In this document: positions 1 through 40,485 of the stretch, one piece after another
Layout of the letters: each line of letters opens with the position of its first letter
Numbering within the stretch: the first letter of the stretch is position 1
From: Clostridia bacterium
Lineage (GTDB): Bacteria; Bacillota; Clostridia; Oscillospirales; Acutalibacteraceae
Length of the DNA stretch: 40,485 nucleotides
Assembly: GCA_017626295.1 (NCBI GenBank)
Contig: JAGAJB010000037.1
Coordinates: forward strand, 1-40,485
Reading direction: 5' to 3'
Made by a program: the position numbers and the translations under genes
Notes under the pieces: generated by a model
Database searches by the model: none
What the model saw: the letters and a program-made list of their open reading frames with translations, nothing else
What the model was told of the DNA's origin: nothing

Positions 1-19
1 ATTTAAGGTTCTGCGAAGT

Positions 20-142
20 TTAATACTTGGCAATTTTTTCTGTAACAAGGCAAAACTCGCAGGAAGGCTTTCTCCTTTCAAGAGTTTTAACGATGTTACA
101 GGGAAAAGTGTCTGTATTAAACCATATCTGGTTCGAACACAT
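20..142 (-). CDS. possible 40-residue Cys-containing small protein after clpP
   Basis: An ATG six bases after the clpP stop opens a 40-codon frame that closes inside the window. The product has four Cys, including a CEFC pair at residues 28-31, is basic, and has no membrane segment. The GGGTGA before the ATG is a weak SD site set too close to the start. In many Firmicutes clpX follows clpP, but this is not the ClpX zinc-finger sequence, so clpX would have to begin beyond the window edge or lie elsewhere. The frame may be chance; I assign no function. Confidence 0.2.
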   Translation of the reverse strand: MCSNQIWFNTDTFPCNIVKTLERRKPSCEFCLVTEKIAKY

Positions 143-148
143 TCACCC

Positions 149-730
149 TTATCTTCTTTCAATAATCTTATCTGCAAGACCGTATTCAACGGCTTCTTCA
201 GCAGTAAGCCAATTATCACGCTCTGTATCAGCAAAGATTTCGTCAATGCTCTTGCCTGTATTTTCAGCAAGAATTTTATTTAAACGTTCTTTAGTTCTCT
301 TAATGTGGTCGGCTGCAATAAGAATTTCGGTAGCCTGACCTTTAGCACCGCCTAAGGGCTGATGAATCATAACTTCGGCATTGGGAAGAATATAACGCTT
401 ACCTTTAGCGCCGGATGAGAAAAGGAACGCACCCATTGATGCAGCCATACCCATACAGATAGTGGAAACATCACACTTAATATACTGCATTGTATCGTAT
501 ATAGCCATACCTGCAGTAACACTTCCGCCGGGACTGTTGATGTAAAAACTGATGTCCTTTTCCGGATCCTGACCTTCAAGATAAAGCATCTGAGCAACAA
601 TAATGCTTGCAGTAGCGTCATTTACTTCATCGGAAAGAACAATGATTCGGTCATTGAGAAGTCTTGAAAAAATATCGTATGAGCGTTCACCACGGTTGGT
701 TTGCTCAACAACGTAAGGAACAAGTGCCAT
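149..730 (-). CDS. clpP: ATP-dependent Clp protease proteolytic subunit ClpP
   Basis: Serine peptidase subunit that forms the tetradecameric chamber degrading unfolded proteins delivered by ClpX or ClpC in the cytoplasm. The 193-residue length is typical of the family. The catalytic triad is visible: Ser98 in the GMAASMGAF motif, His123 in MIHQP, and Asp172 near the C-terminus. The NSPGGS motif (residues 65-70) forms the oxyanion region. The ATG is preceded by a strong AGGAGG SD site. It lies downstream of tig on the same strand, the usual tig-clpP order in bacteria, with 125 bases between that carry two hairpins. The identification is secure. Confidence 0.97.
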
Positions 731-781
731 AGTTATAACCTCCTATAACAAAAATAACACACTAATTATTGGAGTGTTTTC

Positions 782-840
782 AGCGGTTTAATCAAACCGC
801 TAAAATATACATATACCGCCGCAGTATACCACTGTGGCGG
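782..840 (-). terminator. two hairpins between tig and clpP
   Basis: Two stem-loops lie in the tig-clpP gap. At 816-840 a 10-bp stem with one G-T pair and a 5-base loop is followed, in the minus direction, by a T-rich stretch, so it could be a partial terminator for tig. At 782-801 a perfect 8-bp stem (AGCGGTTT) has a 4-base loop but no T-tract. They may set the tig:clpP ratio by partial termination or by protecting RNA ends. I could not find a convincing clpP promoter in this gap. Confidence 0.45.
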
Positions 841-855
841 CATTGTAATGTAAAA

Positions 856-2313
856 TTATTCAGCGTCCTCTGCTTTCTCAGCAGTTTTCTTTGCTGTTGT
901 TTTTTTAGCAGTTGTCTTCTTAGCGGGCTTTTCAGCATCAGCGCTGTCAGCATCTGCTTTCTTCTTTGTGGAAGCCTTTTTAGCCGCCGGCTTCTCTTCT
1001 GCATCAGCAGCCTTTGCAGCAGTTTTCTTCTTTGCGCCTGCAACTGCAGTTTCTTTTACAAGGTCCATTGCCTTTCTGCAAGCAAGGTCAGCCTTAACAT
1101 CATCAGCAGAAACAAGTGTTTTGATTTTTTCCATGGGCATACCGTATGCATCTGCGTATGTCTTGAGTTCTGTTTCAACATCTTCGTCAGAAATCTCGAA
1201 GTTTTCGAGAGCAACGATTTTTTCAAGAGCAAGACGGAGTTTAACCTGTTTTTCAGCACCGTCTTTGTAACTGTCGCGAAGTGCGGCAATATCCATACCG
1301 AGATACTGAAGGTACATTTCCATCTGAAGACCCTGTGAACGAAGTCTGTATTCAAACTCGTTAATCTGGTTGTCGATTTCTTTTTCAATCATAACTGCAG
1401 GAATTTCTGCAACTACGTTATCAACAAGTGTGTCCATTACTGCGCTTTCAAATGCGCGGTCAGCAGCAGCTTCTTTTCTAGCCTTGATTTCTTCTTCAAG
1501 GTGTTTTTCGTAATCTGCAACTGTATCAAATTCGCTGACGTCTTTAACAAATTCATCATCGTATTTGGGAAGTTCTTTCTTCATAATCTTATGAAGTTTG
1601 ATTTTGAAAACAACTGCTTTGCCTGCAAGTTCTTCTGAGCCGTAATCTTCGGGGAATGTAACGTCAATGTCAAATTCCTCGTCAACCTTGTGGCCGATAA
1701 CCTGCTCTTCAAAGCCGGGAATGAAACTGCCAGAACCGAGTTCAAGGTCATAGTTTTCACCTTTGCCGCCTTCAAATGCTACACCGTCAAGGAAACCTTC
1801 AAAGTCGATTGTTGCAATGTCGCCCTTTTTAGCCGCTTTGCCTTCAACAGCAACAAGTTTAGCATCTTTTTCAAGTGCTCTTTCAACTTCTTCTTTAACT
1901 TCTGCTTTTTTAACAGTAACTTTTTCCTTTTCAGCCTTGATGCCCTTGTATGCTTTAAGTTCAACTTCGGGCTTAACTGTTACTTTGAATTTGATTGTGA
2001 AACCGTTTTCGCTCATATCAACGATTTCATCGTCGTGGGGAGCAGCAACAGGCTCAATACCTGCTTCTTTAACTGCTGCTTCGTAAAGTGCAGGGTATTC
2101 AGCATCAATTGCATCATACCAGAATGCTTCTTTACCGTAGTAAGTTTCAATAATGTGCTTGGGAGCCTTACCCTTGCGGAAACCGGGGATGTTGTATTTA
2201 CCCTTGTTTTTTGCATATGCCTTTGAAACTGCTGATTTGAAAGCATCGCCTTCAAGAGAAATTTCAACTGCATAAACATTAGTTTCAATTTTTTCGCAAG
2301 ACTTTAAACTCAT
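856..2313 (-). CDS. tig: trigger factor, ribosome-associated chaperone, with Lys/Ala-rich tail
   Basis: Peptidyl-prolyl isomerase and chaperone that binds nascent chains at the ribosome exit. The N-terminal ribosome-binding domain carries the GFRKGKAP signature (residues 44-51). An FKBP-type PPIase domain follows at about 155-245, then the helical C-terminal chaperone domain to about 424. The last 61 residues are an extra low-complexity tail of Lys, Ala, Thr, Asp and Glu with KKTTAKKTTAKKTA-like repeats. That makes it 485 residues, where the family is usually about 430. SD AAAGGATG precedes the ATG. An extended -10 promoter lies about 65-70 bases upstream. Identity is secure; the tail is unusual but in frame and compositionally clean. 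Confidence 0.97.
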   Translation of the reverse strand: MSLKSCEKIETNVYAVEISLEGDAFKSAVSKAYAKNKGKYNIPGFRKGKAPKHIIETYYGKEAFWYDAIDAEYPALYEAAVKEAGIEPVAAPHDDEIVDMSENGFTIKFKVTVKPEVELKAYKGIKAEKEKVTVKKAEVKEEVERALEKDAKLVAVEGKAAKKGDIATIDFEGFLDGVAFEGGKGENYDLELGSGSFIPGFEEQVIGHKVDEEFDIDVTFPEDYGSEELAGKAVVFKIKLHKIMKKELPKYDDEFVKDVSEFDTVADYEKHLEEEIKARKEAAADRAFESAVMDTLVDNVVAEIPAVMIEKEIDNQINEFEYRLRSQGLQMEMYLQYLGMDIAALRDSYKDGAEKQVKLRLALEKIVALENFEISDEDVETELKTYADAYGMPMEKIKTLVSADDVKADLACRKAMDLVKETAVAGAKKKTAAKAADAEEKPAAKKASTKKKADADSADAEKPAKKTTAKKTTAKKTAEKAEDAE

Positions 2314-2377
2314 TTGAATAACATCCTTTCATTTTGCGAACATTTTTACGTTTTTGCAAACAATTATTAACTGCGAA

Positions 2378-2386
2378 ATTATATCA
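2378..2386 (-). promoter_or_regulatory. tig promoter, extended -10
   Basis: On the minus strand the sequence reads TGATATAAT, an extended -10 element (TG-N-TATAAT), with no good -35 at 17 bp. It predicts a start near 2371 and a leader of about 58 bases. The surrounding AT-rich region contains several GCGAA/GCAAA words, but no recognised heat-shock operator (CIRCE or CtsR box). Confidence 0.6.
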
Positions 2387-2462
2387 CAATAATCCGCGAA
2401 TTTCTACTGTTTTTTTAATATTTTTCTAATATTTAGTAAAATAAACCAAATAATTACTTATT

Positions 2463-3167
2463 TTAATTCTCTTTTGGAATATTTGGTATAAGTTTAGGTG
2501 TAAATCCCAAGTAATCAGCCGAAACAAGATTAAATAATATGCCGTTATCTTCGATTCTTGCGCAACCGGGAGCAACGAAACCGTGAAGATGACCGAAGTA
2601 ACATCTTTTAACAGGGAACTCTGCCAAAACATCAAGAATCTCATTGCAACGCTGATTTTCGTTAAGCGGCGGATAGTGAAGAAACGCTATAATTTCGCCA
2701 CCCAACTCCGAAGCGGCTTTTAAAGATGCCCTGAGCCTTCCTGCTTCGCGGAGAATAACTTTATGCACATCCCCTGCCGAATCATCATAAAACCAACCGC
2801 GAGTACCCGCAAGGGCAAAACCCTCGACTGAGTATGCGTTATTATGAATTATTTTTATTGAATCAAAACCGTTGTCATTAAGGAACCTTATCATTTTTGA
2901 CATTGTGTTCCACCAATAATCGTGGTTGCCTTTTAAAATGTACTTAGTGCCGTTTAATGAATCAAGAAAAGCGAAATCCTTTTTCGCATCATCAAAATTC
3001 ATTGCCCAGGAAACATCACCGGGAATGACAACACTATCGTTTTCACCTACAACATTATTCCAATTTTTCTTAAGGCGGTCTGTATAATCAGTCCAGCCGC
3101 GAAAAATATCCATAGGTTTATCAACAGAAAAAGACAGGTGCGGGTCACCGATAACAAATAACGACAT
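2463..3167 (-). CDS. calcineurin-like metallophosphoesterase
   Basis: Predicted cytoplasmic dinuclear-metal phosphoesterase; substrate unknown. All metal-ligand motifs of the family are present: DPH (Asp8, His10), GDVSW (50-54), GNHD (80-83), His164 in LHYPP, and GHLH (192-195). The length of 234 residues suits a single-domain enzyme. The ATG follows an AAAGGTGG SD site. It starts 17 bases after thrC on the same strand, so it is probably co-transcribed with it. The family is clear; whether the natural substrate is a nucleotide, a phosphoprotein or a lipid intermediate cannot be told. Confidence 0.88.
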   Translation of the reverse strand: MSLFVIGDPHLSFSVDKPMDIFRGWTDYTDRLKKNWNNVVGENDSVVIPGDVSWAMNFDDAKKDFAFLDSLNGTKYILKGNHDYWWNTMSKMIRFLNDNGFDSIKIIHNNAYSVEGFALAGTRGWFYDDSAGDVHKVILREAGRLRASLKAASELGGEIIAFLHYPPLNENQRCNEILDVLAEFPVKRCYFGHLHGFVAPGCARIEDNGILFNLVSADYLGFTPKLIPNIPKEN

Positions 3168-3184
3168 CGGAAGCCACCTTTCTA

Positions 3185-4681
3185 TCAGATACCTAACATA
3201 TCGAATACAACGTCAGCCATATTCTCTTTTGAAGTAACTTCAGTAAATCTTACTGTTTTACCTTTAAGTTCTGCAAGTTGTTCGGGTGCTTTGAGAGAAG
3301 AGATTTTTTCGAGAGCATCAACTGTGCTGAATTCATCGTCATAATCTTTAGCATTCTCTTCAACTGCAGAGAGAACTGCCTTTGAGAATTTAAAGGGTGA
3401 AGCGGTAGATGCAACAATTACGGGTGTGGTATCCCCTGTTTTTTCGATATATGCATCACATACGTTAAGTGCAACTGATGTATGAGTATCGGCAAGATAA
3501 CCGAATTTTTCATAAGTTGAATGAATAGTTTCTTTTGTTTTAACGTCATCACAGCAACCGGCATAGAACAAATCTTTAATCTGAGCCTTTACATCGTCTG
3601 AAATTTCGTACTTACCGTCTGTTTTAAGTTTACCGAACCATTCGTTAACAGTTTTATCATCCCTGCCGCAAAGGATATAAAGAAGTCTTTCAAGGTTACT
3701 TGAAATAAGAATATCCATTGAGGGTGAAACAGTTGTGTAGAAACTGCGGTTTCTGTCATAAACACCTGTTTCGATAAAATCAGTAAGAACGTTATTTGCG
3801 TTTGAAGCGCAGATAAGTTTATTTATGGGTAAGCCCATCTCTTTAGCGAAATATGCAGCAAGAATATTGCCGAAGTTACCTGTGGGAACTACAACGTTTA
3901 TCTTATCGCCGAAATTAACCGAGCCGTTATTAACCATATCGCAATATGCGGAAACATAGTAAACTATCTGAGGTGCAAGTCTGCCCCAGTTAATAGAGTT
4001 AGCAGAAGAGAAAACAAGGTTGTTTTTCTCAAATCTTTCAAGAATCTCTTTATTAGTGAAGATGGATTTAACACCTGTCTGGCAGTCGTCAAAGTTTCCG
4101 TAAACCGCACAAACACCCACATTATTACCCTCCTGGGTTGTCATCTGGAGTTTCTGCATCGGACTGACACCGTCGTTGGGATAGAACACAAGAATCTTTG
4201 TGCCGTCAACATCTTTGAAACCTTCAAGTGCGGCTTTGCCTGTATCGCCCGATGTTGCAACAAGAATAACAATCTCTTTATCTTTAAGATTCTTCTTTGC
4301 AGAAACAGTAAGAAGATACGGAAGAATCTGCAAAGCCATATCCTTGAATGCACAAGTAGGACCTTTGAAAAGTTCAAGAATACTGACGTTATCGTGGAGT
4401 TTTACAACAGGGGCAATAAATTCGGAAGCGAACTTACCGTCTTTATAAGCGCCCTCGACACAATAATCAAGTTCTTCTTTGGTAAAGTCTGTAAGGTAAA
4501 GGCCTAAAACCTTTTTTGCTCGCTCTTTGTAATCAACGTTACAAAGGCTTTTGATTTCCTCAGCACTGAGTTGGGGAATTGATTCGGGTATATACAAACC
4601 GCCATCGGGTGAAATACCGTCGGTAATGGCCTTGGAAGCAGTTACCTTTACATTATTATCTCTTGTTGAAGTATAAAACAC
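3185..4681 (-). CDS. thrC: threonine synthase
   Basis: PLP-dependent enzyme that converts O-phosphohomoserine to threonine. The PLP lysine lies in the PTCAFKDMALQ motif near residue 113. The SGDTGKAALEG loop that binds phosphate follows, and the C-terminal domain is complete. I chose the GTG at 4681, giving an N-terminus that reads FYTSTRDN, as in other bacterial threonine synthases, with an AGGG SD site 11 bases upstream. The GTG at 4690 would sit only 2 bases from that SD. A consensus promoter lies just upstream (4737-4765). No other threonine genes are adjacent; the next gene in the unit is a metallophosphoesterase. Confidence 0.93.
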   Translation of the reverse strand: MFYTSTRDNNVKVTASKAITDGISPDGGLYIPESIPQLSAEEIKSLCNVDYKERAKKVLGLYLTDFTKEELDYCVEGAYKDGKFASEFIAPVVKLHDNVSILELFKGPTCAFKDMALQILPYLLTVSAKKNLKDKEIVILVATSGDTGKAALEGFKDVDGTKILVFYPNDGVSPMQKLQMTTQEGNNVGVCAVYGNFDDCQTGVKSIFTNKEILERFEKNNLVFSSANSINWGRLAPQIVYYVSAYCDMVNNGSVNFGDKINVVVPTGNFGNILAAYFAKEMGLPINKLICASNANNVLTDFIETGVYDRNRSFYTTVSPSMDILISSNLERLLYILCGRDDKTVNEWFGKLKTDGKYEISDDVKAQIKDLFYAGCCDDVKTKETIHSTYEKFGYLADTHTSVALNVCDAYIEKTGDTTPVIVASTASPFKFSKAVLSAVEENAKDYDDEFSTVDALEKISSLKAPEQLAELKGKTVRFTEVTSKENMADVVFDMLGI

Positions 4682-4736
4682 AACAATCACATCCCTTTAG
4701 AAAGTCGTTTTAATCGCACTACCGCATTATTAATTT

Positions 4737-4765
4737 ATTTTACCAAAGGGTGTAAAAAATGTCAA
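4737..4765 (-). promoter_or_regulatory. thrC promoter
   Basis: Minus-strand TTGACA, 17-bp spacer, TAAAAT. The -35 overlaps the last codons of dacF, so thrC has its own start despite the tight packing. The predicted leader is about 50 bases and is too short for a T-box or other classical riboswitch. Confidence 0.75.
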
Positions 4766-6021
4766 GCATTTGAAGTATTAAACGGATATTCTGTTTTTCC
4801 GTTTGCAACGAAGTTTAAAATTTTTAACATTGCATCAAATATATTCAACTTTTCAACCGCACTTGCGGAAGTTAATTTATACTCGGAAACAGTTTTATCG
4901 GAAACAGTAACTTTAACTGTTCCCAACGTCTGATTTTCGGAAACAGGCGCTTCAACATCGGTACATAACTCCACATTGACTTTTATATTTTCTTCCTCAC
5001 CTTTTTTTATAAGTATAGGAGAAAGTTCGGGAATATTGACTTTAACTTCGTTACTTCTTCCGCCGATAACGGTAACGTTATTTATAAGTGATTTATCAAT
5101 TTTCGGTGTGTAGGATGTGTAATTGGAAAAACCCCAACTCAACATTGCTTTTGCAGTTTCAAATCGGTCACTGCTGTTACCGCTGCCCATTACAACGGCT
5201 ACAAGGTGCAAATTATCCCTTTTTGCGCTTGCAGATACACAACACCCCGCCTTTGCGGTTGTGCCTGTTTTAAGCCCCGTAGTACCTTCATAAAAACGGA
5301 CAAGTTTATTAGTATTGACAAGTTCCGTTTCGCCGTTTCTTAAAGAATCCATCCAGACTGTTGTATATTCCGTTATAAACTCGTGTTTTAAAAGTTCACA
5401 GGACATAATTGCAATATCGTGTGCGGTAGTTAAATGGTCATCAGTAGTATCGTCAAGACCCGTAGCATTTACAAAATGGGTATTATTCATCCCCAACTCT
5501 TTGGCTCGTGCATTCATTAAAGAAATAAACGCTTCTTCACTACCCGAAATATATTCACCTAAAAGAGTTGCAGCATCGTTTGCACTGCCGATTACGGTAG
5601 CGCGAAGAAGTTCATCAACAGTCATCACTTCCCCTTCTTCAAGCCATATCTGTGACCCGCCTTTACTTGCGGCATTTAAAGAACAGGCAACCTTATCTGC
5701 CAAGGTAATCTTTTTACTGCTGACAGCCTCGGCAACTAAAAGAATTGTCATAATTTTAGTGACAGATGCCGGAAATAATTTAGTATCGGGGTTAAATTCC
5801 ATCAGAACTTTACCTGTTGACACATCCATAAGCACAGCAGATTTTGCCTTAATTTCAACAGGGAGTTTTTTAGCATCATCTCCGTTGGGAACAGTGGAAG
5901 TAAATGCAGAAGGAAGTTCTATATCTTCATTCTCTTTAACTACCCTTTCCCCACCTATTACACCAATTGTCATTTGCATTAAAATTATCGATGCAAGAAA
6001 AACCGTTATAAATCTTTTCAT
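4762..6021 (-). CDS. dacF: D-alanyl-D-alanine carboxypeptidase (penicillin-binding protein 5/DacF type)
   Basis: Trims the terminal D-Ala from peptidoglycan pentapeptides outside the membrane. A hydrophobic signal segment covers about residues 4-22. The serine peptidase S11 motifs are intact: SVTK (86-89), SAN (146-148) and KTG (251-253). A C-terminal beta domain ends in an amphipathic stretch suited to membrane association. The length of 419 residues is normal. SD GAGGTG precedes the ATG. A strong terminator hairpin for prmA ends only some 25 bases upstream of the SD, leaving almost no room for a separate promoter. Assignment to DacF rather than DacA or DacB is by general resemblance only. 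Confidence 0.88.
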   Translation of the reverse strand: MKRFITVFLASIILMQMTIGVIGGERVVKENEDIELPSAFTSTVPNGDDAKKLPVEIKAKSAVLMDVSTGKVLMEFNPDTKLFPASVTKIMTILLVAEAVSSKKITLADKVACSLNAASKGGSQIWLEEGEVMTVDELLRATVIGSANDAATLLGEYISGSEEAFISLMNARAKELGMNNTHFVNATGLDDTTDDHLTTAHDIAIMSCELLKHEFITEYTTVWMDSLRNGETELVNTNKLVRFYEGTTGLKTGTTAKAGCCVSASAKRDNLHLVAVVMGSGNSSDRFETAKAMLSWGFSNYTSYTPKIDKSLINNVTVIGGRSNEVKVNIPELSPILIKKGEEENIKVNVELCTDVEAPVSENQTLGTVKVTVSDKTVSEYKLTSASAVEKLNIFDAMLKILNFVANGKTEYPFNTSNA

Positions 6022-6055
6022 ACATTTTCACCTCGGTAAATATATGAAAAGAAAG

Positions 6056-6107
6056 AAAAATAAATGCAGACAGAACATTATTACAATGTTTTGCCTGCAT
6101 TTATTTT
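6056..6107 (-). terminator. terminator after prmA
   Basis: A stem of more than 20 bp with two non-Watson-Crick positions and a 5-base loop (about 6080-6084) is followed on the minus strand by a T/C-rich tract. It closes the tcdA-yhaM-prmA unit. Confidence 0.8.
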
Positions 6108-6114
6108 AAATTAT

Positions 6115-7032
6115 TTATTCACACACAAGGCAGACCCAACCGCCGTTTTCTATTCGGCGAAGTATTTTTAAGCCCGCGTTTTCAAGACTTAAACAAACTT
6201 CATCGGCTCTTGAATCTATGATACCCGAGGCAATAAACTTTGCACCGGGGAGCATAAAGGTTTTTACCTGAGTGCTGAAAAGTTTAATAATATCAGCAAC
6301 GATATTTGCCACAACAATACTGTATTTTTTGTTAACTTTATCTGCAAGGTCACCGCAGACAAACTGAAGTTCGGGTTCTGTAAAACCGTTCATTTTTCCG
6401 TTTTCTTTAGCAGTTTTAACGGCAATTTCATCTATATCAACACCGAAACCTTCCTTTGCACCTAAAAGCATTGATGCAATGGCAAGAATACCGCTTCCGC
6501 AACCAATATCAAGAACGGTATCGTTATCCGTTACAATTTCGTCGAGAACTTCAAGACAAAGTCTTGTTGTGTCGTGCGTACCTGTGCCGAATGCAGCACC
6601 CGGCTCAATGTTGAGAATTGCTCTGTTGCCGCTGTTATACTCATCTATCCAGGTAGGACGGATAAAAAGTCGCTCACCGATAGGTGTAGGTTTAAAATAG
6701 GCTTTCCATTTATCTGCCCAATCCTCTTCACTGCAACCCTCGGTTTCAATTTTATATGTAATATTTTCTGCACTAAGGCGCTCGGAAATAAAAGAAACGG
6801 CTTCAGCGGGATTCATACCCTCTTCAAGATAAATATGAATAACGGATTCATCCCTGTTCTTTTGAAGTAAATCTTCATCTATAAGGTCAATATGAGCAAT
6901 TTCCCACGCTTCTTTTTCAAGTTCGCTGTAATCTTCGATATAAATACCGTAAGGAACAGTCATCATTGCAATGCCCGATGCTCTTTCGGTATCGCTTGTG
7001 GGAACAAAAATTTTTACTTCTGTATACTGCAT
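6115..7032 (-). CDS. prmA: ribosomal protein L11 methyltransferase
   Basis: SAM-dependent enzyme that trimethylates ribosomal protein L11. An N-terminal substrate-recognition domain (about 1-120) precedes a Rossmann methyltransferase domain with motif I DIGCGSGILAIA and a VVANIVADII catalytic-region motif. The GAAFGTGTH segment ahead of motif I is characteristic of PrmA. The length of 305 residues is normal. It starts one base after the yhaM stop, so the two are translationally coupled. Last gene of the tcdA-yhaM-prmA operon. Confidence 0.94.
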   Translation of the reverse strand: MQYTEVKIFVPTSDTERASGIAMMTVPYGIYIEDYSELEKEAWEIAHIDLIDEDLLQKNRDESVIHIYLEEGMNPAEAVSFISERLSAENITYKIETEGCSEEDWADKWKAYFKPTPIGERLFIRPTWIDEYNSGNRAILNIEPGAAFGTGTHDTTRLCLEVLDEIVTDNDTVLDIGCGSGILAIASMLLGAKEGFGVDIDEIAVKTAKENGKMNGFTEPELQFVCGDLADKVNKKYSIVVANIVADIIKLFSTQVKTFMLPGAKFIASGIIDSRADEVCLSLENAGLKILRRIENGGWVCLVCE

Positions 7033-7033
7033 A

Positions 7034-8017
7034 TCAGTTTTCCTCGTTAATTATATTTGCCTGGGGTTGAACTTCAATTCTGCCGTGGTTATAGAAACGC
7101 CTGTTATCAAGCATCCAAAGTCTGTTTGTAAATTCACCCGCTTTAATATCCTTTAAAGCATCAGCCATTTCATAAATATTAGCGTCAAAAAGGTCAAGTT
7201 GTGAAAGAACTTCTGCCTCAATAAAACCGGGACGAACTGCCGCACCGAATTCAAGTTTACCGTGGTGAGATATAAGCATATGCTGAAGCAAATATTTCTT
7301 TTCGGGTGTTACTTCCAATTCATCGCATTTTCTGCCAACATCCTCTGCACCCATAACAAGATGGCCCAAGAGCATTCCTTCGATAGTGTGACCGTCAACC
7401 ACTCCTGCAGAATTAACACTGTATTCGCGGAGTTTTGCAATATCGTGAAGAATTGCGCCCGAAAGAAGAAGTTCTCTGTCTATGCAAGGATAAATAGAGC
7501 AAACACATTCTGCAAGGCGGACTATTGAAAGGGTGTGATAAAGAAGACCGCCCCTCATAGCGTGATGAAGTTTTTCTGCTGCGGGGAATGTAAGAATAAC
7601 CTCTTTATTATCTGCGAGCATACCGAGAACAACATTTTTGAGTTCTTCATCATTAAAACCTGCAACAATATTTACAATAGCCTTAAGCATATCTTCCCCT
7701 TCGCAGTCGGCAGACCTTACGAAATCAGCCATATTTACATTATCGCTGTCGTTGGTCCCACGCAAACGCTGAATAATAAACTGGTCATTGCCGTTATATT
7801 GCTGTAATGTTCCGCGAACTTTTACAATTGTATTTACTTGCGGTAAAGGAACAACTTCCTCCCGGTAATCCCACATTTTAGCAAAAATTTCGCCGTCTTT
7901 ATCACTAAGGACAATATCGAGAAAGAAAGTTCCGTTTTTTGCACTTTTCTTATCACAGGATTTAACAAGGGCAAAACCCTCATATAAACCCGGCTTTTCA
8001 CACTGAGTAAAATTCAT
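7034..8017 (-). CDS. yhaM: 3'-5' exoribonuclease YhaM family (OB-fold plus HD domain)
   Basis: Predicted 3'-to-5' exoribonuclease involved in RNA turnover. The N-terminal OB-fold domain spans about residues 10-95. The HD metal-dependent domain follows, with GGLLYHTL, ILHDIAKL and ISHHG carrying the metal-binding His and Asp residues. The length of 327 residues matches YhaM and CBF1-like proteins of Firmicutes. SD GTGAGG overlaps the end of tcdA. Family membership is clear; the substrate in this organism is inferred from Bacillus and Staphylococcus homologues. Confidence 0.88.
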   Translation of the reverse strand: MNFTQCEKPGLYEGFALVKSCDKKSAKNGTFFLDIVLSDKDGEIFAKMWDYREEVVPLPQVNTIVKVRGTLQQYNGNDQFIIQRLRGTNDSDNVNMADFVRSADCEGEDMLKAIVNIVAGFNDEELKNVVLGMLADNKEVILTFPAAEKLHHAMRGGLLYHTLSIVRLAECVCSIYPCIDRELLLSGAILHDIAKLREYSVNSAGVVDGHTIEGMLLGHLVMGAEDVGRKCDELEVTPEKKYLLQHMLISHHGKLEFGAAVRPGFIEAEVLSQLDLFDANIYEMADALKDIKAGEFTNRLWMLDNRRFYNHGRIEVQPQANIINEEN

Positions 8018-8027
8018 AATATATACC

Positions 8028-8714
8028 TCACTTTATATCGCAAATACTTCTTATAACAAAGGATGTAATCAGATACCCTGCCACAGGCGGAGTAAAGGAC
8101 ATAGACCCGGGAACAGAAGAATCGGTTTTTACGGGTTCTTCTTCAGAATAAACAACCGTTAATTTACTGATATTCCGTTTTTTCAGTTCACGCCTCATAA
8201 CCCGTGCCAAAGGACAGACACTGGTTCTATTTATATCCGCAATTTTCAGCATTTCGGGGTGTAATTTGTTACCCGTACCCATGGAAGAAATTATGGGTAT
8301 ACCTACCCTCTCTGCGCGGACAATGAGTTCAAGTTTCGCAGTAACATTATCAATACAATCTACAATAAAATCATACTTAGTTAAATCAACGGAATCCGCT
8401 GTTTCGGGTAGATAAAACAAATCGTATTTATCTATTTTTAAAGCAGGGTTAATACTTAAAAGGCGTTTTTCCAAAGCATCCGTTTTCTTCATACCTACAG
8501 TATCATCGGTAGCAATAATTTGCCTGTTAACGTTAGTTATATCAACCACATCTTTATCAACAATACCGATTCTGCCAATACCTGCTCTAACAAGGGATTC
8601 CGCAGCCGCACCGCCTACACCACCAAGACCGAAAACAATTACGGAGGAATTCTGTATTTTATTCATATTCTCTTCACCGATAACACGAACTGTACGCGAA
8701 AACCTTTCGTCCAC
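8028..8714 (-). CDS. tcdA: tRNA threonylcarbamoyladenosine dehydratase
   Basis: E1-like ThiF-family enzyme that dehydrates t6A37 in tRNA to cyclic t6A using ATP. The nucleotide-binding GLGGVGGAAAESL motif, the DKDVVDITNVNRQ segment and the VDCIDN motif are all present, and the C-terminal half has the TcdA-type VPGSMSF/PPVAG region. I chose the GTG at 8714 (protein begins DERFSRTVRV): it has an AGAGGTGAG SD site, and a promoter with TATAAT at 8737-8742 lies just upstream. An ATG further up would start inside the promoter and would add a spurious hydrophobic tail. First gene of the operon with yhaM and prmA. Confidence 0.92.
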   Translation of the reverse strand: MDERFSRTVRVIGEENMNKIQNSSVIVFGLGGVGGAAAESLVRAGIGRIGIVDKDVVDITNVNRQIIATDDTVGMKKTDALEKRLLSINPALKIDKYDLFYLPETADSVDLTKYDFIVDCIDNVTAKLELIVRAERVGIPIISSMGTGNKLHPEMLKIADINRTSVCPLARVMRRELKKRNISKLTVVYSEEEPVKTDSSVPGSMSFTPPVAGYLITSFVIRSICDIK

Positions 8715-8736
8715 GCTCTCACCTCTTTCAAAGACT

Positions 8737-8764
8737 ATTATAATATTCTGAAAAATAAAGTCAA
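8737..8764 (-). promoter_or_regulatory. tcdA operon promoter
   Basis: Minus-strand TTGACT, 16-bp spacer, TATAAT. The predicted start is near 8730, about 16 bases before the GTG of tcdA. It lies in the divergent gap with the penicillin-binding protein gene. Confidence 0.75.
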
Positions 8765-8810
8765 ATAATAAATAAAAAAACAAAAATATTTTTAAGAAAG
8801 GAGTTATATT

Positions 8811-10406
8811 TTGAAAAAAAGAATTTTATCATTTGTGTTAACCATTAATTTTTTGTTTTTATTTTTATTCGGCAGATTATTTTCTATTGCAGTAAGTCCC
8901 CAAACAGCGTCATACCAATCTAGTATAAGGGTAAAAGATGTTGCAACCGTAAGAGGAATTATATACGACACAAATTTAAAACCTCTCACTAACGATTTCT
9001 ATACTTACACCGCCTGTTTAAAGCCGACAACAAACACTTTGAGGATTTTAAATGAAAAAAGCGCAGACAAAGAAACCCTTGAAAAAGCATCAAAAGGATA
9101 TTTTCTGTTTTTACCAACCGAAACTGCAGATTTCTACGGTCAGACCGATGATATTAAGTACTTGCCGACTTTCAAAAGGTACAACGGAAATACTGCGCTT
9201 CACATAATCGGCTACACGGATTCAAGCGGTAACGGTGTGTGCGGAATTGAAAAATATTATAATGCAGAACTCACAAACTGTGGAGGTACATTAAGCGTTG
9301 CGTATTCAGCGGACGCCAACGGCAGAATGCTCACAGGCGAAGATATTGAAATACGCGACAACGGTTACTATGACAAAGACGGAATTGTTTTAACCATTGA
9401 TAAAGATCTTCAGTTAATTGCGGAAAACGCTTTGAAAAAAGGCAACGTCCAAAAAGGTGCGGCAGTTGTGCTTGATGTAGAAACATCAAGTATACTCGCC
9501 TGTGCTTCAACTCCAACTTATGACAGAGATAATCTTGGTGATTACATCAACAGCGAAGGAAGTCCGTTTTTAAACAGGGCTTTTTCCGCATACCCCGTGG
9601 GCTCGGTTTTTAAGGTAATAACCACCGCGGCGGCTCTGGAAAACGATATAAAAATCAGCAATTTTAATTGTACGGGAAGTATTGAAAAAAGCAAAAACAC
9701 CTTTAACTGCAATAAACTTGAAGGTCACGGAAGTATTGATTTAAGTACTGCTGTATCAATGTCCTGCAACCCATATTTTATAGAATTAGGTACAAAAGTG
9801 GGTGCTGAAAAATTATTGCATACGGCAGAAAACGCAGGTTTCGGAAAAAGCACGGATTTAGGTCACGGTTATTTTACCGATGAAGGTATTCTCCCCGATA
9901 TTTCGGAACTTAACAGCGATGCGGCAGTAGGTAATTTTGCTTTCGGGCAAGGTAGATTTACCGCAACACCGTTACAAATAGCCGCGCTTTTTGCAACTAT
10001 CGCGAATAACGGAGTATACAACAAGCCCTATTTAATTAAAGGTACTGCTGATAAAAACGGTGCGCTTTCGCCAAATATACGCACAAGCGGAATTAAGGTG
10101 TTTAAAGAAAGTACCTGTCATACAATAAAAAACGCTCTTTTAAAAACCACCACCGAAGGTACGGGAACTATGGCTTTTTCTTCGCTTTTTAAATCTTGTA
10201 CCAAAACCGCAACGGCACAAAGCGGACAATACGACGAAAACGGAGTTGAAATAAAATACTGTTGGTTTGCAGGTTTTTTCCCTTACAATAACCCCAAATA
10301 TGTTGTATGTATATTAAAAGAAAACGGAATCTCCGGCGGAATGGACGGAGGCCCCGTTTTCAAAGAAATTTGTGAAAATATTTATATAAGTGAGGAGTTA
10401 GGATAA
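8811..10406 (+). CDS. penicillin-binding transpeptidase (class B PBP, PbpA/FtsI-like)
   Basis: Membrane-anchored peptidoglycan DD-transpeptidase. One N-terminal membrane segment (about 5-25), a short dimerisation-type region (about 40-180), then a transpeptidase domain. The active-site motifs are SVFK (265-268), SCN (318-320) and KTA (465-467). The third is normally KTG, so this is a variant. The TTG start at 8811 follows an AAAGGAG SD. At 531 residues it is shorter than divisome PBPs such as FtsI or SpoVD and lacks PASTA domains; it may serve elongation or sporulation. It is divergent from tcdA, and its stop abuts the stop of the convergent YnbB-like gene with no intervening base. Confidence 0.88.
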   Translation: MKKRILSFVLTINFLFLFLFGRLFSIAVSPQTASYQSSIRVKDVATVRGIIYDTNLKPLTNDFYTYTACLKPTTNTLRILNEKSADKETLEKASKGYFLFLPTETADFYGQTDDIKYLPTFKRYNGNTALHIIGYTDSSGNGVCGIEKYYNAELTNCGGTLSVAYSADANGRMLTGEDIEIRDNGYYDKDGIVLTIDKDLQLIAENALKKGNVQKGAAVVLDVETSSILACASTPTYDRDNLGDYINSEGSPFLNRAFSAYPVGSVFKVITTAAALENDIKISNFNCTGSIEKSKNTFNCNKLEGHGSIDLSTAVSMSCNPYFIELGTKVGAEKLLHTAENAGFGKSTDLGHGYFTDEGILPDISELNSDAAVGNFAFGQGRFTATPLQIAALFATIANNGVYNKPYLIKGTADKNGALSPNIRTSGIKVFKESTCHTIKNALLKTTTEGTGTMAFSSLFKSCTKTATAQSGQYDENGVEIKYCWFAGFFPYNNPKYVVCILKENGISGGMDGGPVFKEICENIYISEELG

Positions 10407-11657
10407 TTACACTTTCAAAACTCTCTCCGCCCCTAAAAGAACACCGATTTTACCGCTATGGAAATTAAGACCGCCTTGGAGCCATACTGCATAAGGTTCT
10501 CTTAAGGGTGCATCGGCAGAAAGTTCAATAGAAGAGCCGTTTGTGAAAGCACCTGCAGCCATAATAACATCGGAATCGTAACCCGGCATTGCCCAAGGCT
10601 CAGGGACAACGTAACTGTCAACAACAGAGCCACTTTGCAGACCTTGACAAAAAGCAATAAGTTTTTCGGGTGTACCGAGTTTTATGCTCTGTATAATATC
10701 GGCGCGTCTTTCGTCACTCTTAGGTGAAACTTCGTAGCCCATTTCTTCAAACAATGCGGCTGTGAAAACTGCAACTTTGAGTGCTTCGCCTGTTACATGG
10801 GGGGCATTGAAAAGACCCATAAAAATATCACGGGAGTTACCTAACGTAGCACCTACTTCTCTGCCCACACCGGGGGTTGTCATCCGGTAAGAACAAAGTT
10901 CAACAAGTTCTTTTTTACCGGCAATGTAACCGCCGCATTTAGCAATGCCGCCACCCGGGTTTTTAATAAGAGAGCCTGCAAAAAGGTCCACGCCAAGACT
11001 TGATGGGTCCTCATATTCGGTAAACTCACCGTAGCAGTTGTCAAGCATAACAATAGCCTTACTGTTTGCTTTAACTGTTGCGGTAATTTTTCTTATATCA
11101 TCAGAATTAAGGGTGGGCCTTAAAGTATAACCTCTTGAACGCTGAACATAAACGGCTTTATAAGTTTTTTCGGAAAGTGACTTTTTAACGCTTTCATAAT
11201 CAACAGTACCGTCGGGAAGTAAATCAACTATATCAAACGTTACTCCGAAATCTTTTAAAGAACCCATACCCTCACCCGAAAGACCGATAACCGAGTGAAT
11301 GGTGTCGTAAGGTTTGCCCGTTACACAAAGAACGCTGTCACCGGGTCGCAACACACCGAAAAGCATAACACACAAAGTATGTGTTCCGCTTGCGAAACTG
11401 TGGCGAATTATAGCGTCCTCTGCCCCGAAAATTTCAGCAGTTAATTCATCAAGCACCTCACGGCCTCTGTCGCCGTAGCCGTAACCTGTTGACCCTGTAA
11501 AATGGGATTCACTGACACCGTTATTGATGAAAGCCTTTAAAACTTTTTGTTGATTATATTCTGTAAGTTTATCAATTTCTGAGAACTTATCCTGACATTT
11601 TGAAAGTGCTTTATCCGAAAGAACCTGAAGTTCATCACTTAAATAAAAAAAAGACAT
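10407..11657 (-). CDS. ynbB: YnbB-type PLP enzyme (methionine gamma-lyase family / 'aluminium resistance' protein)
   Basis: Fold-type I PLP-dependent enzyme. The GTGYGYGDRGRE-like N-terminal region (about 54-68), the MLDNCYGEF segment with the PLP-ring Asp206, and the presumed Schiff-base Lys232 in SLIKNPGGG identify the conserved YnbB family, often annotated as methionine gamma-lyase-like or aluminium resistance protein. The real reaction in the family is not settled. The length of 416 residues is normal. It lies three bases after the GNAT gene, at the end of the TVP38-galK-GNAT-ynbB unit. Confidence 0.85.
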   Translation of the reverse strand: MSFFYLSDELQVLSDKALSKCQDKFSEIDKLTEYNQQKVLKAFINNGVSESHFTGSTGYGYGDRGREVLDELTAEIFGAEDAIIRHSFASGTHTLCVMLFGVLRPGDSVLCVTGKPYDTIHSVIGLSGEGMGSLKDFGVTFDIVDLLPDGTVDYESVKKSLSEKTYKAVYVQRSRGYTLRPTLNSDDIRKITATVKANSKAIVMLDNCYGEFTEYEDPSSLGVDLFAGSLIKNPGGGIAKCGGYIAGKKELVELCSYRMTTPGVGREVGATLGNSRDIFMGLFNAPHVTGEALKVAVFTAALFEEMGYEVSPKSDERRADIIQSIKLGTPEKLIAFCQGLQSGSVVDSYVVPEPWAMPGYDSDVIMAAGAFTNGSSIELSADAPLREPYAVWLQGGLNFHSGKIGVLLGAERVLKV

Positions 11658-11660
11658 ATT

Positions 11661-12395
11661 TTAAATTTCATCTCCACAATATACTTCACCGCAAATGGCA
11701 AAGCCTTGTTTTTTATAAAAAGGAATATTTTTATTTTCACACCAAAGGTATGTTTTCTTAACCCCCGATTTATACAACTGATTTAAAAGTCCGTTCACGC
11801 ATTCGGATGCATAACCCTGATTTCTGAAATCAAGAGATGTATATACACCCGAAATTATCGCTGTATCATTATAAACAGCAGTGGCGGTAGCCGTACTTAC
11901 AAAAACTCCGCCTACATTTTTATACACCGCTTCAGCAAAACCGTTATTGATTTTCTTTGAAAATACAGGATACCAATTTTGGAAATTTTCACCACTATGA
12001 GAAAGTAAACCGTAAACAGATTTATAATCGGAAACACCCGACTCAACAGAAAGATTATGTATACCGTTTTCTTCCTTTTTATCGGGTACACACGTCAAAA
12101 GATTATAAGTTTTTTCGTTACTGAATTGCAGTGGAAAATCAGAAATGAACGAAGTAACACACGAAAAACTTAAAAATATTTTAATCTCGTTTATATCAAC
12201 TGACGAACTCATTTTCACAACAGTTGCACTGCCGTTTTTTAATGATAAAACTGCGGTTATATCTTCATTTTCATCAAGTTGAATATATGCGCCGTCGGTA
12301 TCGTTATAAGGGTATAAAAAATCACCGCATATCAACGGTAAAAGCGGCGATGAAACGCCGCTTAAACTGTCTGTATCAGTTACCTTTTTAATCAT
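11661..12395 (-). CDS. GNAT-family N-acetyltransferase
   Basis: Predicted acetyl-CoA-dependent N-acetyltransferase of unknown substrate. The GNAT fold is in the C-terminal half: a beta strand (TAIISGVYT), the acetyl-CoA pyrophosphate loop RNQGYAS (Q/R-x-x-G-x-A form), and a final FYKKQGF motif. The N-terminal 110 residues are poorly conserved, as in the two-part GNAT proteins of Clostridia. The ATG overlaps the galK stop by four bases (ATGA), implying translational coupling. No neighbouring gene points to a substrate. Confidence 0.75.
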   Translation of the reverse strand: MIKKVTDTDSLSGVSSPLLPLICGDFLYPYNDTDGAYIQLDENEDITAVLSLKNGSATVVKMSSSVDINEIKIFLSFSCVTSFISDFPLQFSNEKTYNLLTCVPDKKEENGIHNLSVESGVSDYKSVYGLLSHSGENFQNWYPVFSKKINNGFAEAVYKNVGGVFVSTATATAVYNDTAIISGVYTSLDFRNQGYASECVNGLLNQLYKSGVKKTYLWCENKNIPFYKKQGFAICGEVYCGDEI

Positions 12396-13651
12396 ATTTC
12401 ACAGCCGCCGTGGCTTCTGACTTTAAGTATGTAGCAAGAATTTTCGCCGAAAATTTTGCGCATTGAAGATACGTAATTTTCAGTTTCTTCCACAGGAACG
12501 AAAGCCTGTATTGTACCCGCAAAACCGCCACCGTGAACACGGTATGCGCCTTTACCTTTAAGAAGTTCCTCCGAAACGCAAAGTGCAAGGGCAACGGGTT
12601 GCTCATTGGGAGCAGAAAGTGTAAAGCAGTTCTGATTATACATATAAGAGGATTTACCGCTTTCAATTATTGTATTTTTGAACTCATCGAAATCGCCATC
12701 GGACAAAGCCTTGGAAAGTCTTTCAACCCTTTTATTTTCATTATAAAAATGAATTGCTCTTTCAATTGCTCTGTCGCCTGTTTTCTTACGAATATCACCG
12801 ATATTTTCAAAAACTTCCTTTTCATCAACCTGACGAAGCACTGATTTACCAAAATATTCTGCAACCGAATTCATTTCAAGACGAATAGCCGCATAGTCAC
12901 CTGTAAGGTCAGCGTGGTTACCGCCTGTATCTACAATACAAAGGTCGTAACCGTGCTTTGCAATATCGAAATCAACTTTATCGATAACAGGTGCGCTTGT
13001 GTCTTCAAAATCAATTTTAACAAAACCGCCCACAGAACAGGCAGTCTGGTCCATAAGACCGCAAGGCTTTTTGAAATAGACATTCTCAGCGTACTGTGAA
13101 ATCTGTGCAATTTCAACTGCACTTATTTTGCCGTCATTATAAAGATAATTGAGAATTGTTCCGATAAGAACTTCGTAAGCCGCAGAGGAAGAAAGACCCG
13201 AACCCGAAAGCACGCAGGAGGTTACACTTGCGTTAAAACCGCCGTATTTGTAACCTAGTTCGTTGAATCTTGCGCATACACCTCTGATAAGAGCAGAAGA
13301 TTTACCTGCCTCTTCATCAACAATGTTTAAATTTGCAGTATCAACGGTAATGGGGCTGTAACCTTGCGAATTAACACAGATAATGCCGTCAGTTCTTTCC
13401 TCAACTGCTGCAATAGCGTCAAGGTTAATTGCGGCAGCGAGAACTTTACCGTTGTTGTGGTCGGTATGGTTACCGCCAACTTCTGTTCTGCCGGGTGCAG
13501 AGAAAAATCTTACGTCTGCCTCGCAGTTGAAGTCTTTTTCAAAAGTTTCTGCAAGATTAAAAAATCTTTTCTGCTGACAAGTTGCTTCATCACCGTAAAC
13601 ACTCAGGAGTCGTGAAAGGAATTCGGGTGATTTAATCTCATTCTTTTTCAT
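12392..13651 (-). CDS. galK: galactokinase
   Basis: GHMP kinase that phosphorylates galactose at C1, the first step of the Leloir pathway. The galactokinase signature GRTEVGGNHTDHNNG lies at residues 54-68, and the ATP-binding loop GSGLSSSAA at 150-158. The C-terminal GGGFAGT motif is also present. At 419 residues it is about 30 longer than the Escherichia coli enzyme, mostly at the N-terminus. SD AAAGGACG precedes the ATG. No galT or galE lies in this window, so the other Leloir genes must be elsewhere. It is likely transcribed from the promoter ahead of the TVP38-like gene 30 bases upstream. Confidence 0.93.
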   Translation of the reverse strand: MKKNEIKSPEFLSRLLSVYGDEATCQQKRFFNLAETFEKDFNCEADVRFFSAPGRTEVGGNHTDHNNGKVLAAAINLDAIAAVEERTDGIICVNSQGYSPITVDTANLNIVDEEAGKSSALIRGVCARFNELGYKYGGFNASVTSCVLSGSGLSSSAAYEVLIGTILNYLYNDGKISAVEIAQISQYAENVYFKKPCGLMDQTACSVGGFVKIDFEDTSAPVIDKVDFDIAKHGYDLCIVDTGGNHADLTGDYAAIRLEMNSVAEYFGKSVLRQVDEKEVFENIGDIRKKTGDRAIERAIHFYNENKRVERLSKALSDGDFDEFKNTIIESGKSSYMYNQNCFTLSAPNEQPVALALCVSEELLKGKGAYRVHGGGFAGTIQAFVPVEETENYVSSMRKIFGENSCYILKVRSHGGCEI

Positions 13652-13681
13652 AATAAACGTCCTTTCGGATTAGTTAAATTT

Positions 13682-14392
13682 TCAATCTAAAATTACTCTT
13701 AATATTTGAAGCGAAATACCGCTTATAATTAAAAGAATAATAAAAGGAGCCATAAAAGTAACGGTAAAGGGGTTAAAAATGTTTGTACCGATAAAACTCC
13801 ATAAAACAAGACGCGGTAAAAAACCTAAAACTGACAAAACGATAAACTGAAAAAATTTCATTTCTGTTGCACCGTATGCTCTGCTGACTGTACTTACAGG
13901 AACGAAAGGTATAAAACGCAACACAACAAGCATCCATTTATTGCCCTTACCTTTAAAATCCATAAACTTAGTCAAAGGTTCGCTTTTATTGAGTATTTTG
14001 TGCGCCTTACCGCCGCCGTATTTTTTACCCCATAAAAATTTTATTGCAACAAGTAAAGCGAACCCCAAAGCATTAACCGCAATTGCAACAGGTGCAGAAA
14101 AAACCATACCGCTGCTGATAAACAGAACGGAAAACGGTATTACGGGAAGAACGCTTTTAAACAAAAAAAGTGCTGTAATCAAGCCAAAAGCCGCTAACTT
14201 ATCGTACTGAGCAATAAAATATTCTATACGTTCAAACCAGGCGTTTAAATCCTGCAAACTTTTTTGAACTTCGGGGAGTGTAAAAATATAAGTTATAAAG
14301 ACTAAAGCAAGAGCCACAGAAAAACACGCTATTGAGGAGCGTTTTAAATTTCTGCTTCGTCTTTGAGCCTTTGTTAATTCAACATTTTTCAA
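13682..14392 (-). CDS. TVP38/TMEM64 (DedA-like) membrane protein
   Basis: Integral membrane protein of the SNARE-associated/VTT family. Hydrophobic segments are visible in the N-terminal part, around the FLFKSVLPVIPFSVLFISSG motif, and at the C-terminus. The GAT-E-x-KFFQF and FIGTNIF segments are typical of the family, which is implicated in lipid transport or membrane homeostasis. I chose the TTG at 14392: GGAG lies 7 bases upstream, while the longer ATG at 14422 falls inside the -10 box of the promoter. That gives 236 residues. First gene of the unit leading to galK. Confidence 0.82.
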   Translation of the reverse strand: MKNVELTKAQRRSRNLKRSSIACFSVALALVFITYIFTLPEVQKSLQDLNAWFERIEYFIAQYDKLAAFGLITALFLFKSVLPVIPFSVLFISSGMVFSAPVAIAVNALGFALLVAIKFLWGKKYGGGKAHKILNKSEPLTKFMDFKGKGNKWMLVVLRFIPFVPVSTVSRAYGATEMKFFQFIVLSVLGFLPRLVLWSFIGTNIFNPFTVTFMAPFIILLIISGISLQILRVILD

Positions 14393-14420
14393 ATACTCAC
14401 TCCGATCTGAATACCAATAC

Positions 14421-14449
14421 ATTTTATACCATTATAAACTCAAGGTCAA
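14421..14449 (-). promoter_or_regulatory. promoter of the TVP38-galK unit
   Basis: Minus-strand TTGACC, 17-bp spacer, TAAAAT. The predicted start near 14414 leaves room for the GGAG SD and the TTG codon at 14392, and rules out the upstream ATG. A TATAAT word inside the spacer is too close to the -35 to serve with it. Confidence 0.65.
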
Positions 14450-14476
14450 GTAAAAAAGATTATGTTAATAAAATCA

Positions 14477-14505
14477 TTGAAACAAAAGTTAATATTGTGT
14501 ATAAT
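14477..14505 (+). promoter_or_regulatory. promoter of the D-2-hydroxyacid dehydrogenase gene
   Basis: TTGAAA, 17-bp spacer, TATAAT. The predicted start is near 14512, only about 11 bases before the ATG at 14523, so the GGTGAT SD site lies at the very start of the message. Confidence 0.75.
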
Positions 14506-14522
14506 AATTGCGGTGATATTTT

Positions 14523-15491
14523 ATGGAAAAGCAATTAAAAGCCGTTATTCTTGACGGCTACACAGAAAACCCCGGTGATATTTCCTGGGAAAACATCGAA
14601 AAGTTAGTTGATTTAACAGTTTACCCCAGAACCCCCGCAGATAAAGTTTGGGAAAGAGCAAAAGACGCGGATATTCTTATCGTAAACAAAGTTTCTGTTA
14701 CAAGAGAACTTATAGATAATCTTCCGAAACTTAAATTTGTAGCAACTCTTGCCACAGGTTATAACCAGATTGACTGCGTTGCATTAAAAGAAAAAGGTAT
14801 CCCCGTTTCTAATATTCCCTCATATTCCACAAATGCGGTTGCACAAATGGTTTTTGCTTATATTCTTGAACTTATAAATAAAGTCAGCGAATACACACAG
14901 GATGTTAAAAGCGGAACTTGGTCCGAGTGTGGGGATTTCTGTTATTGGAACTCCCCTCTTTACGAACTTGACGGCAAAACACTGGGTATAATCGGTTTCG
15001 GTAAAATCGGCAGACGGGTTTCGGAAATCGCTACCGCATTCGGTATGAAAACTCTCGCCTTTACTCCGTCGGGTAAAAAAGACGGTGCTGATAACGTAAC
15101 CTTCACAGATATGGACACCGTTCTTAAATCTTCCGATTTTATAACAGTACACTGTCCCCTTACAGAAAGTACCAAAGGTCTTATAAACTCCGATTTCATT
15201 TCAAAAATGAAAAAGAATTCATTTGTTATAAACACCGCAAGAGGTGCGGTTGCAAACGAAAAAGATGTTGCAGAGGCACTTAAAAACGGTGATTTGGCAG
15301 GCTACGGCACGGATGTTCTTTCAACAGAGCCGCCCGCAAAAGATAATCCCCTTTTAACCGCCCCCAATTGCCTCATTACTCCCCACATTGCCTGGGCGGC
15401 ATACGAAACAAGGCTCAGACTTATGGGAATACTTGAAGATAATATTAAAGCATATCTTTCGGGTAATCCTATTAACGTTGTAAACGGTTAA
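14523..15491 (+). CDS. D-2-hydroxyacid dehydrogenase (hydroxypyruvate/glycerate reductase type)
   Basis: NAD(P)H-dependent oxidoreductase interconverting 2-keto acids and D-2-hydroxy acids. The NAD-binding GFGKIG motif lies near residues 158-163. The catalytic Arg is in NTARGAV, the Glu in DVLSTEPP, and the His in TPHIAWA. The length of 322 residues fits the glycerate dehydrogenase/phosphoglycerate dehydrogenase-like group without an ACT domain, so SerA is unlikely. It has its own promoter, is divergent from the TVP38-like gene and precedes gapA on the same strand. The substrate cannot be fixed from sequence alone. Confidence 0.87.
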   Translation: MEKQLKAVILDGYTENPGDISWENIEKLVDLTVYPRTPADKVWERAKDADILIVNKVSVTRELIDNLPKLKFVATLATGYNQIDCVALKEKGIPVSNIPSYSTNAVAQMVFAYILELINKVSEYTQDVKSGTWSECGDFCYWNSPLYELDGKTLGIIGFGKIGRRVSEIATAFGMKTLAFTPSGKKDGADNVTFTDMDTVLKSSDFITVHCPLTESTKGLINSDFISKMKKNSFVINTARGAVANEKDVAEALKNGDLAGYGTDVLSTEPPAKDNPLLTAPNCLITPHIAWAAYETRLRLMGILEDNIKAYLSGNPINVVNG

Positions 15492-15555
15492 TTTTATATT
15501 GAATTTTAACCCATTTTTTATACATTTATTGAATAATTTTTTTACAATATGCCAA

Positions 15556-15573
15556 AACTTGTAAATACAAGTT
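15556..15573. promoter_or_regulatory. operator-like palindrome upstream of gapA
   Basis: Perfect inverted repeat with 8-bp arms AACTTGTA/TACAAGTT around a central AA, 18 bases upstream of the gapA -35. It has no T-tract, so it is not a terminator; it resembles a site for a dimeric regulator. No regulator gene is adjacent, and CggR, the usual gapA repressor, is not in the window. Confidence 0.5.
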
Positions 15574-15591
15574 AAAATTATGTCAAAGTTC

Positions 15592-15619
15592 TTGCATTTA
15601 TTCGGTTTTGTGGTAAAAT
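15592..15619 (+). promoter_or_regulatory. gapA promoter
   Basis: TTGCAT, 16-bp spacer, TAAAAT, followed by a leader of about 42 bases with a full GGAGGT SD site at 15655-15660. Confidence 0.65.
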
Positions 15620-15667
15620 GTTATCGGTTAGATTTAAACTAATTATAAATATTTGGAGGTAATTCAA

Positions 15668-16705
15668 ATGTCAGTTAAAGTTGCAATTAACGGTTTCGGC
15701 AGAATTGGCCGTCTCGCATTCCGTCAGATGTTCGGCGCTGAAGGTTACGAAGTAGTAGCTATCAACGACCTTACAAAACCCTCAATGCTTGCTAATCTTC
15801 TTAAGTATGATACAGCACAGGGTGGCTACTGCGGCAGAATCGGTGAAGATCTTCACACAGTTTCCGCTGATGACGAAGCAGGTACAATCACTGTTGACGG
15901 CAAAACTCTTAAAATCTATGCTATGGCTAACGCTGCTGAACTCCCCTGGGGTGAAATCGGTGTTGACGTTGTTCTTGAATGCACAGGTTTCTACTGCTCA
16001 AAAGAAAAGAGCATGGCTCACATCAACGCAGGTGCTAAGAAAGTTGTTATTTCTGCTCCCGCAGGTAACGACCTCAAGACAATCGTTTTCTCTGTAAACG
16101 AAGATACTCTTACTGCTGATGATCAGATTATTTCTGCTGCATCTTGCACAACAAACTGCCTTGCTCCCATGGCTAAGGCTCTTAACGATTATGCTCCCAT
16201 CCAGAGTGGTATCATGAGCACAATCCACGCTTACACAGGTGACCAGATGATCCTTGACGGTCCTCACAGAAAAGGCGATATGAGAAGAGCACGTGCAGGC
16301 GCTGCTAACATCGTTCCCAACTCAACAGGTGCTGCTAAGGCTATCGGTCTTGTTATCCCCGAACTCAACGGTAAACTTATCGGTTCTGCACAGAGAGTTC
16401 CTGTTGCTACAGGTTCTACAACAATCCTTACTGCAGTTGTTAAGGGTACAGACGTTACAAAAGAAGGCATCAACGCTGCTATGAAGGCTGCTGCTTCTGC
16501 ATCTTACGGCTACAACGAAGATCCCATCGTTTCTTCCGACGTTATCGGTATGAAATACGGCTCACTCTTTGATGCTACACAGACAATGGTATCAAAAGTT
16601 GCTGACGATCTTTATGAAGTTCAGGTTGTTTCTTGGTACGACAATGAAAACAGCTACACAAGCCAGATGGTTAGAACGATCAAGTACTTCGCAGAACTTG
16701 CTTAA
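15668..16705 (+). CDS. gapA: glyceraldehyde-3-phosphate dehydrogenase
   Basis: Glycolytic enzyme that oxidises glyceraldehyde-3-phosphate to 1,3-bisphosphoglycerate with NAD. The N-terminal Rossmann motif is [12 protein letters not shown], and the catalytic Cys160 sits in SAASCTTNC. The length of 345 residues is typical. The ATG at 15668 lies 7 bases after a GGAGGT SD; an in-frame TTG at 15653 overlaps that SD and is not used. Codon choice is strongly biased (AAC, ATC, GGT, GCT), as expected for a highly expressed gene. It is flanked by its own promoter and a strong terminator, hence monocistronic; pgk and tpi are not adjacent. Confidence 0.97.
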
Positions 16706-16722
16706 TTAACCTAAAATAAACG

Positions 16723-16753
16723 CTCCTCAGTCGAAAGACTGAGGAGTTTTTTT
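16723..16753 (+). terminator. gapA terminator
   Basis: Perfect 10-bp stem CTCCTCAGTC/GACTGAGGAG with a GAAA tetraloop and seven T. A textbook intrinsic terminator. It may also slow transcripts of the convergent lipoprotein gene, although the minus-strand T-tract is weak. Confidence 0.93.
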
Positions 16754-16760
16754 GTAGCTT

Positions 16761-17525
16761 TTATTCTTTTCTTGTATAAACGTTATATTCAAGTGTGGAA
16801 TACACATCGCTAAAAAGGAAATTCTCTGCTCTCTGTTCTGTATACTCTGCTGATGACATTATAAAATCGGCGTTACCGCTTTCAATTTCAAAAAACATTG
16901 TATCAAAATCTGCAACTTCAATTACAAGGTTGTAACCGAGATATGCACAAATTGTTTTAGCAATATCAACATCCGTACCCATTAAGACGCTTTCATCGTT
17001 ATAATAAACTCTGTTTTCAAAAATAGGGTCGCAAAGCATTACCAACTTCCCTTTTTCACCCGAAGAGTCTGGAACATTAAAACTTTCACCTTTAATATGC
17101 GACTGTTTTATTTTATCAAATGTTCCGTCATTACTTAATGACTCTATTGCTTCATTAAATTCATTCAATAATTTCTTGTTTTCAAAGTTAAAAATTGCTC
17201 TGTATTCAAGTTTGTATTCGCATTTTTCTGAAAATTCCAATTCACACTTCGAGTCAATAAAACTTTGCGCTTCGTATTCATTTAATACAACAAAATCCGC
17301 CTTACCGTTACGGACCGCCGTAACCGCATCAAAAGACGATGCATACTCAGATAATTCGCCGCCAATTGAGTCACAGTAAACTTTCGCCGCGGTTGTTTCA
17401 TCCGAATCGGAAACAACTGCAACATACCGGGTTTTATTTATTAAAACTTCACTGTCATCTTCGCAAGAACTAAAACACAATATACAAACCACAGATAACA
17501 ACACACATATAATTCTCTTACTCAT
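16761..17525 (-). CDS. lipoprotein with amino-acid-type solute-binding domain, lobes in reversed order
   Basis: Predicted extracytoplasmic lipoprotein: signal segment 4-20, lipobox FSSC with Cys21. The fold is that of family 3 solute-binding proteins, but the halves are swapped. Residues 31-146 resemble the usual second lobe plus C-terminal helix: a VAVVSDSDETTA strand and loop, a RNGKADFVVLNE segment, and NEFNEAIESLSNDGTFDKI. After a short linker (147-158), residues 159-254 resemble the usual first lobe: GKLVMLCDPIFENRVYY, GTDVDIAKTICAYLGY, and YTEQRAENFLFSD with the carboxylate-binding Arg232. The total of about 234 mature residues is one complete domain. The ATG at 17525 has no clear SD and follows the upp terminator. 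No permease or ATPase gene is nearby. Confidence 0.8.
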   Translation of the reverse strand: MSKRIICVLLSVVCILCFSSCEDDSEVLINKTRYVAVVSDSDETTAAKVYCDSIGGELSEYASSFDAVTAVRNGKADFVVLNEYEAQSFIDSKCELEFSEKCEYKLEYRAIFNFENKKLLNEFNEAIESLSNDGTFDKIKQSHIKGESFNVPDSSGEKGKLVMLCDPIFENRVYYNDESVLMGTDVDIAKTICAYLGYNLVIEVADFDTMFFEIESGNADFIMSSAEYTEQRAENFLFSDVYSTLEYNVYTRKE

Positions 17526-17532
17526 ACCACAC

Positions 17533-17563
17533 AAAAACCGTTTTCAGCATTTAGTGAAAACGG
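17533..17563 (-). terminator. upp terminator, just upstream of the lipoprotein gene
   Basis: A 9-bp stem (CCGTTTTCA/TGAAAACGG) with an 8-base loop and five T on the minus strand. The T-tract ends only seven bases before the lipoprotein ATG at 17525, so the structure occupies the place where an SD would normally be. Confidence 0.8.
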
Positions 17564-17575
17564 CTTTCTTTCATA

Positions 17576-18208
<633 letters not shown>

Positions 18209-18247
18209 TTACAATCCTTTCAAAAAGCAGATAATATATCTGTTAAT

Positions 18248-18276
18248 ATTATATGACTAGTGTCGAATATTGTCAA
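18248..18276 (-). promoter_or_regulatory. upp promoter
   Basis: Minus-strand TTGACA, 17-bp spacer, TATAAT: a perfect sigma-A consensus. Just downstream (18228-18242) a CAGATA/TATCTG inverted repeat with a 3-base centre lies at the expected transcription start and could be a repressor site. Confidence 0.88.
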
Positions 18277-18287
18277 TAAAAGAAGTT

Positions 18288-19073
18288 TCAAATTAAACTT
18301 TTTATAACTTTTACTGCATCAAAAATATCGGTATCGAAATCATCTGTTCTTGCTTCAACCGAGCAAGTATCACAGCCCGCTGTTTCTAATGCTTTAAAGA
18401 AAGATTTATATATTTCTTTAATATCATCGCTATCTGCAGTTGAAGGATATCTTCTTTTTACAGGCTCGGCAATATGTGCGTGGCAAACTTCACCTTTAAA
18501 CTCTGCAATGCCTTCTATATTATCCTCATTGCCGTAAACGTGATAAAGGTCTGCAAGACCGAAAACATTTTCACAACCGCACATACGGGCAATTTCAACA
18601 CCGTCTTTAACAGTATGAATCATAGAAGTTTCGCAAAAGCGAAGTGGTTCAAGAACAATAATACACCCTGCCTTTTTTGCCTTTGGTGCTGCATATTCAC
18701 TCAAGAAGAAAGAAATTTGTTCCTTTGCTTTTTCCAATGAATAACCGTCACGGAAACTGCGCGCCTTACCGCTGCCTAAAACGATTTTTTTCACTCCGAG
18801 TATTTTCGCTCTTTCAAAACCGCGATCCATATAATCACAAAGAGCAGAGTAATCAATATTGTCGCCTACGAGTTTCAAATCACCGGGTATAAATCCGTTA
18901 GAAGCAAGGCACTTTAAAGAAAGGTTTTCAAGCATTTCCTTGCTTTTACCAAAATCTTCATCACTGAAATTTGCAAGGCAACCGAAACCTGTTTCCCAAT
19001 AATCAACGCCTGCCTGCACAGCCGTCTTCATACCTTCTAAATCATCAAGACCTCTGCAAACACCTATTTTCAC
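18288..19073 (-). CDS. sugar phosphate isomerase/epimerase-like TIM-barrel protein
   Basis: Predicted member of the xylose isomerase-like TIM-barrel (AP endonuclease family 2) superfamily. Features are an N-terminal strand KIGVCRGL, an IVLGSGKARSFRDG segment, ILEPL with a probable metal-binding Glu, FGLADLYHVY with Asp and His ligands, CHAHIAEP, and a late SVEAR. The length of 261 residues fits sugar isomerases of this family; the substrate is unknown. The ATG overlaps the recN stop by four bases, so it ends the long nusB-recN operon. It is not part of the classical cluster in Bacillus. Confidence 0.75.
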   Translation of the reverse strand: MKIGVCRGLDDLEGMKTAVQAGVDYWETGFGCLANFSDEDFGKSKEMLENLSLKCLASNGFIPGDLKLVGDNIDYSALCDYMDRGFERAKILGVKKIVLGSGKARSFRDGYSLEKAKEQISFFLSEYAAPKAKKAGCIIVLEPLRFCETSMIHTVKDGVEIARMCGCENVFGLADLYHVYGNEDNIEGIAEFKGEVCHAHIAEPVKRRYPSTADSDDIKEIYKSFFKALETAGCDTCSVEARTDDFDTDIFDAVKVIKSLI

Positions 19074-20743
19074 GATATTGCCCCACTTTCTTTTAACATA
19101 TCCGCCGCATTTTCAAGTTGAATTTCAGTAATCTTACCGCCACTTGTAATACGGGCAATTTCAGTCTTTCTGCCCTCATAATCAAGGGGTGTTACACTTG
19201 TGTATGTTTTACCGTTTTTAGCGGCCTTTTCAATTAAATAATGGTTATCTGCATAAGCCATCAACTGAGCAAGATGCGTTACACACAAAACTTGCTTGCC
19301 ATCGGAAACTTCCTTAAGTTTTGATGCAACTTTAAGAGCCGCCCTACCGCTGACGCCCGAATCAATTTCATCAAAAATCATTGTTTCGATTTTATCTTTA
19401 TGTGCCATTACGGTTTTCAATGCAAGCATAATTCTGGAAAGTTCACCGCCGCTGGCAATTTTAGCAATAGGCTTGGGAGCCTCGCCCACGTTAGCAGAAA
19501 TCAAAAATTCCGCACTGTCTATGCCGTTTTCGCACAAATCTATTTCAGAAAACTCCACGAGGAACTCTACATTGGGCATATCGAGGAATTTTAATTCATT
19601 GCACACTTTTTCCGAAAAATCAACGGCAACTTTCTTTCGCAAATCGGAAAGTTCTTTTGCCGACTTCATCGCTTTTTCGTAAGTTTCTGCATATTGTATT
19701 TTTAATTCTTCAAGTTTTTCATCCGAGAAGGAAATTTCATTAAGTTCCGATTTTGCATTTTCAAGGAAATTAAGAATATCCTCTTCGGTAGCACCGTATT
19801 TTTTACTTAAATTATATATAAGATTTATTCTGTTTTCTATATTTTCAAGTTCCGCCTGTGAAAAGCCTTCGTCAGAAACAGAACTTCTTACTGTATCTGC
19901 AATATCTTCTAATTCGTAATATAAATCTCCGAGTTTTTTTGAAAGTTCCTCAGCATCAGCAGAATACTGAGATATAGCAGAAAGTTCTCTGAATGCACCC
20001 GAAACCAACTCAACAGCCCCATGGAAAGAGTCATCACCGGACAAGGCGTTATAAGCACCGTACAGACCGCTTTGTATTTTTTCAAAGTTCTGCAATTCAG
20101 TTCTGCGGTTTTTAAGTTGTTCCCATTCGCCCGGATTTATTTCAGCCTTTTCGATTTCATCAATCTGATATGACAGAATATCAATTCTTCGAGCCTTTTC
20201 CGCTTTATCTCCGGAAAGTCTTTTTATTTGTGTTTTCAGGGAAACAAGTTCCTCATAAACAGTTCTGAATTCAGAAACAAGGGATTCCGATGATGCCATA
20301 GCATCAATGTAACCGATATGAGTTTCATTATTAAGCAGTTCTCTGTTATCCTGCTGACCGTGAATGCTCATAAGTTCCGCACCTAATTCACGAAGAGCAG
20401 TAACATTAGTAAGAGCGTTATTTACTTTACATATATTTCTGTCAACACCAATTACTCTCGAAACAAGCAAAGACCCGTCAGGACTTTGGGGTAATGAAAG
20501 TTCCTTGAGTTTCTCTTCAACATTTTTGCCGACACACGAAAACAATGCCGTAACCTGCGCTTCACTCTCCCCCGTTCTTATAAGTTCACGGGAAGTACGA
20601 AAACCAAGTACCGCGTTGATTGAATCAAGTATTATTGATTTACCTGCACCCGTTTCACCACTCAAAACATTAAAGCCCCTAGAAAATTCAATCTCGGCAC
20701 TTTCTATAATTGCAATGTTCTGTATTTTCAAAACGGAAAGCAT
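19070..20743 (-). CDS. recN: DNA repair protein RecN
   Basis: SMC-like ATPase that acts early in double-strand break repair. Walker A GETGAGKS lies at residues 29-36. A coiled-coil region follows (about 150-370) with long charged helices, then the ABC signature SGGELSRIMLALK and Walker B MIFDEIDSGVSG. The length of 557 residues is typical. It is in the conserved argR-recN order, 22 bases after argR, and overlaps the downstream isomerase-like gene. Confidence 0.96.
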   Translation of the reverse strand: MLSVLKIQNIAIIESAEIEFSRGFNVLSGETGAGKSIILDSINAVLGFRTSRELIRTGESEAQVTALFSCVGKNVEEKLKELSLPQSPDGSLLVSRVIGVDRNICKVNNALTNVTALRELGAELMSIHGQQDNRELLNNETHIGYIDAMASSESLVSEFRTVYEELVSLKTQIKRLSGDKAEKARRIDILSYQIDEIEKAEINPGEWEQLKNRRTELQNFEKIQSGLYGAYNALSGDDSFHGAVELVSGAFRELSAISQYSADAEELSKKLGDLYYELEDIADTVRSSVSDEGFSQAELENIENRINLIYNLSKKYGATEEDILNFLENAKSELNEISFSDEKLEELKIQYAETYEKAMKSAKELSDLRKKVAVDFSEKVCNELKFLDMPNVEFLVEFSEIDLCENGIDSAEFLISANVGEAPKPIAKIASGGELSRIMLALKTVMAHKDKIETMIFDEIDSGVSGRAALKVASKLKEVSDGKQVLCVTHLAQLMAYADNHYLIEKAAKNGKTYTSVTPLDYEGRKTEIARITSGGKITEIQLENAADMLKESGAIS

Positions 20744-20765
20744 AATTTGTCACCTTATCTTACTT

Positions 20766-21227
20766 TTATCTACCTATCATTCTGTTAAGTGCTTCTGCAA
20801 CACCGTGTGCTTCATCAGAGGTACGGCAGAGCATAAAAATAGTATCGTCGCCCGCGATAGTACCCACAACCTCATTTACGTTCATTGCATCAATGGTAGC
20901 ACAAGCCGCCCCTGCAAGACCGGGTGAACATTTAATAACACAGATATTTCCGGCATAATCAACTTTAGTCATAGCACTTTGAAAAAGAGCGTCAAACATA
21001 CCTGTATAGCCATTATCGTTAGAGCGCTCAACGGAATATTTATAAACACCGTTTGAGCCCAAAGTTTTTAAAAGGCGCAATTCTTTAACATCGCGCGAAA
21101 CAGTTGCCTGTGTAACGTCGCAACCTTTTTCACGCAATAAAACAAGAAGTTCTTCCTGTGTACCTATATCGTACTGTTCTATTAAATCAAGTATCAATTT
21201 ATGTCTTCTTTTTTTCATAACTGCCAC
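20766..21227 (-). CDS. argR: arginine repressor
   Basis: Hexameric arginine-responsive transcription regulator. The N-terminal winged HTH (about 5-70) contains IEQYDIGTQEELL and the recognition segment TQATVSRDVKEL. The C-terminal arginine-binding and oligomerisation domain has GTIAGDDTIFMLCR. The length of 153 residues is normal. The start codon directly follows the nadK stop without a gap. As in Bacillus and many Clostridia it sits upstream of recN. I did not find a clear ARG box in the window, so its targets are probably elsewhere. Confidence 0.96.
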   Translation of the reverse strand: MAVMKKRRHKLILDLIEQYDIGTQEELLVLLREKGCDVTQATVSRDVKELRLLKTLGSNGVYKYSVERSNDNGYTGMFDALFQSAMTKVDYAGNICVIKCSPGLAGAACATIDAMNVNEVVGTIAGDDTIFMLCRTSDEAHGVAEALNRMIGR

Positions 21228-22076
21228 CTAACCGGAAATTTTTTTATTAAGCACATCAATGAAAGTATCGGGTTTAATTTTTATAAACGATGCGTATTTA
21301 CGGGAACGTTTTACAGTAACGCGAGCATCCGCAGGAATTATAACTGCACTTTGACCGTCACAGGATAAAATCGCTTCACCGCTGTTATCGTGAATGAGTT
21401 CCAACTCCGAATTACCGCCCAACACAACAGAACGGGAGAAAACACTGTGGGGGCAAACAGGCGTTAAAAGGATACTTTCAACGCTGGGTTCAACAACAGG
21501 ACCCCCTGCGGAAAGCGAATAAGCCGTAGACCCTGTGGGTGTTGCAACAATAGCACCGTCTGCAAGGTAATCAATAAGCGGTGCGCCGTTACAGAATATC
21601 GATAAATTCATAATACGGATTATACCGCTTCTTGAAACTACCGCATCGTTAACACAACTTGAATGATATATTATTTCGCCGTCTTTGTCAATGATACTCA
21701 CATCAAGCATCATTCTTTTTTCGGTTACGAAATTACCTTTCACTACCTCACCCAATAAACCGAGTTCATCACCCTCAAGGCAAGCAAGATACGCAAGTTT
21801 ACCCGCATTAACGCAAATAAGCGGTTTATTGCAGTCAGTTGCAAGTTTTGCCGCATTTATAAAAGTACCGTCACCGCCAATTGCAATAACTGCATCGGAC
21901 TCAGCAATAACATTCGGGTCATCCGTATACACAGTACCGTTTTTTTCTTCGAAATGAGTTTTCAAAGAAGTATCAAGGTACGCAGTACAACCTAACTCAT
22001 AAATCTTTTCTAAAAGTTCCGAGGTAACAGAAAAGGTATTAGCCCTTGTCATATTGGGTATAACGTAAAATTTCAA
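21228..22076 (-). CDS. nadK: NAD kinase
   Basis: Phosphorylates NAD to NADP. The GGDGTF motif (67-72) and the [17 protein letters not shown] motif identify the family. The length of 282 residues is normal. SD AGGTGAT lies before the ATG. It sits between tlyA and argR, as in many Clostridia; in Bacillus subtilis the NAD kinase gene is at another locus. Confidence 0.95.
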
Positions 22077-22090
22077 AATATCACCTCGAA

Positions 22091-22906
22091 TTATTTATCA
22101 AGAACTTCGTGAGAACGTTTGACAAGTTCGTTTGCAGTAGCAATTACTTCCGAAGAATTTTGCGGTTCGGAGCATTTTTTAAGATACATAAGGTATTCAA
22201 TATTACCTTCGGGACCTTTAACAGGAGAATGTTCAAGCCCCAAAACCAGAAAAGACTGTGAATCCGCAAATTCTGCAATAGTTTTAATAACATTTTCGTG
22301 AATTGCAGGGTCTCTGACAACACCTTTTTTACCGACATTTTCGCGACCTGCCTCAAACTGAGGTTTAATAAGGCATACCGCCTGCGCGCCGTCTTTTAAA
22401 AGTGTGTACATTACAGGTAGAATAAGTTTTAACGAAATGAATGAAACATCAACGGAAGCAAAATCAATTTCTTCGGGAATTTGTTCGTGGGTTACATACC
22501 TGAAATTAGTTCTTTCAAGGTTTACTACCCTGCTGTCACTACGAAGTTTCCAGGCAAGTTGACCGTAACCGACATCAATGGAATAAACTTTAGAAGCACC
22601 GTTTTGGAGCATACAGTCCGTAAAACCGCCTGTGGAAGCACCAATATCCATACAAATGTTGCCCTCAAGATTTATCGGGAAACTTTCCATTGCTTTTTCA
22701 AGTTTAAGTCCGCCGCGGCTTACGTATTTAAGGGTACTTCCCCTCACTTCAACGGTATCGTCGAGTTTTATATCCCGACCTGCCTTAATTTCCTTCTGGT
22801 CATTTACATAAACAATCCCCGACATTATAAGAGCCTTTGCTTTTTCGCGACTTTCTGCAAAACCGCGCTCAAACAACACTACATCGAGTCTTTTTTTATC
22901 ACTCAT
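22091..22906 (-). CDS. tlyA: TlyA-family rRNA 2'-O-methyltransferase (hemolysin A family)
   Basis: S4 RNA-binding domain (about 5-65) followed by an FtsJ-type Rossmann methyltransferase with SAM motif DIGASTGGF (87-95). TlyA proteins of other bacteria 2'-O-methylate 16S and 23S rRNA; the old name hemolysin is a misnomer for most. The length of 271 residues is normal. The start overlaps the dxs stop by four bases. Equivalent to yqxC of the Bacillus cluster. Confidence 0.93.
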
Positions 22907-24762
22907 AAATTCTCCTTAACGATGTTATACATACCGTCGCTATCAAGGTTATACTGCTTTAAAATACTGTCTGTTTTACCCTGTTTTACAAAACAGTCCG
23001 GGAAAGCGGTAAGAATAAACTCGGGAGAAAGTTTATTTTCAAGCACAACGCTTGCAAAACTTTCGCCTACACCACCGCTTTTTACACCTTCTTCAAAGAA
23101 GAAAACTTTTTTAACATTCTTAATCGCTTCAACTAATTCCTCGGGTATGGGTACAATAATATTAAGTTTAATGATTTTAACCTTTTTACCTTCTGATTTA
23201 AGTTTTTCGTATGCTTTAAATGCTTCACCGAAAATTCTGCCGTATGTAACAATGGCATATTCAGCATCAGAATCACCGAAAACATCAAAAGAATTACCGC
23301 TGCAGACATAATCTTCGGGCATATATAACTGAGAGCCTCTGGGATAGCGTATCACACAGGGTCCTTCTCTATGATAAAGAGCATTAACAAAGGCATTATT
23401 AAGGTCTGTGTAATATGACGGAGAATAAACAGTTATATTAGGGATACCGTTAAAGAACGCAGTATCATAAATACCGTTATGGGTTTCACCGTCGTCGCCG
23501 ACTATACCCGCCCTGTCAACTGCAATAATCATTTTTGAGTTCTGCAAAGCGCAGTCGTGCATAAGCTGGTCGTAACAACGCTGTAAAAAAGTAGAATAAA
23601 CAACGAAAACAGGAACCATATTGCCTTTAGCGAGACCTAATGCAAAAGGAACAGCGTGTTCTTCCGCAATACCCACATCGAAAAATCTGTCGGGATATTC
23701 TTCGGAAAAGCGTTTAAGACCCGTTCCCAAAGACATAGCCGCAGTAATTGCACAAATGCGTTTATCTTTAGCACCTTGGTTAAATAAAAACTCACCGAAT
23801 TTTTCGGAAAAATTATCAGTAGAACGAGGGAAATCACCCTCTTCAATGTTGAAAGGCGGTACACCGTGGAAGTCCGACGGATTTTCCTCAGCGTGAGTAT
23901 AACCTTTACCTTTCACCGTATTAACGTGAACAAGTACGGGACCGTTAATTATTTTTGCACCTTCAAGGGCATTGCACAATTTGGGTATATTGTGTCCGTC
24001 AATAGGACCCATATAAGTAACGCCCATATCTTCAAAGAAGTTACTTTGATACATAGCATTTTTAACTTCTGTTTTAAGTTTAAAAATCAAATTTGCAAGA
24101 GATTTACCTACAAGAGGAATTTTTGAAACAACTTTCTCGGCAATTGCTTTCAGTTTATAGTAGCCCGAACGTGAACGCATTGCCGCGAGCCTTTTTGCAA
24201 GGTTACCCACATTTTTTGATATAGACATACCGTTATCGTTAAGAACGATAATGAGCCGCGTATCTTTCATACGGCCCGCATTGTTTAAAGCCTCGTAAAC
24301 AAGACCGCCTGTAAGCGCACCGTCCCCCAGAACTGCAACAGCGTAGTTTTTCTTGCCGTTTACTTTATCAGCGGCGGCAATACCCAAAGCAGTTGAAATG
24401 GATACACTGCTGTGACCGCTGTAAACTATATCGTGTTCACTCTCATTAGGGCGTGAAAAACCTGATATTCCACCCTCTTTTCTGAGGGTTTTAAAATCAT
24501 TATATCTGCCTGTAAGAAGTTTGTGAGTATAAACTTGATGACCCACATCCCAAATAATCTTATCATCCGGTGAATTAAAAACACGGTGAAGTGCAATCGT
24601 CAGTTCAACTGCACCTAAATTAGACGCAAGATGTCCGCCTGTTTCGGAAACGGTGGAAATGATAGTATCCCTTACTTCTTCTGCAAGTAAAGGTAATTCG
24701 TTTTCACTGAGTTTCTTAACATCAAGCGGTGATTTTAAATTTTCAAGAATCTTATGTTCCAT
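22903..24762 (-). CDS. dxs: 1-deoxy-D-xylulose-5-phosphate synthase
   Basis: Thiamine-diphosphate enzyme that condenses pyruvate and glyceraldehyde-3-phosphate, the first step of the MEP isoprenoid pathway. The ThDP-binding GDGALTGG motif lies at residues 146-153; the transketolase-like pyrimidine domain carries DRAGIVGDDGETHNG; and the C-terminal transketolase domain is complete. The length of 619 residues is normal. The start is one base after the ispA stop, and the two genes serve the same pathway. Confidence 0.96.
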   Translation of the reverse strand: MEHKILENLKSPLDVKKLSENELPLLAEEVRDTIISTVSETGGHLASNLGAVELTIALHRVFNSPDDKIIWDVGHQVYTHKLLTGRYNDFKTLRKEGGISGFSRPNESEHDIVYSGHSSVSISTALGIAAADKVNGKKNYAVAVLGDGALTGGLVYEALNNAGRMKDTRLIIVLNDNGMSISKNVGNLAKRLAAMRSRSGYYKLKAIAEKVVSKIPLVGKSLANLIFKLKTEVKNAMYQSNFFEDMGVTYMGPIDGHNIPKLCNALEGAKIINGPVLVHVNTVKGKGYTHAEENPSDFHGVPPFNIEEGDFPRSTDNFSEKFGEFLFNQGAKDKRICAITAAMSLGTGLKRFSEEYPDRFFDVGIAEEHAVPFALGLAKGNMVPVFVVYSTFLQRCYDQLMHDCALQNSKMIIAVDRAGIVGDDGETHNGIYDTAFFNGIPNITVYSPSYYTDLNNAFVNALYHREGPCVIRYPRGSQLYMPEDYVCSGNSFDVFGDSDAEYAIVTYGRIFGEAFKAYEKLKSEGKKVKIIKLNIIVPIPEELVEAIKNVKKVFFFEEGVKSGGVGESFASVVLENKLSPEFILTAFPDCFVKQGKTDSILKQYNLDSDGMYNIVKENL

Positions 24763-24763
24763 A

Positions 24764-25648
24764 TCAACAATCTCTTTTTGCTAGATATTCCGCATACTCT
24801 TTGAGAGCATCGTTATTTTCAAACACATCAAGTGCCGAAAGTGCTTCTTCAGTAAGTTTATCAACAAGTTTCTGACACTCTTCCACACCTAAAAGGGTAA
24901 CATAAGTTGATTTACCGTTCTGAGCATCGCTACCTGTCATTTTACCGAGTTTTTCAAGCGAACTTGTAACATCGAGAATATCATCTTTTATCTGGAAAGC
25001 GAGTCCTATTTTCTGCGCAAATTCAGCAGCCGCTTCCATTTTTTCGTCATCCGCTTCAGCGGCGATACAACCTAAAGTACAAGCCGCTTCAATTAATGCA
25101 CCTGTCTTTAAATTATCCATTAGTTTTAATGTTTCAAAATCCGCATCGGCGTTATTTTCATTTAGTAAGTCAATAACCTGTCCGCCTATCATTCCCCTAC
25201 TGCCTGCAAGATGTGAAAGGGCATAAATTGCCTTAACAGCAACATCTGCACTGTAAAGTCCTGCGCGTTGCCAATCGGTTATTCTTTCAAAAGCGGCAGT
25301 AAGAAGTCCGTCACCCGCAAGAAGAGCGAAAGCCTCGCCGTAAACCTTGTGATTTGACGGTTTACCCCTGCGGTAATCGTCATCATCCATGCAGGGTAAA
25401 TCATCATGAATGAGAGAATAAGTATGGATATATTCAACCGCACAAGCAAGTGGCAAAGCCTGTAACACGTTGCCGCCACAGGCATCACAGAAAAGAAGTG
25501 TAAGTAAGGGTCTTACTCTTTTACCGCCATTTTCAACGCTGTAACGCATAGAATCGAAGATAACCTTGTAGTTATCAAGATAGCTTTCAAAATATTTATA
25601 AAGTTCTTCGTTTATAAGTTCTGCGAACTTTTCTGTTTTACTGTGCAT
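24764..25648 (-). CDS. ispA: polyprenyl synthetase (farnesyl/geranylgeranyl diphosphate synthase)
   Basis: Short-chain trans-prenyltransferase that joins IPP units to allylic diphosphates. The first Asp-rich motif DDLPCMD (82-88) and second DDILD (222-226) bind the Mg-diphosphate. The length is 294 residues from the ATG at 25648, which has GGTGA 6 bases upstream; a GTG at 25657 is a weaker alternative. The start lies inside the end of xseB, implying coupling. Chain length (C15 or C20) cannot be fixed here. It feeds quinone, undecaprenyl and carotenoid-type products. Confidence 0.93.
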   Translation of the reverse strand: MHSKTEKFAELINEELYKYFESYLDNYKVIFDSMRYSVENGGKRVRPLLTLLFCDACGGNVLQALPLACAVEYIHTYSLIHDDLPCMDDDDYRRGKPSNHKVYGEAFALLAGDGLLTAAFERITDWQRAGLYSADVAVKAIYALSHLAGSRGMIGGQVIDLLNENNADADFETLKLMDNLKTGALIEAACTLGCIAAEADDEKMEAAAEFAQKIGLAFQIKDDILDVTSSLEKLGKMTGSDAQNGKSTYVTLLGVEECQKLVDKLTEEALSALDVFENNDALKEYAEYLAKRDC

Positions 25649-25838
25649 CTTTTTCACCGTTATCTAAAAGTTTTGTTATCTTCTGCTCCGCATCGTCAAG
25701 ATACTTACCGCAAGCAGAAATAAGCGCGGTTCCCTCTGAAAAAAGTTCCAAAGTTTTTTCAAGGGGCTGTCCGCCCTCTTCAAGAAGTGCAACTATTTCT
25801 TCAAGCCTTTTTAAAGACTTCTCGTAATTCTGTTCCAT
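25638..25838 (-). CDS. xseB: exodeoxyribonuclease VII small subunit
   Basis: Small helical subunit that binds the XseA large subunit to form the single-strand exonuclease VII. The EKSLKRLEEIVALLEEGG motif near the N-terminus is the family signature; two helices fill the 66 residues. The ATG at 25838 is used, because the upstream in-frame TTG lies within xseA. It begins five bases after the xseA stop and overlaps ispA at its end. Confidence 0.93.
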   Translation of the reverse strand: MEQNYEKSLKRLEEIVALLEEGGQPLEKTLELFSEGTALISACGKYLDDAEQKITKLLDNGEKDAQ

Positions 25839-25842
25839 AAAA

Positions 25843-27057
25843 TCAATCCTCTTCAATACCGATTACTTTTGCTTTCAACGTACCGTCAGAAAGACGAACT
25901 GAGATTTCATCATTTACTGATATATCTTTGACCTTTGTAACTACTTTACCGTGTCGTTCTGCAAGAGCATATCCGCGTGAGATTACACCCAAAGGACTTA
26001 AAGCGTCAAGTTTTCCCGCTAAAGCGGCATATTTCATTTTATTACCGTCCACAGCCGAAACGGTAAGGTTAGTTATACGCTCGCTGAGATAAAGAAGTTC
26101 TCTGCGGTTTTCATTAAGTTTTGTTACAGGGTCGCGTAAAGCACCGCTTTTTTCAATAGCGAGAAGTTTACTGCGTTCCTTATCAAGTTTGTTTTTTGTT
26201 AAATTAAGGATATGCTGTTTATAAGAAAGCAATTCGGATTTAAGTTCAAGCCTGTCGGGAACTGCAAGTTCTGCTGCAGCAGACGGTGTAGGCGCTCTTA
26301 AATCGGCAACGAAATCGCAAATTGTATAATCAGTTTCGTGACCTACTGCGGAGATAACGGGAATTTCGGAAGCAAAAACCGCCCTGGCAACAATTTCCTC
26401 GTTAAAAGCCCATAAATCTTCAATTGAACCACCGCCCCTGCCCACAATAAGAACATCAGCCGCATTATATTCATTAAAAAGATAAATAGCCTTTGCAATA
26501 TCCTGTGCCGCACCGTCACCCTGGACCTGCGAGGGTCTGAGTACTACTTCTGCCGAAGGAAAACGTCGGGAAAGAACGTTAAAAATATCCTGTACAGCCG
26601 CACCTGTTTCAGAAGTTATTACGCCGATTCGCGTAGGGAATTTGGGTATGGGCTTTTTATAAGAATCCGAAAACAGACCCTCAGCCGCAAGTTTTTTCTT
26701 GAGTTGCTCAAAAGCAACACTCAAAGCCCCCATTCCGTCGGGTTGCATATCGCTGATATATAACTGATAAGACCCATCCCTCGGAAAAAGCGAAACAGTG
26801 CCGAAAATTAAAACTTTCATTCCGTTTTCGGGGCGAAAGCGAAGCCTTGAAGCGTTACCTGCAAACATAACTGCTTTTACGGAAGCACTTTCGTCCTTTA
26901 TTGTCATATATAAATGACCGCTGTAATGGGCTTTATAATTTGAAATTTCACCTGTTACGAAAATATGTTTAAGATTCTCGTCGTTATCAAGTATACGTTT
27001 AACGTAAGCGTTAAGTTCATTAACGCTGTACACTGTAGGTGTGGGGGTTATCATCAA
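25843..27057 (-). CDS. xseA: exodeoxyribonuclease VII large subunit
   Basis: Catalytic subunit of exonuclease VII, which degrades single-stranded DNA in both directions. An N-terminal OB-fold (about 5-100, with VTGEISNYKAHYSGHLYM) is followed by the catalytic domain with RGGGSIEDLWAFNEE and SAVGHETDYTI motifs, a coiled-coil, and the SPLGVISRGYAL C-terminal signature. The length of 404 residues is normal. SD GAGGTGAG. Just downstream of the TsaD-like gene. Confidence 0.96.
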   Translation of the reverse strand: MMITPTPTVYSVNELNAYVKRILDNDENLKHIFVTGEISNYKAHYSGHLYMTIKDESASVKAVMFAGNASRLRFRPENGMKVLIFGTVSLFPRDGSYQLYISDMQPDGMGALSVAFEQLKKKLAAEGLFSDSYKKPIPKFPTRIGVITSETGAAVQDIFNVLSRRFPSAEVVLRPSQVQGDGAAQDIAKAIYLFNEYNAADVLIVGRGGGSIEDLWAFNEEIVARAVFASEIPVISAVGHETDYTICDFVADLRAPTPSAAAELAVPDRLELKSELLSYKQHILNLTKNKLDKERSKLLAIEKSGALRDPVTKLNENRRELLYLSERITNLTVSAVDGNKMKYAALAGKLDALSPLGVISRGYALAERHGKVVTKVKDISVNDEISVRLSDGTLKAKVIGIEED

Positions 27058-27063
27058 CTCACC

Positions 27064-27987
27064 TCACAGGGATAAAAGATAAGTAAGATAGGCTATACCT
27101 GCCGCATTATCGCAGGAATACTCGGGCTCTGCAAAATAAGCCTCGTATTTTTCGGTAATAATATCGCGTATTATTTTATCTGACATTACACCGCCTGCAT
27201 ATACAACAGGCAAATCACCGTATTTTTTTAAAGCATCATTTGTCATAGCAGTAACGGCATCCGCTATATAAGAAAGAAGAAATTTAGCGGTATCTTCCTT
27301 TGATTCACCGTCACTGAGCATTTTTAAACATTTATTTTCAAGACCCGAAAGAGAGCAAAAGCCATCTTTCAGTTTTATTTTGTTTTTAAACTCCCGTGCA
27401 GATTTCTGTGCCAAAAGTTCCACACCCGCACCCGCGGGGAATTTTATACCCATTCTGACGCCTATTCTGTCAACAGCCTGCCCTGCTTTTAAATCCGACG
27501 AGGAAGCAACAGGTGTCACTTTGAATATTTTTTCACTGTCGGGCTCACATAAAACGAGGTCGGTTGTACCGCCCGAAACGTGAAAAGCAAGAAAGCGGGT
27601 GTTAAATAAATCGGTTTTACAGGCAGAGAAAAGAGCCGCCGCAATATGCCCCTGCTGATGTGAAAAAGTGCATAACGGAACACCCAGCGACATAGCAACA
27701 GAACGCGCAACACCCTCACCCACAAGAAAACAGGGCATATAAGAACCTTCTTGTGTAGTGGGAGTAACCGAAACACCAACGGCTTTTATATCGTTACCTG
27801 TTGTATTTAAAAGTTCTGCGAGGATTTCGGGATAGGCCTTTGTGTGATGAAAAACCGCATCACTTTGCCTTATTCCGCGTTCCCCTTCTTTTACAGGTAA
27901 AAGCCGTTTATTCTGAAACATTCTTTCGCCGTTATAAAAGGCGGCAGAAGTTGTGTAGTTGCTTGTATCGAAACCGAGAAAACCCAT
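27064..27987 (-). CDS. TsaD/Kae1-like (peptidase M22 family) protein, probable paralogue
   Basis: ASKHA-fold protein of the Gcp/TsaD family. It keeps the HxxxH metal motif (HQQGH, residues 110-114) and the GIKFPAGAG and YAGGVMSD segments, but the N-terminal part and overall sequence (307 residues) diverge from canonical TsaD. TsaD makes t6A in tRNA with TsaB, TsaC and TsaE, none of which is nearby; a true tsaD is probably elsewhere, although I cannot exclude that this is the only copy. The ATG at 27987 follows the nusB stop by one base, so nusB needs it in the same message. In Bacillus the corresponding place holds folD. Confidence 0.78.
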   Translation of the reverse strand: MGFLGFDTSNYTTSAAFYNGERMFQNKRLLPVKEGERGIRQSDAVFHHTKAYPEILAELLNTTGNDIKAVGVSVTPTTQEGSYMPCFLVGEGVARSVAMSLGVPLCTFSHQQGHIAAALFSACKTDLFNTRFLAFHVSGGTTDLVLCEPDSEKIFKVTPVASSSDLKAGQAVDRIGVRMGIKFPAGAGVELLAQKSAREFKNKIKLKDGFCSLSGLENKCLKMLSDGESKEDTAKFLLSYIADAVTAMTNDALKKYGDLPVVYAGGVMSDKIIRDIITEKYEAYFAEPEYSCDNAAGIAYLTYLLSL

Positions 27988-27988
27988 A

Positions 27989-28384
27989 TTATAACGCCTT
28001 AGCAACAGTTCCGAGAACACCGTTCACATATGATGCATCATCAGAAGTGCCGTATTTTTTCATAAGTTCAACTGCCTCGTTAACGGCTACACCTGTGGGT
28101 ACGTCTTCGGAATACATCATTTCACCAATCGCAAGACGCAAAACAGCAAGCGAAACTTTAGGAAGGCGCTGAATAGTCCATCCGCGTGAATTTTCTTCAA
28201 TAATTTTGTCAATTGTCTCTATATTATTTTCGACAGATACCAGAAGTGCATCAGCAAAACTATTTATTTTTATAAGTTCTGCTTCCTCTGCTGTTTCAAT
28301 AATTTCACGGATAGTTGTTTCATTAGAAAAAGTTTTCTCAAACAGTACCATAAAAGCCTGTTCTCTTGCTTCACGTCTTGTCAT
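27989..28384 (-). CDS. nusB: transcription antitermination factor NusB
   Basis: Helical RNA-binding protein that with NusE (S10) binds boxA and supports rRNA antitermination. N-terminal TRREAREQAFMVLFE and central RLPKVSLAVLRLAIGEM motifs are characteristic, with EAVELMKKYGTSDDASYVNG near the end. 131 residues. The ATG at 28384 has an AAGGAG SD 6 bases upstream; the longer start reads through that SD. First gene of the operon, with a good promoter at 28430-28458. Confidence 0.94.
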   Translation of the reverse strand: MTRREAREQAFMVLFEKTFSNETTIREIIETAEEAELIKINSFADALLVSVENNIETIDKIIEENSRGWTIQRLPKVSLAVLRLAIGEMMYSEDVPTGVAVNEAVELMKKYGTSDDASYVNGVLGTVAKAL

Positions 28385-28429
28385 AAGTTTCTCCTTGTAA
28401 CCCATCAGGGTAAATTTCTTCGGTTAATA

Positions 28430-28458
28430 ATTATAACATACTAATGTATATTTATCAA
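28430..28458 (-). promoter_or_regulatory. promoter of the nusB-recN operon
   Basis: Minus-strand TTGATA, 17-bp spacer, TATAAT. It follows directly after the terminator of the upstream secreted-protein gene. No other clear promoter was noticed in the following 10 kb, where gaps are at most 22 bases, so this may drive eleven genes. Confidence 0.8.
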
Positions 28459-28462
28459 GTTA

Positions 28463-28503
28463 TAAAAAACAGGAAGAACAAGTTTTTAACTCATTCTTCC
28501 TGT
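28463..28503 (-). terminator. terminator of the secreted protein gene
   Basis: Perfect 10-bp stem ACAGGAAGAA/TTCTTCCTGT with a 15-base loop, followed on the minus strand by six T. Confidence 0.85.
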
Positions 28504-28522
28504 AATTTATATATTCGGGGAA

Positions 28523-29602
28523 TTAATAAACAAAGTTATAGTATTCTGAAACTTCCGTTATAGTACCTGCAGTAAGAGTACCTTTAATATAGCCGTCTGT
28601 TGCATCAGCAACATAATTAGTTGTCTGTTTCAAAGAAACTATCTCGCCTGTAGCGGGTTTGTAAATAAGTTCAACAGTACAGTTTGTGTATGTAAGGTCA
28701 ACTTTTTCAACACCGTTTACATCCATAGCGATTCTTACCTGTTCACCGGTTAACACAGGGAACATTGTGCTTGTAAAACTCTGAGGAGCCTTGCCTGCAA
28801 CTACGGGCTTGGGATTAACTTCGTCGTTGAGAACAATAACAATTTTTACTGTACCGTCAGCGAGTGTCTCTTTAGTTGCATTCTTGATTGCTTTATCAAC
28901 AAGTTCAGCATCGTTAGCATTAAGAAGGCAAGCGCTGTTCTTGTTTTCAATACAGAGTGCATCAGAAACAGTTTTAGCAGGAACAACTAAAGGAGAAGCC
29001 TTTGCGTCAGCCTCGGAAACGAAATAATCGGCATTTCTGTCAATTGCATCACCGAAGAACCAACCGGTAATGAGTCCCTGGTCAATTGATCTGTATGTAG
29101 CCTTTGTAAATGAGGGCTGAGCATTTTTAAGTTTTGCACGGCCGATAACATCCTTATAGTTCTTAAGGATAGCCTGTTTTTCAGCAACAGTTAAACCTGC
29201 TTCTGTTTCGGGAGCCTGTGTTTCAGGAGCCTGTGTTTCGGGAGCCTGTGTCTCAGGTGCTTTTGTTTCCTCTTTTTCAGTTTCTGCGGGTTTTGTAGTC
29301 GCAGGAGCCTGAGTTGTAGGAGCCTCTGTGGGTTTTGTGGTTGCGGGAGTATTTGAACTACCGGAATTTGAGGGAGTTGAAGGAGCCGGACTCGGAGTAG
29401 GCTGAGCAGGCTGATCAACTACATCGTCAAGAAATTCTCCGATAATGGGAATTTCTTTAAGTTTGCTGTTTTTCAAAAGCATAGTTGCTGATGCAAGTTT
29501 GATAGCGGTGCTTGATAAAAGACCGATAACAACGCAAGTAGCAAGGATCATAGCTAAAACTGTTGTAAATCTCTTGTTAGCTTTTAAATCAATATTTTTC
29601 AT
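28523..29602 (-). CDS. membrane-anchored or secreted protein with Pro/Thr-rich repeat linker
   Basis: No family recognised. The N-terminal hydrophobic segment (about 13-33) can be a signal or anchor. A Pro/Thr/Ala/Glu-rich linker (about 65-135) follows, with three to four tandem ETQAP units encoded by 15-bp DNA repeats; then a globular domain of about 220 residues begins LTVAEKQAIL and has two Cys flanking a short segment plus another Cys later. The linker is typical of Gram-positive surface proteins that span the wall; no LPXTG motif is present. The ATG at 29602 follows an AAGGGGG SD; longer frames pass through the promoter. It is divergent from the ceramidase-like gene. Confidence 0.7.
   Translation of the reverse strand: MKNIDLKANKRFTTVLAMILATCVVIGLLSSTAIKLASATMLLKNSKLKEIPIIGEFLDDVVDQPAQPTPSPAPSTPSNSGSSNTPATTKPTEAPTTQAPATTKPAETEKEETKAPETQAPETQAPETQAPETEAGLTVAEKQAILKNYKDVIGRAKLKNAQPSFTKATYRSIDQGLITGWFFGDAIDRNADYFVSEADAKASPLVVPAKTVSDALCIENKNSACLLNANDAELVDKAIKNATKETLADGTVKIVIVLNDEVNPKPVVAGKAPQSFTSTMFPVLTGEQVRIAMDVNGVEKVDLTYTNCTVELIYKPATGEIVSLKQTTNYVADATDGYIKGTLTAGTITEVSEYYNFVY
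29207..29266 (-). repeat. 15-bp tandem repeat encoding the ETQAP linker
   Basis: Four units of 15 bp in a row (29207, 29222, 29237, 29252). The first three differ at one base; the fourth has more changes. In frame, each unit adds five residues, so slippage would change linker length without breaking the frame. Confidence 0.85.
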
Positions 29603-29639
29603 CAAAGTATCCCCCTTGATACCATATAACTTCCATAAC

Positions 29640-29668
29640 ATTTTACACAAAAGGTTCGAAATTGTCAA
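29640..29668 (-). promoter_or_regulatory. promoter of the Pro/Thr-linker protein gene
   Basis: Minus-strand TTGACA, 17-bp spacer, TAAAAT. The predicted start near 29633 gives a leader of about 30 bases with a strong SD. It rules out the longer reading frame, which begins upstream of the promoter. Confidence 0.8.
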
Positions 29669-29700
29669 TACAAAATCTGACGATACTTGATTTGTTTTTC

Positions 29701-29759
29701 GCAAATATGAATTTTTGTGCAAAACACTAAACTAAACATACAGAATTTAGCAAATATGA
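29701..29759 (+). promoter_or_regulatory. paired GCAAATATGA direct repeat upstream of the ceramidase-like gene
   Basis: The 10-base word GCAAATATGA occurs at 29701-29710 and again at 29750-29759, 49 bases apart. The second copy ends three bases before the -35 of the plus-strand promoter, a class II activator position. No regulator gene is adjacent. Confidence 0.4.
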
Positions 29760-29762
29760 TAG

Positions 29763-29791
29763 TTGAAATTTCTGTAAATATATAGTAAAAT
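29763..29791 (+). promoter_or_regulatory. promoter of the ceramidase-like gene
   Basis: TTGAAA, 17-bp spacer, TAAAAT. The leader is about 49 bases and carries AAAGGAGA before the ATG at 29847. Confidence 0.75.
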
Positions 29792-29846
29792 ATGTTATCA
29801 AATAATGTTGTCGCAAAACGGCAATATAAAAGGAGACAAAACTATT

Positions 29847-32189
29847 ATGAAAAAGAGCAGATTAACAAAACTCATCGCTGTTATTCTCGCCCTCACTTTG
29901 ACATTCTCGTCATTCGGCGCAGTAACAGTCGGTGCATCAAGTGCTTATCCGATTACTGAAAGCGATAATCCCATCGGTGTTATCTTTTCAGACATTATCG
30001 ACACACTTTTGCAATTCATCCTTGATTTGTTCTCAGGTCTTTTCGGTGACGGACCCGGCTTCGTAGACAAAGACACGGCTGTTGACCTTGCAGGTGCAAA
30101 CTACTACGAAGGTATCGGTAAAGAATTCGTCAGCGAAGCAGAAGAAGACGCTAAGTGGAACATCGGTTACGCCAACGAAAGCCTTATCCCCGCAGATTAT
30201 GACAACGGCTCATACTACATCGGCGGTTATATCGCTCCCGAAAACGGCTTTACAAACGTTGTTGAAGGTATTGCTCAAATCCCCGGCCTCGGTAAAGACG
30301 ATATGAAAGTAAGATGTATCGCTATTAACGACGGCACAGATAAAGGCACAGTTCTTTTCGCTACTATTGACTGTATCGGTATCACAAACGCTGATATTAA
30401 AGACATCCGTGCTTTGCTTGCTGACTTTGCAGCAGCAAACAACATTGTTGCTATCAACGTTGCTTCAACACATACACACAGTTGTATCGATACTGAAGGT
30501 CTTTGGACTAAGAACATCGCTAAAATCGTTTCCAACGGTATCATCAGCGGTACACAGGCTGACGAAGAACTTCAGCAGGGCACAAACCCCGAATATATGG
30601 CATTCCTTAAAGAAACAGTTGCAAATACACTTAAGGCTGCTTTCATCGATATGCAACCCGGTGTGCTTACATACGCAACAAAAGATATTGGTGAAGATTA
30701 CTTCCAGAACAAAAACCGTCCTTCATCCGGTCAGATGATTTATGATGTAAACGAAAACGGTGAACGTTATTTCACAGGCGAAACGGAAATCGCTATGACT
30801 GATATTTCAAGATTCGTTTTCAGACCCGATGATGAATCCGCTAAACCCACAATGATGCTCAATATCTCTGCTCACCCCGACGTTGCAGGTCTTCCTACAG
30901 AAAGCAACTCCGGTAGAGAAATCAGCGGTGACTACATCTTCTACTGCGGTCAGTTCCTTGAAAAATACGGTTACAACTTTATGTTCTTCCAGGGTGCTAT
31001 CGCCGGTATTTATATGGCTCGTTCAGCAACAGGCGACGGCGTAGAGACTCACCAGAGAGTTGAAGAATCCCAGAGATTCGGTTATGAACTTGCAAGAATT
31101 CTTCTTTCTATGAACCTTACAGAAAAAGAAATCCTTGCTGATGCTAAACTTTCAAACAGCAAAGAAGTTGAAGAAAACACTGAATTAGTTTCTGTTTATG
31201 ATGAAGACGGAAACCTTAAACAGGAATTTAAAGACTACGGTTTCTCATTTGTAAATTACGTAAAAACACTTATATCTTCCGACGAAGCAACAATAACTGT
31301 TCACAATATTAACGAACCCTTCTCAATTGTTGCTGATGAAGAAGCAAAGATTATCGCTGTTAAGAATGGCGACTACACAGTTTACGAAAATGTATACGGT
31401 GAAGATGATGTCGTAACTGCATTACCCTTACAGGGGGTATATGCTGTAACAGATGAGGAAGGCAATTTCAAAGAAGTTTTCGTTGACGAAACAATTGCTA
31501 AAGCAGCCGTTAACGATGAAACAAATGCTTACGAAATTACCGTTGGTTCTGATGTTCTTCTCGAAATCGATATGACAGATATGACACTCGATACAGAGTA
31601 CACAAAAATGGTTGTAGCAGAAAACGGCAAAGTATTTGAAGGCGAATATATGCCCGTTAACCCCGGTTACTCTGTATGGTATGAAAACTGGGAACCTGTT
31701 GAAGAAGTTGAAGTTGCTCCCTACCTTAACCTTTACTTAAAACAGGTTGAAATCCCCGTTTCCAATGCTCTTATTGAAGCAGTCGGCAAACTCAATATGG
31801 CTAACTATGTTGTTATTGCTCATGAAGACGGCTCATACTCAACTATCACCGAAATCGGTTATATGGAAATCGGCGATGTATTCAAAACAGTATTCCTTCC
31901 CGGTGAAATTTGTCAGGACCTTATCGCACCCAACGGAATCTCCCTTATCGGTGAATACGCTATTACAGGTAAGAGTTTCTCAAGCCAGCCCGCTTGCAGT
32001 ATCTTCGGCGATGATGTTAAGTGCTTCGGTCTTATGAACGATGCTATCGGTTACGTTGTTCCCGACAATGACTATACAATGGGTGACCCCGTAAACCACT
32101 ACCAAGAACTTATTTCTCTTGGTGCAGGTGTTGCGTCAGCACTTATGGATGGTCTTGTTGAACTTAATTCCGAAATTGTACGTGTTTAA
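29847..32189 (+). CDS. secreted neutral/alkaline ceramidase-like protein
   Basis: Predicted exported hydrolase-like protein with a signal peptide (about 1-30, VGA-SS cleavage). A hydrophobic amphipathic stretch (42-68) follows, then a domain resembling the N-terminal domain of neutral/alkaline non-lysosomal ceramidase. The TIDCIGI strand and NVASTHTHS motif (His209, His211) match the zinc-binding region; a later MLNISAHPDVAG segment carries another candidate His. The C-terminal half is less clear. The substrate could be a sphingolipid or another amide; that is inference. Codon use is as biased as in gapA, suggesting high expression. 780 residues from the ATG at 29847. Divergent from the linker protein. 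Confidence 0.65.
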   Translation: MKKSRLTKLIAVILALTLTFSSFGAVTVGASSAYPITESDNPIGVIFSDIIDTLLQFILDLFSGLFGDGPGFVDKDTAVDLAGANYYEGIGKEFVSEAEEDAKWNIGYANESLIPADYDNGSYYIGGYIAPENGFTNVVEGIAQIPGLGKDDMKVRCIAINDGTDKGTVLFATIDCIGITNADIKDIRALLADFAAANNIVAINVASTHTHSCIDTEGLWTKNIAKIVSNGIISGTQADEELQQGTNPEYMAFLKETVANTLKAAFIDMQPGVLTYATKDIGEDYFQNKNRPSSGQMIYDVNENGERYFTGETEIAMTDISRFVFRPDDESAKPTMMLNISAHPDVAGLPTESNSGREISGDYIFYCGQFLEKYGYNFMFFQGAIAGIYMARSATGDGVETHQRVEESQRFGYELARILLSMNLTEKEILADAKLSNSKEVEENTELVSVYDEDGNLKQEFKDYGFSFVNYVKTLISSDEATITVHNINEPFSIVADEEAKIIAVKNGDYTVYENVYGEDDVVTALPLQGVYAVTDEEGNFKEVFVDETIAKAAVNDETNAYEITVGSDVLLEIDMTDMTLDTEYTKMVVAENGKVFEGEYMPVNPGYSVWYENWEPVEEVEVAPYLNLYLKQVEIPVSNALIEAVGKLNMANYVVIAHEDGSYSTITEIGYMEIGDVFKTVFLPGEICQDLIAPNGISLIGEYAITGKSFSSQPACSIFGDDVKCFGLMNDAIGYVVPDNDYTMGDPVNHYQELISLGAGVASALMDGLVELNSEIVRV

Positions 32190-32204
32190 TCTACTCTGAA
32201 ATAC

Positions 32205-32236
32205 AAAACCCTCGCTTGTTAAAAGCGGGGGTTTTT
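32205..32236 (+). terminator. terminator of the ceramidase-like gene
   Basis: A 13-bp stem (AAAACCCTCGCTT with AAGCGGGGGTTTT, one G-T pair) and a five-base loop, ending in a T-run. Confidence 0.85.
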
Positions 32237-32297
32237 ATATACATATTATAATATGTATTATTAAATTAAAATAAAAAATAAATTGACCATTCCCCTC

Positions 32298-32325
32298 TTG
32301 CTTTTATTTTACTATATGGTAAAAT
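32298..32325 (+). promoter_or_regulatory. promoter of the Gfo/Idh/MocA gene
   Basis: TTGCTT, 16-bp spacer, TAAAAT. The -10 is the right arm of an ATTTTAC/GTAAAAT inverted repeat (32306-32325), which could be an operator. Confidence 0.55.
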
Positions 32326-32378
32326 AAAGAGGAATTAACATAAAAGAATAAAAAACGGAAGTTAACGGAGGTTTATTT

Positions 32379-33323
32379 ATGTTAAAAGTAGCAGTTGTAG
32401 GCGTTGGCGGTATCAGCGGCGCACATATTCCTGTTTGGGAAGAAATGGAAGATGCCGAACTTATTGCATTGTGCGATATTCGACCCGAACAGATGGAAAA
32501 ATATGAAAATATCAAACATTACACAGATTTTGAAGAAATGCTCAATAACGAAGAAATTGACATTCTCGACATCTGTTTGCCCACATTCCTTCACGCAGAT
32601 TATGCCGTAAAGGCTATGGAACGCGGAATAAACGTAATTTGCGAGAAACCCATCTCTTTAAATGAAGAAGATATTGACAGGGTTTACTCCACTGCTGAGA
32701 AAAATAACGTTAAGTTTATGGTTGCCCAGGTTTTAAGATTCTGGCCCGAATACGAACTTCTTAAAGAAATATATGACACAAAAAAATACGGTAAACTTCT
32801 CTCCGGTACTATGACAAGATTAGGTTGTTATCCCAGATGGAGTTGGGACGGTTGGATGATGGACGAAAAGCGCAGCGGTCTTGTCCCCTTCGATTTACAT
32901 ATCCACGACCTTGACTTTATGGTATATGCATTCGGTATCCCCGAAATAAAATACCAATACCGTTCAAAACTCCCCGACCAGGACTTCTTTACCGTGAATT
33001 ACGATTTCGGCGATTTCTCAATAAACACAGAAGCATCCTGGTACGCAACCTGTTACCCCTTTACCGCACAATTCCGCTTCCAGTTTGAAGATGCGATTGT
33101 AGCAAACGAAAACGGTAAAATGATAATTTATCTGAGAGACGATGAAAAAATCGACCTTTCAGAAGAAGCCGAGGGCGACACAGGAAATATCAATTTACCC
33201 AAAAGCAATGCCTACGCAAACGAAATACACTATTTCTTCGACTGCGTTGTTAACGATAAACCTGTTGAAAAAATCAACCCCGAAGAACTCAGAGGAGTTC
33301 TGAAGATACTTAAAAGTTTATAA
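32379..33323 (+). CDS. Gfo/Idh/MocA-family oxidoreductase
   Basis: NAD(P)-dependent oxidoreductase acting on a sugar, inositol or related polyol. N-terminal Rossmann motif AVVGVGGISGAH, then DICLPTFLHADYAVKAMERG and the ICEKPIS motif with the catalytic EKP lysine. The HIHDLDFM segment in the C-terminal domain holds the family's active-site Asp/His region. The length of 314 residues is slightly short but complete. SD GGAGG. It stands alone between two terminators with no transporter or sugar gene, so the substrate is unknown. Confidence 0.88.
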   Translation: MLKVAVVGVGGISGAHIPVWEEMEDAELIALCDIRPEQMEKYENIKHYTDFEEMLNNEEIDILDICLPTFLHADYAVKAMERGINVICEKPISLNEEDIDRVYSTAEKNNVKFMVAQVLRFWPEYELLKEIYDTKKYGKLLSGTMTRLGCYPRWSWDGWMMDEKRSGLVPFDLHIHDLDFMVYAFGIPEIKYQYRSKLPDQDFFTVNYDFGDFSINTEASWYATCYPFTAQFRFQFEDAIVANENGKMIIYLRDDEKIDLSEEAEGDTGNINLPKSNAYANEIHYFFDCVVNDKPVEKINPEELRGVLKILKSL

Positions 33324-33328
33324 TATTT

Positions 33329-33374
33329 TAAACATCAGTTTATAATCCAACTTATAAACTGATGTTTATTTTTT
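33329..33374 (+). terminator. terminator of the Gfo/Idh/MocA gene
   Basis: A perfect 17-bp stem (33329-33345 with 33352-33368), six-base loop and six T. The right arm and T-run face the restriction island. Confidence 0.9.
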
Positions 33375-33401
33375 ACTTTTTTTCGCATTCTTTATATATA
33401 G

Positions 33402-33432
33402 CAAAAAGCGAGGTAAAATCAACCTCGCTTTT
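33402..33432 (-). terminator. terminator of the methyltransferase operon
   Basis: Perfect 11-bp stem AAAAGCGAGGT/ACCTCGCTTTT with a seven-base loop; on the minus strand it is followed by T. It overlaps the last bases of the D12-type methyltransferase and marks the left limit of the restriction-modification island. Confidence 0.85.
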
Positions 33433-34459
33433 ATGTGTTTGAACAAGTAATTATTACTTCAGAAAGTTTTTGATTCCCTTTGCCTTGTGTAGAATGGTTA
33501 TAGTCTATGTCATTTCTATTTACAGAATAAAAATATTCTTCACATAGGGTCTGGAGTTTATTTATTGGAAAAATAGCCTTATTTGAGTAGCTTATGACTA
33601 AATTGATATTGTTAGCACGACAAAAAGTTAATATATTTATAAACTCTTTCTCTACCTTGCTTTTATAGCAAAAATCACTCATAAAACGATTTTCTCTATA
33701 TTTCGCCTTATAATTAACAACAGGATTATCATATTTTACAACAGTTTCTAATATATGATAAAATCTAGAATATTGCTCTTGTGAGTATGGTGAATCCAAA
33801 TATATTGTATCAACTTTTTTTAATAAATCAGTTTCAAACAATTCTTTATAATCTTTACAAAATGCTTTGTTTTCCGTACTCGATTGATAAATATCTGAGT
33901 ATTTATCACATTTTTTAAGAAACTCTCGCCATAAATCCATTTTTTGCAGAGGAATAATCCTTTTATGTTCACTTGGCATAAATTGCGCAAAATGTCCAGG
34001 AGTAGATTGTACTACACACATAGCATTCATAAGAGCCAATAAGTATAATGATTGTTTATATTTGTCATCTACCTTACTTATTGCATACCGTATCGAATCA
34101 ATATCACAGCATTGCTTTAAAGAAAAATATGTTTTTGCGTATGTTTTTTCGAAAAATGAAAAAGTTTTGTTGTTTTTATTATCTGCAAAGTGTTTTTGCA
34201 AATCGAATATTGCGGTTTGAGAAGAAATAGTTTGGTCTTGGTTTACAATAACTGCTTTGCTGATGGTATAACTATATTCTTGAATATCATTTGTATATAC
34301 AGTAAAAAATTCTTTTAACGCATAACTTACAACATTTGAACCTGCCATTAAATCACAAACAATTCCGTTCTTGGGAGTGATTTTTCTTATTTCGGGAACA
34401 ATAAATTCCAACAACTTACTTTTGTTTCCCATATATCGGATAGTATCTAATTGTAACAT
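33431..34459 (-). CDS. DNA adenine methyltransferase, D12 (Dam-like) class
   Basis: Predicted N6-adenine methyltransferase of a type II system. N-terminal RYMGNKSKLLEFI resembles the D12-class start; SAM motif I is CDLMAGSNVVS (35-45); the catalytic motif IV reads DSPY (222-225), where DPPY is usual, followed by SQEQYSRFYHILET as in this class. 342 residues from the ATG at 34459, whose first base is the last base of the preceding stop (TAATG). Clearly more AT-rich than its neighbours, consistent with horizontal gain. It is the second methyltransferase of the island. Confidence 0.85.
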   Translation of the reverse strand: MLQLDTIRYMGNKSKLLEFIVPEIRKITPKNGIVCDLMAGSNVVSYALKEFFTVYTNDIQEYSYTISKAVIVNQDQTISSQTAIFDLQKHFADNKNNKTFSFFEKTYAKTYFSLKQCCDIDSIRYAISKVDDKYKQSLYLLALMNAMCVVQSTPGHFAQFMPSEHKRIIPLQKMDLWREFLKKCDKYSDIYQSSTENKAFCKDYKELFETDLLKKVDTIYLDSPYSQEQYSRFYHILETVVKYDNPVVNYKAKYRENRFMSDFCYKSKVEKEFINILTFCRANNINLVISYSNKAIFPINKLQTLCEEYFYSVNRNDIDYNHSTQGKGNQKLSEVIITCSNT

Positions 34460-35745
34460 TACTCTTTCTCCCAAATGATAATATAGTCATTTGTTATAAT
34501 ATCGCTATATGTATTTCTTGCCGTTGTTAGCGAACGACTATTGTTGTTTATTTCATCAAGAAAAACATCGTGCAAAACAAATCCATAATTTTCAGCAATC
34601 AAAGTCATATACTTTCCGGTTTCAATTTTTACCTTCTTCATTTTGCTATCGGATATTTTTATTACAACTTTGCCACTGGGTTTTAAAACTAAACTCATGT
34701 TTTCAATAACTTTTTCTATCGACAAAAAAAATTCACTAATGATTTTTGCCGATTTTTTATCTATGGATTCCATATTGCTTATAACAGAATTGATTTCAGC
34801 ATAAGGGGTACGTTCAATAGTTTCATATTCTTTCTTTTGTAATCGGTCATTACCCAACATTTGATGTGCAAGATAAGAGTACTCATCGGAACTTTTAATA
34901 TATTCCATCCAATACATTTCAAGTTTTAGTGTTTCAATATACCTAACAGATGAAATGTATGGTGGATTTGTGACTATTAAATCTACTTGTTCCTTATATT
35001 GTGACAAATCAATTTTGGTGCTATCGCCTAAAAGAATATTAGCATCACAACTGCCATTATTATAATTATAGTACGTAGTTCTTTTTTTAATTGCACGTTC
35101 AAAAGAAGTCATAACATCTATATGTATTTTCCCCTCTTCTTCTAAACGACGCATTCTTTTACTGATTCCGGGAAATACATGCATCGTATCTGCATTGCTT
35201 ACGTTGCGAAGTATTGCCGAAATAACCATAAGATAAAAGTCTCTATACTGCTCTTTGTTTTCTATGTTTCTTCCTAAGTCGTTATCAAATAAAAAATCGA
35301 TACATTTTTTTAATAGTATTAAATCCTTTTGAACAAAATCTTTAAACCAATGGTCTCTGTTTTGAACATAGGGAAAATCATTATCAGAAATTTCAAAATT
35401 ATTGTTCTTGATGATTTCTAAAATACGGTTATTAAGGGAAATCAAGGTTTCTTTCTTTAATGGGCTAGTTTTTACAGTGGCGATTTTTTGCGCAATAGGA
35501 TTGATTTCAACACCCAAAAAATTACGATTTAATTTCAAACTTTCTACAGCGGTGGTCCCTGAACCCGAAAAGGGGTCAAAAATCAAATTGCCTTCAACAC
35601 TATATTTTTTTATGAATGCTGATGGGATGGCAGGAATGAGTTTACCGTAATATCTATGAAATGAGTGTATTGGCAGTCTAGGTTCTCTTTTTTCGTTATC
35701 CAAAAGGATTTTATTCTCGCTGTTATTATTTATTTGAAAATCCAT
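34459..35745 (-). CDS. DNA methyltransferase (N6-adenine, NPPY type)
   Basis: Predicted type II modification enzyme. SAM motif I DPFSGSGTT lies at residues 57-65 with GVE at 78-80, and the catalytic NPPY at 260-263. So motif I precedes motif IV, with a region of about 180 residues between, presumably target recognition. An N-terminal HSFHRYYGKLIPAIP segment is shared with modification methylases of this type. 428 residues. The start overlaps the small upstream gene by 20 bases. AT-rich codon use unlike the housekeeping genes. Confidence 0.87.
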   Translation of the reverse strand: MDFQINNNSENKILLDNEKREPRLPIHSFHRYYGKLIPAIPSAFIKKYSVEGNLIFDPFSGSGTTAVESLKLNRNFLGVEINPIAQKIATVKTSPLKKETLISLNNRILEIIKNNNFEISDNDFPYVQNRDHWFKDFVQKDLILLKKCIDFLFDNDLGRNIENKEQYRDFYLMVISAILRNVSNADTMHVFPGISKRMRRLEEEGKIHIDVMTSFERAIKKRTTYYNYNNGSCDANILLGDSTKIDLSQYKEQVDLIVTNPPYISSVRYIETLKLEMYWMEYIKSSDEYSYLAHQMLGNDRLQKKEYETIERTPYAEINSVISNMESIDKKSAKIISEFFLSIEKVIENMSLVLKPSGKVVIKISDSKMKKVKIETGKYMTLIAENYGFVLHDVFLDEINNNSRSLTTARNTYSDIITNDYIIIWEKE

Positions 35746-36061
35746 GTTCTAATGCCCCCAAAATTTCAGATGTCATTTCTGAAGCTTTATCGTTAATAAT
35801 TCCTTTTATTTTGAGCGTGGTTAATTCGTTGCTTTTAATCTTAAATTTTTCTTGAAAAATATCTTTAATCAGAAAATCGTAGAAAGATAAAAGTTTGTCT
35901 TCACTCAACCGATTTGGTGCGGTTCCATTTATCACATTTCTTAAATTATTGTAATCAATTATATTTTCAGGATAAGATTCATTATACTTTTTGCATATTT
36001 CAGACAATTTAATATACGGCCATATTTCATTTAGATATTTTACTATCATTTGTTTGTTCAA
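35726..36061 (-). CDS. small protein at the head of the R-M operon, possible control (C) protein
   Basis: 111 residues, no recognised family. The segment NLRNVINGTAPNRLSEDKLLSFYDFL resembles the last helices of an Xre-type HTH, and the position (first gene, overlapping the methyltransferase, facing a divergent endonuclease) is that of a C regulator; this is inference. Charged and helical, with no Cys pair. The ATG has AGGGTGAT upstream and a consensus promoter whose predicted start leaves a leader of about 12 bases. Confidence 0.5.
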   Translation of the reverse strand: MNKQMIVKYLNEIWPYIKLSEICKKYNESYPENIIDYNNLRNVINGTAPNRLSEDKLLSFYDFLIKDIFQEKFKIKSNELTTLKIKGIINDKASEMTSEILGALEHGFSNK

Positions 36062-36079
36062 AAAATATCACCCTACATA

Positions 36080-36108
36080 ATGTTACACTATTTTCAATCA
36101 TTTGTCAA
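36080..36108 (-). promoter_or_regulatory. promoter of the methyltransferase operon
   Basis: Minus-strand TTGACA, 17-bp spacer, TAACAT. The strong -35 contrasts with the poor promoter on the endonuclease side of the same 154-base gap. Confidence 0.75.
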
Positions 36109-36169
36109 CAGATAATTACATTAAAAACAATCATATGAATAATTTTTAATAAAATACAGTTTCTTTTTA

Positions 36170-36192
36170 TATGATAGTATGATAGTATAAAT
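36170..36192 (+). repeat. TATGATAG tandem repeat in front of the endonuclease gene
   Basis: TATGATAG twice in tandem (36170-36185), then TATAAAT. The last part may be the -10 of the endonuclease gene, but none of the candidate -10 words has a decent -35. This repeat is a candidate regulator site. Confidence 0.5.
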
Positions 36193-36215
36193 ATATAAGA
36201 GGAGGGAAAAGTTCA

Positions 36216-37370
36216 ATGAAAAAATATGATATTAAGTCTGTAAATCTTGAATTTAAGAATTTGCTTTCTGGTCCTGCTCCTGTTGGTAGAATTTTAAATT
36301 ATATTTACTTGATTGGAACTAAAGGGTTAAAACACAAAAACGGTAATCGACAAACAAATTTGAACAATAATATCGGTGACGCTTGGTGCACTGAGTTTAT
36401 GCTTGGGTTAGGATTAGTTCGGCTTGGTAATATAGTGGGTACAGCATATAAACTCGAACTAACTAATAACGGAATGCTTTTGTTTGGTTATATGAAAGAT
36501 AAAGACTTCGATTTTGACGAAGGAGTTTATAATTCGAACATTTTGAATGTTTTATCACAAATAAAGAAATGTCATCCAAATCTTTATCAAGAATTTAAGA
36601 ACATTTTTGTAAATACTTATCCCTTTCTTATATTAAAAGATTATTTGAAAGAAAAAGGATATTCTTTTGATAGCAGTGATAGTTTTAATAAAGATTTCTT
36701 TGAAGCAGTTGCTGATTTATATGGTGAACAAGCGCGGGAAGCGGGTTTCAATCGAGTCCCAAGTCTTATTCAATTGTGTAAACTTTTTGGATTTGCAGAG
36801 TTACGAAGTGGCGTACATTTTAATAAGGCAACATTTGAAAACCTAGATTCAGATATAGCTGTATATGAGTTTATTGAATCTTCTTTAATAGAAGAAGCGG
36901 AAAAAATCCAAAAGTTATATGAGTTTGGTGCTGATATAGCTGAAAAATATGGCGAAGATGGAACGGTTTTTGTATCAGGTTTAGCACGAAACAGTGAGTT
37001 GCAGAAAAAGTTCAAAAATAACCTTTCCGTTGAACAGGAACATAAATGTGTGATTTGTGGCTTAAAAACGGAGAAATTACTGATAGGCAGTCATATTAAA
37101 CCCTCTGCTGACTGTAATGTGTTTGAAAAAGCTGATACACAAAATGGCTTGCTTTTATGTGCAAATCACGATAAATTGTTTGACAGATATTTAATTTCTT
37201 TTAACCCACAAAATGGAAAGATAACTATAAATGAAAAGCCGATAAAAGATGAATACCCATTTTTGAAATTGGAGGCTAATTTCGTTTTGCCAGATCACTT
37301 GCTCACGGATAAAAGAAAGAAATATTTAGAAAATCATTATCAAGAATTTTTGAAAAGAAAAGATAAATAG
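36216..37370 (+). CDS. HNH restriction endonuclease
   Basis: Predicted type II restriction enzyme. The C-terminal HNH domain shows Cys278-x2-Cys281, SHIKP with His293, then NGLLLCANH with Asn310, Cys315 and His318. The zinc-type Cys pairs and catalytic His/Asn residues are intact. The N-terminal 230 residues have no match I recognise and presumably read the target site. 384 residues. SD AGAGGAGG. Divergent from the two methyltransferases, and AT-rich like them. It could instead be a stand-alone HNH nuclease, but the context supports restriction. Confidence 0.78.
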   Translation: MKKYDIKSVNLEFKNLLSGPAPVGRILNYIYLIGTKGLKHKNGNRQTNLNNNIGDAWCTEFMLGLGLVRLGNIVGTAYKLELTNNGMLLFGYMKDKDFDFDEGVYNSNILNVLSQIKKCHPNLYQEFKNIFVNTYPFLILKDYLKEKGYSFDSSDSFNKDFFEAVADLYGEQAREAGFNRVPSLIQLCKLFGFAELRSGVHFNKATFENLDSDIAVYEFIESSLIEEAEKIQKLYEFGADIAEKYGEDGTVFVSGLARNSELQKKFKNNLSVEQEHKCVICGLKTEKLLIGSHIKPSADCNVFEKADTQNGLLLCANHDKLFDRYLISFNPQNGKITINEKPIKDEYPFLKLEANFVLPDHLLTDKRKKYLENHYQEFLKRKDK

Positions 37371-37387
37371 AAACCACTAAAAGTATA

Positions 37388-37439
37388 AATCTCCTTGTTT
37401 TACAGATAATAGTATCACTATTACTAAAACAAGGAGATT
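37388..37439 (+). promoter_or_regulatory. spoVT leader hairpin with SD in the right arm and a sigma-G-like promoter
   Basis: A 15-bp perfect stem (37388-37402 with 37425-37439) and an inner 7-bp stem (37407-37413 with 37417-37423). The SD AAGGAG (37431-37436) pairs with CTCCTT in the left arm. A GTATA (37383-37387), 17-bp spacer and GATAATA (37405-37411) resemble a forespore sigma-G promoter with one -10 mismatch; its start would fall within the hairpin. There is no T-tract after the right arm, so this is not a standard terminator. Confidence 0.55.
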
Positions 37440-37448
37440 GAATTATAT

Positions 37449-37988
37449 ATGAAAGCAACTGGAATTGTAAGAAGAATAGATGATTTAGGAAGGGTTGTTA
37501 TTCCCAAAGAAATCAGAAGGACACTTCGTATTCGTGAAGGAGACCCTTTGGAAATTTTTACTGCAAGTGACGGTGAGGTTATTTTTAAAAAGTATTCGCC
37601 TATGGGTGAATTATCGGAGTTTTCGGGTCAATATTCAGATATACTCAGCCGTACTGCCGATTTACCCGTAATTATTACTGACCGCGACCACGTTATTTCG
37701 GTGGCGGGGCTTCCTAAAAAAGATTTTCTTGAACGCCATATTTCAAAAGAATTGGAAGAAATAATGGAAAACAGAGATAAATATATTAAAGGTCGTGAAA
37801 GCGACCGCCTCTACCCTATTGATAATTGTGATTTAGAGGCGTTAACTGCTTTCCCCATTATTTCCGCAGGTGACATCGGCGGTTGTGTAATATTTTTAAG
37901 TAACGGCGATTTCGCTAAGTTAACCGACACTGAAGTAAAACTTGCACAGGTTGCCGCCACATTCCTGGGAAAACAAATGGAAGAATAA
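37449..37988 (+). CDS. spoVT: stage V sporulation protein T
   Basis: AbrB-type transcription regulator active in the forespore. The N-terminal swapped-hairpin DNA-binding domain (about 1-50: TGIVRRIDDLGRVVIPKEIR) is followed by a GAF-like domain (about 55-178). 179 residues, the normal SpoVT length, which separates it from short AbrB and Abh. It shows that the organism can sporulate or descends from a spore-former. The SD lies in the leader hairpin, 12 bases from the ATG. Confidence 0.95.
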   Translation: MKATGIVRRIDDLGRVVIPKEIRRTLRIREGDPLEIFTASDGEVIFKKYSPMGELSEFSGQYSDILSRTADLPVIITDRDHVISVAGLPKKDFLERHISKELEEIMENRDKYIKGRESDRLYPIDNCDLEALTAFPIISAGDIGGCVIFLSNGDFAKLTDTEVKLAQVAATFLGKQMEE

Positions 37989-38039
37989 TCACACAAATAT
38001 AAACCATATTCTTTGTTAATAACACCCAAACATTTAATA

Positions 38040-38112
38040 TTGAAGAAAAATGCTCCTTATGGTAAAATAGATGTGTATGTGAAAATACACTATTTTGCAT
38101 AAGGAGTTTTTT
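38040..38112 (+). promoter_or_regulatory. combined promoter, terminator hairpin and SD ahead of the TrmN6-like gene
   Basis: TTGAAG (38040-38045), 17-bp spacer, TAAAAT (38063-38068). The same stretch is the left arm of a hairpin: CTCCTTATG (38053-38061) pairs with CATAAGGAG (38098-38106), followed inward by 7-bp and 5-bp stems. Six T (38107-38112) follow. A transcript coming from spoVT would fold into a terminator with the SD buried; one started here at about 38075 lacks the left arm, so its SD is free. Confidence 0.7.
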
Positions 38113-38847
38113 ATGGCATCAAGGGAAGAACGTACTGAGATACTTTCTAAAGATTTAAAAATATATGTCAGCGATGCTCACATATTCACTTCCGATGCTA
38201 TTGTGTTGGCTTCGTTTTGTGCACCGCGACACAAAGATAAATGTTGCGATTTGGGTACGGGCAACGGTATAATTCCCCTTTTGTGGCTGAGGGATTTTCA
38301 ACCTAAAGAAATAGTCGGTGTTGAACTCAGCGAAAGCGCAATAACTCTACTCAATAAAACCCTTGAACTCAATAAAATTGAGGGTGCTGTAAAACCTATA
38401 CATTGCGATTTAAGAAAATTAAAAGGCGTTTTACCAAACGAGTATTACGATTTAGTAAGCATTAACCCGCCTTATAAAAAACTCGGAACAGGTATTGTAA
38501 ACGAGGGTGAAGATTATAAAAATGCCCGCCACGAGTTTACTTGCACCCTTGACGATGCAGCGAAAGCAGCCGCTTATCTTTTAAAATTCGGAGGTAGGTT
38601 TTGTATCTGTCAGCGACCCGAAAGGTTACCCGATATTTTCTCAGCAATGCGAAAATTTAAAATCGAGCCAAAATCAATGCGCGAAGTTATTCAGCGCATA
38701 GGCAAAGAGCCGAGTCTTGTTCTTGTTGAAGGCAAAAAAGGCTCTGCCCCCGGGTTCAGAATAAACACGCCGTTAATATTAGAGGACGAAAACGGCGAAT
38801 ACACGGAAGAAGCAAAAGAATTATTTTATTCATATAAATTTAAATAG
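38113..38847 (+). CDS. TrmN6-like tRNA1(Val) adenine-37 N6-methyltransferase
   Basis: SAM-dependent methyltransferase: DLGTGNGIIPLLWL is motif I, and SINPPYKK is the N6-adenine catalytic motif. The N-terminal FTSDAIVLASF and the RLPDIFSAMRKF segment are characteristic of the TrmN6/YfiC group, known as the tRNA1(Val) m6A37 enzyme in E. coli. 244 residues from the ATG at 38113, which follows AAGGAG. Substrate assignment is by homology; related enzymes also act on proteins or rRNA. Confidence 0.85.
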   Translation: MASREERTEILSKDLKIYVSDAHIFTSDAIVLASFCAPRHKDKCCDLGTGNGIIPLLWLRDFQPKEIVGVELSESAITLLNKTLELNKIEGAVKPIHCDLRKLKGVLPNEYYDLVSINPPYKKLGTGIVNEGEDYKNARHEFTCTLDDAAKAAAYLLKFGGRFCICQRPERLPDIFSAMRKFKIEPKSMREVIQRIGKEPSLVLVEGKKGSAPGFRINTPLILEDENGEYTEEAKELFYSYKFK

Positions 38848-38862
38848 GATGTGTTACATAAT

Positions 38863-40263
38863 ATGAAATACGATGTTGTTATTGTTGGTGCAGGCCCTGC
38901 GGGTATATTTACCGCACTTGAAATGCGCAGAAAAGGTTCCGAAAAATCAATTTTAATTATTGAAAAAGGTCAACCTGTTGAAAAGCGCAGTTGTCCGAAA
39001 TCCATTACAAAACAATGTGTTAACTGCAAGCCCTACTGCCATATCACAACAGGTTTTTCGGGTGCAGGTGCATTCTCCGACGGTAAACTTTCGTTAAGTT
39101 ACGAAGTCGGCGGTGATCTCCCCTCTTTAATCGGTGAGGACTTCGCACAGGAACTAATAAACTACACCGATAAAATTTACCTTGAATTCGGTGCCGATGA
39201 ACACATTGAAGGTATCAGCAATGATGATGAAGTAAAGGAAATCAGAAAAAACGCCATCCAGGCAGGTCTTAAACTTGTTGACTGCCCCATACGTCACCTC
39301 GGTACAGAAAAGGCACAGACACTTTACCTTGAAATAGAAAATCATCTTCGCGACAACAACGTTGATATGATATTCGGCTACGAATGTAATGATATTATTA
39401 TTGAAGACGGTGTCTGCAAGGGTGTATTCATAAGCAAAGGCAACGACCATCAGCAAATTGACGCTGATAAAATAGTTGTTGCAACAGGCCGCAGAGGTGC
39501 TGACTGGCTCGAAAAACTTTGCACAGAGCACGGCATTGAGCATCAGGCAGGTACAGTTGATATTGGTGTGCGTGTTGAAGTTCGCAACGAAGTTATGGAA
39601 AAAGTCAACCGCGTTCTTTACGAATCAAAACTTATCGGTTATCCGAAGCCTTTTAAAAACAAAGTACGTACATTCTGCCAGAATCCCGGTGGTTTTGTAA
39701 GCCAGGAGAACTACGACAATGACCTTGCAGTTGTTAACGGTCACTCTTACAAAGAGAAAAAATCCAACAACACAAACGTTGCTATTCTCTGCTCACACAA
39801 CTTTAACCACCCCTTTAATCAGCCTATTGAGTATGCTCAGAAAGTTGGCGAACTTACAAATATGTTAGGTGCAGGCCACATTCTTGTACAGCGTTACGGC
39901 GATATTCTTGACGGTAAACGCACCTGGCAGAAAGAACTTGCACAGTCTAACCTTCGCCCCTCTCTTCCCGATGCGGTTGCAGGCGATATTACCGCGGCTA
40001 TGCCTTACAGAGCAATGACAAACATCATTAACTTTATACAGGCGGTTGACCACGTTGTACCCGGTTTTGCATCAACTGAAACACTTCTTTACTCCCCCGA
40101 ACTTAAATTTTACAGTAACAAAATCAAAATGGATACTGACCTTAATACAAGTGTTAAAGGTCTCCATTGTTTAGGTGACTCTTCCGGTTGGACAAGAGGT
40201 CTTATGATGGCATCTGTTATGGGTGTTTTAATGGGAAGATACATTGCAGAAGAAGAAAAATAA
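38863..40263 (+). CDS. FAD-dependent dehydrogenase (COG2509-type NAD(P)/FAD oxidoreductase)
   Basis: Flavoprotein with the dinucleotide-binding GAGPAGIFTAL motif at residues 9-20 and a Cys-rich segment (Cys44, Cys52, Cys55, Cys59) followed by TTGFSGAGAFSDGKLSLS. An IVVATGRRGADWL motif and the C-terminal GLHCLGDSSG FAD-binding segment complete it. The group is conserved in anaerobic Firmicutes but of unknown substrate. 466 residues from ATG at 38863; a GTG at 38851 is less likely. The gene starts 15 bases after the TrmN6-like gene, so it is co-transcribed. Confidence 0.82.
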   Translation: MKYDVVIVGAGPAGIFTALEMRRKGSEKSILIIEKGQPVEKRSCPKSITKQCVNCKPYCHITTGFSGAGAFSDGKLSLSYEVGGDLPSLIGEDFAQELINYTDKIYLEFGADEHIEGISNDDEVKEIRKNAIQAGLKLVDCPIRHLGTEKAQTLYLEIENHLRDNNVDMIFGYECNDIIIEDGVCKGVFISKGNDHQQIDADKIVVATGRRGADWLEKLCTEHGIEHQAGTVDIGVRVEVRNEVMEKVNRVLYESKLIGYPKPFKNKVRTFCQNPGGFVSQENYDNDLAVVNGHSYKEKKSNNTNVAILCSHNFNHPFNQPIEYAQKVGELTNMLGAGHILVQRYGDILDGKRTWQKELAQSNLRPSLPDAVAGDITAAMPYRAMTNIINFIQAVDHVVPGFASTETLLYSPELKFYSNKIKMDTDLNTSVKGLHCLGDSSGWTRGLMMASVMGVLMGRYIAEEEK

Positions 40264-40274
40264 TATAAACAGAT

Positions 40275-40306
40275 AAAGCGAAGTGCCGAAAACACTTCGC
40301 TTTTTT
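40275..40306 (+). terminator. terminator after the FAD-dependent dehydrogenase
   Basis: Perfect 11-bp stem AAAGCGAAGTG/CACTTCGCTTT, seven-base loop, T-run. Confidence 0.9.
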
Positions 40307-40329
40307 ATGTATATAACACCCCACTCACA

Positions 40330-40344
40330 GCATAATTATTATGC
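40330..40344. repeat. GCATAAT-T-ATTATGC palindrome in the terminal non-coding stretch
   Basis: Perfect 7-bp palindrome with a single central base, followed at 40351-40378 by a weak GACT/AGTC dyad and a T-run. The region from 40307 to about 40407 holds no gene I can support. It could be a regulatory region of a gene beyond the window or the edge of a mobile element. Confidence 0.3.
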
Positions 40345-40407
40345 AGAGGTGACTAACTATTAAAAGTCAAGAGTTTTTTTGAAATTTAATGGTTAGGAAA
40401 AAAAGGT

Positions 40408-40485
40408 ATGACAAAACAAGCCCTTATGAGAAGGACTTTGAAAAAAGATATAAATAAGAAGTTATCTAATCAACGAAGAATCGTA
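40408..40485 (+). CDS. possible start of a truncated reading frame at the window edge
   Basis: An ATG at 40408 with GGAAAAAAAGG upstream opens a frame that runs off the end of the window (26 codons visible). The visible part is strongly basic (Lys and Arg rich) and has no recognised motif. Another in-frame ATG lies at 40426. Too short to assign. Confidence 0.25.
   Translation, partial: MTKQALMRRTLKKDINKKLSNQRRIV

Follow-up and report, generated by a model that had tools for sequence, protein, structure and literature searches.

Family-3 solute-binding proteins (SBPs; PF00497) of the GlnBP, LAO and ArgBP type share with the protein described here the sequence family, the lipoprotein character, the two lobes and the Arg. 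However, our protein differs from them in its inverted lobes, its termini at the hinge, its altered pocket and the absence of linked transporter genes. In the tandem SBD1-SBD2 protein GlnPQ (PDB ID 6h30), the end of SBD1 and the start of SBD2 are colinear with our protein, but those two lobes belong to two flytraps, which are fused to a permease. Among other SBPs, permutation has been reported by CPSARST for proteins that bind glycine betaine or molybdate and for CysB (PMC2395249). MglB-2 (Tp0684) of Treponema pallidum, called 'type Ic', is described in PMC4990184 as a permuted type I glucose-binding lipoprotein.

Lobe order and predicted structure

The gene lies on the minus strand of the window, i.e., the whole stretch of 40,485 nucleotides that was analysed, at positions 16761..17525, stop codon included. 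These coordinates agree with the earlier note, which did not state the strand. The open reading frame, Pfam, homologues and lobe models identify the product as a 254-residue SBP_bac_3 lipoprotein with its lobes in circularly permuted order. A signal peptide and a lipobox ending in Cys21 were read from the sequence in residues 1-21 (17463..17525). Residues 30-145 (17091..17438) correspond to the canonical second lobe with the normally C-terminal helices, here placed first, as indicated by a PDB match, the profile and the lobe models. The linker joining the old C- and N-termini (residues 146-158; 17052..17090) was delimited from the AlphaFold2 model and a comparison of the ends, and the canonical first lobe, here last, occupies residues 159-254 (16764..17051), based on PF00497, the PDB, the lobe models and superposition on LAO domain A. 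All of these features are on the minus strand. The chain runs from the first interlobe hinge through lobe 2, the C-terminal helices of lobe 1 and the linker to the rest of lobe 1.

SBP_bac_3 (PF00497) was the only Pfam family over its cut-off in the protein. It matched in two stretches, with 78.4 bits in total against a cut-off of 26.4, and residues 173-253 aligned with profile positions 13-92. A profile search of the genome placed profile positions 86-130 upstream of positions 13-103 in one frame. Because the end of PF00497 lies upstream of its beginning in a single frame, the lobe order is inverted. The PDB search gave a match for each half: residues 156-252 matched residues 36-135 of 4i62 (269 aa), in its first half, and residues 38-147 matched residues 130-239 of 5eyf (245 aa), in the second half of an ordinary binding protein. 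The best PDB sequence match was 6h30, in which residues 110-245 of our protein aligned with residues 190-322, across the SBD1/SBD2 border. Lobe models built from relatives gave the order lobe 2-lobe 1 and not the canonical lobe 1-lobe 2. The inversion within one lipoprotein proposed by the earlier note is thus borne out by the split PF00497 order, the PDB matches of each half and the lobe models. The 254 residues contain one copy of each lobe, unlike a GlnP-type chain with two SBDs and a transmembrane part. The lobe order in the sequence, its conservation in the genus and a confident model place the termini at the interlobe hinge (the first hinge), as had been proposed.

AlphaFold2 was run with input A4, which comprised 75 sequences, i.e., the window protein and 74 lobe-2-first proteins, the latter taken from 74 of 80 named loci (L112, L129, L138, L141, L163 and L167 were left out). 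The resulting model was confident (pLDDT 88.5, pTM 0.84), and its helices 96-111 and 114-124 correspond to residues 117-132 and 135-145 of the protein. Model residues 136-224 (protein 157-245) superposed on the isolated domain A of LAO (6xks) over 89 residues with an rmsd of 1.4 Å, and the second half of the model superposed on residues 37-126 of 4ymx (87 residues, 1.2 Å). The whole-length sequential match to an ordinary family-3 SBP was mediocre, e.g., 174 residues at 3.2 Å for 4kr5, and TM scores by query were 0.34-0.53 among the 50 Foldseek matches listed, in which sequential alignment scores a permutation poorly. The top Foldseek match was again 6h30 (217 columns, rmsd 19.7 Å); this probably reflects the shared lobe 2-lobe 1 chain order, but in our model both lobes are predicted to pack as one domain. 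Structure matches to prephenate dehydratase, hydroxymethylbilane synthase and other proteins were taken as general flytrap-fold similarity.

The two halves might instead pair between chains, forming a domain-swapped dimer with two composite flytraps. Consistent with such pairing, the old termini are joined by a short linker of about 13-15 residues, the order lobe 2-lobe 1 spans two flytraps in tandem proteins, as the 6h30 superposition illustrates, and swapped elements are reported for a permuted half of ribose-binding protein (PMC9815098). However, the monomer model has a pTM of 0.84, and we consider the dimer unlikely.

Conservation, gene neighbourhood and pocket

In a search for homologues of the same lobe order, 22 genomes of the genus were covered, and 17 of them, counting that of the window, hold a complete colinear one. 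The other 16 are 29-51% identical to the window protein (28-50% in alignment A1); genome G013 holds a homologue fragment at a contig end, and no homologue was found in genomes G001, G002, G004 and G021. All 17 members align over their full length, and eight columns are invariant in all of them (C21, the lipobox Cys, and F123, G134, I139, G183, D220, S239 and Y242). Colinear homologues in so many genomes are more than chance, which rules out a chance or mis-called frame. NG86 dN/dS was calculated for seven hand-chosen pairs. The four closest pairs gave 0.13, 0.14, 0.14 and 0.18 with dS of 1.3-1.6, i.e., near saturation, and of the three wider pairs, two had values of 0.17 and 0.26 at higher dS, and for the third no dS was obtained. 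The gene is under purifying selection, and its conservation together with the dN/dS of 0.13-0.18 rules out a remnant or pseudogene. A chimera of unrelated halves was also rejected, as both halves point to the same kind of relatives in a database rich in permuted proteins.

These data also bear on whether the gene might be a leftover of a tandem-SBD receptor or transporter, made of lobe 2 of the first domain and lobe 1 of the second and now decaying or non-functional. The best matches in the PDB and in Foldseek are both to GlnPQ SBD1-SBD2, with the sequence match running across the domain border, and tandem orders occur among the classified proteins (2-1-2-1 in three and 1-2-1-2 in one); some pocket residues have also been lost. 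However, the signal peptide, lipobox and stop codon are intact, the gene is complete in 17 of the 22 genomes, dN/dS is 0.13-0.18 in the closest pairs, the model is confident, and importer operons of many named genomes use the same lobe order. Such a leftover is very unlikely, and the claim that the gene is not a fragment of a tandem receptor holds for the present gene.

The upstream neighbour at 17576..18205 (minus strand) is an open reading frame which we take to be upp, the gene of uracil phosphoribosyltransferase, and the convergent downstream neighbour at 15668..16705 (plus strand) is presumably gapdh. Flank comparison showed that both are retained in several relatives. The earlier note described the gene as complete between two terminators, and the layout agrees with this. 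The terminator scan found one terminator-like hairpin at 16722..16747, shared with gapdh and scored on both strands, and a second at 17538..17563 between upp and the SBP gene, filling roughly half of the 50-base gap that separates them. However, the second hairpin was scored on the plus strand only, its minus-strand T-run being read by eye, and the promoter scan listed no minus-strand promoter-like site in this gap. Transcription of the SBP gene may rely on read-through from a promoter upstream of upp. A perfect TTGACA-17-TATAAT promoter-like site is present upstream of upp at 18248-18276 on the minus strand.

The position of the gene between upp and convergent gapdh was found in the window and in L004, L006, L007 and L010. 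One of the two genes adjoins it in L005, L008, L009, L011, L013 and L014, and neither was seen in the short flanks of L012, L015-L019 and L022. Members of the window clade thus often lie beside upp and/or gapdh, and their short flanks usually hold no transporter genes. A BLAST search with a reference ABC permease and ATPase gave no match anywhere in the 40-kb window, and the gene has no linked permease and ATPase. The lack of nearby transporter genes stated by the earlier note applies to the window and, among the 17 related loci checked, to the short flanks of 16. The orphan status therefore stands, with L012 as the exception: it lies directly behind an ABC permease and ATPase, the only such locus among 18 including the window. 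The first SBP of the L012 operon is itself permuted, in another way.

Elsewhere in the window, a likely restriction-modification locus was observed at 33431-37370, consisting of a D12-class adenine methylase, an N6/N4 methylase, a small protein without a Pfam match and an HNH_2 protein on the opposite strand. Two long proteins, encoded at 29805-32189 and 28523-29722, have N-termini that look signal-like on inspection, and Pfam gave no match for either at E 0.001.

The pocket positions were assigned by alignment to the GlnBP numbering. We take Arg232 (codon 16830..16832, minus strand) to be the carboxylate-binding Arg of the T-x-x-R motif, as in GlnBP and equivalently in family-3 SBPs; it is retained in 16 of the 17 family members, and its role here is putative. 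Among the core-group pocket residues in the same numbering, Asp166 is kept in 10 of 17 and Phe169 in 8 of 17. The lobe-2 Gly-Thr/Ser-Thr/Gly anion loop is replaced by D40-S41-D42, with Ser or Thr at position 41 in 14 of 17 members and a variable position 42. By this numbering, the amino-group-binding Asp corresponds to Asn82 in the window protein (13 of 17 members have Asp), and the Thr before or paired with the Arg is replaced by Glu227 (Glu in 9 of 17). The changed anion loop, Asn82 and Glu227 suggest that the pocket has shifted, so that ordinary amino acid binding is not assured. The retained Arg had been taken to mean that the protein may still bind an amino acid; the retention stands, but the altered loop and Glu227 weaken the conclusion, and from these residues we regard amino acid binding as doubtful.

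The protein may be a non-transport lipoprotein, i.e., a sensor, scavenger or scaffold with a flytrap fold that no longer serves an ABC importer. No transporter genes were found in the window, the place between upp and gapdh is kept in the window and four relatives, and the pocket is changed. However, L012 stands directly behind a permease and ATPase, and the related importer L206 in the window's own genome could be shared. SBPs that act in trans with shared permeases, as LAO and HisJ do, are known. A non-transport role is a serious possibility that falls somewhat short of an even chance, and on sequence evidence we lean slightly towards a flytrap binder that would serve a permease in trans rather than a sensor or scavenger.

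Permuted relatives, breakpoints and history

Many Lachnospiraceae and Ruminococcaceae/Oscillospiraceae have lobe-2-first SBPs. A scan for related loci queried with the window protein alone gave no match; a profile of transport-type relatives gave at least 567 related stretches, of which the best 80 were kept as named loci. A lobe 2-lobe 1 protein is present in 76 of these 80, which is no estimate of frequency because the query was permuted and the best loci were kept. Two more hold a permease-fused 2-1-2-1 protein, and L141 and L163 have broken frames. In the best 80, a permease is next downstream in 57 and fused in 22 (including the broken L163), and an ATPase then follows in 75; L116, which is cut by a contig end, has neither. 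The loci include the complete genome of Ruminococcus sp. FMBCY1 and named strains, among them R. bromii YE282, Parasporobacterium paucivorans DSM 15970 and Blautia schinkii DSM 10518. SBPs of the order 2-1 thus precede or are fused to ABC permeases, and permuted relatives probably work in ABC importers. Tandem permuted SBPs in the order 2-1-2-1, fused to an ABC permease, were observed at L138:5176-7401 and L167:1685-4006. Of 299 genomes drawn from the whole phylum, ten, not counting that of the window, had a single-SBP match across the permuted junction (E ≤1e-25, spans read by eye), eight of which were confirmed by lobe models. A family search of 300 genomes revealed transport or other permuted types, and no window-type protein, among the complete rows outside the genus that were examined (L068-L093).

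Both lobe orders coexist in the genus. In a census of family-3 SBPs in the 22 genomes, based on matches to PF00497 or to the window protein, 37 proteins had the order 1-2 (one inside a 781-residue protein and one 5'-cut at a contig end) versus 29 complete permuted proteins, namely 17 of the window type, 2 Q, 3 Q', 5 split-lobe R, L032 and L227. These counts leave out the contig-end fragments L022/L229 (permuted) and L212 (lobe 1 only), three large multi-lobe proteins (L224-L226) and the weak match L228. L227 (L227:1201-2196, genome G003) is another lobe-2-first SBP, outside the trees, and possibly represents a further separate permutation.

An SBP tree was built from 113 of 193 extracted lobe pairs, chosen to span the groups, with the lobes aligned in canonical order. 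Duplicate loci of one gene, single-lobe ORFs and all rows of L022, L141, L163 and L190 were left out beforehand; these four loci have partial or broken frames, and L141 also held a canonical protein. A permease tree was built from the neighbouring or fused permeases of 88 of the 113 proteins. Both trees were built quickly, with SH-aLRT as the sole measure of support, and contain several long branches; the groups were named once the sequences had been inspected. The AU tests on the SBP tree and the two-state counts were done without L180.

One ancient permutation could have given rise to all lobe-2-first SBPs, with canonical relatives re-permuted, and a single clade of Qmain and Q' was indeed not rejected by the AU test (p 0.105). 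However, one clade of all permuted SBPs was rejected (p 8e-67), as was one clade of the hinge type only, both on the SBP tree (p 1.3e-25) and on the permease tree (p 1.4e-30). The permease tree is untouched by permutation and gives much the same picture. The breakpoints also differ in kind, and the hinge-like segment is C-terminal in Q' but N-terminal in Q. The AU tests reject a single ancient event, save for Qmain and Q' together, and we regard it as very unlikely. The two-state counts gave minimum changes of 10 and 8, with 6 and 4 forced by strongly supported branches. On these trees, the permuted SBPs are spread over more than one clade, and they differ in their breakpoints.

At least four breakpoints were found: two flank the hinge segment, one lies about 17 residues into lobe 2, and one about 57. 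The Q proteins compared start with the hinge segment, of the IxxxDDLxGK-IGVQ type, whereas the Q' proteins begin beyond it and have a hinge-like segment at their C-terminal end. In L191, L186 and L187, the cut falls about 15-19 residues into lobe 2, and in the R proteins L023, L028-L031 and L181, about 55. SBPs cut in the middle of lobe 2 were also seen at the head of SBP-permease-ATPase operons in L207, L208, L210 and L211, with the SBP genes at 4900-5778, 4956-5849, 5246-6142 and 5328-6269, respectively. In short stretches compared without statistics, the tails of six Q' proteins, e.g., SESSKIQSIDDLDPYYLPAE, look like the hinge segment of canonical proteins (KEGSDIKTVDDLAGKK) joined to their C-terminus (KYIPAE). 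We interpret these tails as the probable scar left when a former tandem duplicate lost, in frame, an internal part of its second lobe 2.

Canonical and permuted SBPs were also found in matching operons. L206 (G000:C13:1-9000), in the window's own genome, is a canonical SBP-permease-ATPase operon, and L205 (G020:C17:18000-28504), in a sister species, has the same gene order with a permuted SBP. The permeases of the two operons are 77% and the ATPases 89% identical; with the SBP lobes swapped, lobe 2 is 70% and lobe 1 67% identical.

The window-type proteins form one clade, which is on a long branch of the SBP tree and is confined to this genus in the samples examined. When the family was held together with Qmain, the tree was 12 log units better than the free search (AU p 0.67). 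Outside the family, the 12 best listed matches of each half were all permuted or tandem proteins, in a database rich in permuted proteins. This grouping and these matches suggest that the ancestor of the window protein was likely a permuted transport protein that later lost its operon.

We consider it highly probable that the explanation as a whole is correct, i.e., that the gene encodes a permuted family-3 lipoprotein that originated from a tandem duplicate, lost its operon and is a flytrap-type binder. An in-frame tandem duplicate with the lobe order 1-2-1-2, as in GlnP-type tandem SBDs, would have arisen and then lost its first lobe 1 and last lobe 2, leaving the permuted order; for the window gene itself, such an origin is likely. 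Its lineage would descend from lobe-2-first transport proteins and would have lost its own permease and ATPase. The protein would capture a small ligand between its lobes and would either feed a permease encoded elsewhere or only sense or buffer the ligand. More broadly, the family-3 SBPs of gut Clostridia are probably a natural hot spot of permutation, with at least four breakpoints and several origins, even within one genus and in matching operons, reached via tandem intermediates that would leave scars. Permuted forms would be used in importers, and the window lineage would be an orphan.

Comparison with known systems

Lobe-2-first transport SBPs, such as L095 of Ruminococcus sp. FMBCY1 and L096 of R. 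bromii YE282, have the lobe order of the window protein and are colinear with it at 26-34% identity. Unlike the window protein, they keep the GTTGD loop (invariant in nine rows of alignment A3), and unlike the window gene, they are accompanied by a permease, either as the next gene or fused, in 79 of 80 loci (the best 80 of at least 567). A literature search found no paper that describes these transport SBPs of Lachnospiraceae/Ruminococcaceae as permuted. In a PDB search with a permuted transport protein, the stretches listed (60 of 98 matches, best stretch of each) were in canonical order, 6h30 apart.

OpuAC versus ProX is, like the present case, a natural circular permutation among type II SBPs (PMC2395249), but it concerns another ligand family and relates distant proteins. 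Among the 50 structure matches listed, OpuAC entries gave the longest alignments to our model (198-208 residues, 9-10% identity). MglB-2 is likewise a naturally permuted SBP lipoprotein, with homologues in Gram-positive gut bacteria; however, it has a type I sugar-binding fold and a breakpoint inside the N lobe, whereas the window protein is cut at the hinge (PMC4990184). The window protein does not belong to that family, SBP_bac_3 alone being over its cut-off.

The earlier note knew of no described natural example. This does not hold for glycine-betaine-binding proteins or MglB-2, as PMC2395249 and PMC4990184 show. For family 3 it holds as far as searched: no paper on permuted family-3 SBPs was found in a literature search that covered mainly freely available papers. 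Natural permutation is therefore already known in other SBP families (OpuAC/ProX and MglB-2) and, as far as searched, new for family 3. Pfam lists the permuted proteins simply as SBP_bac_3, and split stretches are the sole hint, which should serve as a warning. The permuted SBPs are also natural scaffolds for SBP-based biosensors.

As a rule, natural circular permutation is inferred from a comparison of distant proteins. In the present case, sister species carry a canonical and a permuted form, with lobes 67-70% identical, in corresponding operons, and a single family shows several breakpoints, which gives a rare view of protein rewiring. Such a close pair, together with the several breakpoints, allows direct tests of how permutation originates and how it affects ligand binding and permease docking.
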